Origin: Acidimicrobiales bacterium
GTDB lineage: Bacteria; Actinomycetota; Acidimicrobiia; Acidimicrobiales; SZUA-35
Direction of reading: 5' to 3'
DNA length: 51,298 nucleotides
NCBI GenBank assembly: GCA_020630065.1
Contig: JAHDCC010000010.1
Span: 21,494-72,791 of the forward strand
Position numbers and translations under genes: made by a program. Position 1 is the stretch's first letter, and the number at the start of each line of letters is the position of its first letter. A model generated the notes under the pieces. It had not been told where the DNA came from. It saw only the letters and a list, made by a program, of their open reading frames with translations, and did not search any database. Below are positions 1 through 51,298 of the stretch, in pieces.

Positions 1-2
1 CC

Positions 3-2072
3 GCACCCCCAACCCACTACCAACCACCCCAACGAACCACACCCCCAACCCACTACCGGCCACCCCAACGAACCACACCTCCGCCTCAGGGGCCTGGCAG
101 GACGTTCGATTTCGCGGCCGCGGTTGAGCGTGTTATGAAATGGGCTGGACTGGTGCTCGTATCGTTCGCAGCTATCTTTCTCGTAAGCACCGCTATCACG
201 CGGGGATGGATCGGTCCCGAACTACAACTATTCGGAGCTACCGCTATCGGATTCTCGCTCTATGGCGTCTCCACCGTTGTGGCCCCCAAACGCCATCACT
301 GGAGTTCCACCTTAAATCAGGGGGCAACCGCCATTACGATCGCATGTGCGGTCGCCGCTCACGAATGGCTTGGACTTGTCTCGACACAAACCGGCATTGG
401 GTTGGTGGCCGCCGCGGCCACTATCTCTGGAGTGATGGCGATCCGTTTGAAAACTCCAATGACTGTGATGACAGCGGGTGTAAGCGCAATACTCGCCAGC
501 CTGGTCATGCAAATCGCTATCCACGTTTCGCCGCTTGCAGAGTTAATCTGGTTGACGGCAACGGCCGCCGCGTCGTTACTGATTACACTATTGCCGATCA
601 CTTCGGCTATTCCAGATGACCATTCGGACAACGGCGGCAACTTTTCTACCCGATGGCGTTTACAACGCATCATCGTCACATGGTCGGCGGCCGCTGCGAT
701 GTTGTTTACTGGTATCCAATCGTCGATCTCAAACCTGGTTACCGGCGATGCCGGGACCGCGGTAAGTATCGTCACCTGTTTCGCTGTCACTGCGTCGATT
801 CTTTGGTTAGGCCCGTCACTTCATCGCTGGTTGCCGTTTGCGCCTCAACTCGATGACGCCGCCTTCCCACCCGACGAAACCCGTGCGGCTCCTGGTTCTT
901 CATCGGCTATTGTTCGCTTCGCTATTGGCGCCGACCATCGTATGGTTATCGGTCTTCCACTTTGGTTGTGGCTCTGTATCGGCGCCTCTTTTGACTCGCT
1001 CACCTTTGACGACCTGGTTATTGTCGGCGCCGTTATCGGGGCTACATTTATTCTTGCTGCTGCTCTTAGCCGTCGCCACTTGCCGAAGTCTTTGATGGTC
1101 GCTCACCTTTTCGGAGCGGGAGCGATTCTGAGTGTCGCCTCTATCGCCGCCTTGGACGGCTCAGCGTTTCTCGCAGCGATGACGACCCAGGCAGTTGGCA
1201 TAGCGTTAGTCGGTCGACAACTCCGGGACCGACTGCTCCAAACTAATGCCCACGGGCTTGTGCTGATCGCAGCTGTCGCTATGACCTCGACTATCTTTGG
1301 TAGCTTCGGGCAGCCTCTCGATGCTGGCACGACACTGGTGTACTTCACTGTCGGGGCAGCCGCTTTTGTGGTAGCAAAAATCAACAAACTACTTCTTCCG
1401 ACGTTGACCCTCGAGTTGTATTACCTGGTTGCCTGGCTGCTCACACTACTGCCAATGCTTACTATCGGGGCGACGTATCTCAACGGAAACGAGCTGACGT
1501 TACTGGGCAGTTCTGCGACCGCTGCTTCATTCCTTTTAGGACGCCATACCGGAAGGGCGACTTCGATATTCGGTGTGCTGCTAGGTTCGGTGACTACTCT
1601 GGCCACAACCGTTGGTATTCTCGACAGCTGGATCACCGCGGCATCTACTCAAACCTACGTCGCCCATTTATCGGTCATTCTGTTACTGGCCGCTGCCTCG
1701 TATTTGACTCGCGGCTCTGATAACCCAGTTATCAAGCCGTCGCTTTTGACTCTTACGTGGTTCTTGGCCATGGCGTGGTTGGTCTCAGTATTCGTTCATC
1801 TTCCGCAGGGTCAACTGTTGTTGTCTGCGGCGTGGGCGACAGCGGCTGCAGGGGCAATTCTTGTCGGAGTCGTCTATGGTGAGCGGGTTTTCCAGCTCCT
1901 CGGAATGATCACGCTGACCGCGGTTTTGTTGAAGCTCTTCACCACGGACCTTCGCACCATCGACACGTTCTGGCGAGCTGGCTTGTTCTTCGTGCTCGGG
2001 GTCGGATTTCTTCGACTTGGATACCAACTTCCAAAGTTGGGGTCCGGCGCACAGACTGCCGCTGGGCGGTAA
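3..2072 (+). CDS. DUF2339 multi-pass membrane protein, 5' end outside the window
   Basis: Polytopic membrane protein with more than fifteen hydrophobic segments and a C-terminus typical of DUF2339 proteins (a KLFTTDL segment, then a last helix ending near GVGFLRLGYQLPKL). An ATG lies at 135, but the same frame is open to the left edge. It encodes a proline-rich linker and then FDFAAAVERVMKWAGLVLV, which matches the family pattern of a Pro-rich linker before the first helix. I therefore treat the gene as truncated by the window and the ATG at 135 as internal. Function is unknown; the family is assumed to be a cell-envelope protein. The stop at 2070-2072 is followed by a 136-base gap. Family assignment is from recognition of the C-terminal pattern. 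Confidence 0.75.
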   Translation, partial: APPTHYQPPQRTTPPTHYRPPQRTTPPPQGPGRTFDFAAAVERVMKWAGLVLVSFAAIFLVSTAITRGWIGPELQLFGATAIGFSLYGVSTVVAPKRHHWSSTLNQGATAITIACAVAAHEWLGLVSTQTGIGLVAAAATISGVMAIRLKTPMTVMTAGVSAILASLVMQIAIHVSPLAELIWLTATAAASLLITLLPITSAIPDDHSDNGGNFSTRWRLQRIIVTWSAAAAMLFTGIQSSISNLVTGDAGTAVSIVTCFAVTASILWLGPSLHRWLPFAPQLDDAAFPPDETRAAPGSSSAIVRFAIGADHRMVIGLPLWLWLCIGASFDSLTFDDLVIVGAVIGATFILAAALSRRHLPKSLMVAHLFGAGAILSVASIAALDGSAFLAAMTTQAVGIALVGRQLRDRLLQTNAHGLVLIAAVAMTSTIFGSFGQPLDAGTTLVYFTVGAAAFVVAKINKLLLPTLTLELYYLVAWLLTLLPMLTIGATYLNGNELTLLGSSATAASFLLGRHTGRATSIFGVLLGSVTTLATTVGILDSWITAASTQTYVAHLSVILLLAAASYLTRGSDNPVIKPSLLTLTWFLAMAWLVSVFVHLPQGQLLLSAAWATAAAGAILVGVVYGERVFQLLGMITLTAVLLKLFTTDLRTIDTFWRAGLFFVLGVGFLRLGYQLPKLGSGAQTAAGR
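5..76 (+). repeat. Two tandem 36-bp units in the DUF2339 linker
   Basis: Bases 5-40 and 41-76 are the same 36-mer with only two differences (AA versus GG in the middle). The length is a multiple of three. In the DUF2339 frame each unit encodes 12 residues with the core PPQRTTPPTHY, so the repeat lengthens a disordered proline-rich linker. More copies may lie left of the window. Confidence 0.85.
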
Positions 2073-2208
2073 CTGTGTTGCTCGCTTCGATCGGCGACAC
2101 TTGTTCAAACCAGATGGAATGAAGGGTATGGTTCTACAAGCGGAAGCCCACATGGCTGTCGGATAGTTCGATCCGGGTCTTGAACCGCTCTGAGTGTAAG
2201 GAACAAAA

Positions 2209-2934
2209 ATGAATCGCTATCGACCGAATCGTTCAATCTGTGACCGTATCGCTAGTGGTGCTATCGCGATCGTGATGACAATGCTGCTGGCGGCCTGTAG
2301 TTCATCGTCCGAGGACACAGCTGCACAGACTGTTCAATCAAGCTCAACCACAAGACAGGTAAGTATCGGCGAAGAACAAATCGAGCTCGATGTTCGAGGC
2401 GGTCTACAAAGCGATGCGCTGTTTTATGATGGAGGCGGATCGTTGGGTACTGTTCTCGTCCACCAGTCCGGGGCAACGATGGAAAGTTGGGACAGTTTCG
2501 CTGAGGCTCTCCAGAGACAAGGTGTATCTTCGGTTTCGGTCTCGAGCGCAACCCCTGATGACATTCTTGCCGCGGTCGATGCTCTTCGTACCGCAGGAAC
2601 GACTGAGATCGTTCTTATCGGGGCGAGTTTAGGGGGCGGCGCCGTGATGCAGGTTTTGAGTACAGGCGATATTGAAGGCGTTACCAAGGTGGTTTTATTG
2701 TCCCCCTCAAACGGCGGCGCACTCACCTCACCGGAGGTCGAAAAAATCATGTTTGTTGCGACGGGTGACGGGTTTGCCCAACGAACCTACGATGGGTTCG
2801 AACGGGCAGCTGAACCTAAAACCTTGTTGGAATATGACGGCAGGGATCATGGCCAGACGTTACTCGAAGGCGAACACAGCGAATCTGTCCTCGCAGACAT
2901 TAACGAATTTCTTGAACTCGACCAAGCTCAGTAG
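2209..2934 (+). CDS. Lipoprotein with alpha/beta-hydrolase fold
   Basis: 241 residues. The N-terminus is a lipoprotein signal ending in a lipobox (LLAAC, lipidated Cys30), followed by a Ser/Thr-rich spacer, so the protein should be anchored on the outer face of the membrane. The body shows an alpha/beta-hydrolase pattern: strand TVLVHQSG (81-88), nucleophile elbow GASLGG with Ser140, an acidic residue after the strand near ATGDG (185-189), and a late His in RDHGQ (His214). It is short for the family, with almost no cap. AAGGAAC eight bases before the ATG is a good ribosome site. The substrate cannot be told; it could be an esterase, lipase or dienelactone-hydrolase-like enzyme. The converging dedA-type gene begins 1 base after the stop. 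Confidence 0.75.
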   Translation: MNRYRPNRSICDRIASGAIAIVMTMLLAACSSSSEDTAAQTVQSSSTTRQVSIGEEQIELDVRGGLQSDALFYDGGGSLGTVLVHQSGATMESWDSFAEALQRQGVSSVSVSSATPDDILAAVDALRTAGTTEIVLIGASLGGGAVMQVLSTGDIEGVTKVVLLSPSNGGALTSPEVEKIMFVATGDGFAQRTYDGFERAAEPKTLLEYDGRDHGQTLLEGEHSESVLADINEFLELDQAQ

Positions 2935-2935
2935 T

Positions 2936-3595
2936 TCATCTAGCAGCACGAATCGACCTACGACGGTCGATTAACCATCGGGCTAGTTCGACCATGAGGG
3001 TCAAAGAAAGCGCCAGACCAAACGCTAGCCACAATGCTGTGCTCTGGTTCTCAACCCGGTCGGCCACGAAGAACCCTAACCCTGCCGCGTATCCGGCCCA
3101 AAGCGTCGTGGCTAAAATATCCCATTTAGAGAACCATGCCAGGAACGGCTGCCGCGTGAGTCCGCAACCAAACGTTGTCGCTGTCCGACCTCCGGGGATG
3201 AAACGTGCCGTGATCAATAACAGACCACCACGTTTTCGAATCTGTTGATTTGTGCGTTCGATGCGAGCTTTTCCCTTTTCCCCTCGGAAGAAAATTCGTC
3301 GGATCACCTTTCCTGACCCTCGACCTAGCCCGTATGAGAGTGAGTCCCCGCAGTACGCGCCTAATGATCCGAGAAGAATCACCAAAACAAGCGACATCTC
3401 GGGGCGGTCGTCTAGCAAGGTTCCATTGCTGGCTGAGACACCACCAGCGATAACTGTGAACTCGGACGGCACCAGGGGAACTATCGAGTCGCTAAACGCA
3501 ACAACGAACAGTAAGACTAGGAACCATGGCGAGGTGGAGACATCGGTTATAACTTCTTCGAGTTGATCGAACACACGAAGAGCAAAGTCAAACAC
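2936..3595 (-). CDS. DedA family membrane protein
   Basis: 219 residues, the usual size for DedA (SNARE-associated/VTT domain) proteins. Visible marks are an amphipathic N-terminus, helix FLVLLFVVAFSDSIVP with its reentrant Pro/Glu motif (PLVPSEFTVIAGG, 40-52), a second helix with GAYCGDSLSYGLGRG (79-93), and the signature ARFIPGGRTATTFGCG (130-145) carrying the conserved Arg-Pro-Gly-Arg. Two C-terminal helices end in a basic tail. Known DedA proteins scavenge or flip undecaprenyl phosphate or phospholipids and support envelope homeostasis; which one this does is not visible. It converges on the lipoprotein gene with a 1-base gap. Confidence 0.88.
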   Translation of the reverse strand: MFDFALRVFDQLEEVITDVSTSPWFLVLLFVVAFSDSIVPLVPSEFTVIAGGVSASNGTLLDDRPEMSLVLVILLGSLGAYCGDSLSYGLGRGSGKVIRRIFFRGEKGKARIERTNQQIRKRGGLLLITARFIPGGRTATTFGCGLTRQPFLAWFSKWDILATTLWAGYAAGLGFFVADRVENQSTALWLAFGLALSLTLMVELARWLIDRRRSIRAAR

Positions 3596-3660
3596 AGACC
3601 CACCTTACAACACGACATAGCTCGCCAGCATTCAGGCAAGCACAGCTGTTGTCAGGACTC

Positions 3661-3688
3661 TTACCAAATTGACACATGCTTTACCAAA
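3661..3688. promoter_or_regulatory. Direct repeat in the 245-bp dedA/TM2 spacer
   Basis: The spacer 3596-3840 separates the dedA start from the TM2 gene start, so both are transcribed outward. It is AT-rich. TTACCAAA occurs at 3661 and again at 3681, a 20-bp period (about two helical turns), with TTGACA between them at 3669. TTATAT follows at 3694. This could be an operator overlapping a promoter, but the -35/-10 spacing (20 bp) is too long for a standard box pair. Confidence 0.3.
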
Positions 3689-3840
3689 CCAGAGTTATAT
3701 GTCGTCGGACAACGAAGTTATACATTACTTATATACTTTTGATTCGAGGCGGGTGACATATTCAGAGGCGACCGATGCGTCATGAATCAGTCTCGGCTGT
3801 ATGGTTTTTATTGTAAACCCTGAGAGATGAGGCACAAGTA

Positions 3841-4296
3841 ATGAGTGATGGTTTCCCACCTTCCGACAACAACCCGGCTGATCAGCCCACGGCGGCCCAG
3901 TTCCCGACCGGACAGCCGCCGCAGCAAGGTTTCCCACAACCTGGCGCTCCCCAACAGGGAGTTCCACCACAAGGCGCACCACAGCAAGGCTTCCCACAGC
4001 CTGGCGCTCCGCAACAGGGTTTCCCACCACAAGGCGCCCAGGGCCAATTCGGTGGAGGGCCTCCAGTAGAGAACAAAAAAATGCTTGCCGGTATCCTCGG
4101 AATCGTTCTTGGCGGGTTCGGTGCCCACAAGTTCGCGTTGGGTTACACGACCGAAGCGCTTATCCAACTCGCAGCCACCATCTTTACTTGTGGACTGGCC
4201 GCCCCAATTGGCCTTATCGAGGGAATCATTTACCTCACGAAGTCTGATGAAGAGTTCTACCACACTTACCAGGTCAACAAAAAGGGCTGGTTTTAG
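3841..4296 (+). CDS. TM2-domain membrane protein with PQG-repeat N-terminus
   Basis: 151 residues. The first ~75 are disordered and rich in Pro, Gln and Gly, built from a 20-residue duplication. The rest is a TM2 domain: a lysine-rich entry (ENKK), first helix MLAGILGIVLGGFGAHKFALG with the Gly-X-His turn, and second helix CGLAAPIGLIEGIIYL followed by an acidic loop and a short tail. TM2 proteins are small two-helix membrane proteins of unsettled role. The Pro/Gln-rich extension is common in actinobacterial members and probably faces the cytoplasm. It appears monocistronic, followed by a strong terminator-like hairpin. The ATG at 3841 is the first in-frame start after the spacer. Confidence 0.85.
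   Translation: MSDGFPPSDNNPADQPTAAQFPTGQPPQQGFPQPGAPQQGVPPQGAPQQGFPQPGAPQQGFPPQGAQGQFGGGPPVENKKMLAGILGIVLGGFGAHKFALGYTTEALIQLAATIFTCGLAAPIGLIEGIIYLTKSDEEFYHTYQVNKKGWF
3919..4038 (+). repeat. Two 60-bp in-frame repeats in the TM2 gene
   Basis: Residues 27-46 and 47-66 are copies of a 20-residue block (PQQGFPQPGAPQQG followed by V or F and PPQGA). Each block is itself two ~10-residue PQQG units. The DNA differs at several synonymous sites, so the duplication is not very recent. Confidence 0.85.
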
Positions 4297-4344
4297 GGCT
4301 TACTCCCGCTCGGTACTGGGCGGTACATAACTAACTGAGTTTGT

Positions 4345-4384
4345 ACGCAGCATCTGGTTTTTTGCCAGGTGCTGCGTTCGTTTT
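4345..4384 (+). terminator. Rho-independent terminator after the TM2 gene
   Basis: A 13-bp stem: 4345-4357 (ACGCAGCATCTGG) pairs with 4365-4377 (CCAGGTGCTGCGT) with one G-U pair. The loop is T-rich and the tail 4378-4384 ends in four T. It sits 48 bases after the TM2 stop and before the helicase gene. Confidence 0.75.
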
Positions 4385-4441
4385 GATCGCCATACCGGGA
4401 CGGTTCAGTGTCACAACGGCTGAGTATTGTTGTTCGCAGAC

Positions 4442-6535
4442 ATGACCTTACATCCTGCGTTGACCGACCTTAACCCACAACAGTTAGCGGCCACTGACCA
4501 TAGAGGCTCACCACTGCTCATCGTTGCCGGAGCGGGCACCGGCAAAACTCGAACCCTGGTTAGCCGGGTAGTAAGTTTGGTTGACGAAGGCGTGAACCCG
4601 GGCCGTATCTTGTTGTTGACATTTACCAGACGCGCAGCAGCCGAGATGGTTGGCCGGGTTAATTCTGGTTCGATGGATCAATCAGCCAACCAGATTTGGA
4701 GCGGCACGTTCCATTCGATAGCGAACCGGCTTCTGAGAAATTATGGTTCGGCCGCCGGTTTACCATCCAGTTTCACCGTTATCGACAGTGGAGACGCTAT
4801 CGACCTTTTTTCGGTCGCTCGTAGCGAGGAAGGGTTCAATGAAAAAGGCAGAAGGTTTCCTCGGGCGAGCACCATTGCTTCCATCTACTCTCGGATGGTC
4901 AATACCCAAACCAAGCTAGGTCCGGTGTTAGAAAAGGATTTTCCCTGGTGTGCCGAGCACGCCGACTGGTTGAAGACTATCTTTTCTTGTTACACCGCCA
5001 AGAAACGCACCAGCCATATTCTTGACTTCGACGATCTGTTGTTGTTTTGGAGAGCGCTTTTGACCAGCCCTGTTGGTGAGGCGCTGCGCTGCATGTTCGA
5101 TCATATTTTGATCGACGAATACCAAGACACTAACCCAATTCAAGCTGAGATTATCGAACATATGAGGGGTCCGAATACTCAAATCTGCGCTGTCGGGGAC
5201 GACGCCCAGGCCATCTACCGTTTCCGGGCTGCGACGGTAGAGAACATGTGGAATTTCACGACTACGTACCCTGATGCCAACGTCATCACGCTCGAACAGA
5301 ACTATCGGTCGACGGCACCAATCCTGAACGTCGCTAACCGTGTCCTGCAACAGCATGACACGTCGAAACAGCAAGGAGTTATCAGTAAACAACACTTCGA
5401 AAAAGAGTTGTGGACGGAGAAAACCGGTGGACTTAAACCAACACTCATAAGCTGCATCGACGAAACGCAACAATCGATTCGCATCGCTGACGCTATTTTA
5501 GATGCACGAGAACGCGACATCGACCTTCGAGAGCAGGCCGTTCTCTACCGTGCCGGATACCATGGCGACGCTCTTGAACTTGAACTCATCCGACGCGACA
5601 TCCCGTATGTCAAGTACGGCGGACTTAAATACCTCGAGTCTGCCCACATCAAGGATGTACTTGGCCTGCTACGCATTTTAGAGAACCCAGAAGACGAACT
5701 AGCGTGGCACCGCACACTCCAAATGATGCACGGAGTCGGCCCGGCCACCTCGAAACGACTAGTTGAAGAACTTCGAGTCACCAAACCTAATTCGAACGGC
5801 TTGGCCCGATTCGTTGACGGTTTGGGCCGATTCCCTGGCGACGCCCAAGAACAGGTCACCGAGCTGCGGGCTGCCTTTGCTGATTGTTCAAAAACCTCCG
5901 AAAAGTCGAGTCATTCTGCAGCAGGTTCCGAAAACGTTCCTTTGATACAACTCGAACGGCTCCGCCGATTCTGTGAACTCACATTTCCGCACCGATACCA
6001 GAATGCGTCTGCCCGGTTAGCAGATCTTGATCAGCTAACCCGGTCGGCGGAAGGGTACGGTTCCCGAAGCCGCTTCTTGACCGAACTAACGTTAGACCCG
6101 CCAGAGCGAACAGGAGATTTTGCTGGTCCCCCTCATCTCGATGATGACTGGTTGACGCTTAGCACTATCCACTCGTCAAAAGGCCTCGAATGGAAGTCGG
6201 TGTACCTGCTCCACGCAGCCGACGGAAATATCCCATCGGAGATGGCGCTCGGAGACGACCAGGGGTTGGACGAAGAATTACGACTTCTCTACGTGGCACT
6301 TACCCGAGCCAAAGAAGAGCTCACCGTGAGTTTCCCGCTGCGGTACCACGTGCATCGATACGCCAAAGATGACCGTCACCACTACGCTCAACTCAGCAGA
6401 TTTTTGACTCCCGTTAAAGAACTGTTCGATGACCAGACCACTGACGTGTCGGTACCTGATCCCCCGGTCCCGAACTTGTCCACTATTGGGGTCAGTTCGG
6501 AAGTAACATCGCTTCTCCAAACCCTGTGGGATTGA
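4442..6535 (+). CDS. UvrD/Rep-type superfamily 1A DNA helicase
   Basis: 697 residues from the ATG at 4442; an in-frame TTG at 4427 would add five and is less likely. All SF1A helicase motifs are present in order: Q motif LNPQQLAA, Walker A GAGTGKTRT, motif Ia LLTFTRRAA, Walker B LIDEYQDT, motif III GDDAQAIYRFRAA, motif IV EQNYRST, motif V TIHSSKGLEW, motif VI LYVALTRAKEEL. It should be an ATP-driven 3'-5' helicase in repair or recombination. It looks more like the shorter actinobacterial UvrD-like helicases than canonical UvrD/PcrA, and no nuclease domain is visible at the C-terminus, so AddA/RecB is excluded. A HAD phosphatase gene follows 45 bases later. Confidence 0.93.
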   Translation: MTLHPALTDLNPQQLAATDHRGSPLLIVAGAGTGKTRTLVSRVVSLVDEGVNPGRILLLTFTRRAAAEMVGRVNSGSMDQSANQIWSGTFHSIANRLLRNYGSAAGLPSSFTVIDSGDAIDLFSVARSEEGFNEKGRRFPRASTIASIYSRMVNTQTKLGPVLEKDFPWCAEHADWLKTIFSCYTAKKRTSHILDFDDLLLFWRALLTSPVGEALRCMFDHILIDEYQDTNPIQAEIIEHMRGPNTQICAVGDDAQAIYRFRAATVENMWNFTTTYPDANVITLEQNYRSTAPILNVANRVLQQHDTSKQQGVISKQHFEKELWTEKTGGLKPTLISCIDETQQSIRIADAILDARERDIDLREQAVLYRAGYHGDALELELIRRDIPYVKYGGLKYLESAHIKDVLGLLRILENPEDELAWHRTLQMMHGVGPATSKRLVEELRVTKPNSNGLARFVDGLGRFPGDAQEQVTELRAAFADCSKTSEKSSHSAAGSENVPLIQLERLRRFCELTFPHRYQNASARLADLDQLTRSAEGYGSRSRFLTELTLDPPERTGDFAGPPHLDDDWLTLSTIHSSKGLEWKSVYLLHAADGNIPSEMALGDDQGLDEELRLLYVALTRAKEELTVSFPLRYHVHRYAKDDRHHYAQLSRFLTPVKELFDDQTTDVSVPDPPVPNLSTIGVSSEVTSLLQTLWD

Positions 6536-6580
6536 ACACCATCCGATGTTGTTACGACCAGGCGTGTCTAGTCTGTACCT

Positions 6581-7261
6581 ATGTTCGTATCTGATGGACC
6601 ATCAAATCCTGCTGCGGTAGCACTTTTTGATCTCGACCGGACCCTCCACAGTGGTTCCTCACTAGCCGCAATCGCTAAGTACGCTGTTCAGAACCGGCTC
6701 GTAGGCAAAGACGTCGCAGCTAAAGCGGCCGCCCAAGAGCTGTGGTACCGGTCTGGTCGATCATCAGATGACCGGGTCACCAACGTCGTCAACTGGGCTC
6801 TTGAACTAGTTGAAGGCCTTGACATATCGACTATGGACGAAGCAGAAGAAGCGGTCGCTCAACGAATCGCCGAATCGATACGACCTGCGATGCGTCAACT
6901 TTTTACAAACCATCGGCTAGCCGGGCATCGTTGTATTGTTCTGTCCGCCAGTCCACAACGTCTGGTCCACCGGATCGCCAGTAAGATCGATGCTCACGAC
7001 GCAGTCGGCACCGTCCTCAAAATCGAAGACAACGTACTGACAGGCAAAATTGAGGAGCCGTTCTGCTACGGCGAAGCGAAACTAACAAGGCTGTATTCCG
7101 AAATTGGATCCCTGCCTGATTCAGCCGATATCTACGCGTACGCAGATTCCTACTCTGATCTCCCAGTACTTGAATTAGCGGACTATCCAATCGCGGTGAC
7201 CCCCGACCGCAAACTTAAGACTCTGGCCGAAGAGCGCTCATGGCCAATTATCACCTTCTGA
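6581..7261 (+). CDS. HAD-IB family phosphatase, SerB-like
   Basis: 226 residues. HAD motif I is FDLDRTLHSGSS with nucleophile Asp17 and acid/base Asp19. Motif II is the Ser of VLSASPQRL. A late Lys precedes motif III, and motif IV is YADSYSDLPVLE with the two metal-binding aspartates. The helical C1 cap between motifs I and II (roughly 30-105) places it in subfamily IB, with phosphoserine phosphatase and CicA-like proteins. A dephosphorylation of a small metabolite or lipid head group is expected; the substrate is not readable. No acyltransferase domain is fused, unlike some relatives. Confidence 0.85.
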   Translation: MFVSDGPSNPAAVALFDLDRTLHSGSSLAAIAKYAVQNRLVGKDVAAKAAAQELWYRSGRSSDDRVTNVVNWALELVEGLDISTMDEAEEAVAQRIAESIRPAMRQLFTNHRLAGHRCIVLSASPQRLVHRIASKIDAHDAVGTVLKIEDNVLTGKIEEPFCYGEAKLTRLYSEIGSLPDSADIYAYADSYSDLPVLELADYPIAVTPDRKLKTLAEERSWPIITF

Positions 7262-7358
7262 TCGAGAACCACTCGCCCACACCATAAATACGAAGTTCGT
7301 TCGACATTAGAGTGGTACGTTCGTTGGAATCCCCCCATCGACTCGGCACGGACCCACC

Positions 7359-8570
7359 ATGGAACGCAACATCAAGCTCCTCTACGTTTTCCGTTTTCTT
7401 CGGACCTTCACGATTTTCGCGGCGGTAGTCCTTCCCTTTTTCCAGCTATACGACGTTTCTCAAACCCAGTTCTATCTGATGCAGTCGATTTTCGCTGTCA
7501 CCATCGTCGTGCTCGAAGTACCTAGCGGATACTTCGCTGATCTCAAAGGACGCAAAACTGCTCTGCTAGTCGGCGTGTTATTCATCGCCGTCGGATACTG
7601 GATATACGCCCTGGGTGATCAAATCGCTGTCTTTATCTTCGGCGAACTGCTGCTCGGCATCGGCTACAGTTTCATTTCCGGCGCCGACGAAGCATTAGCT
7701 TTCGACAGCTACCAGGCCCTTGACCGGCAAGAAGAGTACAAACAATTCGAAGCAAAATCCAACAGCTATATGGCACTCAGTGAGGCCTCCGCCAGCGTAC
7801 TTGGAGGTTTGCTTGCCATCATCAGTATTCGGACGCCCATTATCGCGCATGCGGCGCTGAGCCTGCTGACCATCCCCATAGCACTTCTAGTTGTCGAACC
7901 CGACCGTCGCACGAACTCATCAACCGTGTCGACCGTTCGGCCAAGTATCATCGACGCGGCCAGAACTACTCTGGTCGGCAACAAACAACTTCGCTGGTTC
8001 GTACTATACGGGGCGATCGTCTCGGCGCTAACCCACACTGCGGTGTGGCTGACCCAGCCCTACTATCAACTGGTAGATATTCCAATCGGATGGTTTGGTG
8101 TGTTGTGGGCAGCCCAATCGCTCGCATTAGGTCTGTTCTCTCGCGTCGCGGTGCGTTATGAATCGGCCCTAGGTAGACGCGCAGCCCTCACCTCTCTTCC
8201 CATTATTGGTGTTGTGACCTATATCGGACTAGCCATCTACCCAACGTTGGCTGTGTTGCCTCTGATATTGGGGTTCTATTTTGTGCGAGGTGTCCAAACC
8301 CCGATGCTACGTCAAGCCGTCAACGAGTTAGTCACCTCAGATGTCCGTGCCACCGTCTTGTCGATCAATAATCTAGTCAAGCAGCTTCTTTACGCTGCCC
8401 TAGGACCGATCGTCGGCGTCGCCGTCGACGCATATTCCCTCCGGACTGGGCTCTTTTTTTCGGCTCTTCTGTATGGCGTATTAGGGGCAGCAATCCTGAT
8501 CTTTGCTACATCAGTTGATGCAGACCGGCAAGCGACATCGGAGTTATCACACCAACCGGTCGATTCGTAG
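7359..8570 (+). CDS. MFS transporter
   Basis: 403 residues, about twelve membrane helices. The loop between helices 2 and 3 carries the major facilitator motif A variant GYFADLKGRKTALL (about 57-70), preceded by EVPSG. A central cytoplasmic loop (about 180-205) separates the two six-helix halves. The substrate cannot be told; a drug or metabolite efflux role is typical for this type. The last ~21 codons overlap the remains of a ClC channel gene on the other strand, so the C-terminus may have been extended into decayed DNA. Confidence 0.88.
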   Translation: MERNIKLLYVFRFLRTFTIFAAVVLPFFQLYDVSQTQFYLMQSIFAVTIVVLEVPSGYFADLKGRKTALLVGVLFIAVGYWIYALGDQIAVFIFGELLLGIGYSFISGADEALAFDSYQALDRQEEYKQFEAKSNSYMALSEASASVLGGLLAIISIRTPIIAHAALSLLTIPIALLVVEPDRRTNSSTVSTVRPSIIDAARTTLVGNKQLRWFVLYGAIVSALTHTAVWLTQPYYQLVDIPIGWFGVLWAAQSLALGLFSRVAVRYESALGRRAALTSLPIIGVVTYIGLAIYPTLAVLPLILGFYFVRGVQTPMLRQAVNELVTSDVRATVLSINNLVKQLLYAALGPIVGVAVDAYSLRTGLFFSALLYGVLGAAILIFATSVDADRQATSELSHQPVDS

Positions 8571-9135
8571 CGTCGACCACGGCGATTACCGCCGTGTCGT
8601 AGTCGTTCATCAATTTTGCTGCTTCTTCAGCTGGAGCGTCGTTGCTGAACCGCAGGCACATCCCGCATCGCCGCCGAAACCGGGATGTCGGCACCTTCAG
8701 CCAACATTGCTCCAGCCAAGTTGTGCAAGATAAGCAGTCCTTCATAGGTAGGAGCGCCGACGGCTACACCTGTCACCTCACCTCGATGGTCGAGCTGCAA
8801 ATAGAACTCCGGTGGCGGGCGCTTGGAAAACGGCGGCGACACCGGCAGCCGCTCCCGCCACGACTAAGACAAGTCTCGACCGTTGCCCCATCACGCGAGG
8901 TAGACGATCTCCAATCCATTGCCCAGCGGTCGAACCAACCAGAACCGACGGCCCTTCCATTCCCAACGCCCCGCCAGACCCGATAGTTGCCATGCTGCCA
9001 AGAAGTTTCGGACCCAATGCCGACACTTCAGATCCGTGCCCACTCGACGGTGATCCAGTCAAACAATGCAACCAGTCCACCGACCACCACACCTAACCCG
9101 GCGTACACCATAAACCGCACTGATCCGTTTGCCAC
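8506..9135 (-). pseudogene. Decayed ClC chloride channel/antiporter gene with C-terminal CBS remnant
   Basis: Pieces of one ClC protein are readable in order along the minus strand but in different frames. Piece A (9135-9028, GTG start) is a first helix FMVYAGLGVVVGG ending at a stop. Piece B (about 9027-8795) has the selectivity-filter region GSGGALGMEGPSV and GAAAGVAAVFQAPATGVLF. Piece C (about 8780-8660) and piece D (to 8506) together give a CBS-like tail, VSAAMRDVPAV then FSNDAPAEEAAKLMNDYD. Frameshifts separate A/B and C/D. Most of the ~350-residue membrane domain is missing: the helices between A and B, and everything after the first half in B. It lies just after the pirin gene on the same strand and overlaps the MFS 3' end. 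Confidence 0.85.
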
Positions 9136-9175
9136 GATAGGTACTCTTAGGCCGCGTTATGTACGTTGTTGCCGG

Positions 9176-10189
9176 TCAGTCCGCCCGCTCAACGAACCGT
9201 ACAGGTTCGTTGCCATGAGTCGGACCGAATTCCGGCCAAGGCCAACCACCGAACTGGGTTCGTCGATAGTCAGCCATTGCTTGTTGAACTTCGGACTCGG
9301 TGTTCATTACAAAGGGCCCGTACTGGGCCACTGGTTCACCAATCGGTCTACCCTGCAACAACAAACATTCAATGCCGGTGCTTCCAGCCGTTAACACGAC
9401 CGGCATCGACGGCTCGAGTACGGCTCCCGAATTTGGCGATAGCGGTTCCTCCGCAATGGTCAACTCGTCGCCTTCGAAAAAGTAGAGGACTCGATTAGAT
9501 GTGTCTGGGCCTTCAGGTAATGTCCAAACCCCTTCGGGTTCGATCTTGATATGCCAGATCTGCACGTCGTGTTCTTCGACCGAGGCCCAAGAGTCAGGGG
9601 GAGGAGGCGGCGCTGTTTGTTTGGCCGTCGAGCCTGCAATTATTGTGACTGATGTGGCATGGCCGCCATCGTCGACTTCGACTACCTCCGGAATATCACG
9701 ACTCCAGTACATTGAAAAGTACGGGTCTACCATCTTGTTAGCTGCTGGCAAATTCAACCAGATTTGGAACAGGTGCAGGGGATTTGGGTTGTGCTCATCA
9801 AACAGCGGGAACATCTCAGCGTGAACGATGCCCGAGCCGGCTGTCAACCATTGCATATCGCCCTCACCAAACCGGGCTTTGGCGCCAAGCGAGTCCGAAT
9901 GGTCGCAGTAGCCACGTCGTAAATAGGTCACCGTTTCGAACCCTCGATGCGGGTGCTGTGGGAAGCCGGGAACCGAGGCGCCATGATACATATTCCAGCC
10001 ATCTATGTTGGCGAAGTCCTGCCCGATTGTTCGCCCGTCTAGAGAACTGTCTGGCCCCAAAGAACCGTTTGCTTTCGGATAGTGATCGAGGTGGTGCGCA
10101 CAAAAAAGGAACGGATCGAGCGTCGGCCATTGAGAACCCAGTGGAACGATTTGTAAGATCGGAGACTTTGGAGGACTGGAGGATTCCAT
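9176..10189 (-). CDS. Pirin family protein
   Basis: 337 residues, cupin fold in two halves. The N-terminal pirin signature is clear: HPHRGFETVTYLRRG with the metal-binding HxH, then HSDS, and GDMQWLTAGSGIVHAEMFP with the later His and Glu ligands. The C-terminal cupin half holds a PxxP-like loop near TAPPPPPDSWASV and ends in GPFVMNTESEVQQAM, also typical. Family members bind Fe(II) or Ni and are quercetinase-like dioxygenases or redox-sensing cofactors; which applies is unknown. The sulfotransferase gene diverges from it across 128 bases. Confidence 0.93.
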   Translation of the reverse strand: MESSSPPKSPILQIVPLGSQWPTLDPFLFCAHHLDHYPKANGSLGPDSSLDGRTIGQDFANIDGWNMYHGASVPGFPQHPHRGFETVTYLRRGYCDHSDSLGAKARFGEGDMQWLTAGSGIVHAEMFPLFDEHNPNPLHLFQIWLNLPAANKMVDPYFSMYWSRDIPEVVEVDDGGHATSVTIIAGSTAKQTAPPPPPDSWASVEEHDVQIWHIKIEPEGVWTLPEGPDTSNRVLYFFEGDELTIAEEPLSPNSGAVLEPSMPVVLTAGSTGIECLLLQGRPIGEPVAQYGPFVMNTESEVQQAMADYRRTQFGGWPWPEFGPTHGNEPVRFVERAD

Positions 10190-10233
10190 AGATCTACCCT
10201 AGTTGGGAAACCACTAGGCCGACGATTGTTGAG

Positions 10234-10254
10234 TGGCCCGGATTCTCCGGCCCA
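10234..10254. promoter_or_regulatory. Inverted repeat between pirin and sulfotransferase genes
   Basis: Arms 10234-10242 (TGGCCCGGA) and 10246-10254 (TCCGGCCCA) are inverted copies with one mismatch and a 3-base centre. The site ends six bases before the putative -35 box of the sulfotransferase promoter and lies 45 bases upstream of the pirin start, so it could be an operator acting on either gene. Confidence 0.4.
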
Positions 10255-10259
10255 CAAAG

Positions 10260-10287
10260 TGGACACCACTTAACAAGTGAATATACT
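10260..10287 (+). promoter_or_regulatory. Sigma-70-type promoter of the sulfotransferase gene
   Basis: TGGACA (10260-10265), 16 bases, then TATACT (10282-10287). Transcription would start near 10294, leaving a ~24-base leader with the ribosome site AGGGAGA before the ATG at 10318. Confidence 0.55.
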
Positions 10288-10317
10288 CTGGGTCTACTTG
10301 TCCAAACAGGGAGAACA

Positions 10318-11217
10318 ATGTCGATTAGTTGGCCGGTTAAAGAACGTGAGTTACACAATCATCACATCAACTCAGAGATTTGGAACGATATCAAGTTCCG
10401 CGAAGACGACATCATCATTTCAACTTGGATCAAGTCCGGTACGACCTGGACATCCCAAATAATTAGCCAGCTCGTCCACAACGGCGAAGCCGGTCACCAA
10501 ATCGGGGAATTGTCACCCTGGGTTGATATGCGTATCCCGCCGTTGGATGTCAAACTTCCGATGATCGAAGAAATGGCGTCGCCGAGGATCTTAAAGACCC
10601 ACCTCCCAGTCGATGCACTGACTTTTTCTCCTGATGTAAAATATGTCTATGTCGGGCGAGACGGCCGTGACGTGGCCTGGAGCCTCTACAACCATCATTC
10701 CGGCGCTAACGACCTCTGGTACGACAAGATCAACAACTCGCCGGGCCGTGTCGGGCCTCCAATCGACCGACCTAATCCCGATGTTTCGAAGTATTTCGAC
10801 GAGTGGCTAGAAAAAGACGGCTACCCAATGTGGAGCTACTGGGACAACATCCGCACCTGGTGGGAAGTACGGGATCTTCCAAACGTTGAATTTTTCCATT
10901 TCTCGGACCTCAAAAAAGACCGACCAGGTGAAATTCGTCGTATGGCGAAGTTCCTCGATATCACGATCGATGAAAGCAAATGGGAGGACATCTTGCTGCA
11001 CACATCGTTCGAATACATGAAAGCGAACGCGTCTCAAGCGGCACCCAAAGGTGGCATGTTCTGGGAAGAGGGCGCAAGGGTCTTTATCAACAAGGGCACA
11101 AACGGCCGTTGGCGCGAAGTGCTAACACCCGAGCAAATAGCCCTCTACGAACAAACGGCGCTTAAAGAACTTGGCGAAGAAGCGGCCGCCTGGCTAGCAA
11201 ACGGTTTCCTCGACTAA
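10318..11217 (+). CDS. PAPS-dependent sulfotransferase
   Basis: 299 residues, the size of SULT-type (Sulfotransfer_1) enzymes. The 5'-phosphosulfate loop is TWIKSGTTW (36-44). A catalytic-base His95 lies in LKTHLP, the 3'-phosphate site is YVGRDGRDVAWSLYNH (111-126), and the C-terminal NKGTNGRW (259-266) corresponds to the RKGxxGDW motif. It should transfer sulfate from PAPS to a hydroxyl or amine acceptor in the cytoplasm. The acceptor is not readable; its SULT-like form fits small molecules or lipids as well as sugars. PAPS-forming cysDNC lie 8.4 kb downstream in the same glycan region. It has its own promoter and terminator, so it is probably a single-gene transcript. Confidence 0.92.
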   Translation: MSISWPVKERELHNHHINSEIWNDIKFREDDIIISTWIKSGTTWTSQIISQLVHNGEAGHQIGELSPWVDMRIPPLDVKLPMIEEMASPRILKTHLPVDALTFSPDVKYVYVGRDGRDVAWSLYNHHSGANDLWYDKINNSPGRVGPPIDRPNPDVSKYFDEWLEKDGYPMWSYWDNIRTWWEVRDLPNVEFFHFSDLKKDRPGEIRRMAKFLDITIDESKWEDILLHTSFEYMKANASQAAPKGGMFWEEGARVFINKGTNGRWREVLTPEQIALYEQTALKELGEEAAAWLANGFLD

Positions 11218-11248
11218 GCACGGCTCCAACAACATTATCAATCTCTGA

Positions 11249-11285
11249 AGAACGGTCGGCGTAGGTCGACCGTTCTTTGTTGTTT
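11249..11285 (+). terminator. Rho-independent terminator of the sulfotransferase gene
   Basis: Perfect 10-bp stem, AGAACGGTCG (11249-11258) with CGACCGTTCT (11267-11276), an 8-base loop, then a T-rich tail TTGTTGTTT. It sits 31 bases after the sulfotransferase stop. Confidence 0.75.
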
Positions 11286-11303
11286 AGAACGAAGACCTAC
11301 GAG

Positions 11304-12263
11304 CTAGATACCGCGGCCCAGTTTGTGCGCTAGCTTCAATGCCAGGTTTGCCGGAAACCCGGCAGCGATAATTAGGGCGACGGGAACCCGTTTCTCGGTC
11401 TTTGAGAGTTTGAGTGTTTCCCACGCAGTCGAAAGAGCGCCTTTCCGGTCTTTCATCGCGGCTTTAGCGACCGCCTGTTGGCCCTTGATCCGGGCCAGGC
11501 CTTTAGGCTGGTCTTGAAACTCTGGATATTTGGCCAGAATATAGGTGAGCGCTTCGTCGATCGTTTTCCATCGTTCGAAAAAGAAGGACGCTCCGTGCCA
11601 CCAAATTCGCACCAGCGGCTGTTCGGCAACCGCCAGAGGGCAGAAGCGGACGGTGCGAAGAATGAAGTCGTAGTCCTCGGCGTAGCCGCCGGGAATAGAT
11701 TCATCCACCAGGCCAACATCGTCGATAAAGGTTTGACGATGAACAAGCCAGCTCGACGGGTGGACTTCGGTCATTCGGTCGTTGAGGAAGTCCTCGAACG
11801 TCATCTTCTTCGGGTCAGGAATGCGGGGAGTGTCGTCGCCTTCGTAGTGAATGAAAACTCCGGTACATGCCGCCCTGGCCTCGGGCATAGCGACTAGAGC
11901 TTCGAACTGGGCGGCTAACTTGCCGGGCAACCATTCATCGTCGTCGTCACACAAGGCAATCCAGTTGTTTGATGCCAGTTTGACGCCACTGTTTCGTGCC
12001 CCTGCGAGTCCGGGAGAATGACTGTTCGTCGTCACAACGATTCGACATTCATCGTCGTCTCTTGCCAATTCAGTGTCTGGCTCACACCGGTCAAAGACCA
12101 GGACAATTTCGACATGGTCGCTGTGTTCTTGATCGAGAACACCTTTGATGGCGCGACGCAAAAGCTCGGGACGGTCCCGCGTCGCGATTACAACCGACAC
12201 CGACTTGTCGGTTAGAGGTGAGTCTTGCAAGTCGTTTGGTGTGTCCAACGAAATATCTGCCAT
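11304..12263 (-). CDS. Glycosyltransferase family 2
   Basis: 319 residues. GT-A nucleotide-sugar fold: first strand SVSVVIATRDRPELLRRAI (about 21-39), EIVLVFDRCEPD, a run GLAGARNSGVKLASNNW, the DxD region ALCDDDDEWLPGK (about 106-118) for metal and UDP-sugar binding, and a later EDYDF segment likely holding the catalytic base. There is no membrane segment. It adds a sugar to a lipid-linked glycan intermediate. It is the last gene of a minus-strand run: the Alg14-like gene, the Alg13-like gene, then this one starting 3 bases after the Alg13-like stop. Donor and acceptor are unknown. Confidence 0.9.
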   Translation of the reverse strand: MADISLDTPNDLQDSPLTDKSVSVVIATRDRPELLRRAIKGVLDQEHSDHVEIVLVFDRCEPDTELARDDDECRIVVTTNSHSPGLAGARNSGVKLASNNWIALCDDDDEWLPGKLAAQFEALVAMPEARAACTGVFIHYEGDDTPRIPDPKKMTFEDFLNDRMTEVHPSSWLVHRQTFIDDVGLVDESIPGGYAEDYDFILRTVRFCPLAVAEQPLVRIWWHGASFFFERWKTIDEALTYILAKYPEFQDQPKGLARIKGQQAVAKAAMKDRKGALSTAWETLKLSKTEKRVPVALIIAAGFPANLALKLAHKLGRGI

Positions 12264-12266
12264 CTC

Positions 12267-12872
12267 TTAACCTTCGCCTATTGGTTGAGTCGGCACCGAA
12301 GTGAGGTCTTCGGGGCCTTGATCCGAGGGTTCTTCGTCCTCAGATCGCACGTCGGAAATCTTTGTTGTTGTTCCGAGAAGTTCGTCGAGCATTTTGCCGA
12401 AAGCGACAACGCCTTCTAATGCGTGTCCTTCACGTTCGAGACGGTAAAGGTTTTCATCGGCGACACCGGCGTCCATCGCTTGGAACAGTTCATCTTTGTC
12501 GTGTAATACCGTCGCTAAACTGTGCCGTTTGAGATGTTCACCAAACGCCAACTGATGCCCATCGACGTGTTCGCCGTACTTGGGGTTTCGGGGTACCACG
12601 ATTGGTTGGCTTCCTGCGTGGCGAGCATCCATCACTGTCGATGGGCCGCCGTGGCAGACGACAACTACAGCCTCAGCAAACAGACTGCGTAGGTCGTCGT
12701 GGGGCATAACTTCTGGGCATTCGACTCCGGAGACCGGGTCGGCTGATCCTCGTTGGATGACAACTCGGATGTCGGGGTTCTTTTCGGCCCATTCACCGGC
12801 CCAAGTGACCAATCGATCGAATGGGTGATGATCGGTCCCGACCGATACCGCAACTACTTTTTCCATCTGCAT
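12267..12872 (-). CDS. Alg13-like catalytic subunit of a two-part glycosyltransferase
   Basis: About 201 residues from the ATG at 12872; a TTG at 12917 would overlap the upstream gene by 17 bases and is less likely. It matches the C-terminal, UDP-sugar-binding half of GT28/Alg13 proteins: VVAVSVGTDHHPFDRL, then CHGGPSTVMDARHAG, the HGG nucleotide-sugar loop, and PIVVPRNPKYGEHVDGHQ. Alone it lacks the N-terminal half, supplied by the Alg14-like gene just upstream. The C-terminal ~30 residues are an acidic, Pro-rich tail not seen in short relatives. In capsule loci the pair (PssD/PssE, Cps14F/G type) adds the second sugar to a lipid-linked glycan. Confidence 0.82.
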   Translation of the reverse strand: MQMEKVVAVSVGTDHHPFDRLVTWAGEWAEKNPDIRVVIQRGSADPVSGVECPEVMPHDDLRSLFAEAVVVVCHGGPSTVMDARHAGSQPIVVPRNPKYGEHVDGHQLAFGEHLKRHSLATVLHDKDELFQAMDAGVADENLYRLEREGHALEGVVAFGKMLDELLGTTTKISDVRSEDEEPSDQGPEDLTSVPTQPIGEG

Positions 12873-12900
12873 TCTTCCGCCTGCGACATTCGCCGAGAAT

Positions 12901-13452
12901 CTAGTACAAGGGGCCAATCAGTTTGCTATCGGGGTACAGCTGCTGCTGTTCGGGCCATTGAGCTAGAAATAGTGATGTAAAGGGTTGACAAAGTTTGCCG
13001 GTCAACGTCTGGCTATCTACCCGATCATAGACTTCGATATATACCGTCGGAATTCCCATCATTTTTGCCACCATGAAGAACGGCACAGCCACACCCGCAC
13101 CATTCGAGATGACCACATCGGGCCGCCACTTTTTTAGTTCTCTACGGGCCAACGGAATGTTCCGAATCGTGTTCTTCACGTTCCGGGTCGTCGGGAAATG
13201 ACCGCCAATGATTTCTTCATCAACCAGTTTTGCCTGAGCGTCAGACGCGTCATATGTGACCCACTTACGATCATGGTGTTCCCACCACGGACGTAACTGG
13301 AGCAGTTGGGAAAGATGTCCCCCAGCAGAACAAACGAACAGCACTTTTTTCTTGCCACTCGTTTCAGTCAAATCTTGACTATTGTTCTGTAAGTCTGGTT
13401 GACGGTTCTTACTAGTCGAACTTGTCACCGTTACTTCAGCTGCTGCACTCAT
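12901..13452 (-). CDS. Alg14-like membrane-tethering subunit of a two-part glycosyltransferase
   Basis: 183 residues. After a ~35-residue Ser/Thr/Asn-rich start comes the Alg14 core: KVLFVCSAGGHLSQLLQL with the GGH loop, WVTYDASDAQA, RNIPLARRELKKWRPDVVISNGAGVAVPFF, then IPTVYIEVYDRVDSQTLTG, ending LIGPLY. This is the acceptor-binding half of a GT28-type enzyme; it recruits the catalytic Alg13-like partner encoded next. Bacterial examples act in capsule and exopolysaccharide assembly. It diverges from the phosphotransferase gene across ~90 bases, which should hold both promoters. Confidence 0.85.
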   Translation of the reverse strand: MSAAAEVTVTSSTSKNRQPDLQNNSQDLTETSGKKKVLFVCSAGGHLSQLLQLRPWWEHHDRKWVTYDASDAQAKLVDEEIIGGHFPTTRNVKNTIRNIPLARRELKKWRPDVVISNGAGVAVPFFMVAKMMGIPTVYIEVYDRVDSQTLTGKLCQPFTSLFLAQWPEQQQLYPDSKLIGPLY

Positions 13453-13542
13453 ATTTATTTTCTCGACGCGACGTTACTTGAACCTAAGGAAAATTGCTAG
13501 TTACGCCGAAATTAATACACCGCCCTTACCCGATAGGATACT

Positions 13543-14760
13543 GTGACTGAGAAACAGGACGTAACAAGTCGAACGACCCATATGACCCAACCCAAGCCGC
13601 AACCCGAAGCCGCGCCGGAATCAACAATTGACTGGCTTAACCGTCTCGTCGGAGGATCGGTTGGTTCTAAGTCGGACGACGACAACGGCCGTTCACTGAA
13701 GTACCTTTTTCGACCGAATCTGAACGAACCTCAGCTGCTGATCCCGATCGGAAACCGTTCGGTTACTGCCGCCACCCTCCGACGATTTCACGATTCTCGT
13801 TCACGCTTGAATACCGTTGTTAGCGCCGCATCGCCCATACTTGGGGACGCTCGTCTTTTGCCGATGATGGGCGGAGAGACGGCAACCGTCGGACCGTTCG
13901 ACCTCGTCGACGAGCTAGCTATCAAGCTGGGGGAACCCGAGCTACTCGCTTCGGTGATTCTCGGACCTAAGCGGCGGAATCGCAAACCGGTTCTGCAACT
14001 CATACGCCCCGATGGCGTCGTGGTTGGTTTTGCCAAGATTGGGTGGTCTTCCCTAACCACTCAACTGGTCGCGAACGAACGGGATATTTTACTCAAGGTC
14101 GAGTCTCATCTACCGGAACGGATTGAGGCACCTCGTGTTCTACTTCACGAGACTCGACCTGATCCAGATGGCCGAGTCATCGTGGTTAGCTCCGCGTTGA
14201 GCAACGGCCCGTTGCCCAAACGCCAGGGTCCTCTATCTCTCGATTTTGTTACCTCTCTAGCTCGTAGTGTGTCGGGCGGAACCGTGCCGGTTAAGACCTT
14301 GCCATATTTGGCAGGCTGGCTGCAGAACGAAACGTTGCGACCCTTCGTTGAGAAGGTTGTGGAAGTTCACGGCGAGACCGAGCTCGAGGTCGGCTTGTGG
14401 CATGGAGACCTTACCCCGTGGAATACCAGCACGACCAAGAAGAAGATGGTGATTTGGGACTGGGAGTTCGCTGGGTTGGGACGGCCTGTCGGGTTTGATT
14501 TATTGCACGACATCTTCGAGACCGAACGACGTTCCGACGGTGTTTCGGTAACTTCTGCTTTGGCCACTACGGCGAGGGATGGGGCCTACAGGCTTGAAGG
14601 TTTGACATCGGCGACCGACGCTATTCTCGACTTGTATCTGTGTGAGCTTCTTCATCGTGAAACCGAGTTAGAGGGTCAGCGCTGGGAGTCAACAACAGTC
14701 GGCACGACCGACGCTCCCCTTCTAACGTTCCTATCCCGCCGACTCGGTTTCGAACAGTAG
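13543..14760 (+). CDS. Aminoglycoside-phosphotransferase/choline-kinase-like protein
   Basis: 405 residues from a GTG at 13543; an ATG at 13582 is the alternative. The C-terminal half has the kinase-like catalytic loop WHGDLTPWN (from His287) and the metal-binding VIWDWEFAGLGRPVGFDLLHD. The N-terminal half has a lobe with KPVLQLIRPDGVVVGFAKIGW, where the Lys may bind ATP. It should phosphorylate a small hydroxyl compound or a sugar, or act as a scaffold. Antibiotic resistance is improbable because it sits inside a glycan locus 7 bases upstream of the flippase gene. Its substrate is unknown. Confidence 0.75.
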   Translation: MTEKQDVTSRTTHMTQPKPQPEAAPESTIDWLNRLVGGSVGSKSDDDNGRSLKYLFRPNLNEPQLLIPIGNRSVTAATLRRFHDSRSRLNTVVSAASPILGDARLLPMMGGETATVGPFDLVDELAIKLGEPELLASVILGPKRRNRKPVLQLIRPDGVVVGFAKIGWSSLTTQLVANERDILLKVESHLPERIEAPRVLLHETRPDPDGRVIVVSSALSNGPLPKRQGPLSLDFVTSLARSVSGGTVPVKTLPYLAGWLQNETLRPFVEKVVEVHGETELEVGLWHGDLTPWNTSTTKKKMVIWDWEFAGLGRPVGFDLLHDIFETERRSDGVSVTSALATTARDGAYRLEGLTSATDAILDLYLCELLHRETELEGQRWESTTVGTTDAPLLTFLSRRLGFEQ

Positions 14761-14767
14761 TACAACG

Positions 14768-16300
14768 ATGCCGGGCGACAAGGGTAAGACTCATTCGAAA
14801 CCTCGGCAATCCAACGGAAGCGCTTCGGCTCTCGCCTTAGCTGGAGCGGCTGGAGCGACCATAGCCAACTTTGGTGTGGCGATAGCCGTTAATCATGTGA
14901 GCACAGCGTTCGCCGGTATTTTTTTCGTATCGATTTCGGTCATCACAATTCTCGGCAACAGTTCTTGTTTGGGAACTATGACGGGTTTGGTCTATTTCAT
15001 GCCCAAGACCTCCGAAGGCGATTCGGACAACCCTCGTTCGCTTCTCATGTTGGCCTTTGGACCCGTGTTGATCGTGGGTTCGGTGTTCGCCGTTTCGGTC
15101 GCGGCGTTGTCCTCGACCATCGGTGAGCTGATTGCAGATAGAGGGGCCGAAGATGTAGCCCAGATGCTACGAATCTTGGCGGTCACCATCCCAGTTTGGG
15201 GCTTGACCGTTTCGATCTTCGGAGCGACTCGTGGGCTCGGTTCTATGACCCCAACCGCTTTGATCGGTCGAGTCTTTCGTCCGGTAGCCCAAGTGGTGTT
15301 GATCGGTTCTGTTGCGTTCGGCTCGGACAATCCTAGCCCGGCGGCGTTTGCGGTCGCATGGGGGTTACCGGTGGTCATTGCGGCTCTTGCTGGACTCGTC
15401 GCTCTTCATCGACTCGGGGGGTTCCACAACCAAGGACCTTCGTTGGTTTCAGCTGGAGAGTTTTGGCGATTCGTCCGACCTCGCTCTGTTTCGACTGCAC
15501 TGCAGATAATCCTGGAACGTATCGACGTCATCATCGTTTCTGCCTTGGCTCCTCAGGCCGGGTTAGAGGCCGAAGTCGCTTCGGGTATCTACGGCTCGTT
15601 GAGCCGGTTCATCACCGCCGCCAACTTCTTGGTCGCTTCGCTGACTCAAGCCGTGACCCCTAAAATCCGGAGGGCATTCTCGAAACAGAATAATCGGCGG
15701 GCTCAACAACTAATCGACCAGACGACCGGTTGGATGGTCATGATCCTTTGGCCGTATCTTCTGATTCTCGCTCTGCAACCTAAGCCGCTCATCGGCTTGG
15801 TGGCCTCAGATAACGACGCCGCTCTCGGTGCCACCGCACTAACGATTTTGGCGTTGGGTATCATGTTCTCTCCTGCTGCTGGACCCGCTGATGGGACACT
15901 TCTGATGTTGGGAAGAAGCGGGTGGTCATTGGCTGGAACGGCGGTTGCGGTAGCGCTCGATATTGGACTCCTGGTAGTACTTGTGCCCCGGTTCGGGCTG
16001 GCAGGGGCGGCGATCGCCTGGGTCGTTGCGGTCATAACAGCAAACGTTCTCCCGTTGGTGTTGACCCATCGTTTCGCTGGGCTTCGACCGTTTCCTGGAC
16101 GTCCAGCTTTGATAGCCGCCTTAGGTGCTGTCGCTGCAGTCGTTCCCCTCGGTCTTTTGGTTCCTGACACTCGGGCGGGTCTCTTTCTGACCGCTGGAAT
16201 GGCAGGCCTGGGGATGGCCCTCTACATCTGGTTCTTCGCTCAAGAGCTTTCGGTTCCACTCGACAAGATCAAGTCGTTAAAACGAGTATTCGCTAGCTAA
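14768..16300 (+). CDS. Polysaccharide flippase, Wzx/MVF-like
   Basis: 510 residues with about 12-14 membrane helices after a basic, Ser-rich start. The spacing and the N-terminal pattern (ATIANFGVAIAVNHV, then LGTMTGLVYFMPK) are those of Wzx/RfbX lipid-III flippases of the MOP superfamily. Long cytoplasmic loops carry RPRSVSTALQIILERIDVI and QAVTPKIRRAFSKQNN. It would move an undecaprenyl-linked oligosaccharide to the outer face of the membrane. It is transcribed with the phosphotransferase gene (7-base gap). Its stop overlaps the stop of the convergent ligase/polymerase gene by 8 bases. Confidence 0.88.
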   Translation: MPGDKGKTHSKPRQSNGSASALALAGAAGATIANFGVAIAVNHVSTAFAGIFFVSISVITILGNSSCLGTMTGLVYFMPKTSEGDSDNPRSLLMLAFGPVLIVGSVFAVSVAALSSTIGELIADRGAEDVAQMLRILAVTIPVWGLTVSIFGATRGLGSMTPTALIGRVFRPVAQVVLIGSVAFGSDNPSPAAFAVAWGLPVVIAALAGLVALHRLGGFHNQGPSLVSAGEFWRFVRPRSVSTALQIILERIDVIIVSALAPQAGLEAEVASGIYGSLSRFITAANFLVASLTQAVTPKIRRAFSKQNNRRAQQLIDQTTGWMVMILWPYLLILALQPKPLIGLVASDNDAALGATALTILALGIMFSPAAGPADGTLLMLGRSGWSLAGTAVAVALDIGLLVVLVPRFGLAGAAIAWVVAVITANVLPLVLTHRFAGLRPFPGRPALIAALGAVAAVVPLGLLVPDTRAGLFLTAGMAGLGMALYIWFFAQELSVPLDKIKSLKRVFAS

Positions 16301-17624
16301 CTACTAGTTCTTCGTTGGTGCCTGTTGGGTCTTGCTGTAGCCGAATCGCTATTGCGACGGCAGCAAAGATAGTGAAAAGCTGGTGCGGCACTTGCAGGTA
16401 AAACGGGGTCTGAATAATGCCGATCAGTATCACGGTGTGAGCCCACACCCCTACCCGGGTGACTTGTTTCCGAGCCCAAAACAGGAACGAGAACATCGCC
16501 CCCATGTATCCGATGAGTCCAACCAGGCCGTGAGAAAATGACAACGACCACAACTGTCCGTGGGTGCCGATCGGCGGATGTTTAGGGTTCGGGTTCGGTC
16601 TAGGCGCACCCCAACCGAAGACAGGTCGTTCCGAAGCACCTTCGATTGCCCCCAAGATTAGGCTTGATCTGGTGGCATCGGACGGGCTTTCGTTGTTCAC
16701 TCGGGCTGAGACTAGATCGTTGAGAGGGCTGAAGATCAGAATAACTGACAGCACCAATCCACCGATGAACATCTGACCTAACAGTTTGGTTTTGCCGCTT
16801 AACCCAAATCGGAAGCCGGCGTATAACAAACCCAACCCAAGGCTTAGCCAGAGGCCTCGGTTTAGCGAAACGACTCCGGGAACCACCGATAGCAACAGGC
16901 CGACCCGCGCGAGTTTTTGGGAGATCCCAACTCGGGCATCGCTGGCTGCCATCAACCCGAATGGGGTTAACAGGCCGAGCATGGCACCCCAGCTGTTGGT
17001 GTATGAAAATGGCGCTTTGGGGCGAGGTACCGGAAACCCGACGATGCTCTGAATATCGGCGAATCCGGGGGTTACCATGGTTTTGACTAGCTCGTTGGCT
17101 TTAAGTGACGCCGGAAGTAGGTAGCCCATTGGGGACAGGTACGTGAACTCGCCAAGGAAGAACGCTAAGTAGCCTCCCGCTATTGTCGCCAGCCACCAAT
17201 AGGTGAACGCTCGAGCTATCCGCCATACGTCAACCCCACGACCACCGTTGAGGCAGTAAAGCAACATGATTCCCGCCGATACGTAATAGCCGACACGCAG
17301 CGAGTACCCGGCGAGGCGGGGAACAGTATCGATACTGAAGGCCGACCCTAATACCCCGACGAGGAAGATGCCGTAGAGGAACATGCCTTTTGGCGCAACA
17401 ACGTCTCGGCGTTGGACGAGAAAGATCAACATGATCGCGGCGGTGGCGACCCACATAAAGCCACTGACTCCTAGCAGGAACCAAAGCGGATATGCCGTGA
17501 TCATTAACGCTAACGGCCATGAGGGAAGCGGTGATGACGCTTCGATACGCATAACACTCGGCTGCCCCTGTCCAGACGCAGAGGACTGAAGTTCGGGGAA
17601 GGCTGGTTGGTCTGCGAGTGTCAT
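16293..17624 (-). CDS. O-antigen ligase/polymerase-like membrane protein (Wzy/WaaL type)
   Basis: 443 residues, about 11-12 helices. The Wzy_C family mark is the large extracytoplasmic loop with RSSLILGAIEGASERPVFGWG, a Pro-rich stretch NPNPKHPP and THGQLWSLSFSHGLVG, where catalytic His and Arg residues usually sit. An earlier VSLNRGLWLSLGLG segment carries the conserved Arg. It would polymerise glycan repeats or join the glycan to an acceptor. It is the second gene after the Wzz/kinase-like gene on the minus strand (11-base gap). Ligase versus polymerase cannot be decided from the sequence. Confidence 0.85.
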   Translation of the reverse strand: MTLADQPAFPELQSSASGQGQPSVMRIEASSPLPSWPLALMITAYPLWFLLGVSGFMWVATAAIMLIFLVQRRDVVAPKGMFLYGIFLVGVLGSAFSIDTVPRLAGYSLRVGYYVSAGIMLLYCLNGGRGVDVWRIARAFTYWWLATIAGGYLAFFLGEFTYLSPMGYLLPASLKANELVKTMVTPGFADIQSIVGFPVPRPKAPFSYTNSWGAMLGLLTPFGLMAASDARVGISQKLARVGLLLSVVPGVVSLNRGLWLSLGLGLLYAGFRFGLSGKTKLLGQMFIGGLVLSVILIFSPLNDLVSARVNNESPSDATRSSLILGAIEGASERPVFGWGAPRPNPNPKHPPIGTHGQLWSLSFSHGLVGLIGYMGAMFSFLFWARKQVTRVGVWAHTVILIGIIQTPFYLQVPHQLFTIFAAVAIAIRLQQDPTGTNEELVVS

Positions 17625-17635
17625 TTGGTTGTCTG

Positions 17636-19243
17636 CTATCGTTCGGCGACGACAACGCCGTCTACTGCCGAACCAACTTTTCTTAGCTGGGCGATGGCGT
17701 CGGCGATTGTTTGGCGAGATTCGGAGTCACTATCAACAACGAGTAGAGCGCCGTCGCATACCCGTGCAATGTCGACTGCGTCGGCTGCGGTCAACACCGG
17801 AGGAGCTTCGACAAATACCAGGTCGTAGTCGGTTTCGAGTGCCGACATCAAACGTCCGAAGGCTTCGCTTTGAATAACTTTGTCTGGACGTCCGGTCTGG
17901 GTTCCTGCCCCAAGGAAATTGAGGTTCTCAACTCTTGGAACAGCTTCTATAACTTCGGCCAACGAGCTGCCACTCATGATGACGTCGCTTAAACCGGTGG
18001 TAGGACGCATGCCAAGGTACTGCGCCATGAGGCGTTGACGTAGGTCGGCGCCGACCAGCAAGGTTCGTCGACCGGCTCGTGCCGCCGTCACCGCCATGTT
18101 GGCCAATACGAGGCTACCCGCATAGGAGCTCGTGATACCGGCTACCAAGACGAGAGACTTGTCGCCGTTGTCGAGAGCAAACGTCGTCGAGCCATGAAGT
18201 CGTCTATATGCGTCGCTAGAAGGGCTACTGCCTGACGCCAGCGTTTCCACCGGAGCCGGCAACCCAAATTTCTTACGATCGACCGGAGCTGATCCAAGCA
18301 CCTGGGCGCCGAGGGCTGAGATCTCTGTATTCGCGCTACGGATACGGTCATCGCCTCGGTCGAGGATATATGCGATGCTCAAGCCGACAACCAGCCCTAG
18401 CAGACTACCTAGGAACAACCCGGAACTAGCTGGCAGGCCTTGCCGGCTGAGCGGTACCTCAGCGTCGGTTAGAACAACACCGGGGTCTACGGTGGAGACT
18501 TCCAAAGCTGCGTAGTTGCTTCCGATCTCGGTAAGTTCTCGGGTTTTAGCAATCTCGGCTGCGTTCTGCGGAATTTCGACCAAGAAGTCCGGGTTCGCTG
18601 CGGCCGCTGCGGCTTGGGCTTCGCTTCGTTCGTCTGCTAGATCGGTTAGCTCTTCAATCAGTTTGGCTTCTCTAAGCGCCAAGCGTTCCCTGACGGCGAC
18701 ACGGTCGGAGGAGACTTTCGATGCCCGAAATTCGAGGTAAGCGACCGCAGTGGACTGGGCGACAGCTCGCGCCCGTTCTGGGTCGTTAGCGCTAGCGGTG
18801 AAGCTAAGAATATTGGAATCGCCTGCAACTTCGACCTCTAGCTGAGCTAGCTGGCTTTGGGCGCCTTCACGATCTAGCTGACCGGAGGCAACAACTTCGG
18901 CCGCGGCTGCCCGCACTTCGGCTTCGTTGAACGTCTCGCTGTTGAGATCTTCCCCTTGGTCAACCAATGCCAGAGCCCATTCGGCGACTCGCTGAGATGA
19001 CGCCACCCGAACTTCGGATTCGATGTCAATCTGACGGGCAACGTCAAGGTTTGGGTCGCTGCTTTGCGACACGATTGGCCGGACCTGGACCCGTGACTCG
19101 GCAACAAATACTCGTTGCTGTGAGCTGAGAAGAACGAACCCTAGGAGCGCCCCAAAGATAACCAGCGCCGCTACGATCGCCCACCGTCGCCGTATCGCGT
19201 CGACGTAACTTGTGATACTAACTATCGACCCTGTTTGTGCCAT
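17636..19243 (-). CDS. Wzz chain-length regulator fused to a degenerate BY-kinase domain
   Basis: 535 residues. Wzz part: cytoplasmic start, helix 1 (about 22-43), a coiled-coil-rich periplasmic region (about 50-265), and helix 2 in SGLFLGSLLGLVVGLSIAYI. It is followed by a BY-kinase-like P-loop fold (about 330-535). The kinase motifs are broken: where GxxGxGKS/T is expected the protein has VAGITSSYAGSLVLANMA with no Lys. Walker A' is LLVGADLRQ, with the first Asp of LLxDxD replaced by Gly. Walker B is VFVEAPP with Glu for Asp. No C-terminal tyrosine cluster exists. It probably controls chain length as a structural co-polymerase without autophosphorylation. The ATG at 19243 has no clear ribosome site. 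Confidence 0.88.
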   Translation of the reverse strand: MAQTGSIVSITSYVDAIRRRWAIVAALVIFGALLGFVLLSSQQRVFVAESRVQVRPIVSQSSDPNLDVARQIDIESEVRVASSQRVAEWALALVDQGEDLNSETFNEAEVRAAAAEVVASGQLDREGAQSQLAQLEVEVAGDSNILSFTASANDPERARAVAQSTAVAYLEFRASKVSSDRVAVRERLALREAKLIEELTDLADERSEAQAAAAAANPDFLVEIPQNAAEIAKTRELTEIGSNYAALEVSTVDPGVVLTDAEVPLSRQGLPASSGLFLGSLLGLVVGLSIAYILDRGDDRIRSANTEISALGAQVLGSAPVDRKKFGLPAPVETLASGSSPSSDAYRRLHGSTTFALDNGDKSLVLVAGITSSYAGSLVLANMAVTAARAGRRTLLVGADLRQRLMAQYLGMRPTTGLSDVIMSGSSLAEVIEAVPRVENLNFLGAGTQTGRPDKVIQSEAFGRLMSALETDYDLVFVEAPPVLTAADAVDIARVCDGALLVVDSDSESRQTIADAIAQLRKVGSAVDGVVVAER

Positions 19244-19610
19244 TAGAGTTGAAACCCCTACCAGTTTTGCGTGCCGCCTACGTGCGGATTCTAGAATCTA
19301 TCGGTCTGCTCATGCCTGACCTTCAGTACTCAGACCTTAGTGAGATCGGCGAAAAGTTTCCAAAGATGAGGCTTCCCCAAGCCACCGACCAACGTCACAT
19401 CCCGCTCGTTTTGACCTCGACCACGATGCAACCCTACAGTCTTGCTCGGAAGTTAACGGAGGGAAAATTACATCCCTATCGATATCAAAGGTGTACCCGT
19501 GGTCACAATTTTTGCCTATTTGGGGACTTTATCCCCGTGAAATCCGTTCCCAAGCTCAAGCTTCGCACGAAATGGCCCGTAAGGTATGTTTACCACTGCC
19601 GAGGAGTGAA
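19244..19610. other. 367-bp divergent spacer between wzz-like and cysD genes
   Basis: This should hold promoters for both directions. A GGGG/CCCC hairpin lies at 19522-19536. A + strand frame is open from a GTG at 19237 to a TGA at 19612-19614 (125 codons), overlapping the cysD start as ATGA, but its composition resembles no protein I know. I see no recognisable riboswitch. Confidence 0.4.
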
Positions 19611-20516
19611 ATGAAAACCAAGCTTTCGCACGTTGGTGCGCTCGAATCTGAAGCTATACATATCATTCGTGAAGTCGCTGCCGAGTTCGAACGGCCAGCA
19701 CTGCTGTTCTCAGGAGGCAAGGACTCGATCCTTTGTCTTGAACTAGCGTTGCGGGCTTTCGCACCTGCACCGATTCCATTCCCAATCATGCACGTCGACA
19801 CCGGGCATAATTTCCCCGAAGTCATCGACTTCCGTGATCGAGTAGTCGAACGGACTGGGGTGAAGCTTATTGTTGCTTCGGTCCAGAAGGCGATCGACGA
19901 AGGAAAGGTCGTTGAAGACACCGGAATCAACGCGTCCCGCAACCGGCTTCAGACGACGGCGCTGCTAGACGCCATCGAGGAACACAAGTTCGATGCCTTG
20001 TTCGGCGGAGCCCGCCGAGACGAAGAGAAAGCCCGAGCCAAAGAACGGGTCTACAGTTTCCGTGACGAATTCGGGCAATGGGACCCCAAAGGTCAACGGC
20101 CCGAACTGTGGAACTTGTATAACGGTCGCCACAAACCAGGCGAACACATGCGTATCTTCCCGATTTCCAACTGGACCGAGCTCGACGTTTGGAACTACAT
20201 TAAAGATCAGGATCTAGAGATCCCGGATGTTTATTACGCTCATAAGCGTGAAGTGTTCCAACGTGACGGCATGTGGCTAGCGAAGACCCCATTTATCAAT
20301 ATGGCAGAAGGTGAAGAAACCGAGGAACGCATGGTTCGTTTCCGCACAATCGGTGACGCTACCTGCACCGGAGCCGTGGACTCGCCAGCTACCACAATTG
20401 ACCAAGTAATTGAAGAAGTTGGTGCTACACGAATTACCGAACGTGGAGCGACTCGTGCAGATGACCGAACGGCTGAAGCGGCAATGGAAGACCGCAAGAA
20501 AGAGGGTTACTTCTAA
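19611..20516 (+). CDS. cysD: Sulfate adenylyltransferase subunit 2
   Basis: 301 residues from the ATG at 19611, preceded by GAGGAG; upstream in-frame codons do not match the family. It is the catalytic PP-loop subunit of ATP sulfurylase, which forms APS from ATP and sulfate with CysN. The PP motif is LLFSGGKDS (about 32-40), then HVDTGHNFPEVIDFRD, GGARRDEEKARAKER, and the family C-terminal stretch FPISNWTELDVWNYI. It ends TAATG with cysN, so the two are translationally coupled. No APS/PAPS reductase gene lies nearby, so PAPS for sulfation is a plausible product of the operon. Confidence 0.97.
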   Translation: MKTKLSHVGALESEAIHIIREVAAEFERPALLFSGGKDSILCLELALRAFAPAPIPFPIMHVDTGHNFPEVIDFRDRVVERTGVKLIVASVQKAIDEGKVVEDTGINASRNRLQTTALLDAIEEHKFDALFGGARRDEEKARAKERVYSFRDEFGQWDPKGQRPELWNLYNGRHKPGEHMRIFPISNWTELDVWNYIKDQDLEIPDVYYAHKREVFQRDGMWLAKTPFINMAEGEETEERMVRFRTIGDATCTGAVDSPATTIDQVIEEVGATRITERGATRADDRTAEAAMEDRKKEGYF

Positions 20517-21769
20517 TGGATCTCCTACGACTAGCTACCGCCGGTTCGGTAGACGACGGCAAGAGCACACTGATCGGAAGACTTCTCTATGACTCGAAGT
20601 CCATCTTCGAAGATCAGATGGAAGCTATCGAAACGACCAGCAAGAACAAGGGTGAGGAATCCGTCAACCTTGCGTTGTTAACCGACGGCCTTCGTGCCGA
20701 ACGGGAACAGGGCATCACGATCGATGTCGCCCACCGTTACTTCGCAACTCCTAAACGCAAGTTCATTATCGGCGACACCCCCGGCCACACCCAATACACC
20801 AGAAATATGGTGACCGGTGCGTCTACCGCTGACCTAGCGATTGTTCTAATCGACGCCCGAAATGGGATTGTTGAACAATCCCGACGCCACGCGTTTATCG
20901 CCAGCTTGCTTCGTATCCCCCACATTGTGGTGGCGATCAACAAGATGGATCTCGTTGATTTTGATGAGGAAGTGTTCGAGAACATCCGCCAAGAGTTCAC
21001 CGAATTTGCCACGAAACTAGATGTTCCGGATCTAACGTTCATCCCTATGTCAGCCTTGTTGGGTGACAACGTTGTTGACCGCTCTGCGAATATGAACTGG
21101 TATCAGGGTGCAACCCTCCTCCACCATTTGGAGGAGCTCCACATTGCCTCTGACCGCAATATGGTTGATGTTCGACTTCCTGTCCAATACGTGATTCGAC
21201 CACAAACTGATGCGCATCACGACTATCGCGGCTATGCCGGTACGGTAGCCGGTGGCATCATGAAGGTCGGTGACGAAGTTGCGGCGCTTCCCTCTGGGCT
21301 TAGCACTCGGATCAAATCCATAGAAGTTGCTGGGAAACCGGTTGACGAAGCGAATCCGGGAACAGCCGTTGTCGTTCTCCTCGAAGACGAAATCGATATC
21401 AGCCGTGGTGACATGATCTGTCGTGTCAACAACCAGCCAGAAGTTACTCAAGACGTCGAAGCGATGATTTGTTGGATGGCCGACGGCAGCCAGCTGACCG
21501 AGGGTTCAAAGCTTGCTATCAAGCACACAACCAACTGGGCGCGCACAATCGTCAAAGACATGCGGTACCGACTCAACATCAACACTCTTCACCGAGACGA
21601 AGCTGCGACTTCGTTGAAACTGAACGAAATCGGCCGTGTCCGCCTTCGCATCACGAAACCGATTTTTGCTGACAAGTACCGGCGCAACCGAACCACAGGT
21701 TCGTTCATTCTGGTCGACGAGCACACCAACGTCACCGTCGGTGCTGGCATGATCATCGATACTGAGTAA
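20516..21769 (+). CDS. cysN: Sulfate adenylyltransferase subunit 1 (GTPase)
   Basis: 417 residues, EF-Tu-like GTPase that drives the CysD reaction. G1 is GSVDDGKST (about 10-18), the G2 region is EREQGITIDVAHRYF, G3 is DTPGH, and G4 is NKMD. Beta-barrel domains follow, with QTDAHHDYRGYAGTVAGG and a C-terminal TGSFILVDEHTNVTVGAGM. The length is that of a stand-alone CysN with no fused CysC, and an APS kinase gene follows 17 bases after. The ATG overlaps the cysD stop by one base. Confidence 0.97.
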   Translation: MDLLRLATAGSVDDGKSTLIGRLLYDSKSIFEDQMEAIETTSKNKGEESVNLALLTDGLRAEREQGITIDVAHRYFATPKRKFIIGDTPGHTQYTRNMVTGASTADLAIVLIDARNGIVEQSRRHAFIASLLRIPHIVVAINKMDLVDFDEEVFENIRQEFTEFATKLDVPDLTFIPMSALLGDNVVDRSANMNWYQGATLLHHLEELHIASDRNMVDVRLPVQYVIRPQTDAHHDYRGYAGTVAGGIMKVGDEVAALPSGLSTRIKSIEVAGKPVDEANPGTAVVVLLEDEIDISRGDMICRVNNQPEVTQDVEAMICWMADGSQLTEGSKLAIKHTTNWARTIVKDMRYRLNINTLHRDEAATSLKLNEIGRVRLRITKPIFADKYRRNRTTGSFILVDEHTNVTVGAGMIIDTE

Positions 21770-21786
21770 AGGAATCGTATAAACCC

Positions 21787-22383
21787 ATGACCAACTTGCC
21801 GGTAACAGAAAACACGGTTTGGCACGATAGTGCCGTGGACCGTTCGTTACGGTCAGCGGCAACTGGCAATTCGGGTTCTACTATTTGGTTCACCGGGCTG
21901 TCTGGTTCTGGAAAGTCGTCGATCGGCGTTGAGCTTGAACGACTTCTTCTGGAACGAGGCCGCCCGGCCTATCTTTTAGATGGCGACAACTTACGTCAAG
22001 GACTCAACGGAGACCTCGGCTTTTCGGCCGATGACCGCGACGAGAACATCAGACGGGTGGCCCACGTTGCTCGTCTTATGGCCGACGCGGGCATCACGGC
22101 GATCGTTCCGGTAGTAAGCCCTTACCGGGCAGCTCGAGACTTAGCTCGAGGCCTACACGCAGCCGCTGACGTGCCGTTCTATGAAGTCTTTGTCGACACG
22201 CCGTTAGAGGTATGCGAGCAGCGGGATCCCAAAGGGTTGTACGCTCGTGCACGGTCAGGCGAGATCAAAAATATGACGGGGATCGACGACCCTTATGAGG
22301 CGCCGTTAAACCCTGAATTCCGCTTCACCCCAGAGGACGGCGACCCAACCACCATCGCCGAAACTCTCACCGCCAGCGTCTAG
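21787..22383 (+). CDS. cysC: Adenylylsulfate kinase
   Basis: 198 residues. It phosphorylates APS to PAPS. Walker A is FTGLSGSGKSS (about 36-46), followed by LLDGDNLRQGLNGDLGFS with the APS-binding residues, RDENIRRVAHVARLMADAG, a VSPYRAARDLAR stretch with the catalytic Ser-Pro, and the lid DPKGLYARARSGEIKNMTG. It completes PAPS synthesis with cysD and cysN. The natural in-window user of PAPS is the sulfotransferase at 10318-11217. The stop is 80 bases from the LCP gene end, convergent. Confidence 0.96.
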   Translation: MTNLPVTENTVWHDSAVDRSLRSAATGNSGSTIWFTGLSGSGKSSIGVELERLLLERGRPAYLLDGDNLRQGLNGDLGFSADDRDENIRRVAHVARLMADAGITAIVPVVSPYRAARDLARGLHAAADVPFYEVFVDTPLEVCEQRDPKGLYARARSGEIKNMTGIDDPYEAPLNPEFRFTPEDGDPTTIAETLTASV

Positions 22384-22463
22384 CCGACTAGCGCTAACCC
22401 TTCAGAAACAGCTGACAATAAACTGTGTGACTTGCCGACGCCAGTAAGCATCAGGTTCGCCGA

Positions 22464-23972
22464 CTAGGCGGTACATTCGCTAGCTTGGTCTTCCTCTGCT
22501 GGGACCACGCCGGTTGCTTCTTCGGTTTCAGTGATCGGCTCGGTGACAACCGTATTGTCTTCTGCCGGGGGCGCTGGTTCTGCCACCGACGGAGCCGGGC
22601 CTTCCACATCGACTGGTTCAACACGTATACCTTCGAAGTTTGAACCCGTGACGAGTGTGACTCCGTCGATTCCGGGGTCGCTTTGGAACGTAACGTCGTT
22701 GTTGATGTAGATCGCAACGGTTTTAGCGGCCGCTTCTTGTCCCGGACCGTACCGGATGATTGTGGTCGTTGCGGTTTGTGAGGCGTCTCCGATTTCACCG
22801 ATCTTGAATCCTTGTGATTCCAACGCCCCGCTGGCAGAGGAGGCTTGGCCTTGGGTTCCTGATCCGTTTAATACCGATGTGGTAAAGGAGGCTTTCCCGA
22901 CTGTACCTTCGGGCAGATCCTCGCTTTCACGGAACAGGTTAAGAACGTCTTGGGCTTCGTTTACTTTGAGTTCGAGAACGGCGGCGTCACCGATTCGCGC
23001 GTCGACTACGGGTAGCGAGTAGGATTCGATTCCCTCGCTGCCTACCGCTCGGAACGTACGGGCCAAACTCAAAAGGTCGGTTGTTGAGGTTCCGCTCGAG
23101 ATTTGAAGATTCTGGCCAGCGGCCCGAGCCACCTGATTAAATTCGTCGACGTCAAACAGGTTTGCTTTTGCTGCTGTAGCGTCAGCGACCCGAGTGAGGA
23201 AATATCGTTGGCGGGTGGTGCGCCCCAGGTCGCTCGAACCGTCGGTCCTCCACTCTCCATCTTCGAAGTATTGCAGTTTCCGGGTTCGGGCAAATGCCAA
23301 TGCTTGGATTCCATCTAGTGTGTGACATCCTGCAGTTTCGATGTTAAGACCGGTGTTTGGGTCACGCATCGGGGTCTCGAAGTACATGGGAACTCCGCCT
23401 AGAGCATCGATGACGTCTTGGAAGCCGACGAAGTTGACTTCGGCGTATTGATTGATCTTGATTCCAAGGTTGAGTTCTACGGTCTCGACGAGTCGGGCTG
23501 GACCACCCTCCCCATTAAACGATGAGTTGACGCGCCCCTTTTCTTGTCCTGGAATGTCGACCCAGAGATCTCTCGGAACTGACAATAAACGAATGGTTGA
23601 GTTTTTGGTGTTGACCCTCGCCACCATGATCGTGTCGGTGCGTCGCCCACCCAGATTCGAGCCGTCAAGAAAGGCACCGGAGTTCGGGTCGGTCGAATCT
23701 ATTCCTTCGCGACTATCGGTGCCGACTAGCAGCCAATTCGAAACGCCACCATCGGACGTCGACAAACCCTCAACGGGAATTGTCTGTACATCCCCTAGCA
23801 CTTGGTTCGCCCAGAATAGAACTCCGGCCGACAGAACCAAAAGAACGGTCGAGACTGCGCCCAGCGTCAGGAGTAATTTCTGACCGATCGACCGCCGCGG
23901 CCTACCGACAGGCCGTAGCGATTCACCTCTGGAAGTTCGAACGACACCTCGTCGGTTGGACCCTTCAGACAT
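22464..23972 (-). CDS. LytR-CpsA-Psr (LCP) family glycopolymer ligase with LytR_C domain
   Basis: 502 residues from the ATG at 23972; a TTG at 24020 is the alternative. A basic cytoplasmic start (RRGVVRTSRGESLRPVGRP) precedes one helix (KLLLTLGAVSTVLLVLSAGV). The LCP domain has WLLVGTDSRE, RRTDTIMVARVN, LLSVPRDLWVDIPG, CHTLDGIQALAFARTRK and SDLGRTTRQRYFL, with the Arg/Asp residues that bind the polyprenyl pyrophosphate. A LytR_C domain follows (TTSVLNGSGTQG to FEGIRVEPV), then an acidic, Pro-rich tail. LCP enzymes attach undecaprenyl-linked polymers to peptidoglycan outside the membrane, which suits the last step of this glycan locus. A 22-codon upstream ORF overlaps its start. Confidence 0.93.
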   Translation of the reverse strand: MSEGSNRRGVVRTSRGESLRPVGRPRRSIGQKLLLTLGAVSTVLLVLSAGVLFWANQVLGDVQTIPVEGLSTSDGGVSNWLLVGTDSREGIDSTDPNSGAFLDGSNLGGRRTDTIMVARVNTKNSTIRLLSVPRDLWVDIPGQEKGRVNSSFNGEGGPARLVETVELNLGIKINQYAEVNFVGFQDVIDALGGVPMYFETPMRDPNTGLNIETAGCHTLDGIQALAFARTRKLQYFEDGEWRTDGSSDLGRTTRQRYFLTRVADATAAKANLFDVDEFNQVARAAGQNLQISSGTSTTDLLSLARTFRAVGSEGIESYSLPVVDARIGDAAVLELKVNEAQDVLNLFRESEDLPEGTVGKASFTTSVLNGSGTQGQASSASGALESQGFKIGEIGDASQTATTTIIRYGPGQEAAAKTVAIYINNDVTFQSDPGIDGVTLVTGSNFEGIRVEPVDVEGPAPSVAEPAPPAEDNTVVTEPITETEEATGVVPAEEDQASECTA

Positions 23973-24033
23973 AGGTAATGAACCTAGCAATGAATGGGTG
24001 GATTTGGGAGTCGGTCTCAAAACATTGTCGCAT
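23965..24033 (-). CDS. 22-codon leader ORF overlapping the LCP start
   Basis: On the minus strand AAAGGAGA, an excellent ribosome site, stands 6 bases before an ATG at 24033. The frame encodes MRQCFETDSQIHPFIARFIT plus two residues and ends in TGA at 23965-23967. The stop overlaps the LCP start as ATGTCTGA, while the LCP ATG itself has no good ribosome site. This is the usual arrangement of translational coupling. The peptide is probably a leader without its own function. Confidence 0.4.
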   Translation of the reverse strand: MRQCFETDSQIHPFIARFITYV

Positions 24034-24278
24034 GTTTCTCCTTTAACGACCCCATTAACTACCCCTATGACCAGTCGTTGACGCGTCTGGCTGTGACGCG
24101 ACTCTCAGTAACTAAAGAAAGAAATTTGCCCAACCTTCTCGATGTTTGACGCGACCATGACACCTCTCACCTGCTGAACCTTACTATCCGCGCCAAACAA
24201 AAAACCCCAACTAGCGTTCTCGGACGCTCCGACAATTCCCGCCATAGCAGCTTTGAGAGGGATTTTCCCTGTGAAATA

Positions 24279-24294
24279 TAGTACTATGGTACTA
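24279..24294. promoter_or_regulatory. Palindrome in the spacer upstream of the FtsK-related gene
   Basis: TAGTAC (24279-24284), four bases, GTACTA (24289-24294): a perfect 6-bp inverted repeat 38 bases before the ATG at 24332. The surrounding spacer 24034-24331 separates two outward-transcribed genes. It also has a small AGGGA/TCCCT hairpin and a weak AGCGT/ACGCT stem followed on the minus strand by six T. An ORF of 71 codons on the minus strand (24105-24320) is not convincing. Confidence 0.35.
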
Positions 24295-24331
24295 CTTGGT
24301 GATACATGTATATGGGCCATGGAGATTCAAC

Positions 24332-25777
24332 ATGAGCGAGCTAGGAAACGCCGAAACTCAGCGAGAACACGAAGAACAACAATTCAACGACCTTAGTGAC
24401 TCGTTCCTCAACTCGCCTGTTGCGGGTGACAACTTGGATGGCCCGCATGGTGACCAGACCCTGACGAGTGGTATCGAGATCCGACAGATCGCCGGTTTGA
24501 CTGCTGGCACTGTGTTGCCTCTCGATCGAGGAAGTTTCCACTTCCGTAATGGCGGCAGTGAAATTCAGTTCTCGCTTCATATCGAAACCCGCAGTCGGGT
24601 GATGGTTGTTCCTGGTAAAGGCTTCCTACGGATCAACGATGAAGACCTGGACGGCCCGACTCGGCTCGGCAACGGCATCCTAGATGTGGGCAACGCCCGA
24701 TTTATCGTTCGTCAACGATCTAGCGAACGACGGTTGTCCGGCGACGAGCTATTGACCGAATCACAACCCATTATAGCGGTGCCTCCCCTCGACGGAAGCC
24801 TCATCGAACCACCGGCGATCCAAACACCCGAACCACCAGCACCGGAAAAGAAAAAGGGTGGCCTGTTTGGCGCATTCAGCACCGGGCGCTGGGCGGACGG
24901 CTCCGACCAGGACCATCCGGTCATCCCCAACACTCCACAAGCCTCACCTACTGAAGCCCCTCAGGGCGTTCTCGGAGGGTTCACATCGGGACGATGGGCC
25001 GAGTCTTCCTCAGCCAGCCTCGACGGCGCATCCTGGGAGTTCATGGAAGAGATTCGCGACGTTAGGCGTGAGCAAGCAGATCAGTACCGGGCCGTGCACC
25101 CACACCCTGAAGAAACCATGCACCGGTTGAAGCGTGGTGGCACCGGGCTTTGGAATCGAGAGCCTCACCATTCACTCTTTGGCCGCGTGGCGATCGCCTA
25201 CGCCGACCTAGCTTGGGCGCCCCTGTTCGACAACCCAGACGCAATCCCTGTCCGGCTTCGCCCCCACATTGCCGGCATAAGCACGCTGCCATCGGTGCCG
25301 GTTACGGCCAATTTGCCGATCGGCCCGTTAGGCATCTTCGGACATCGAGCATCTGCTCTTGCGGTGGCTCGACAAGCCTTGTTAGCTATCGCAACGACGT
25401 CAAGACCTGAGAGTTTCGAATTTGGAGTCTTCGCTAACGACGAATTCGTCGAAGATTGGGAATGGGTAAACAATCTTCCGGAGAATTTCTTCTCGTCGTC
25501 TCGCAACAGTCAGGCATTTGTCTTTGCCGACGGAGAACACGGGTACAGACGGGCTGGAGAACTTCACCCGATCGCTCAGCGCGAAGCCGGTGTGGTCGTT
25601 GTAACCGAGACCGTCGATAGCTTGCCAGCTGATTGTGGCACCGTTATCCAGGTTGATGAATACGGGTATTGCCGGGTTACCAACCATCTGGGCGAAATGA
25701 TTGATGCCACCCCGTTGGGTGTCACCGAGGAATTCGCTGAACAAATGTCGCAGACTATTTCGACGGTTCTATCGTAA
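24332..25777 (+). CDS. FtsK/SpoIIIE-related protein without motor ATPase domains
   Basis: 481 residues from the ATG at 24332, with GGAG seven bases upstream. A beta-rich N-terminal part (about 45-140) may be an FHA-like or jelly-roll module. The middle is a disordered linker with two copies of a short motif, FGAFSTGRWAD and LGGFTSGRWAE. The C-terminal part (about 250-480) matches the non-catalytic region that precedes the motor in actinobacterial FtsK/SpoIIIE (EccC-like) proteins: HPHPEETM, GTGLWNREPHHSLFGRVAIAYADL, PIGPLGIFGHRASALAVARQALL, then SLPADCGTVIQVDEYG. No Walker A, Walker B or later ATPase repeat follows; the protein simply stops. It may be an adaptor or regulator of a type VII-like system, but no WXG100 or EccC gene is in the window. 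Domain assignment is from remembered family patterns. Confidence 0.6.
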   Translation: MSELGNAETQREHEEQQFNDLSDSFLNSPVAGDNLDGPHGDQTLTSGIEIRQIAGLTAGTVLPLDRGSFHFRNGGSEIQFSLHIETRSRVMVVPGKGFLRINDEDLDGPTRLGNGILDVGNARFIVRQRSSERRLSGDELLTESQPIIAVPPLDGSLIEPPAIQTPEPPAPEKKKGGLFGAFSTGRWADGSDQDHPVIPNTPQASPTEAPQGVLGGFTSGRWAESSSASLDGASWEFMEEIRDVRREQADQYRAVHPHPEETMHRLKRGGTGLWNREPHHSLFGRVAIAYADLAWAPLFDNPDAIPVRLRPHIAGISTLPSVPVTANLPIGPLGIFGHRASALAVARQALLAIATTSRPESFEFGVFANDEFVEDWEWVNNLPENFFSSSRNSQAFVFADGEHGYRRAGELHPIAQREAGVVVVTETVDSLPADCGTVIQVDEYGYCRVTNHLGEMIDATPLGVTEEFAEQMSQTISTVLS

Positions 25778-25787
25778 TTTTCAACGG

Positions 25788-26150
25788 CTAGCCGTCTAGC
25801 GTCGCCTCATCCACTACACAGTCGGCCACTATCTCTGTTATTTCGTCAGCCAAGGGTGCTGCTATCTCTTCATCCTGGTCGGTCGTGTCTGCGACCGGAG
25901 TCTGCAACTGGGCTAGTTCGGCGTAAGAGAATGTGCTCTCGACTTCAAGGTACACACAGTCACAAACGCTTGAGACCAGTTGAGAATCCTCAACTGAGTC
26001 GGCACAGGCAGCCATAAACCCGTCTCTCGTTTGTTCATCGTAGTCAACGGTGGCTTCCGACGATGAGCAGGAAGTTATCAGGGCGACCCCAAGTACCATT
26101 CCGACGTACGCAGTTCCCTTAACGATCACGTGGTTAACCGTAGCGTGCAT
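25788..26150 (-). CDS. Small cysteine-containing lipoprotein
   Basis: 120 residues from the ATG at 26150, right after AAGGGGAGGG. The open frame continues upstream to 26501 but would then cover the start of the phosphatase gene on the other strand, so the shorter form is preferred. Signal peptide with lipobox ITSC (lipidated Cys28), then an acidic mature domain with paired Cys residues (AACADS, SSVCDCVY, VADCVVD) that could form disulfides. The pattern FMAACAD..CDCVYLEVE resembles small actinobacterial secreted proteins. Function unknown. Confidence 0.7.
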   Translation of the reverse strand: MHATVNHVIVKGTAYVGMVLGVALITSCSSSEATVDYDEQTRDGFMAACADSVEDSQLVSSVCDCVYLEVESTFSYAELAQLQTPVADTTDQDEEIAAPLADEITEIVADCVVDEATLDG

Positions 26151-26248
26151 CCCTCCCCTTCGGGTTGAAACGGCGCTCCAGGTTCGCGGAGCTGAATGCA
26201 CTGACCGACTTTTGTGGGCATTGGATGTGCGGTCGGTATTGTTGTGGC

Positions 26249-26926
26249 ATGGCCCGCTCCAGAACACAGAAGTCAACACTTGTTTTCCTGGTACGTCATG
26301 GACGCACCCCCACCACAGGAAAAGTTCTTCCCGGACGCACAAAGGGGCTTCACCTCGGGCCCGAAGGTGTCGCTCAAGCAGAATCAGCGGCGGACCAGCT
26401 TTCGGCGTGGCACAAACATGAGCTCGACCGAACAAAGAACTCAAAGGGAATAACAGCGGTCTACGCATCACCGATGGAACGAACTCGCGAAACCGCAGCA
26501 CCGATCGCCAAGAAATTAGGACTACGAGTTCGCAGAAATAAGGGTCTCATCGAAGCAGACTTCGGAGACTGGACGGGCAAGAACCTTCGGGATCTCTATA
26601 AGAAACCTGAGTGGGCAACCGTGCAACAATATCCAAGCGGGTTTCGATTTCCGGGTGGAGAGTCGTTTAACGAGATGCAAATTCGGATGGTCGACACAAT
26701 CCAGAAACTTGTCGCCGACCACCCCGGCGAGGCTATTGTGGCGGTATCACATGCCGATACGATCAAGGCGGCGGCCGCCCACGCATTAGGAACACATCTG
26801 GATTTGTTCCAAAGAATCGTGATCGGACCCTGCTCGGTAACCGCCATTCAATACACACCTTCGGGGCCTTACGTCTTGGGATTAAACACTATGGGTGGGC
26901 CTCCTCAGGCCATAGCGAGCAGCTAG
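26249..26926 (+). CDS. Histidine phosphatase family protein (MSMEG_4193-like)
   Basis: 225 residues from the ATG at 26249; the open frame from 26165 adds 28 unlikely residues. The catalytic RHG is in VFLVRHGRTPTTG, with phosphate-pocket residues in YASPMERTRETA, EADFGDWTGK and SHADTIKAA (second catalytic His). This is the phosphoglycerate-mutase-like form that in Actinobacteria sits upstream of a DUF3090 gene and an SCO1664-like gene, exactly as here. It is a phosphohydrolase rather than a glycolytic mutase; the substrate is unknown. Confidence 0.88.
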   Translation: MARSRTQKSTLVFLVRHGRTPTTGKVLPGRTKGLHLGPEGVAQAESAADQLSAWHKHELDRTKNSKGITAVYASPMERTRETAAPIAKKLGLRVRRNKGLIEADFGDWTGKNLRDLYKKPEWATVQQYPSGFRFPGGESFNEMQIRMVDTIQKLVADHPGEAIVAVSHADTIKAAAAHALGTHLDLFQRIVIGPCSVTAIQYTPSGPYVLGLNTMGGPPQAIASS

Positions 26927-27096
26927 AAGACACAGCTGTTACGACTCGTATCGAAGTACCATCCAAAACGGTTCTGGAGTCCTACAGTGGTAGCGAAGTT
27001 ATTGTGCGTGACTATTCTCGAGAAGTTGAACCCGGGCAGTCGAGATAGATTGGGTACCCGTTGGTTAACGTTGAAAGTGACAGGGCTTGACTAACC

Positions 27097-27603
27097 ATGA
27101 GTGAGTCATTCGAGTATCGAGAAGTTGAGCATTTCACTGCTGGCGCCGTCGGAGCACCGGGCGACCGAACCTTTTTTCTTCAAGTCGGGAACGGTACGAG
27201 CTATGTTTCTGTCAAACTTGAGAAACAACAGGTGGAGGCGTTAGCTCAATTCTTGGTGACCGTTCTCGAAGACCTACCAGCGGTCACCGAATCAACGGAA
27301 CGGGTCGAGTTACGAGAACCCGCAATCGCAGAGTGGGTTGTTGGCCAAATCGCGGTCGGTGTCGATGACAGCGGCGGCGAGATCGTCATCTTAGTTGAGG
27401 AACTCGTTCCGGGGCAGCTCGACGAAGATCTTGCGGATTCGTTGGAGGAAGAAGGAGCGAGATTACGTGCTCACGTTTCTCCCGCCCAGGCTTCCCAATT
27501 CGTAAAAACTGCACGTCAATTAATGAAATCTGGTCGACCTCCGTGCCGTCTTTGTGGGCAACCGTTGGACCCTAGCGGCCATATTTGCCCGCGACTCAAT
27601 TAA
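27097..27603 (+). CDS. DUF3090 family protein
   Basis: 168 residues. Recognised by FTAGAVGAPGDRTFFLQV near the N-terminus, SVKLEKQQVEALAQFL, and a C-terminal zinc-ribbon-like PCRLCGQPLDPSGHICPRLN with two CxxC-like pairs. The family is confined largely to Actinobacteria, with no known function. It follows the histidine phosphatase gene by 170 bases and precedes the SCO1664-like gene by 22 bases, the conserved order. Confidence 0.92.
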   Translation: MSESFEYREVEHFTAGAVGAPGDRTFFLQVGNGTSYVSVKLEKQQVEALAQFLVTVLEDLPAVTESTERVELREPAIAEWVVGQIAVGVDDSGGEIVILVEELVPGQLDEDLADSLEEEGARLRAHVSPAQASQFVKTARQLMKSGRPPCRLCGQPLDPSGHICPRLN

Positions 27604-27625
27604 CGTTTCTCGTCGGAGAGCAACC

Positions 27626-28399
27626 GTGGATAAAAGCGTGACCGATGATGCTGCCTCGAGACCCACGTTCGGTTTGTCAGCCGAAGACCTCTTAGAGCTT
27701 TTTCGATCAGGCCAGTATGAGATCGAAGGGCGGATGCCGGAGAGTTCGAACCTCACACTCTTGGTGACCGTTACCGGTGAGCAACCACCTGAAGACGACG
27801 AGCCCATATCACATCGAGCAATCTATAAACCTGGCAAGGGTGAGCGGCCACTTGTCGATTTCCCGGATGGGTTATATCGCCGAGAAGTAGCGATGTACAA
27901 GCTGGCTTCCGCCTTGGGATGGGATGTTGTACCGCCGACCGCAATTGTTGATGGACCGCTTGGAGAGGGGTCGGCTCAAGCCTTTGTTGACGCCAACTTT
28001 GAACATCACTATTTCTCTCTGTCGGAAGCGGGATTAGGCGAAAGGGACCTCCGCCGGTTATGTGTGCTGGACTTCATCGCCAATAATACGGACAGGAAGT
28101 CGGGACATTGCCTTCAAGCCCAGAATGGCCGCATTCTAGGCATTGATCACGGTTTGACGTTCCATAACCAATTCAAGCTGCGCACTGTCATGTGGGAGTA
28201 CGTTGGCGACCCTCTGGGGGAAGAGATACTTGCTGATATCGACCGTCTGTTAGATTCAGACATTGCGGCCACTCTTGGTGAGCTGTTGACGGGGTTGGAG
28301 ATAGATGCTGTACATACAAGAGCGCGGGCTCTTCGTACTGCCGGGGTGTTCCCTGAAGATGACACGGGAGGCCACCGATGGCCCTGGCCGCTTGTCTAA
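27626..28399 (+). CDS. SCO1664-like protein, PI3/PI4-kinase-related fold
   Basis: 257 residues from a GTG at 27626 with GGAGAG five bases upstream; upstream in-frame codons overlap the DUF3090 end and are discounted. Family marks are RAIYKPGKGERPLVDFPDG, the YRREVAMYKLASALGWDVVPPT stretch (an ATP-binding Lys lies in IYKP), VLDFIANNTDRKSGHCL (catalytic-loop-like NxxD) and LGIDHGLTFH (metal-binding Asp). Those positions suggest an active phosphotransferase. In mycobacteria and streptomycetes mshC follows; here an HTH gene follows instead. Confidence 0.85.
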   Translation: MDKSVTDDAASRPTFGLSAEDLLELFRSGQYEIEGRMPESSNLTLLVTVTGEQPPEDDEPISHRAIYKPGKGERPLVDFPDGLYRREVAMYKLASALGWDVVPPTAIVDGPLGEGSAQAFVDANFEHHYFSLSEAGLGERDLRRLCVLDFIANNTDRKSGHCLQAQNGRILGIDHGLTFHNQFKLRTVMWEYVGDPLGEEILADIDRLLDSDIAATLGELLTGLEIDAVHTRARALRTAGVFPEDDTGGHRWPWPLV

Positions 28400-28442
28400 A
28401 CGCCTTTTTGCCAAATAAATCCGGCAAATATGAGACATTACC

Positions 28443-28472
28443 TAGTATTTATTTCCACTCAGATAGTATTTA
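28443..28472. promoter_or_regulatory. Direct repeat upstream of the small HTH gene
   Basis: TAGTATTTA at 28443-28451 and again at 28464-28472, exactly 21 bp (two helical turns) apart, in an AT-rich 100-bp spacer. A TTTGCC/GGCAAA inverted repeat lies at 28407-28428. The sites end 28 bases before the HTH gene start, fitting an autoregulatory operator. Confidence 0.45.
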
Positions 28473-28499
28473 ACCGCACTTTATTGATAAAGTATCGTC

Positions 28500-28718
28500 A
28501 TGGCTGTAGAAGATGATGGTTACAACGCTGTTCGTTCCGCTTATCCAACTATTTTAAATAGTGCTCAGGTAGCTGAATTACTGGACCTCAACCCCCGCAC
28601 GGTTCTTACCATGGCAGGTGATGGACGACTACCCGCTAGTCGCCTACCGGGGTCCAGGAAATTTCACTTCATCCTGAACGACATAATCGAAACGTTAAAG
28701 GCGAACAAAGTAAACTGA
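28500..28718 (+). CDS. Small helix-turn-helix DNA-binding protein (BldC/excisionase type)
   Basis: 72 residues, almost all one winged-HTH of the MerR/excisionase type: ILNSAQVAELLDLNPRTVLT (helix-turn-helix, about 18-37), the wing GRLPASRLPGSRKFHF, then DIIETLKANK. BldC-like and Xis-like proteins share this shape. No integrase or phage gene is nearby, so a transcription-regulator role is more likely than excision. The upstream 21-bp-spaced direct repeats and the palindrome on its stop codon suggest autoregulation. Confidence 0.85.
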   Translation: MAVEDDGYNAVRSAYPTILNSAQVAELLDLNPRTVLTMAGDGRLPASRLPGSRKFHFILNDIIETLKANKVN

Positions 28719-28734
28719 TACATACAGTATCAGT
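28714..28734. promoter_or_regulatory. Perfect palindrome over the HTH stop codon
   Basis: ACTGATAC (28714-28721) and GTATCAGT (28727-28734) are perfect 8-bp inverted arms around ATACA. There is no T-tract, so it is not a standard terminator. GTAT also recurs in the direct repeats and in AAGTATC just before the HTH start codon, so it may be another site for the same regulator. Confidence 0.4.
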
Positions 28735-28848
28735 TGAGTAAAGAGAATTGAAGGTACGAGTACGGCTTACTTGTCTCAGCGACAGGAAAGCCCACTCGTA
28801 TTTTCGACTTATCCATAGTTCTAGCCACGGAGAGTAGCGGTTTTAGCC

Positions 28849-29748
28849 TTGAGCCCTGTACGCCTGACGATCCAGTACGATCCCGCTTTCGGGTTCGGCA
28901 AGGTCGCGTCAGCAGCGAAATGGATTCAACGTGACCACTACATCTGGCACACCTACACACCGGATGGACCAGGCACCATCTCTGTTTGTCGCGTCGCCCC
29001 AGACCAAGTTGAGGCGACCGCATGGGGAGCCGGCGGCGCCTGGTTGATCGACCGCGCCGACGCGATGGTTGGCAACCACGATGATCCAACCGACTTTCAT
29101 CCACCCGAGAATCTGCTACACGCTTGGAAACAACGGCCGTTCTATATCGGGCGCAACGATCAAGTCTGGGAAGAGCTAATTTCCGGCGTATTTGGCCAAA
29201 AAGTCCAAGACACCAAAGCTAAACGAAGCCGCCAGCTCCTGGCCCAAAAGTTTGGGGTCAAAGCCCCCGGCCCATACGAGGGCTGGGCACTACCAACCGC
29301 AGACCAGGTAGCAAACATGGCATACCACGACTTTCACCCACTCGGGGTCGAACGCAAACGCGCCGATTCACTTCTCAGAGCGGCAAGAGAAATGATCCGG
29401 GTACCGTCCATAGCTTCCAAACCCCCTGAACAGTTCAAACGTAGGTTTGAACGGGTTCGCGGCATCGGACCCTGGACGACCAACGTTGCCTCAGCAATTG
29501 CTTTGGGTGACGCCGACGCGGTTCCCGTCGGCGACTACCACATCCCGAACACGGTTTGCTGGGCGCTAGCCGGAGAACCCAGAGGCAACGATGAACGTAT
29601 GCTCGAACTACTTAAGCCCTACACCGGGCACCGCTATCGTGTCATCAGACTTGCCAAGTCCACCGGTGGAGCTCCCAAATACGGCCCCAGACTGTCCCTG
29701 ACCGACGATGGCATGTACCGCAGTCAGGCCAATAGGCACAGCAGATAA
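28849..29748 (+). CDS. HhH-GPD DNA glycosylase, 3-methyladenine DNA glycosylase 2-like
   Basis: 299 residues from a TTG at 28849; GGAGAG lies 13 bases upstream. The helix-hairpin-helix plus Gly/Pro/Asp region is clear: FERVRGIGPWTTNVASAIALG then PVGDYHIPNTV, whose Asp is the catalytic residue. An N-terminal beta domain (YDPAFGFGKVASAAKWI) resembles AlkA-type proteins. It should excise alkylated bases from DNA. No [4Fe-4S] cysteine cluster is present, which excludes MutY/Nth. It seems to be transcribed alone; a 130-base spacer separates it from the HTH gene. Confidence 0.87.
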   Translation: MSPVRLTIQYDPAFGFGKVASAAKWIQRDHYIWHTYTPDGPGTISVCRVAPDQVEATAWGAGGAWLIDRADAMVGNHDDPTDFHPPENLLHAWKQRPFYIGRNDQVWEELISGVFGQKVQDTKAKRSRQLLAQKFGVKAPGPYEGWALPTADQVANMAYHDFHPLGVERKRADSLLRAAREMIRVPSIASKPPEQFKRRFERVRGIGPWTTNVASAIALGDADAVPVGDYHIPNTVCWALAGEPRGNDERMLELLKPYTGHRYRVIRLAKSTGGAPKYGPRLSLTDDGMYRSQANRHSR

Positions 29749-29879
29749 TAGATAAGCAATGTCGATTATTCACGGTAGATGCCCGTAACGCACCTGTAGA
29801 GCTGTCACGGATACACCCCGTTACCAATGCACGCCAGTTCGAAATAGGTAATCGGCGTTATCGGTGGTAGAAATCTTAC

Positions 29880-31106
29880 GTGGACATAGCGATTGTTGGA
29901 GCAGGCATCTCAGGACTATCAGCTGGTATCGAGTTAACCCGACTTGGACACAGCGTCGAGATCTACGAATCTTCGGACGGGCCAGGAGGCCGAGTACGAA
30001 CCGACTCGGTTGACGGCAAATTGCTGGACCGGGGTTTCCAGATTCTGCTTACCGCATACCCCGAAGCCCAACGAGTCCTCGACTACGAGGCGTTAGATCT
30101 ACGATCGTTTCAACCGGGGGCCCTAGTTCGACACGCCGGCGATTTCCACCGTGTCACCGACCCTATCCGAGAACCCAAGCAGCTCTTGACCACAGTCCGA
30201 GCACCAATAGGGTCTCTGACTGACAAAGTCAGAACACTAAAATTTCGGCGGGAAGTATGCCGAGGCGAGGTCGAGCAGCTCTGGACCAACTCCCCGCTCA
30301 CGGCACAGCAACGATTTGAGAAACTCGGCTTCTCTTCACAAATGATTGACCGATTCCTCCGACCACTATTTGCTGGAATCACGTTAGATCCAGAGTTATC
30401 CGGTTCGGCTAGCGTCGTAGATTTTGTCTTCAGAATGCTGTCGCTCGGTTCCGCTGCGGTCCCGGCGCGTGGCATGGGCCAAATTTCGCTGCAACTCGCT
30501 AATCAACTACCTGACGGCACCGTCAACGTAAATCACACCGTCGAGCAAGTGCGCGGCACCGAGCTGATCGTCAACGGTGAGACAGTCAAAGCCGATGCCG
30601 TATTGGTTGCCGCCGATATTTCCACCGCAAACAAATTGTGTCCTGAGGTTCACGATGTCGGCTGGAAATCGACGACCAGTGTTTGGTTTGCGGCCGAGTC
30701 CGCCCCTCTACTTGATCCGGTCCTTGTCCTCAACGGAGGTTCAACCGACCCCATCAACTCCCTTGCGGTCATGAGCAGGGTAAGCCCCTTCTACGGCACT
30801 GACGGAGAAGCCACCATAGTTATTTCCTCTCCGGTAGTTCGACCTGGCCTGGTCGAAGATATGCAGGAACAATTGGTCGATTGGTACGGCAAAAAAACCA
30901 AACTGTGGAACGTGCTACGAGTAGACGAAATCCACAAAGCCCAGCCAAAGTCCAGCTCAGGGCAACGCTCCGGTTTTGTGCGTCTCTCAGACGGAATTTG
31001 GATTTGTGGAGATCATACGCTCGACTCTTCGATCAACGGAGCGCTCCGTTCGGGTCGGCTAGCGGCTCAAGCCATCGCAGCCGAGTCAACGTCGGCAAAG
31101 GCTTAG
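29880..31106 (+). CDS. FAD-dependent amine-oxidase-like oxidoreductase
   Basis: 408 residues from a GTG at 29880. The Rossmann FAD site is DIAIVGAGISGLSAGIEL with the ribose-binding Glu in VEIYESSDGPGGRVRT. The C-terminal FAD motif is GIWICGDHTLDSSINGALRSG. A substrate domain lies between (about 75-360). The family includes protoporphyrinogen oxidases, phytoene-desaturase relatives and amine oxidases; this shorter form is usually annotated only as NAD(P)/FAD-dependent oxidoreductase. mutM follows after 3 bases, so they share a transcript, though no functional link is obvious. Confidence 0.85.
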   Translation: MDIAIVGAGISGLSAGIELTRLGHSVEIYESSDGPGGRVRTDSVDGKLLDRGFQILLTAYPEAQRVLDYEALDLRSFQPGALVRHAGDFHRVTDPIREPKQLLTTVRAPIGSLTDKVRTLKFRREVCRGEVEQLWTNSPLTAQQRFEKLGFSSQMIDRFLRPLFAGITLDPELSGSASVVDFVFRMLSLGSAAVPARGMGQISLQLANQLPDGTVNVNHTVEQVRGTELIVNGETVKADAVLVAADISTANKLCPEVHDVGWKSTTSVWFAAESAPLLDPVLVLNGGSTDPINSLAVMSRVSPFYGTDGEATIVISSPVVRPGLVEDMQEQLVDWYGKKTKLWNVLRVDEIHKAQPKSSSGQRSGFVRLSDGIWICGDHTLDSSINGALRSGRLAAQAIAAESTSAKA

Positions 31107-31109
31107 CCC

Positions 31110-31940
31110 ATGCCTGAGTTACCGGAGGTGGAAACTATCCGGCGCCAGCTCACACCAAAACTACAACAACGAACAGTTCTGGATGCCTGGTCTCATCCGT
31201 CGTCGAAATTTACCGCGGCACGTGAAACCGTTGGGCGCACGTTTTCGACCATCGACCGGCGAGGCAAGTTTCTGCTGTTCGACTTCGACGAGAACGAAGA
31301 ACTAGTTGCCCATCTTGGGATGACAGGCAAATTTCAACTAACCCCAATCCATGTTTCGGCTCCCCCAACTGGCCAGCCGGGTGAACCCAACCCGCACCTT
31401 CGCGCCTGGTGGAAGCTCGATGATGGTCAACGGCTGGAATTTATTGATATCCGAAGATTCGGGCGTCTCGCCTTGGTGAACAATGGTGACTACAGCAAAC
31501 TCCCCACGCTGCACCGCATGGGACCAGAACCCTTCGATCCGACGTTGGATGGCGAGACATTTTGGCGACTACTCGGCAAAAGCCGACAGGCGGTTAAGAC
31601 CCACCTGTTATCTCAACGCCCTATAGCGGGAGTCGGAAATATCTATGCTGATGAGGCGCTCTGGCTAGCCAAAATTAGCCCCAAGGCCACAAGACTTGGC
31701 CGCCAACGTTCAGCCACGTTACTCGCAGCCCTTCGTGAGGTACTTCAGCTCGGCATTACCAACGGTGGAACAACGTTACGTGACTACCGCAACGTCGAAG
31801 GAAGTTCCGGCACCAATCAAGAATCACTCAACGTATATGGCCGGGCAAATGAGCCGTGTGTTAGATGTGGGACAACTCTTGCATCGACAAACCTGCAAGG
31901 AAGAACTACGACTTGGTGTCGAACCTGCCAGCCCCGATGA
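31110..31940 (+). CDS. mutM: Formamidopyrimidine-DNA glycosylase (Fpg/MutM)
   Basis: 276 residues. MPELPEVETIRR gives catalytic Pro2 and Glu3 after Met removal. The beta-hairpin Lys is in RRGKFLLF, the helix-two-turn-helix has GVGNIYADEALW, and the zinc finger is CVRCGTTLASTNLQGRTTTW followed by CRTC (four Cys, C-terminal). It removes 8-oxoguanine and formamidopyrimidines and nicks the abasic site. Full length with all key residues. It is not beside polA or coaE as in many genomes. Confidence 0.96.
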   Translation: MPELPEVETIRRQLTPKLQQRTVLDAWSHPSSKFTAARETVGRTFSTIDRRGKFLLFDFDENEELVAHLGMTGKFQLTPIHVSAPPTGQPGEPNPHLRAWWKLDDGQRLEFIDIRRFGRLALVNNGDYSKLPTLHRMGPEPFDPTLDGETFWRLLGKSRQAVKTHLLSQRPIAGVGNIYADEALWLAKISPKATRLGRQRSATLLAALREVLQLGITNGGTTLRDYRNVEGSSGTNQESLNVYGRANEPCVRCGTTLASTNLQGRTTTWCRTCQPR

Positions 31941-32029
31941 CCAGCAGATTTGTAGTTCTAGTTCTAGCTGCTACCAGTAAGTTGGCGTAGCATTTGGATT
32001 TGTTTCTAGTTGTGTCGTAATATCCCGAT

Positions 32030-32479
32030 GTGGACAAAAGCATAAACGACAATGAACAGCGAGTTTGGCGTTCGTTTAACTCAGCCCATCTGCAACTTTT
32101 GGAGCAGTTAGACCGCCGACTTCAACAAAACTCCGAACTATCACTAACCGATTTTCAAATTCTTGAAGCAATAGATCAGGCGCCGGGCCGGCGTCTGCGA
32201 ATGAGTGACTTAGCAAAGCGGCTACACGTTAGCCGCAGTCGATTGACATACCGAGTGGACCGGCTAGAGAAATCTGGCCTGTTAAAACGGCAAGCCTGTG
32301 CCGATGACGGGCGGGGCCTCTTTGCGGTGTTATCCCCCGAGGGTATGGAGACGTTACTTCGACTTAAAAAGAAACACGACCAGAATATGAGGGCGTGGTT
32401 CTTCGACGAATTCGATGGTGATGAATTGAATCAACTTGGACGGTTAACCGACCGGCTAAACAGTAAACTCACCCGATAA
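32030..32479 (+). CDS. MarR family transcriptional regulator
   Basis: 149 residues from a GTG at 32030. Winged-HTH: LTDFQILEAIDQAPGRRLRMS, the recognition helix in LAKRLHVSRSRLTYRVDRLEK, then the wing with DDGRGLFAVLSPEG. Flanking helices at both ends form the dimer interface. It should repress a target in response to a small ligand. The gene lies between mutM and panC, and neither is an obvious target. Confidence 0.92.
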   Translation: MDKSINDNEQRVWRSFNSAHLQLLEQLDRRLQQNSELSLTDFQILEAIDQAPGRRLRMSDLAKRLHVSRSRLTYRVDRLEKSGLLKRQACADDGRGLFAVLSPEGMETLLRLKKKHDQNMRAWFFDEFDGDELNQLGRLTDRLNSKLTR

Positions 32480-32551
32480 TTATGTCCAGACAATTTCCTA
32501 GATCGGACACCGCCGAGGTGGATTAACTACGCGGTAGCGTTCTAAGGACCT

Positions 32552-33406
32552 ATGTTGTTGAACAGAATTCGCACTGTCACCGAACTACGTTCGGAACTAG
32601 ACGCGCACCGCACCAACGGATCGACCATCGGGTTTGTGCCCACAATGGGGTTTCTGCACGAGGGACACGGCTCGTTACTGCGGCGCGCTCGCGAAGAAAG
32701 CGATGTAGTCGTACTGTCTATCTTCGTTAACCCGCTTCAGTTCAACGACGAGACAGACTACGAGGTCTACCCAAACGACGACGCGCTAGATGACAGGATC
32801 GCAGCTAAATATGGCGTCGATATTGTCTTTAACCCCTCGGTGGCAGAGATGTACCCAGACGGCACTCCAAAGACGTCGGTCCGGGTTTCTGACGTAACCG
32901 AAGTTCTTGAAGGCAAATACCGGCCTGGCCACTTTGACGGGGTGACACTCGTAGTGAACAAATTGCTGCATATGGTCGAGCCGACACGGGCATACTTTGG
33001 CGAAAAGGACTATCAACAGTTAGCGGTGGTCCGTCAAATGGTGGCCGATTTGTCGATGCGATCTGAAATTGTTGGTTGTCCAATTGTCCGTGATGAAGAC
33101 GGATTGGCATTATCAAGCCGTAATTCGCTTCTCTCTGCCGACCAACGGCGCCGAGCGTTGTCTCTTTCGAATGCGTTACAGGTCGGTCAACACCAGTTTT
33201 TGGCTGGGGTAACCGACCCGGAGATGCTGGTTTCCGCTGTACGAGAGGTCCTAGAGTCGGAATCCGATGTCAAAGTTGACTATGTGGCTGCGGTCGATTG
33301 TGACACGTTACGCCCCCCGAACGTTCTCTCGGTTCCGTTCCAGCTTCTAGTAGCAGCTACAGTCGATAACGTTCGCCTGATCGATAATTGCCGGGTAGAA
33401 GGCTAG
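32552..33406 (+). CDS. panC: Pantothenate synthetase
   Basis: 284 residues. It joins pantoate and beta-alanine with ATP. Marks are VPTMGFLHEGHGSLL with the HxGH nucleotide site, SIFVNPLQFN, RPGHFDGVTLVVNKLL, FGEKDYQQL and the KMSKS-like SSRNSLL. AAGGA stands before the ATG. panB begins 2 bases after its stop, so the pair is an operon for pantothenate, the precursor of coenzyme A. panD is not in the window. Confidence 0.97.
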   Translation: MLLNRIRTVTELRSELDAHRTNGSTIGFVPTMGFLHEGHGSLLRRAREESDVVVLSIFVNPLQFNDETDYEVYPNDDALDDRIAAKYGVDIVFNPSVAEMYPDGTPKTSVRVSDVTEVLEGKYRPGHFDGVTLVVNKLLHMVEPTRAYFGEKDYQQLAVVRQMVADLSMRSEIVGCPIVRDEDGLALSSRNSLLSADQRRRALSLSNALQVGQHQFLAGVTDPEMLVSAVREVLESESDVKVDYVAAVDCDTLRPPNVLSVPFQLLVAATVDNVRLIDNCRVEG

Positions 33407-33408
33407 AT

Positions 33409-34251
33409 ATGTCAACAAAACAGACCGTTACTGCGATCCAAGCTTCGAAAGTTCGACACGGCTCGAAACCCCTAGCTATGGTTACCGCCTACGATGCACC
33501 CACCGCTCGAATCGTCGACGCTGCTGGGGTTGACATGGTTCTCGTCGGCGACACTCTCGCCATGGTAGTTCTGGGCTACGAAGACACACGAACCGTCACA
33601 GTAGAGCAGATGGCTCACCATATTGGAGCCGTCGCTCGAACTAAACCCAACGCGTTAATCATTGGCGACATGCCATGGATGAGCTACCATCTCTCCGCTC
33701 TCGAAGCGGTCGACAACGCGGCCACACTTGTTCGAGCGGGCGCCGAAGTGGTGAAGCTGGAAGGCGGCCGGAATCGGATTCCCGTTATACAGGCCATCCT
33801 GGACGCTGAAATCCCAGTTATGGGCCACCTTGGCCTAACCCCGCAATCCAGTCTCAAAATGGGAGGATTTCGGGTACAGGCCAAAACAGCCGAGTTGGCT
33901 CGTGATCTTATTCAACAAGCTAAAGAACTCGAGGCAGTCGGCTGCTGTTCTATTGTTCTTGAAGGTATTCCCTCCATCGTCGGCCGCCAAATAACCGAGG
34001 CTATTTCGATTCCCACGATCGGGATCGGGGCCGGAGCCGACACCGACGGACAAGTTCTGGTTTTTCATGATCTAGTTGGGCTCGAAACCGAACGTCTACC
34101 CAAATTCGTGCGCCGTTACGGCAACAGTTTCGACTCTCAAGTAGAAGCGGTGCAAGGTTTTGTCCAGGATGTGCGGTCAGCCGACTACCCAACGGATGAC
34201 GAAAGCTACTCAGGCCCGAAAGGCCTGACAGAACAACTAGACCAACCGTAA
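33409..34251 (+). CDS. panB: 3-methyl-2-oxobutanoate hydroxymethyltransferase
   Basis: 280 residues from the ATG at 33409, with AGAAGG upstream; an in-frame TTG at 33388 would overlap panC and is not needed. TIM-barrel marks: MVTAYDAPTARIVDAAG, VLVGDTLAMVVLGYEDT (metal Asp), VKLEGG, PVMGHLGLTPQS, the catalytic Glu in SIVLEGIPSIV, and TIGIGAGADTDGQVLVFHD. It makes ketopantoate from 2-oxoisovalerate and methylene-tetrahydrofolate. The ~30-residue C-terminal tail is ordinary for actinobacterial forms. Confidence 0.97.
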   Translation: MSTKQTVTAIQASKVRHGSKPLAMVTAYDAPTARIVDAAGVDMVLVGDTLAMVVLGYEDTRTVTVEQMAHHIGAVARTKPNALIIGDMPWMSYHLSALEAVDNAATLVRAGAEVVKLEGGRNRIPVIQAILDAEIPVMGHLGLTPQSSLKMGGFRVQAKTAELARDLIQQAKELEAVGCCSIVLEGIPSIVGRQITEAISIPTIGIGAGADTDGQVLVFHDLVGLETERLPKFVRRYGNSFDSQVEAVQGFVQDVRSADYPTDDESYSGPKGLTEQLDQP

Positions 34252-34283
34252 CTTTGGGTTCGATAGACGCTAGGTTCTGAGTT

Positions 34284-35696
34284 GTGCCTAAATTTGTGTT
34301 GCGTGGTCCAAAAGAGTTCGAAACAGGGTTCGCTCGGATTCGTAGAGAGCTTGATATTAAGACAGAATTTCCGGCTTCGGTACTAGATGAAGCCGACACT
34401 GCTCAGATAGGTCCCCAAGAGCGATACGACGCTCGAGACCTTGAATTGTTGGCTATCGATCCTCCCGGGTCGACCGACCTCGATCAAGCGTTCGCGGCGA
34501 CCACCGACGGTGATGGCTACACCATGAATTACGCGATCGCCGACGTCGGTACGTTTGTGACCCCTGGTGGCGCTATCGATATCGAAGCCCGTGAACGGGG
34601 CGCAACGATGTATAGCCCCGATGGCCGTTCACCCCTACACCCCACCGTTCTAAGTGAGGATCGGGCCAGTTTACTTCCCGGTTTGGATCGGCCCGCCCTG
34701 CTGTGGACGTTCCATCTCGACTCCTCCGGTGAGCCCACTCGCACCGAATTTCGTCGCGCTATGGTGCGGATCAGCGAAGCTATTTCGTACTCCGAAGCGC
34801 AGAGACGAATCGACAGCCCTGACTGTGTTGAATCACTTCGGTTACTAAAAGTGATCGGCCTGCTCCGCCAAGAACGAGAAGCGGTACGTGGCGGCATCAG
34901 CCTGAACTTACCGGCGCAAGAAATCACCCGGACCGACCAATCCTATGACCTGACGTTCGATACGAGTCTCCCAGTTGAAGGCTGGAACGCTCAGATGAGC
35001 CTGTTGACCGGTATTACTGCAGGTCAGATCATGGTCGATGCTAATGTTGGGCTTCTCCGCACTCTGCCTCCAGCGCAACAACAGAATATTGAACGGCTTC
35101 GTTTGACCGCTGAGGCGTTGGGTATCCATTGGGCAACCGACGTCACCTATCCTGATTTCATTCGTGGTCTACGTCCAAATGACCCCGCATGTAACGCGTT
35201 GATGGTTCAGGCTACCCGCACCTTTCGAGGCGCCGGCTACGAGGGGTTTGTCGGCGCTATCCCAGAACAACCTAAGCACGGCGCAATCAATTCGCTCTAC
35301 TCCCATGTGACAGCTCCGTTGAGACGGCTAGTTGACCGCTTTTCAAATGAGATCCTCCTCGCGATTTTTGCCGGAACTGAACCCCCAAGCTGGGCGGTAG
35401 AGGCCCTCGACGAATTACCGTCTCATATGGGCAAAGCCAAACAACGCGAGTCTGCGTTGGATCGCCGGATGCTCGACTTCGCCGAGGCTCTTGTCCTCGA
35501 ACACAGAATCGGCGAAAAGTTCGACGGTGTTGTGGTCAACTTAGGTGACCGAGGAGCAAAAGCTACCGTCCAAATCAAGGACCCGGCCATTGTGGCCAGC
35601 ATCGCTGGCGAGGGCCGAACGCTCGCAGAAAACGTCGCCCTTCGGCTTAGTTCGGTCAACGTCGACGAAGCCAAAGTAGCGTTCGAAGCTCTGTGA
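34284..35696 (+). CDS. RNase II/R-type exoribonuclease (RNB domain only)
   Basis: 470 residues from a GTG at 34284. The RNB domain starts with DPPGSTDLDQAFAAT, where the Asp cluster binds the two metals, then IADVGTFV, ERGATMYSPDGRSPLHP, SEDRASLLPG, and near the end YSHVTAPLRRLVDRF. It cuts single-stranded RNA 3' to 5'. It is shorter than RNase R/II (about 650-800 residues): cold-shock and S1 domains are not recognisable, though the last ~60 residues (GVVVNLGDRGAKATVQI) may be a degenerate OB fold. This compact form is common in Actinobacteria. Confidence 0.9.
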   Translation: MPKFVLRGPKEFETGFARIRRELDIKTEFPASVLDEADTAQIGPQERYDARDLELLAIDPPGSTDLDQAFAATTDGDGYTMNYAIADVGTFVTPGGAIDIEARERGATMYSPDGRSPLHPTVLSEDRASLLPGLDRPALLWTFHLDSSGEPTRTEFRRAMVRISEAISYSEAQRRIDSPDCVESLRLLKVIGLLRQEREAVRGGISLNLPAQEITRTDQSYDLTFDTSLPVEGWNAQMSLLTGITAGQIMVDANVGLLRTLPPAQQQNIERLRLTAEALGIHWATDVTYPDFIRGLRPNDPACNALMVQATRTFRGAGYEGFVGAIPEQPKHGAINSLYSHVTAPLRRLVDRFSNEILLAIFAGTEPPSWAVEALDELPSHMGKAKQRESALDRRMLDFAEALVLEHRIGEKFDGVVVNLGDRGAKATVQIKDPAIVASIAGEGRTLAENVALRLSSVNVDEAKVAFEAL

Positions 35697-35803
35697 CCAG
35701 TGGGTCTCCAACGACCACTAAACTCGTTGAGCCGGTAGCCTGAGAGCAAACGGCGAAGATGATCTGCAGGCACCCAGATATACGCTCCTGCGAAGGGATT
35801 CTC

Positions 35804-36325
35804 ATGAAATCAACAAAACTTGCGGCCGCGTTACTTGTGGCGCTTTCGTTATTCGTTACGGCTTGTGGCAGTGCGTCGGAGACAACAACCGATGACACTT
35901 CAGCCGCGTCATCTAGCGAAGCATCTGAAACATCCGAGGCAGTCGAAGCAGCGCCAGACGATGCAGCTGAACCGGCATCAGACGAAAATACCGAAGCCAC
36001 TGGAGACGAATTTCCAGAAATTACTCGGGTGGAAGCTCTGGCAGACTCCGACGGCAAGTGGACCATCAAAGTAACGGTCAGCTCACCGTACGACTCCCCT
36101 GAGCAGTATGCCGACGCCTGGCGAGTGTTAGACGAAGACGGTAATGAGCTAGGGATTCGAGAACTTGCACATGATCACGCGAGCGAACAACCGTTTACTC
36201 GTGAGCTTGAAGGGGTTGAGATCCCTGAAGGTGTCAAGAAAATAACGGTGGAAGGTCGCGACTCGGTTAACGGCTGGGGAGGACAAACCTTCCTCTACGC
36301 TCTTCCTGAAGGAAGCTCGTACTAG
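35804..36325 (+). CDS. Lipoprotein with acidic linker and beta-sandwich-like domain
   Basis: 173 residues from the ATG at 35804 (GAAGGGA upstream). Lipobox TACG gives lipidated Cys21. A ~45-residue Ala/Glu/Asp/Ser/Thr linker follows (about 22-70), then a ~100-residue domain with alternating strand-like segments (WTIKVTVSSPY, AWRVLDEDGNELGIRELAHDH, KKITVEGRDSVNGWGG) that looks like a small Ig-like sandwich. No family name is certain. Located on the outer face of the membrane. It converges on the next lipoprotein gene, 24 bases apart. Confidence 0.75.
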   Translation: MKSTKLAAALLVALSLFVTACGSASETTTDDTSAASSSEASETSEAVEAAPDDAAEPASDENTEATGDEFPEITRVEALADSDGKWTIKVTVSSPYDSPEQYADAWRVLDEDGNELGIRELAHDHASEQPFTRELEGVEIPEGVKKITVEGRDSVNGWGGQTFLYALPEGSSY

Positions 36326-36344
36326 GTCAGGACTAAAGTGTTGC

Positions 36345-36369
36345 CTCGACTATTGGCGAGGTAGTCGAG
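36345..36369. terminator. Hairpin between convergent lipoprotein genes
   Basis: CTCGACTA (36345-36352) pairs perfectly with TAGTCGAG (36362-36369) around a 9-base loop. It covers the stop codon of the minus-strand gene and lies 20 bases after the plus-strand stop. It has no T-tract on either side, so it is only a possible two-way terminator. Confidence 0.35.
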
Positions 36370-36892
36370 CGACTTCAAGGTCGAACTGGATGCGTTCGAT
36401 ATCGTCCACCGTGAACGTGACGTCATAAACTTGATTGTTGTTATTGACGGCGCACACCATCTGCTTGCTGGCGTTTAAGATCTTTGCTTGATCGCCGCAT
36501 TCGAGGTCGGATTCGAGAAGTTGCGAGCCGGTCGCCCCGTTAAGGTCAGCGACGGCTCGACTCTCGAAACCGTCTAACGCCTCAGCTCTAACCACATTCT
36601 CCGTCGCTAAGTCGATACGGCCAGCCTGATTGATCGTCGCTTCGATGCGCACCGTCTGGTCGTCCGATGTGGTCGCCATACAGAGGAAACTTGAATTGAC
36701 TGCAGGCGAGTTAACCTCAGGGCATCGAGCCACAAGGTCACCCAAATCAAGCTCGTCGGCGAGTTTACTATTGATGGTTTCTTCCGCTACTTGACGTGTA
36801 GAGCGGGCCTCGATGGCAGGGTCAGAACATGCTGCCAGTGCTGCGATCGGAATAAGCGCCAATAGGAGCATCTGGGATCTAGAAACCGTCAT
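36350..36892 (-). CDS. Lipoprotein with two DUF4333-like domains
   Basis: 180 residues. Signal peptide with lipobox LAAC (lipidated Cys22). Two repeats of a Cys-paired domain: DLVARCPEVNSPAVNSSFLC followed by a beta stretch (VRIEATINQAGRIDL), and DLECGDQAKILNASKQMVC followed by VYDVTFTVDDIERIQFDL. Each has one Cys before and one after the loop, as in DUF4333 domains of actinobacterial lipoproteins. Its start overlaps the Ppx/GppA stop by 4 bases (ATGA), so the two are coupled. Confidence 0.72.
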   Translation of the reverse strand: MTVSRSQMLLLALIPIAALAACSDPAIEARSTRQVAEETINSKLADELDLGDLVARCPEVNSPAVNSSFLCMATTSDDQTVRIEATINQAGRIDLATENVVRAEALDGFESRAVADLNGATGSQLLESDLECGDQAKILNASKQMVCAVNNNNQVYDVTFTVDDIERIQFDLEVARLPRQ

Positions 36893-38436
36893 TGGTTTAC
36901 CGTGTCGATAATTTCGATTTCGAGGCCTAACGCTTCTTGCAGCAAGGTCGACCGTTCCGACGCGGCGTAGACTTCCAGAGAAATATCGGCTGAGCCGGCG
37001 GTGACTGGTTCGATCTTGAGCTGTGAATGTTCGGCGTCGTGGTTAACACGCATCGAAGAAACCAGCGAATTGTGTCGGCGGTTCAACCCGATCGCTATGC
37101 GAAGGATTCCGGCGAGAACGCTAACTCGATGTTTGTCTTTTTCGTTCAGTTGAGCGAAAGGAACATGTTTAGGGGCAGGGTGGCTTCGACGGTGATACCG
37201 GGCGATCAGGGCAGTCAGCTCTATTTCGTGGTCGGTGAAGCCCGTGAGCGTGTCGGTATTTCGGATGATGTAGTACGTGTGTTTGTGGTGACCGGCGTGA
37301 GAAATCACCAAGCCAACATTGTGAACCAGACCGGCGATTTCTAACAGTTCCCGATCATGTTCGTCCAGCTTGTGCAGGGCCGACGTTCGGTCGAACAACA
37401 TACATGCAAGCTCGGTGGTTTTCACTGCGCTTTCAGCATCGCTGTCGAGGCTCAACGCTAAGCGTCGGGCGTTCGATCGCCGTAGGTCCTTAAGGTGTTC
37501 GTCTCCCACGTCTCGCCCGATGCGGTCGTAGAGAACCCCCTCACGAAGAGCGTATTCAGAGATGGTCAGTTGGTCTAACCCAAACCCAGTGAAGATTTCC
37601 TCTAATAAAAGGGCTCCGGCCACGATGATGTCGACTCGCCGCTCGTCGAGACCGGCGATTCGAATACGCTTCGAAGCCGGGGTCGCCACTAACTGCTCGA
37701 CTGCCTTTTTCAAGTCTTTCCGACCGATGACATAGCCGTTGAAGTTTCTTGGATCGTCTCCCTTGGAAGCGGCAATAATCGAAGCTATCGTCTCGGCTGT
37801 TCCGGAACTGCCGATGCCGATCTCTGGCTGATGCCCACCTAAGTCGTGGAACACATCGGCGAGCAGATTCCGAATATGGTTTCGGCATTTCTTCACCGAC
37901 TTTGGAGTTGCTTCACCGCTCGGAAAAAATTTGTCAGTCAGGCGAATGGCGCCAACTTTGACGCTTTTGACTTCGACCGGGACACTCCCCTGGCCGATAA
38001 TAAATTCTGTGCTGCCACCACCGATGTCAACCACTAGGTGTCGCTGACTGAAGACGGGAAGGGCCTGAAGGACTCCTAAGTGAATTAGTCGAGCTTCCTC
38101 TGGGCCTGAAATTACTTCAACGTCGATACCGACCTCTTCAGCGACTCGGTTCACGAACTCTTTACCGTTAGTCGATTCACGAACTGCACTGGTTGCCACC
38201 GCCGAAATTTGGGCGTCGTAGCTGCGTGAAACTTTGGCCATCCTGGCTATTGCCGCTACCGACCGGTCGATGGCGGCCGGGGTAAGTTCATGCGATTTCT
38301 GGGCGCCCTCGCCCAGACGAACCATTTCTTTTTCGGACGTCACAATGTCGAAACCAGAATCTTCTGCTCTAGTTCGGGCGACTACAAGATGCATCGAAGT
38401 TGTGCCAATATCGATAGCCGCTTGATACATATCCAC
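36889..38436 (-). CDS. Ppx/GppA phosphatase family protein with HD-like C-terminal domain
   Basis: 515 residues. Actin-like ATPase fold: AAIDIGTTSMHLVVA (phosphate-1), catalytic Glu region ISGPEEARLIHLGVL, DIGGGSTEFIIG (phosphate-2), GAIRLTDKFF, GIGSSGTAETIASI. The C-terminal ~200 residues form an HD-like helical domain (HNVGLVISHAGHHKHTYYII) like E. coli Ppx/GppA. It should hydrolyse polyphosphate or pppGpp. The length favours the two-domain form over the ~300-residue actinobacterial Ppx1. The lipoprotein gene is coupled at the 3' end. Confidence 0.92.
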   Translation of the reverse strand: MDMYQAAIDIGTTSMHLVVARTRAEDSGFDIVTSEKEMVRLGEGAQKSHELTPAAIDRSVAAIARMAKVSRSYDAQISAVATSAVRESTNGKEFVNRVAEEVGIDVEVISGPEEARLIHLGVLQALPVFSQRHLVVDIGGGSTEFIIGQGSVPVEVKSVKVGAIRLTDKFFPSGEATPKSVKKCRNHIRNLLADVFHDLGGHQPEIGIGSSGTAETIASIIAASKGDDPRNFNGYVIGRKDLKKAVEQLVATPASKRIRIAGLDERRVDIIVAGALLLEEIFTGFGLDQLTISEYALREGVLYDRIGRDVGDEHLKDLRRSNARRLALSLDSDAESAVKTTELACMLFDRTSALHKLDEHDRELLEIAGLVHNVGLVISHAGHHKHTYYIIRNTDTLTGFTDHEIELTALIARYHRRSHPAPKHVPFAQLNEKDKHRVSVLAGILRIAIGLNRRHNSLVSSMRVNHDAEHSQLKIEPVTAGSADISLEVYAASERSTLLQEALGLEIEIIDTVNQ

Positions 38437-38682
38437 TCGTCGGTTCTACCTTTGCCTAGGGGTCGCCACCCGTTGATTTACGGGGCTGTCTTCTGATCAT
38501 AGTCCAGGCCGCTTAGCTGCCCCTACCTGACAGAGTTCTTACGCTGCACAAACACATCGTCTGCTTCACTCCTACATTCCGAGGAGTAAGAGTCAGAGCC
38601 ATGCACAATCGGCTATTAGATATCTGCGACATTGTTTAGGCAACCGTTCCATAAATCTACCTTTTTGGCCTAGGTTGGTACT

Positions 38683-39600
38683 GTGCACTTGGGAAATTTC
38701 TGCCGATCGTTTCCAGTCATACGACACGTGTTACCAGCGGTGCTGCTCGTTGGGTTGCTCCTTACGCCCGAGCGGGCCTTGGCTCACACTGAAGACACTA
38801 GTCTCGACGGTTCCTCATCGACTCGCACTGGCTTGTCGACCCCGCCGGTATCGCTGTCTGAGATCGAAGCGGGTCAGACCTGCCAAGAGATGACAGATTC
38901 GCTGGTTAGGCTCTACGACGGATATTTCAACCGGAAAGCGACCCCTTCCGAGTTTGACGCCATCGTCGAAAAATATCGCTCAGGGATCGGGCTCAAACAG
39001 TTATCACAAGAACTGCTCGAGTCGTCCGAGTTTGCGACCGACAATGGCAAACTTTCGGACTCCGAATTTATCGACCTCGTCTTCGACAATACCGTTCAGC
39101 GCGAACCCAGCGACGCGGAGCAGACACAATGGGAACAGTCGCTGCCAACCGACGGGCAACGAGCCTTGATGATGATTGCGTTCACAGAATCCGAGGAGTT
39201 TGTGCAACGCACACAGACCGCTCGACCTTTAGCCGGCTACAGCCGCTGGTATCCAAACGGACTACATTGGTACTGTGGTCGGGGCAGCGACCGGTTTCCG
39301 ATCCAGCCCCTAACCGGTCAGAAAGTATCGTCGGACTTCATCTTCGTTAATTCTGGTGTCCAACCCAGCATGACCGAGTTGTGGGTGCTCGAAGCTAACT
39401 TCAACCGCAACGTACAGATGACGTCGGGGGCGATACCGCCGGATTTCACCGACTTCAATTGGGATGGCCTGTTCAGCGGCGATGGGAACTACGGCGAGAA
39501 TCTTGATGTGAAGGCTAGCGACAGCACCCGATGGATCGTTGTGTTCTATCCGACTTCGATTGGCGACAAACGTTCGGGCTGGGAACTGGAACCAACCTAA
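38683..39600 (+). CDS. Secreted protein with two DUF4214 repeats
   Basis: 305 residues from a GTG at 38683. A signal peptide (RHVLPAVLLVGLLLTPERALA) is followed by two DUF4214 units: SLVRLYDGYFNRKATPSEFD to LLESSEF, and FIDLVFDNTVQREPSDAEQT to AFTESEEF. Each has the Arg-x-Pro/Ala-x-x-x-E core and Ser-x-Glu-Phe end of that family. The last ~110 residues (after YCGRGS) are a beta-rich domain I cannot name. DUF4214 occurs in secreted, often surface-associated proteins, and its role is unproven. It converges on the TetR gene, four bases apart. Confidence 0.78.
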   Translation: MHLGNFCRSFPVIRHVLPAVLLVGLLLTPERALAHTEDTSLDGSSSTRTGLSTPPVSLSEIEAGQTCQEMTDSLVRLYDGYFNRKATPSEFDAIVEKYRSGIGLKQLSQELLESSEFATDNGKLSDSEFIDLVFDNTVQREPSDAEQTQWEQSLPTDGQRALMMIAFTESEEFVQRTQTARPLAGYSRWYPNGLHWYCGRGSDRFPIQPLTGQKVSSDFIFVNSGVQPSMTELWVLEANFNRNVQMTSGAIPPDFTDFNWDGLFSGDGNYGENLDVKASDSTRWIVVFYPTSIGDKRSGWELEPT

Positions 39601-39604
39601 CTAA

Positions 39605-40240
39605 CTAATCGGTCTCGGCTGCGGGTTCGGTCGTTTTGTCCTGCAACAACGCGGCCAGGAATGCCGACCCACCAGACAGTGACGCGTAGATACCGTCGGT
39701 TCGGTGAGAGTCCATCTCTAATCTGCTCATTATTTCTAGCCCTAGGAATAATGCCGACACGGCGTGAGCGAGATCATCGGTCGGAACCAACGGGGCGAAC
39801 GCGGTTTGGGAGAAGCTTCGTCGAAGTGCCCCCGCTACCAAATCGTCCCATGGTTTAAGAATTTCGACGATCCTGGGGCCAAAGTCGCTGGTCGCTGACC
39901 AACCGGCCACAATAGCGGTCACGGCGGAAAAGTCAGAGTTGTCAAGGTCCGTTCGCATTTCGACTGCGACCTTAACCAAACCAGGCAGATCTTGTACTTG
40001 ATCCAACTGGGGGCGGAATCGCTCTATCCGGCGTTCGTTTGCCCGCTCCAGCGCGGCGAGTAACAGCTCGTCAATCGAACCAAAATGGTAGAAAACGAGG
40101 GCCTGATTAAACCCTCCAGTTCGGGCGATAACCCGCGCACTTGTGCCCACCAGACCTTCGGTTCGGACCGTAGCAAGCGCAGCGTCGATAATGCGAGTTC
40201 TAGTATCTTCACCCGATTTGTTTACTTTACGTTCTCCCAT
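39605..40240 (-). CDS. TetR family transcriptional regulator
   Basis: About 211 residues from the ATG at 40240. The open frame reaches 40378, but the extra 46 residues match no family and contain the palindrome. HTH: TRTRIIDAALATVRTEGLVG, SARVIARTGGFNQALVFYHF, a good TetR recognition helix with YHFGS. The rest is the helical ligand-binding domain. The ligand is unknown. A 19-bp palindrome in the spacer toward the divergent zinc-ribbon gene is its probable operator. Confidence 0.88.
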   Translation of the reverse strand: MGERKVNKSGEDTRTRIIDAALATVRTEGLVGTSARVIARTGGFNQALVFYHFGSIDELLLAALERANERRIERFRPQLDQVQDLPGLVKVAVEMRTDLDNSDFSAVTAIVAGWSATSDFGPRIVEILKPWDDLVAGALRRSFSQTAFAPLVPTDDLAHAVSALFLGLEIMSRLEMDSHRTDGIYASLSGGSAFLAALLQDKTTEPAAETD

Positions 40241-40298
40241 TACCTCCATTTTGGCATGAACAGACCCCATAACGTCCATCGACGGGACTTTTCGTCTA

Positions 40299-40317
40299 GA
40301 AAGTTCTAGAAACTTTC
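40299..40317. promoter_or_regulatory. Palindromic operator between tetR-type gene and zinc-ribbon gene
   Basis: GAAAGTT (40299-40305), CTAGA, AACTTTC (40311-40317): perfect 7-bp arms, the length and symmetry of TetR-family operators. It lies ~59 bases before the TetR ATG and ~87 before the divergent gene, so one site could control both. Confidence 0.5.
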
Positions 40318-40403
40318 CTGAGCTATCTGGTTCTGCTGACCTATCGAAAATTCTGAGAATGTGCCGATTGATAGTCATATGTCGCGGACAAAGGTCTTCT
40401 AGA

Positions 40404-40733
40404 ATGGCAAGAATTAAGGCGCAGTGCCCTACATGTGGGGATATGATCCTTCACCAAAGTGAGCTTCAGCTACGAGTTTGTGTGGACAATGACCGAGCAG
40501 AATATCTTTTCAGATGCCCGGTATGTGACATGACCGTATCAAAAGGGTGCAGCGATCGGATCGTTGATCGGCTCATCGACGTGGGTGTTCCGCTAACGGA
40601 ATGGTCACTACCAGCTGAACTGTTTGAACGGCCTAGCGGGCCGCCGATATCGCATCGAGACCTCGTTCGTTTCCGGCTGACGCTCCAAGATGATGAAGCT
40701 TGGGCCGACGCGGTACGGCAGCTTCCTCAGTAA
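40404..40733 (+). CDS. Small zinc-ribbon protein
   Basis: 109 residues from the ATG at 40404. Two zinc-binding knuckles: KAQCPTCGDMIL (Cys8/Cys11) and YLFRCPVCDMTVSKGC (two more Cys), spaced ~30 residues, forming a zinc ribbon. The C-terminal half is helical (PLTEWSLPAELFE, then DLVRFRLTLQDDEAWADAVRQL). The proteins of this shape I recall are in Acidimicrobiia and other Actinobacteria, with no known function. It diverges from the TetR gene over the palindrome. Confidence 0.75.
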   Translation: MARIKAQCPTCGDMILHQSELQLRVCVDNDRAEYLFRCPVCDMTVSKGCSDRIVDRLIDVGVPLTEWSLPAELFERPSGPPISHRDLVRFRLTLQDDEAWADAVRQLPQ

Positions 40734-40807
40734 ACGTATGTAGACCAGAACCAGGTTTTGGGTCCACGTGCGATGTATGAGCTTCTTGTCGCCTCTACCC
40801 TAACTAT

Positions 40808-41665
40808 GTGGCGCTACATGCTCAATTGTCCTCAATAGATTCTGATCCCGCAGACATAGCGGAACGGCTTCGTTCCGCGGTGGAGGCCACAGGCCCGATG
40901 GTGGTTGCATTTTCGGGTGGCGTTGACTCCTCCCTTCTCGCGGTCGCCGCTCGAAAAATCCTGGGTAAAGACGGTGTTTTAGCGGTAACCGCCGACTCGG
41001 AATCCCTCGCAGACGGAGAACTCGAGCGTTGCGAACAGATTACTACTTCGTGGGATATTACATGGCAGGCGGTGTCGACCGACGAGCTATCTGATGACCG
41101 CTACGTATCCAATGACCGAGATCGCTGCTATTGGTGTAAGTCGGCGCTGATGGACCAACTTGAACCTATCGCCAGAGAACACGGGGGTGTAATCACGCTT
41201 GGGGTGAACCTTGACGATTTGGGCGATCATCGCCCCGGTCAACAAGCAGCCCAAGAACGGGGTGCTTGTTTCCCGATGGTTGACGCCAAACTCACAAAAC
41301 CAGATGTACGGGCTTTGGCCAAACACTGGGGGATTTCGACCTGGGATCGTCCAGCGATGCCTTGTCTGTCCAGCCGTCTCCCCTACGGGACACAGGTGAC
41401 GGTGTCGTTGTTGTCTAAGGTGGATCGGGCTGAAAGTGCGCTCAGAAAATTAGGTTTCGAAGACGTTCGTGTTCGCCACTATGGTGACACGGCCCGCATC
41501 GAACTGCCAGCCGATCAACTGGTGCACGCCGCCGAACAAGGCGACAACATCGTCCAGGCAGTCGAAAAAGTAGGCTACCGGTACATAACTCTGGATTTAG
41601 CAGGACTCCGATCAGGCAATCTAAATTCCAGCATCAACAATGAGAGTTCGGTCCACCGTGGGTGA
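40808..41665 (+). CDS. larE: LarE, ATP-dependent sulfur transferase of the nickel-pincer cofactor pathway
   Basis: 285 residues from a GTG at 40808. N-type ATP pyrophosphatase loop AFSGGVDSS (34-42). Sulfur is inserted into the P2CMN precursor. Cys186 in AMPCLSSRLPYG corresponds to the sacrificial Cys of Lactobacillus LarE. Cys107 and Cys110 in RCYWCKSAL are also present; this three-Cys pattern is the one I recall for LarE forms that hold a [4Fe-4S] cluster and act catalytically, so this one may not destroy its own Cys. larB starts 26 bases before its stop. Confidence 0.93.
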   Translation: MALHAQLSSIDSDPADIAERLRSAVEATGPMVVAFSGGVDSSLLAVAARKILGKDGVLAVTADSESLADGELERCEQITTSWDITWQAVSTDELSDDRYVSNDRDRCYWCKSALMDQLEPIAREHGGVITLGVNLDDLGDHRPGQQAAQERGACFPMVDAKLTKPDVRALAKHWGISTWDRPAMPCLSSRLPYGTQVTVSLLSKVDRAESALRKLGFEDVRVRHYGDTARIELPADQLVHAAEQGDNIVQAVEKVGYRYITLDLAGLRSGNLNSSINNESSVHRG

Positions 41666-42296
41666 ATCTATTCCAGAGTTCAGGCTAGATGTTGACCGGA
41701 CCCGTCGAATCAAGATGCCTGAAGCTGTCTACTGCCACCATAAAACAGTTGAACAGTGTGTCGACATCGTGGGCGAATTCCTCGAAACATCCACCGATGC
41801 CGTCATCGCTACCCGGGCAACCCCAGACCAGTTTGACGCCCTCACCAAGCTGCAACCAAACTCGGCTACAGGAACAACACTGACCTGGCGGCCCCGACCG
41901 CCGACCGGCAGAACTGCCAGTGTCTTGTGTGCCGGAACTTCCGACCTTCCAGTTGCTAGCGAAGCAGTCGAGACGTTAACCGCGCTCGGCCATTCGGTTG
42001 ACCTGAAAGTCGATATCGGCGTCGCCGGACTCCATCGGCTCCTATCGGTTCTTGACGAGATAGTCGCCGAGGTGGTTATTGTTTTGGCTGGTATGGAAGG
42101 GGCCTTGCCGACCGTGGTAGCCGGGCTTGTTTCCCAGCCGATCATTGCTGTACCAACCTCGGTCGGGTACGGAACCGCCTTTGACGGCCAAACCGCACTG
42201 ATGTCGATGTTGACCAGTTGCGCCCCAGGAATCTCGGTTGTCGGTATCGACAACGGGTACGGCGCGGCGAGCGCGGCACACCGAATTCTGTCATGA
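41640..42296 (+). CDS. larB: LarB, pyridinium-3,5-biscarboxylate mononucleotide synthase
   Basis: 218 residues. It carboxylates nicotinic acid adenine dinucleotide at C5 and hydrolyses the anhydride. It belongs to the PurE/AIR-carboxylase fold: VLCAGTSDLPVASEAVETLTALG, VVIVLAGMEGALPTVVAGL, IAVPTSVGYG, GIDNGYGAA. The N-terminus (PEAVYCHHKT) matches the LarB lead-in PEVVYGEGKT. The ATG at 41640 overlaps larE, and the stop overlaps larC as ATGA, so all three are coupled. Confidence 0.94.
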   Translation: MRVRSTVGESIPEFRLDVDRTRRIKMPEAVYCHHKTVEQCVDIVGEFLETSTDAVIATRATPDQFDALTKLQPNSATGTTLTWRPRPPTGRTASVLCAGTSDLPVASEAVETLTALGHSVDLKVDIGVAGLHRLLSVLDEIVAEVVIVLAGMEGALPTVVAGLVSQPIIAVPTSVGYGTAFDGQTALMSMLTSCAPGISVVGIDNGYGAASAAHRILS

Positions 42297-43480
42297 CCAG
42301 TCACGGCAATCGAACGCTGTGGATCGACCCGACGTTTGGAGCGTCGGGCGACATGATGCTCGGTGCTCTTAGTGCGTTAGGTGGATCGATTGACGAGACT
42401 AGGCGGCAGCTTCAATCGTTAAATATTGACGGATGGGAAATAGGTGCCGAGGTGGTCAAACGGTCCTCCATCACGGCGACCTATGTCAACGTCGAAACCG
42501 AAGACCAACATCATCATCGTCCCTGGTCGCAAATAGATCAGCTCTTGGCGGAATGCCAACTCCCAGGCAATATCGCGGCCAATAGTCGGGCGACGTTCAA
42601 GCTCTTGGCCGAAGCCGAAGCCGCCATCCACGGTGTCCCGATCGACGAGGTCCATTTCCACGAGGTAGGAGCCGTAGACGCAATTGTCGATATTGTCGGG
42701 TCTTGGATACTTTTCGACCAGCTCGACCTACATGCAGTTGTTGTCGGCTCGGTCGGTCTGGGGCACGGAACTGTCGAAACCGAACATGGAACACTGAATG
42801 TGCCCGCCCCAGCTACGAGGACGATTCTTGAAGGAGCGCCCGTCCACCCGGTCGATGTTGCGGCCGAAACGATCACACCCACAGGCGCCGCCTTGTTAAC
42901 AACCATGGCAACAACGTGGGGCCCACCACCGCCCGGGGTTGTCATCAGTTCAGGTCGAGGAGCTGGCGGACGTAACCCTGCGAGCTATCCCAATGTTCTA
43001 ACCGTGTCGCTGCTCGACACGTCCACGCAACCCGTCATGTTGGCCACCAATCTAGACGACGTGACCGCTGAGGTGGTTGGACATCTCGTAGAGCAGTTGT
43101 TGTCGGCTGGGGCAGATGACGCGTGGGTAACCCCGATTGTGATGAAAAAGAACCGACCAGGTTATGAGCTTAACGTTCTTGCATCGACGGCAACCAGAAG
43201 TCGGTTAGAACAGCTGGTGTTCTCCCAGACCCAGACGCTAGGTATGAGATCTTGGCCGGTAACCAAAACGGTTCTACCTAGACGATTCGAAGAGGTATCG
43301 GTTCGGGGTTCCGTCGTCAATATCAAAATAGGTCCTCACGGCTATAAACCGGAACACGACGACCTGGTAGCAGTCTCCGAAAGTACCGGCGTGGGTTTAC
43401 AACAACTCGCGTTCGAAGCGCGCCAAGCCTACGAACGTTTATCGTCCGACTCGCCACTCGACGACGAGCGTGCTACCTGA
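42293..43480 (+). CDS. larC: LarC, nickel insertion protein of the pincer cofactor pathway
   Basis: 395 residues from the ATG at 42293. It inserts nickel in a CTP-dependent reaction. N-terminal part: WIDPTFGASGDMMLGAL, EVHFHEVGAVDAIVDIVGSW with the His-rich metal site, PAPATRTILEGAPV. C-terminal part: TNLDDVTAEVVGHLVEQL and VMKKNRPGYELNVLAST, plus IKIGPHGYKPEHDDL. It is one continuous frame; the frameshifted larC1/larC2 of Lactobacillus is not seen. A His run (HHHH) lies near residue 84. larA is not in the window. Confidence 0.94.
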   Translation: MTSHGNRTLWIDPTFGASGDMMLGALSALGGSIDETRRQLQSLNIDGWEIGAEVVKRSSITATYVNVETEDQHHHRPWSQIDQLLAECQLPGNIAANSRATFKLLAEAEAAIHGVPIDEVHFHEVGAVDAIVDIVGSWILFDQLDLHAVVVGSVGLGHGTVETEHGTLNVPAPATRTILEGAPVHPVDVAAETITPTGAALLTTMATTWGPPPPGVVISSGRGAGGRNPASYPNVLTVSLLDTSTQPVMLATNLDDVTAEVVGHLVEQLLSAGADDAWVTPIVMKKNRPGYELNVLASTATRSRLEQLVFSQTQTLGMRSWPVTKTVLPRRFEEVSVRGSVVNIKIGPHGYKPEHDDLVAVSESTGVGLQQLAFEARQAYERLSSDSPLDDERAT

Positions 43481-43652
43481 AAGATCGCAGGCTTGTTCTC
43501 TACTCGTAGGCGGATCGGTCACCATCATATTGCTCGCCCTCATCGCAAGAAGTACGGCTACCCGGAGGAAGAACTTCTTGTCGGTTAACCGCTTTGAAGA
43601 CTTCCTACGATTAAGAAACACATATTTTCGCACTCTTAAACTGTTGGCCTAG
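43470..43652 (+). CDS. Possible small membrane protein
   Basis: 60 codons from a GTG at 43470, overlapping the larC end by 11 bases, with one hydrophobic stretch (LLVGGSVTIILLALIA) followed by a basic region. It fills most of the larC-to-haloperoxidase spacer. No family is recognised, and it may be chance. Confidence 0.25.
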   Translation: MLPERSQACSLLVGGSVTIILLALIARSTATRRKNFLSVNRFEDFLRLRNTYFRTLKLLA

Positions 43653-43726
43653 ATCGTCCGAAGGTATTGTGGAGCTGGGATTGCCCGAAGGTGAGACTTC
43701 GGTTTAGTGCAAATGAGGACATAATT

Positions 43727-45646
43727 ATGGCGGGCTCGGAAGAGACGGCGGATTCTACAGAGCTGGATGGCGTCGAGAATGCGGTCGCATCTTCGACCGA
43801 AGACGACGTTGTGGAAGATGCAGACAGCGAAAAGGAAGACCACCAAGAAAACAGCGACGGGGGTGATACCACCGACGATTCGACTGCCGAGGACCCCTCA
43901 GATAACGGCAACTCGTCGCAGGGTTCGACCCAGGCCGACAACACCGAGCCTTCATCGAGCAGACGAGCGTTTCTTTACGGGGCGGTAGGCGGCGGCGTCG
44001 GGTTAGCAATTGGGGCAACAGCTGGATCGGCGTTGAGTCGCAACAACCAAGATCAGCCAGACTCAACCACCGAGACTGTTACGTCAACCGGCAACGCTGA
44101 AATTGATATCACCACCGACGCAGGGCAGGCGTATACGCTTCGAATCGATTCTGCCCGTCAGCACTACGACGAAACTTTTAAACTCGACGTTCAGCCGACA
44201 AACGGTGACGAAGACCGATATAGCTCTGAGAATTTCTACGCCAGTTTCACCAAGACGTTGCCCAGTAACGAATTTGGAGAGGTAGACCCGGACGCATTCA
44301 ATCTGTTCACTAAGGCATTGACCACAGGTGAATCGGACGATTTCGACGCTATTGTGCTCGCCCCGAACGCCGAAGCCAAACTGGCTAACCCGCAGGCCGC
44401 GTTTAGTTCGGTTTTGACCGGCAAAGGCGGTGAGACTACCCGCATAAACCCGTCTCACACGTTCAGAAGTCCCCAGCTGGCGGCGGAAATGTCGGAGGTC
44501 TACTGGCAGGCTCTTCTCCGTGACACCCCGTATGCAGACTATGAGGCCGATGCCGACGTCGAAGCTGCGGTTACAGACTTGAACGCAATGGAGGCAACCC
44601 CAGGGCTGGTCGAGACCCCGGCATTGGACGCGTCCTTGTTGTTTCGGGGTGAAACCAAAGGGGATCGTATCGGCCCCTACATCAGCCAGTTCTTGTTTCA
44701 CGATTTCAACTTCGGCCCACTGCGGGTCTCTCAGCGCTACCCGTCTCCTCTTCCTGGCGTAGACTATTTAGCCGACGTCGAATCGTGGCTGGCTATCCAA
44801 CAAGGTGCGGCGCCAGCTTCGCAGATACTGGACGATTCGACCCAACGATATATTTTCAACAATCGCACGCTGGGTGAGTATGTGCATCGAGACGTTACTT
44901 GTCAGGCCTATATTCATGCTGCGTTTATCCTGCTGCAGCGTGGCCCAGAAATGGTTGACCCTTCCAACCCGTACGTTGGAGCGGCGAACCAAGGTGGGTT
45001 TGTGACGTTTGGTCCTCCGTTTGTGTTGGATCTTGTGATGAGAGCGGCGAAACTTGCGCTTTCCGGCGCCTGGTACCAAAAATGGCGGGCTCATCGCCTT
45101 CTTCGACCTGAGGCCTATTCGGGCCGCGTTCACTTCACCCTTTCGGGCGATCGTGACTACGAGGTTCACAACGATGTGTTGGATTCGGAGGCGGTCTCCC
45201 GACTGCTGACCACGAACGAGACGGCTCTGCTTCCGGTTGCATACCCTGAGGGTTCACCCACCCATCCGTCGTTCCCGGCTGGACATGCCAATATCGCTGG
45301 TGCTTGTGTCACGGTCTTGAAGGCGCTTTTTGATGAGGACGCTGTGTTTCCCGAGCCCGTTGTGGCGACCCGGAACGGGCTGGAACTGGTCACCTATAGC
45401 GAGACTGATCTGACGGTAGGAGACGAGTTGAACAAACTGGCGAGCAATATCTCGCTCGGGCGTGACGCAGCCGGAGTCCATTACCGCCAAGACGGCATCC
45501 AAGGTCTCGAAGCCGGTGAACAACAAGCCATCTCACTGCTGCAAGACATTTCTCGCACAACAAGCGAAGCCGGATTCGATGGGTTTAGTTTCACCCGTTT
45601 TGACGGCTCAGCGATCAGAATCAAAGACGGTCAGATAAAGACATAG
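43727..45646 (+). CDS. Vanadium-dependent haloperoxidase-like protein with Tat signal
   Basis: 639 residues from the ATG at 43727 (GAGGA upstream). Residues 1-77 are a very acidic Ser/Asp/Glu region. Twin-arginine signal SSSRRAFLYGAVGGGVG (Arg79-Arg80) with hydrophobic core to ~100. The catalytic domain (about 300-639) has the vanadate-pocket residues: KWRAHRLLRPEAYSG (~451-465), SPTHPSFPAGHANIAG (~510-525) and GRDAAGVHYRQD (~578-589), whose last His would bind vanadate. It is related to PAP2 phosphatases. Exported, it could oxidise halides with peroxide or act as a phosphatase; the sequence does not decide. It stands 124 bases upstream of the four-gene operon. Confidence 0.88.
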   Translation: MAGSEETADSTELDGVENAVASSTEDDVVEDADSEKEDHQENSDGGDTTDDSTAEDPSDNGNSSQGSTQADNTEPSSSRRAFLYGAVGGGVGLAIGATAGSALSRNNQDQPDSTTETVTSTGNAEIDITTDAGQAYTLRIDSARQHYDETFKLDVQPTNGDEDRYSSENFYASFTKTLPSNEFGEVDPDAFNLFTKALTTGESDDFDAIVLAPNAEAKLANPQAAFSSVLTGKGGETTRINPSHTFRSPQLAAEMSEVYWQALLRDTPYADYEADADVEAAVTDLNAMEATPGLVETPALDASLLFRGETKGDRIGPYISQFLFHDFNFGPLRVSQRYPSPLPGVDYLADVESWLAIQQGAAPASQILDDSTQRYIFNNRTLGEYVHRDVTCQAYIHAAFILLQRGPEMVDPSNPYVGAANQGGFVTFGPPFVLDLVMRAAKLALSGAWYQKWRAHRLLRPEAYSGRVHFTLSGDRDYEVHNDVLDSEAVSRLLTTNETALLPVAYPEGSPTHPSFPAGHANIAGACVTVLKALFDEDAVFPEPVVATRNGLELVTYSETDLTVGDELNKLASNISLGRDAAGVHYRQDGIQGLEAGEQQAISLLQDISRTTSEAGFDGFSFTRFDGSAIRIKDGQIKT

Positions 45647-45770
45647 TTGACCATCTCGATCTATTAAGATTTTTAACTTGATAGCTGGCAGCCGTTGTAA
45701 ACCTATCCCACAACGAGAAATGGGGGGTTTCCACTACGGTGCTGCCAGATATTTTGCCGATACTGAATTC

Positions 45771-46208
45771 ATGAACCTTTTGGGAGCAACCCAACACCGA
45801 ATCGGGCTAGTGAGTCTAGTAGTGTTGACGGCTGCGTTTTTCGGCCGGGTTGCTGCTCAACTTACGCAACGATTTGCCCAAATCGACGCGTTACCAGAGT
45901 TTGTGTCTTGGCAGTCTGGGGCGCTTCCGTACCCTGCCCTCGTGGTCTCCCAAGTCGCGATTCTGGTGGCCATGGTCTGGGTGATCAGCCGTGTCCACGA
46001 CAACTCGCTTGACATGGCTAGACGGACTTCGCTAATCGTGGCCGGCCTTGGTGTCATCTATTTTGTGTCGATGCTGGTGCGAATGGTCATCGGTTTGACG
46101 GTCGGTTCAGGCCACTCATGGTGGGACGCTCCGCTACCGACGATATTTCATCTCGTATTGGCGTCCTTTGTACTCGTCACCGCTTTTGTCGGGCGGAGCG
46201 AACAATGA
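45771..46208 (+). CDS. Four-helix membrane protein of the GH3 operon
   Basis: 145 residues from the ATG at 45771; an ATG at 45720 or the open frame from 45678 are alternatives. Four hydrophobic segments: LVSLVVLTAAFFGRVAA, ALVVSQVAILVAMVWVI, LIVAGLGVIYFVSMLV, FHLVLASFVLVTAFV. No family name is certain. It ends ATGA with the hydroxylase gene, so it should work with it, perhaps as a membrane partner or transporter of the lipid product. Confidence 0.6.
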   Translation: MNLLGATQHRIGLVSLVVLTAAFFGRVAAQLTQRFAQIDALPEFVSWQSGALPYPALVVSQVAILVAMVWVISRVHDNSLDMARRTSLIVAGLGVIYFVSMLVRMVIGLTVGSGHSWWDAPLPTIFHLVLASFVLVTAFVGRSEQ

Positions 46209-47104
46209 CTCGGCTGATCGATACCGCCACCTACCCAATGGTGGTTGCTTCGACCGTGGCCGTATATGTCGTGTTGGCTTCCGCAATGCCTCCAACCTTT
46301 GCTAGCTATATCGCTGTGGCTGGCGGGGCGTCGGCAATCACGGTGTTGGAGATACTTCGACCACACCGACAAAGGTGGCGACCAGACCAGCGAACAATCC
46401 TCAACGACGCAGTGTTTCTAGCCGTCGTGCAAATGATGCTTCCGGTGATCGTCACCCTTCCGGTCACTATCTGGCTGAGTGGCCGAATCAGCCCTTCGGG
46501 GTTTCAAACGTTTTGGCCCCACGATCAACCAATCCTAGTTCAAGTGGTTGCCATGCTCGTCGTTGGTGATTTCTTCCGGTACTGGATGCATCGGGCAGCG
46601 CATCAATCAACCAGACTGTGGCAGTTTCATGCCGTCCACCATTCACCAAAGAAACTGTATTGGCTTAACGTCGGACGTTTCCATCCGTTTGAGAAGGCGG
46701 TACAACTGCTGGTCGATTCACTACCGTTCGCGCTACTAGGCGTAGACGATAAGGTCTTGGCCGGGTATTTCGTTTTCTACGCCATCAACGGTTTCTTCCA
46801 ACATTCGAACTGCCGAGTTCGACTCGGTTTTTTAAACTATGTTGTTGCCGGGCCTGAGCTTCACCGGTGGCATCACTCCCGAATCATCGATGAGTCCGAC
46901 CGGAACTTTGGCAACAATCTAATCGTGTGGGACACCCTCTTTGGCACCAGGTATCTGCCAGCTGACCGTGAAGTCGACGAGTTGGGTCTGCTGAACCCGA
47001 TGTATCCTGACGGGTTCGTCGAACAGTTGACGACACCGTTCCAGTTCGGTCTGGAGAAAGCTAACTACCCGACGCCACAACCCGATCAGGCAGGTCAAAA
47101 ATGA
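46205..47104 (+). CDS. Fatty acid hydroxylase/sterol desaturase family protein
   Basis: 299 residues, about four to five helices, di-iron enzyme. The eight-His set is in three boxes: HRAAH (in FRYWMHRAAHQ), HAVHHS, and HRWHHS with HSNCR between. It would hydroxylate a lipid acyl chain or related substrate using O2. The substrate is not readable; bacterial members also modify sterols, hopanoids and ornithine lipids. The ATG overlaps the upstream stop, and the GH3 gene begins at its stop (ATGA). Confidence 0.9.
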   Translation: MTRLIDTATYPMVVASTVAVYVVLASAMPPTFASYIAVAGGASAITVLEILRPHRQRWRPDQRTILNDAVFLAVVQMMLPVIVTLPVTIWLSGRISPSGFQTFWPHDQPILVQVVAMLVVGDFFRYWMHRAAHQSTRLWQFHAVHHSPKKLYWLNVGRFHPFEKAVQLLVDSLPFALLGVDDKVLAGYFVFYAINGFFQHSNCRVRLGFLNYVVAGPELHRWHHSRIIDESDRNFGNNLIVWDTLFGTRYLPADREVDELGLLNPMYPDGFVEQLTTPFQFGLEKANYPTPQPDQAGQK

Positions 47105-48801
47105 AAACAAAAGATCGACTGATAGCTACGATATTCAAGGTTGTGATGTGGCGTCTGCGCCGAAAACTATGGCCGCCCTTTGTCGAAGCGTCCCGTAACC
47201 CAGCGTTAACCCAGAACGAAGTTCTCCAAAGAATCGTCGCGACCAACGCCGACACCGTCTTTGGCCGGAAGCACGGATTCGAATCGATCAAATCAGCTTC
47301 AGACTTTCGTCGGGCTGTGCCAATCCAATACTACGAATCGCTTCGACCATACATCGAAGACCAAGAACAAAACGGGACAGCTGCACTAACTATCGAAGCA
47401 CCAGTGTTATACGCCCAGACGAGTGGCACCAGCGGCAGCCCCAAGTACCTTCCCGTGACGGCGTCCGGGCTTGAACGGATCAAACGAGCCCAACGGATGT
47501 ATTCGGTTTCGGTCGCGGCACAAACCAACATGCTTTCAGGCAAAGTCGTCGGAATTGGCAGCCCTGCGATAGAGGGCCACTTGCCTGGGGGAACCCCGTT
47601 CGGTTCGGCCAGCGGAATGATCTATGAAGGAATGCCACGTCTAGTTCGAAGCAAATACGTAATCGGACCTGAGGTCTTAGCTATCGAGGACCACGACGCA
47701 AGATACATGGCGATCGCAGCGTTGGCGTTGGCTGAACCGGATGTATCTGGGTTCGCTACCGCCAACCCTTCGACGCTGCTGCGACTTCACTCGATTATCG
47801 TTGACCATTTCGATGAGTTGGTGACCGCAGTCGAACGAGGCGAACTTGGCTTCGTCCAACGCCTGTCGAGAACCCAGCAACAAGAATTGCGTGATTTCTT
47901 GACCCCTGACCTTGCACGGGCCGATCATCTCCGTTCGCTTCACAGTCGACACGGACGCAATCTGACCTATGGCCACATTTGGCCCGATTTGAATGCCATC
48001 ACCACATGGACTGGAGGCAGTTGCGGGTTCGCAGTCGACGCCTTACGAGAGCTTCTCTCCCCCGCTACTCACATCGTCGAACTTGGTTACTCGGCCAGCG
48101 AGGTAAGAGGTGCGATCGGGGTAGATACCGAAACGAACACGGCTGCGCCGCTGTTGGGTGACAACTGGTTTGAGTTTGTCGAGCGCCACATCCGAGAAAG
48201 CCGAGACGGCGTGTTGGTGCCCGACGACTTTCTAGATCTTTGTGAACTCGAACAGGGCAAACAGTACTACGTGTATGTCACTACCCTGGATGGCCTCTAC
48301 CGCTATGACATGAACGATGTGGTCGAGGTAACCGGGATGTTCGAAAATACTCCCAGTATTTCTTTCGTGCAGAAAGGTCAAGGTGTCACGAACATTACCG
48401 GCGAGAAGCTCTGTGAGAGCCAGATGCTCGAAGCGGTCTCTCACGCCCAGACCGAGCTCGGTCTGACAACATCGTTCTTTGTGGCCCTCGCTGACGAAGC
48501 TAACGCCCACTATCGGCTCTATGTCGAGCATGGGGACGAGCCATATTATGGGCCCCGAATGGCAGAGCTTGTCGACCAAAAACTCGGGGAACTAAACATC
48601 GAATATAAATCGAAGAGGAGCAGCGGACGGCTGGGCCCGTTGGTCGGGTTCGACCTCGTCTCAGGAACCGCAGAGTTGTACCGATCTGAACTCGTCAAAG
48701 CCGGCCAGCGGGACGCACAGTTTAAATATTTACAGGTTCAGAACCTAGCTGATTGCCCATTCAGTTTCGATTCACACATCAAAGCTTCGGCGGTTCGATG
48801 A
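47101..48801 (+). CDS. GH3-like acyl-adenylating amide ligase
   Basis: 566 residues, full length for GH3. The ANL-type ATP site is QTSGTSGSPKYLPVT (106-120), later ELGYSASEVRG and YVYVTTLDGLYRYDMNDVVEV with the hinge, then GEKLCES. GH3 enzymes activate a carboxylate as acyl-AMP and join it to an amino acid. Plant forms use auxin and jasmonate; the bacterial ones are poorly known. Coupled on both sides by ATGA overlaps, it is likely the central joining enzyme of this operon. No carrier-protein gene is nearby, which fits direct amide formation. Confidence 0.9.
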   Translation: MKTKDRLIATIFKVVMWRLRRKLWPPFVEASRNPALTQNEVLQRIVATNADTVFGRKHGFESIKSASDFRRAVPIQYYESLRPYIEDQEQNGTAALTIEAPVLYAQTSGTSGSPKYLPVTASGLERIKRAQRMYSVSVAAQTNMLSGKVVGIGSPAIEGHLPGGTPFGSASGMIYEGMPRLVRSKYVIGPEVLAIEDHDARYMAIAALALAEPDVSGFATANPSTLLRLHSIIVDHFDELVTAVERGELGFVQRLSRTQQQELRDFLTPDLARADHLRSLHSRHGRNLTYGHIWPDLNAITTWTGGSCGFAVDALRELLSPATHIVELGYSASEVRGAIGVDTETNTAAPLLGDNWFEFVERHIRESRDGVLVPDDFLDLCELEQGKQYYVYVTTLDGLYRYDMNDVVEVTGMFENTPSISFVQKGQGVTNITGEKLCESQMLEAVSHAQTELGLTTSFFVALADEANAHYRLYVEHGDEPYYGPRMAELVDQKLGELNIEYKSKRSSGRLGPLVGFDLVSGTAELYRSELVKAGQRDAQFKYLQVQNLADCPFSFDSHIKASAVR

Positions 48802-49964
48802 CCATACCTTCACCGAAACTAACAATTGAAGTCGGCACCTTTGATGTCCCATTCAAAACGGTGTTTAAACACACGTCGGCGGCACGCGCTGCCACCGAAA
48901 ACGTCGTGGTTCGACTAACCGACCCCGACGGCGTAGTCGGCTACGGTGAAGGCTGCCCTAGACAATACGTGACTGGAGAGACCAAAACCACCGCTATCGA
49001 GTTCGTCGAATCCTATGCTGGCGAAGTCGTTGAAGGTTCGCCTGATGTAGAAGGGCTACGCACTCAAATCACGAAACATCGATCGGTGATCGATAAGAAT
49101 CCGGCGGCCTTCTGCGCCATCGAACTCGCAGTCCTCGATCTACTGACCCGAAAAAACAATCAAACCATCGAAGAGCTACTCAGCCAACAACGACTACCGG
49201 CTAGTTTCACCTACAGCGCCGTTATTGGCGATAGCGGTCCGCTAACTTTTTCGGCCCAACTTTTGCGGTATCGAGCATTCGGCCTCCGAGACTACAAACT
49301 GAAAATCTCCGGCGACGTCAATCGGGACAAAACGAAACTTCGATGGTTCAAAGGCCATTTCGGTCGGCTAGTCGCAAACACTGTGCGGATCGATGCCAAC
49401 AATCTTTGGACCGAACCAGACGAAGCCATCCGGTATTTGAAGGCCTTAGAGTTCGAGTTTCTTGGTGTGGAAGAGCCTATGGTTGCAGACGATCTAGAGA
49501 GTTCTCTAGCCGTAGCCGAAGCCCTCGACACCCGCATCATTTTGGACGAGAGTTTACTTCGAGCCGAACAGCTTGAGCAACTGCCTGGTGATCCGGACCG
49601 GTGGATTCTGAACTGCAGAGTGTCAAAGTCGGGGGGCCTGCTTCGTTCACTTGACCTGATCGAAGCTTCGGTAAAGGGTGGACTCGGCGTCATAGTTGGC
49701 GCCCATGTTGGAGAAACCAGTTTGTTGACCAGAGCGGCGCTGACGGCGGCACATGCCGCTGGCGGTAGTCTGATCGCTCAAGAGGGGGCATTCGGCACGA
49801 CGCTGTTAACAAACGACATCTGCGACGCTCCGCTAATGTTTGGACGGGGCGGTCAATTGTCGTCATCGTCGCACCCATCGACGTCGCAGCCTGGACTCGG
49901 GATAGACGTTTTGTCAGACCGGCTTGTCGGAATGTCCAAACTAGTTACCGATAGCCAGCGTTAG
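48798..49964 (+). CDS. Enolase-superfamily epimerase/racemase (MLE/AE-epimerase subgroup)
   Basis: 388 residues from the ATG at 48798. N-terminal capping domain with VGYGEGCPR, then a TIM barrel. Acid/base pair KLK (Lys167, Lys169) and Lys277 in CRVSKSGG, metal ligands Asp199 (RIDANNLW), Glu225 (VEEP) and Asp250 (ILDES). This is the muconate-lactonizing subgroup that includes o-succinylbenzoate synthase, N-succinyl-amino acid racemase and dipeptide epimerases. All catalytic residues are intact. No menaquinone gene is beside it, so the racemase or epimerase role is more likely. Last gene of the coupled operon; a hairpin follows. Confidence 0.9.
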   Translation: MTIPSPKLTIEVGTFDVPFKTVFKHTSAARAATENVVVRLTDPDGVVGYGEGCPRQYVTGETKTTAIEFVESYAGEVVEGSPDVEGLRTQITKHRSVIDKNPAAFCAIELAVLDLLTRKNNQTIEELLSQQRLPASFTYSAVIGDSGPLTFSAQLLRYRAFGLRDYKLKISGDVNRDKTKLRWFKGHFGRLVANTVRIDANNLWTEPDEAIRYLKALEFEFLGVEEPMVADDLESSLAVAEALDTRIILDESLLRAEQLEQLPGDPDRWILNCRVSKSGGLLRSLDLIEASVKGGLGVIVGAHVGETSLLTRAALTAAHAAGGSLIAQEGAFGTTLLTNDICDAPLMFGRGGQLSSSSHPSTSQPGLGIDVLSDRLVGMSKLVTDSQR

Positions 49965-50005
49965 AAGGCGAGCGAGCAGGCGTATCTGTATGACCTGTAA
50001 CGTAG

Positions 50006-50043
50006 GTGCGCCACATATCTGAGGCGGCAGACATGTGGCGCAC
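50006..50043. terminator. Strong hairpin after the GH3 operon
   Basis: GTGCGCCACAT (50006-50016) pairs perfectly with ATGTGGCGCAC (50033-50043), extended by TCT/AGA inside. It lies 41 bases after the enolase-family stop and 22 bases beyond the stop of the convergent minus-strand ORF. It lacks a T-tract, so it is either a two-way terminator of the bare-stem type or an RNA stabiliser. Confidence 0.5.
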
Positions 50044-50065
50044 GACCTGGAAAGACCAACCGGCT

Positions 50066-50815
50066 TTATCGGTGGATGGGCAACTTTGAATCAGATGACT
50101 CGGCTGCCCATTCCCAGTGGTCAAAGGTGGCCTCTTCGCCTAGTGGAGTGTGGGTGTCACGACGTTTGTGGTCCGACAAAGCGTTTGTCGACGGGCGAGG
50201 GTTTACTACTAGGACGGCCTCGGTTTCGTCTCCGGAGGTGACCTGACTTTTCGTTTGTCTAGCGATGAGGGGCAGTTCGATCTGGACTGGTCTGGTAGTG
50301 GACGCCAGCTGACGAACCGTGGCGTTGACACTCCGAGTTCGATCGGAAAGAGTTCTCTCTTTCGATGGGGTTCTTCCCGATTTTTCCGTGCTGGGTGTAA
50401 TCGGGATCGTGATCGGTTCGAATTCTGGGTCGATGGATGATGGCAGCGTTACTACAACGACGTCTCGTCTCTTCGCCGTTGCTTGATTTGAACGACTCGA
50501 TAAAGGTTTGGAGAGGAGTTGTCGTTGGGCTGCGACTACATTGTGAAACTCGATGAAAGTTCCGTCATCGGTAACAGGCGGCATGGTGAGCCTCCGTTGC
50601 CCTCTAAGGTCCGACGTTTCCTTGGCTAGAAGCGTTGCCCCTTCTTGGTAGAGACGGTGGGTTGGAGGGCTGGTGCGAACGACGGAGCGGCTGCGAACCT
50701 TTTCTGTGGACCACGGCTGTTGCCGAACCGTTTGTGTTCTCGAAAGCCTGGTTTCGATCGTAGGCCTTGGCTTGCTCCTAGTCACGTATCGTCGTCGTGG
50801 GCTTGTCATCGTCAT
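50066..50815 (-). CDS. Unrecognised Arg/Ser/Thr-rich protein
   Basis: 249 residues, starting MTMTSPRRRYVTRSKPRPT, with GAGG seven bases before the ATG. Basic, rich in Arg, Ser, Thr and Pro, poor in long hydrophobic runs and probably mostly disordered. More ordered pieces are FIEFHNVVAAQRQLL, DVVVVTLPSSIDPEFEPITI and the Trp-containing tail HWEWAAESSD. No domain recognised. Start site, length and the hairpin after its end support a real gene, but a chance frame cannot be excluded. Confidence 0.45.
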   Translation of the reverse strand: MTMTSPRRRYVTRSKPRPTIETRLSRTQTVRQQPWSTEKVRSRSVVRTSPPTHRLYQEGATLLAKETSDLRGQRRLTMPPVTDDGTFIEFHNVVAAQRQLLSKPLSSRSNQATAKRRDVVVVTLPSSIDPEFEPITIPITPSTEKSGRTPSKERTLSDRTRSVNATVRQLASTTRPVQIELPLIARQTKSQVTSGDETEAVLVVNPRPSTNALSDHKRRDTHTPLGEEATFDHWEWAAESSDSKLPIHR

Positions 50816-50891
50816 ATCTATCCTCTTTCGCCTGAGTTATATCTGTCAGATACAACCAACGAGTCAAAAGTTCCCGATCGTCGATTTTTTT

Positions 50892-50973
50892 GCGAGCCAC
50901 GTACTGCGCGTTCGACCACACCTCTCCAATATCGTGTTTTCGAAAGCGTGTGGTGGTGCAACACGTGGCTCGC
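50892..50973 (-). ncRNA. Long RNA-type hairpin between minus-strand genes
   Basis: GCGAGCCACGT and ACGTGGCTCGC form a perfect 11-bp outer stem. In the minus-strand RNA it continues through GUUGC/GCAGU (wobble pairs) to 16 pairs, then after an internal loop ACCACAC pairs with GUGUGGU, ending in a UUUCGAAA tip region. Seven A follow on the minus strand, so it is not a standard terminator for the upstream gene. It could be a leader structure of the 50815 ORF, a small RNA or a small palindromic repeat element. Confidence 0.4.
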
Positions 50974-50986
50974 TAGTCGGTTCGGG

Positions 50987-51298
50987 CTAGGTCAGCGTGT
51001 CAAAGCCGCTCGTGTTAGAAGTCGATGGTTCAGACGGATCGGACCAGTCGGATCCCGGTGAGTTCGACCAGACACTGTTGTCTCGGTGATGGTCGTAATC
51101 GACTTCGCAGTATGAGTCATGCCATGGTTCGTCCGAGAACCAGTCATCGACCGAGCAACGTGGTTTGATCTCTTGACCGGGCTGTGGATGCCACAGGTAC
51201 GGCTGACATGGGATTTCGCCGACACCACCGGAAACTCTGTCCTGGTCAAAACACTGGACGCCGAATTGGGGTTCTGTTGGCGCTGCAATTGCGGCTTC
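50987..51298 (-). CDS. C-terminal part of an unrecognised Trp/Cys-rich protein, runs off right edge
   Basis: Reading the minus strand from base 51298 gives 103 codons without a stop until TAG at 50987-50989. The text includes IPCQPYLWHPQPG, CSVDDWFSDEPWHDSYCEV and SNSPGSDWSDPSE. Four Cys and six Trp in an acidic, loop-rich setting, with no Lys/Arg excess, look like protein rather than a shadow; the overlapping 98-residue minus ORF with an ATG is the shadow. The start lies beyond the window. No family is recognised. Confidence 0.6.
   Translation of the reverse strand, partial: EAAIAAPTEPQFGVQCFDQDRVSGGVGEIPCQPYLWHPQPGQEIKPRCSVDDWFSDEPWHDSYCEVDYDHHRDNSVWSNSPGSDWSDPSEPSTSNTSGFDTLT

Follow-up and report, generated by a model that had tools for sequence, protein, structure and literature searches.

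A widely conserved hydroxylase–GH3–enolase-superfamily gene cassette from an Acidimicrobiales bacterium and its possible role in making a hydroxylated N-acyl amino acid

Genes for a di-iron hydroxylase (HYD), a GH3-family acyl-acid amido synthetase (GH3) and an enolase-superfamily enzyme (ENO) form a widely conserved cassette whose catalytic residues are intact and which is joined in most loci by a gene for a four-helix membrane protein (TM4). We describe it here from a 51,298-nucleotide stretch of Acidimicrobiales DNA (the window; table 1). Our preferred reading, which we hold with somewhat less than even confidence, is that it encodes an aminolipid pathway of the OlsH kind to which a stereochemical step has been added, leading to a hydroxylated N-acyl amino acid in the D or a mixed epimeric form. 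A sequence-only reading of this DNA had described the four genes as a coupled operon, and that arrangement is real: all four open reading frames lie on the + strand and are joined by three ATGA overlaps. About 40 bases 3' of the ENO stop codon lies an inverted repeat that is possibly the operon-terminating hairpin.

Table 1. Features of the cassette and its recurring hydrolase neighbour (positions are those of the window)
Feature	Position	Strand	Remarks
TM4, 145-aa four-helix membrane protein	45771..46208	+	no Pfam family; start codon unproven
HYD, 299-aa FA_hydroxylase-family di-iron enzyme	46205..47104	+	ATG start; nearest curated family OlsE
GH3, 566-aa acyl-acid amido synthetase	47101..48801	+	ATG start; nearest curated family OlsH
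ENO, 388-aa enolase-superfamily enzyme, MLE subgroup	48798..49964	+	ATG start
ATGA overlap TM4/HYD	46205..46208	+	read in sequence
ATGA overlap HYD/GH3	47101..47104	+	read in sequence
ATGA overlap GH3/ENO	48798..48801	+	read in sequence
ENO catalytic residues	K167-x-K169, codons 49296-49304; K277, codon 49626-49628	+	
ENO metal-ligand residues D199, E226, D250		+	
Inverted repeat	50006..50043	.	16-nt arms, 94% complementary, 6-nt loop, without T-run
CocE/NonD-type hydrolase in loci L040, L041, L043, L048, L089, L096, L097, L099			47-100% identity to L040 copy

When 84,980 prokaryote species were scanned once with ENO as the query, 73 loci were obtained, all of them through ENO, so that HYD-GH3 units lacking ENO are invisible to it. 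GH3 is present in 61 of these loci, and HYD, GH3 and ENO occur together in 58, always in the order HYD-GH3-ENO (58 of 58); these counts are of non-independent events, several loci being closely related. In the three loci with GH3 but without HYD the sequence begins inside GH3. Because the three genes are conserved on the same strand, in the same order and close together in 58 of the 73 loci, a chance arrangement is very unlikely, and we reject a reading as unrelated genes overlapping by local accident. HYD and GH3 are a single open reading frame in four loci, as are TM4 and HYD in six. Pairwise distances between the proteins are correlated (Mantel r of 0.945 for ENO and GH3, n=43; 0.870 for ENO and HYD, n=40; 0.894 for GH3 and HYD, n=37), and none of 999 permutations reached the observed value in any of the three comparisons, although such permutations leave shared ancestry in place. 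The order expected by the sequence-only reading is thus kept far beyond close relatives; its four genes are, however, not an equal block, since TM4 was the one least often found (relatives in 46 of the 73 loci) and ENO and GH3 also occur without HYD.

The cassette-bearing records are assigned to very different bacterial groups, and every one of them in the scan is titled as metagenome-assembled. Close to home the distribution is patchy: in 36 genomes of the same family the matches to ENO do not exceed 31% identity and those to GH3 do not exceed 32%, and among 395 genomes of the class a GH3 match at E <= 1e-10 occurs in four, namely the window's own genome, G343 and G424, which are close to the window, and G306, which is merely 25% identical. 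(L067 and L070 agree with G424 and G343, L029 and L030, in the content and length of the contig and were taken to be the same contigs.) Once truncated and near-identical loci had been dropped, the ENO alignment (A3) comprised the window and 57 of the 73 loci; alignments A4, A5 and A6 hold 39, 43 and 40 loci, respectively, each with the window.

TM4 is predicted to consist of four long helices (AlphaFold, pLDDT 93.4), and residues F23, R26, P42, L57, Q61, Y97, R104 and H127 are invariant in 40 aligned members. The window's TM4 has nothing over a Pfam cut-off, and no Pfam family matches more than one of the 40 members at E <= 0.01. Identities suggested by the best fold matches (Z 8.2, rmsd 2.6, 62 aligned), including a VKOR-like one (Z 8.1, rmsd 4.2, 122 aligned), were set aside as within helical-bundle noise. 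The open reading frame opens at TTG 45678, and ATG 45771 was the choice of the sequence-only reading; the relatives were trimmed by extrapolation from that ATG, and hence their alignment is no test of the start.

HYD belongs to the FA_hydroxylase superfamily (PF04116, 9.5e-30, 104.2 bits versus a cut-off of 31), and its H129, H133, H142, H145, H146, H220, H223 and H224 are invariant in 41 of 41 aligned members; we take these eight histidines to be the motif of that family. OlsE is the sole NCBIfam match at E <= 1e-5 for all 41. The likeness of the window's HYD to OlsE is nearly full-length (residues 4-280, E 2.9e-54), but its 184.4 bits fall under the equivalog cut-off of 475 for NF052566, and HYD differs from OlsE in being linked to a GH3 enzyme. 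GH3 itself is a family member by its N, M and C domains (Pfam 4e-54, 1.1e-17 and 3.6e-11; PF03321, PF23571 and PF23572 at 184.3, 64.3 and 44.2 bits versus 23.6), and the residues T107-S108-G109/K115, Y330/E334 and G398-L399/R401-Y402/D406 are invariant in 44 of 44 aligned members, which we read as nucleotide motifs of the kind described for OlsH and plant GH3 enzymes (PMC12493201). OlsH is likewise the sole NCBIfam match at E <= 1e-5 for the 44 GH3 members, a result that is partly a default because alternative GH3 families may be few in NCBIfam, and the window's GH3 scores 84.9 bits versus the equivalog cut-off of 620 for NF052613.

OlsH converts free fatty acid, ATP and ornithine to N-acyl ornithine (PMC12493201). 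The ornithine-lipid pathway of OlsH and OlsI (with OlsG) in Singulisphaera acidiphila resembles the present system in that an operonic GH3-family ligase stands beside lipid enzymes (PMC12493201), and by analogy, with the nucleotide motifs kept, an N-acyl amino acid formed from free fatty acid and ATP would be the expected product of the window's GH3. The window's cassette differs in having no recognised OlsG- or OlsI-like gene, nor any recognised O-acyltransferase, and in having HYD, ENO and TM4. With OlsE and OlsH as the nearest curated families of HYD and GH3, the hydroxylated N-acyl-amino-acid lipid of the sequence-only reading gains support, and that reading as a whole is partly supported. 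Its further remark that it knew of no described pathway with this set must be limited: in searches of open-licence PMC papers we found no description of a GH3 gene together with hydroxylase and enolase-superfamily genes, but GH3-dependent aminolipid synthesis as such was published for OlsH in 2025 (PMC12493201); the words 'enolase', 'racemase' and 'D-ornithine' are absent from that paper's main text. GH3 homologues in this bacterial group are also already known, since the GH3 tree in PMC12493201 has six sequences from Actinobacteria, among them one with the label Acidimicrobiaceae.

ENO carries both MR_MLE domains (MR_MLE_C 4.2e-23, MR_MLE_N 1.1e-7). Members of the MLE subgroup have a K-x-K motif, D/E/D metal ligands and a lysine on the sixth strand, and ENO has all of these, as the sequence-only reading had stated: K167-x-K169, D199, E226, D250 and K277 are present, and neither the two lysines nor the three metal ligands vary in the cassette alignment (51 of 51 members, the window included). 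A two-lysine site, as an N-acyl amino acid racemase would use for 1,1-proton transfer on N-acyl amino acids, is present; the same two lysines also occur in o-succinylbenzoate synthases (OSBS) and cycloisomerases. Curated families leave ENO, like GH3 and HYD, far under the cut-offs of its nearest named relatives: muconate cycloisomerase scores highest (TIGR02534, 84.6 bits versus 334.95), and lower scores come from o-succinylbenzoate synthase MenC (TIGR01928, 77.8 versus 200.65), N-acyl amino acid racemase of the DgcA type (NF042940, 66.1 versus 400), the weakly related cis-3-hydroxy-L-proline dehydratase (61.7 bits, E 5.4e-17) and dipeptide epimerases (NF011708 and NF041118, 44.7 and 45.0 versus 343 and 500).

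Among solved structures an N-succinyl Arg/Lys racemase (2p88; Z 41.5, rmsd 2.2, 359 aligned) and a dipeptide epimerase (3q45; Z 41.5, rmsd 2.4, 362 aligned) rank jointly at the top, and the best PDB sequence match is also a dipeptide epimerase; because muconate cycloisomerases tie with these (3i6t, Z 40.7, rmsd 2.3, 356 aligned; 4m0x, Z 40.6, rmsd 2.4, 359 aligned) and NSAR/OSBS structures are close (Z about 40), the ranking leaves the reaction unnamed. ENO shares its fold (Z 37-41.5), K-x-K, D/E/D ligands and second lysine with MLE racemases and epimerases (2p88; 3jva, 3q45, 1jpm; NSAR/OSBS) but is 19-24% identical to them. C53-P54-R55-x-Y57-V58 and E329 are invariant among 58 aligned ENO proteins; C53 and R55 are unmatched in the printed alignments to 3jva and 2p88. 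Dipeptide epimerases have Asp-x-Asp at the eighth strand; E329 lies near that strand, before which the printed PDB alignments end. In a FastTree tree of the 58 ENO proteins, 19 paralogues and the genome's own MenC, all ENO are united by a node with a support of 0.797, and seven ENO proteins from GH3-less loci cluster inside it (support 1.0). The position of K277 is Arg in six of these seven, so this group may do something else.

Some of the GH3-less ENO proteins share a reading frame with an alpha/beta hydrolase that follows them (five loci; Burkholderiales, Gemmatimonadetes, Acidobacteria and Nocardioides records). Their ENO part is 37-40% identical to ENO and branches within cassette ENO in the tree, but none of the five genomes (G799-G803) has a GH3 match. 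The fused hydrolase is related (30%, E 4e-24) to one beside ENO-GH3 in locus L142. A different hydrolase, of the CocE/NonD type, is a recurring, optional neighbour of the cassette: it lies nearby in eight of the 73 loci (at least 47% identity to the L040 copy, only 64 residues of it being on the contig in L041) and is fused to TM4 in three of the eight; the L082 hydrolase is 22% identical to the same copy. L096, L097 and L099 are all Phenylobacterium records. Clustering of 3248 open reading frames from the 73 loci and the window, which merged the four genes through fused frames and could hide neighbours, gave as the next real-looking cluster one present in 15 loci, the two inspected members of which look like ABC transporters. 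In L093 and L102 a cyclic-nucleotide-domain protein with a PF13444 GNAT match (24.9 and 18.4 bits, over and under the cut-off of 22.4) is convergent with hydrolase-fused ENO, and all 60 PDB matches listed for the L093 protein fall on its cyclic-nucleotide part. The protein preceding ENO in L095 and L098 has no Pfam match over cut-off, and that of L095 no PDB match at E <= 0.5. An association of hydrolase-fused ENO with an N-acyltransferase is suggestive but too weak to build on. PF13444, the Pfam family of OlsB, has no match in the window's own genome (95% complete), while controls were positive in two of 14; this, like the additional menC of that genome, speaks for the preferred reading.

These data allow other assignments of ENO. 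It might supply or recycle substrate, acting ahead of GH3 as a racemase of free, short-acyl or dipeptidyl amino acids, or serving turnover of N-acyl amino acids with an alpha/beta hydrolase; both kinds of hydrolase linkage and the dipeptide epimerase match speak for such a role. Neither type of hydrolase, however, was found in the window, in most of the 73 loci the flanking sequence retrieved gave no match to the one or the other, and the arginine at K277 may mean that the GH3-less group differs in function; we consider this explanation improbable. It is also unlikely, in our estimation, that ENO is a cycloisomerase- or OSBS-like enzyme that makes the acid for GH3, the product being an acid-amino-acid conjugate like those of plant hormones and HYD a tailoring enzyme. 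In its favour, the solved structures most closely related to GH3 belong to plant enzymes for the conjugation of indole-acetic, benzoic and jasmonic acids, the top family score of ENO is to muconate cycloisomerase, and a distant genome (G480) has the order hydrolase-ENO-GH3 without HYD; against this stand the nearly full-length likeness of HYD to a lipid head-group hydroxylase, the four HYD-GH3 single frames, the separate menC in the genome and the shortfall of ENO for all named families.

Elimination of the OSBS type is known chemistry of the MLE subgroup, and ENO could therefore be a dehydratase that removes water after HYD has hydroxylated beta to the carboxylate, giving an N-acyl 2,3-dehydroamino acid lipid. 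The presence of ENO in all 58 HYD loci agrees with this, partly by construction in an ENO-based scan, as does the weak relationship to the hydroxyproline dehydratase. We nevertheless doubt it. HYD has no match at E <= 1e-6 in either of two genomes (G480, G467), so that the G480 arrangement associates ENO with GH3 and not with hydroxylation, and conservation of both lysines argues slightly against a dehydratase, OSBS keeping both too. Moreover, OlsE acts on C4 of ornithine and not C3, according to a reference title within PMC12493201. Finally, ENO might be the o-succinylbenzoate synthase of menaquinone synthesis, standing beside lipid genes by chance, as its weak MenC score and shared subgroup would allow. 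The same genome, however, has another MenC, sharing 27% identity with ENO across 294 aligned positions, which passes the cut-off that ENO misses by far (221.6 bits) and adjoins menD and menB on contig C14, not C54. With ENO also linked to GH3 and HYD in so many loci, we rejected a menaquinone role, which is very improbable, and ENO does not score as an OSBS, which would have counted against the sequence-only reading.

If the preferred aminolipid pathway is correct, GH3 would adenylate a fatty acid with ATP and use it to acylate the alpha-amine of an amino acid, perhaps ornithine, lysine or another basic one, to give an N-acyl amino acid as OlsH does. With one of its two lysines on either side, ENO would then take the alpha proton of this compound, the enolate being stabilised by Mg2+, and return it on the opposite face to yield the D or a mixed epimer; we infer the D or fixed configuration of the amino acid from this step. 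The membrane enzyme HYD may hydroxylate the chosen epimer, either on its head group, like OlsE, or on its chain. Since OlsH gives only a very weak signal with hydroxypalmitate (PMC12493201), chain hydroxylation, if any, would by analogy come after GH3. TM4 might anchor the enzymes at the membrane, or bind or move the product, a hydroxylated N-acyl amino acid that could be a phosphorus-free membrane lipid or a secreted one.

More tentatively still, the cassette may define a new class of bacterial aminolipid: after acylation a dedicated enolase-superfamily enzyme would epimerise the amino acid, and an OlsE-like enzyme would hydroxylate it, all encoded in one co-inherited, perhaps mobile, cassette found among as yet uncultured bacteria of many phyla, sponge symbionts probably included. 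That every cassette record in the scan is metagenome-assembled could explain why cultures have not shown such a lipid. If true, this would add to the planctomycete pathway another aminolipid route based on GH3, to our knowledge the first in which a stereochemical step is built in. An unassigned clade of the enolase superfamily would thereby gain a clear biochemical task, and the reading predicts a lipid that can be sought by lipidomics of sponges, soils and sediments.

The sequence-only reading had placed four reading frames, joined by three ATGA overlaps, at 45771-49964 of the window; ORF calls and the sequence itself bear this out, with all four on the forward strand. In a Pfam search the first protein (TM4) matches no family, and its predicted structure is one of four long helices; the others are an FA_hydroxylase enzyme (HYD), a three-domain GH3 enzyme (GH3) and an MR_MLE enolase-superfamily enzyme (ENO). 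Upstream, LarB (242.6 bits) and LarC1 (180.5 bits) both score above their NCBIfam cut-offs; these genes are not counted in the operon unit, nor is that of the large protein beside them, which may be an exported, vanadium-haloperoxidase-like enzyme. By eye, the large protein has a twin-arginine-like SRRAF signal, and its PAP2 match lies below threshold (E 0.0068).

Features near the operon and at related loci
Feature	Position	Strand	Remarks
LarB and LarC genes (nickel-pincer cofactor)	window 41640-43480		just upstream of operon; NCBIfam
Large protein, acidic N-terminus	window 43667-45646		upstream of operon
Inverted repeat, strong hairpin, 16-nt arms, without T-run	window 50006-50043		about 40 bases 3' of ENO stop
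Hydrolase_4 - ENO - GH3	L142:1562-5408	-	distant genome G480, same phylum
Protein matching a cyclic-nucleotide-binding domain and GNAT (PF13444)	L093:12003-13130, L102:12003-13538	-
Protein of about 370 aa, no Pfam family	L095:8886-10001, L098:2263-3372

No such gene unit was found in a search of genomes of the window's own family. A genome of the same order but another family (G424) has HYD, GH3 and ENO followed by a TM4 relative, with identities of 56%, 46%, 48% and 40%, respectively. A three-sequence ENO alignment, run once as query over genome contigs, yielded 73 loci (L numbers). By the labels that the records themselves carry, the cassette occurs in Gamma-, Alpha-, Beta- and Deltaproteobacteria, Acidobacteria, Acidimicrobiia, Chloroflexi, Gemmatimonadetes, Verrucomicrobia, Planctomycetes (Blastopirellula), Armatimonadetes (Fimbriimonas), SAR324 and others; where a label is a genus, as in the two bracketed cases, the phylum is the one to which we take it to belong. 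All 73 record titles denote MAGs except L102 (Nocardioides immobilis), which belongs to the GH3-less group described below; the scan thus showed the cassette in no cultured host.

By tblastn, GH3 is present in 61/73 loci, HYD in 58/73 and TM4 in 46/73, and the order HYD-GH3-ENO holds in all 58 HYD-bearing loci; in the three loci with GH3 and no HYD, the sequence starts within GH3. TM4 lies before the cassette in 24 of the 58, after it in 19 and on the opposite strand in one; tblastn did not find it in the other 14, five of which have more than 7 kb on either side. HYD and GH3 share a single open frame in L069, L077, L079 and L101, as do TM4 and HYD in L054, L055, L080, L081, L084 and L103. These fusions of neighbouring genes, together with strongly correlated gene distances, argue for a single pathway served by the cassette genes. 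A CocE/NonD-type hydrolase, fused to TM4 in L040, L048 and L089 and adjoining the cassette in L041, L043, L096, L097 and L099 (8/73 loci, at least 47% identity to the L040 copy), may be an optional fifth member; neither this hydrolase nor the one fused to ENO at other loci has a match in the window.

Twelve loci lack GH3. Five start within or just before ENO, and the other seven (L087, L092, L093, L095, L098, L102 and L106) form one tree group with support of 1.0. In L092, L093, L095, L098 and L102 a single frame runs through ENO and on through an alpha/beta hydrolase (identified by Pfam for L093; the domains of the other four are 72-86% identical), and the five genomes have no GH3 match. The cyclic-nucleotide/GNAT protein gene of L093 and L102 is convergent with the fusion gene, and that of the roughly 370-residue protein in L095 and L098 overlaps its start; the latter protein looks GNAT-like by eye.

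The six catalytic positions of ENO are invariant in 51/51 aligned cassette members. The confident predicted model (pLDDT 93.8) best matches N-succinyl Arg/Lys racemase 2p88 (Z 41.5, rmsd 2.2, 359 aligned) and dipeptide epimerase 3q45 (Z 41.5, rmsd 2.4, 362 aligned); since muconate cycloisomerases and NSAR/OSBS follow at Z 40-40.7, structure alone does not pick the reaction. Against PDB sequences the ENO profile ranks dipeptide epimerase 3jva (1.8e-47) ahead of 2p88 (3.5e-46) and 1jpm (3.2e-40), and ENO reaches the cut-off of no NCBIfam equivalog. A menaquinone role for ENO was rejected: it is filled by another gene of the same genome, which passes MenC (221.6 against a cut-off of 200.65) and adjoins menD and menB. 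A GH3 profile search of 396 Actinomycetota genomes added two, G480 and G467, neither with a HYD match at E <= 1e-6. The G467 contig stops within GH3, with the upstream side of GH3 outside it. In G480, GH3 (34%) is preceded by ENO (27.5%) and ENO by an alpha/beta hydrolase, which is related to the hydrolase part of the ENO fusions in the GH3-less loci (30% over 267 residues, E 4e-24, in one comparison; 28-32% across all five). Here the ENO-GH3 pair takes a second form and, on the evidence of this one genome, can exist without hydroxylation. The idea that ENO dehydrates a hydroxylated product is thereby weakened, and an action of ENO on the product or substrate of GH3 is favoured.

OlsE, the ornithine-lipid head-group hydroxylase, is the only NCBIfam match of HYD in 41/41 members, and OlsH, the GH3 ligase of that pathway, the only one of GH3 in 44/44 (both E <= 1e-5). 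The window copies score 184.4 bits (equivalog cut-off 475) and 84.9 bits (cut-off 620), respectively, and at scores so far under the cut-offs are relatives, not members, of these families. In a class-wide HYD search two cassette copies reached 472 and 443 bits; the others, among the matches listed, reached 193 at most. OlsH was shown in 2025 to join fatty acid and ornithine, with ATP, into N-acyl ornithine; lysine and arginine served as minor substrates, and the signal with hydroxypalmitate was very weak. The authors of that work expect different amino acids as substrates of other GH3 homologues, and the partner of OlsH, OlsI, is an alpha/beta-hydrolase-superfamily protein (PMC12493201). The hydrolases fused to ENO or preceding it are likewise alpha/beta hydrolases, and an O-acyltransferase role for any hydrolase here is putative. 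The gene set, its overlaps and conservation, the fusions, the catalytic residues, the nearest families and the separate menC are direct observations. From there we infer that GH3 would take fatty acyl and amino-acid substrates, that ENO would epimerise and HYD hydroxylate the head group or the chain, that TM4 may hold the enzymes at the membrane or bind or move the product, and that this product would be a hydroxylated N-acyl amino acid. A literature search of open-licence PMC found no paper describing this gene set. The cassette would parallel the OlsH and OlsE steps in the making of ornithine lipids, but its proteins belong to neither curated family.
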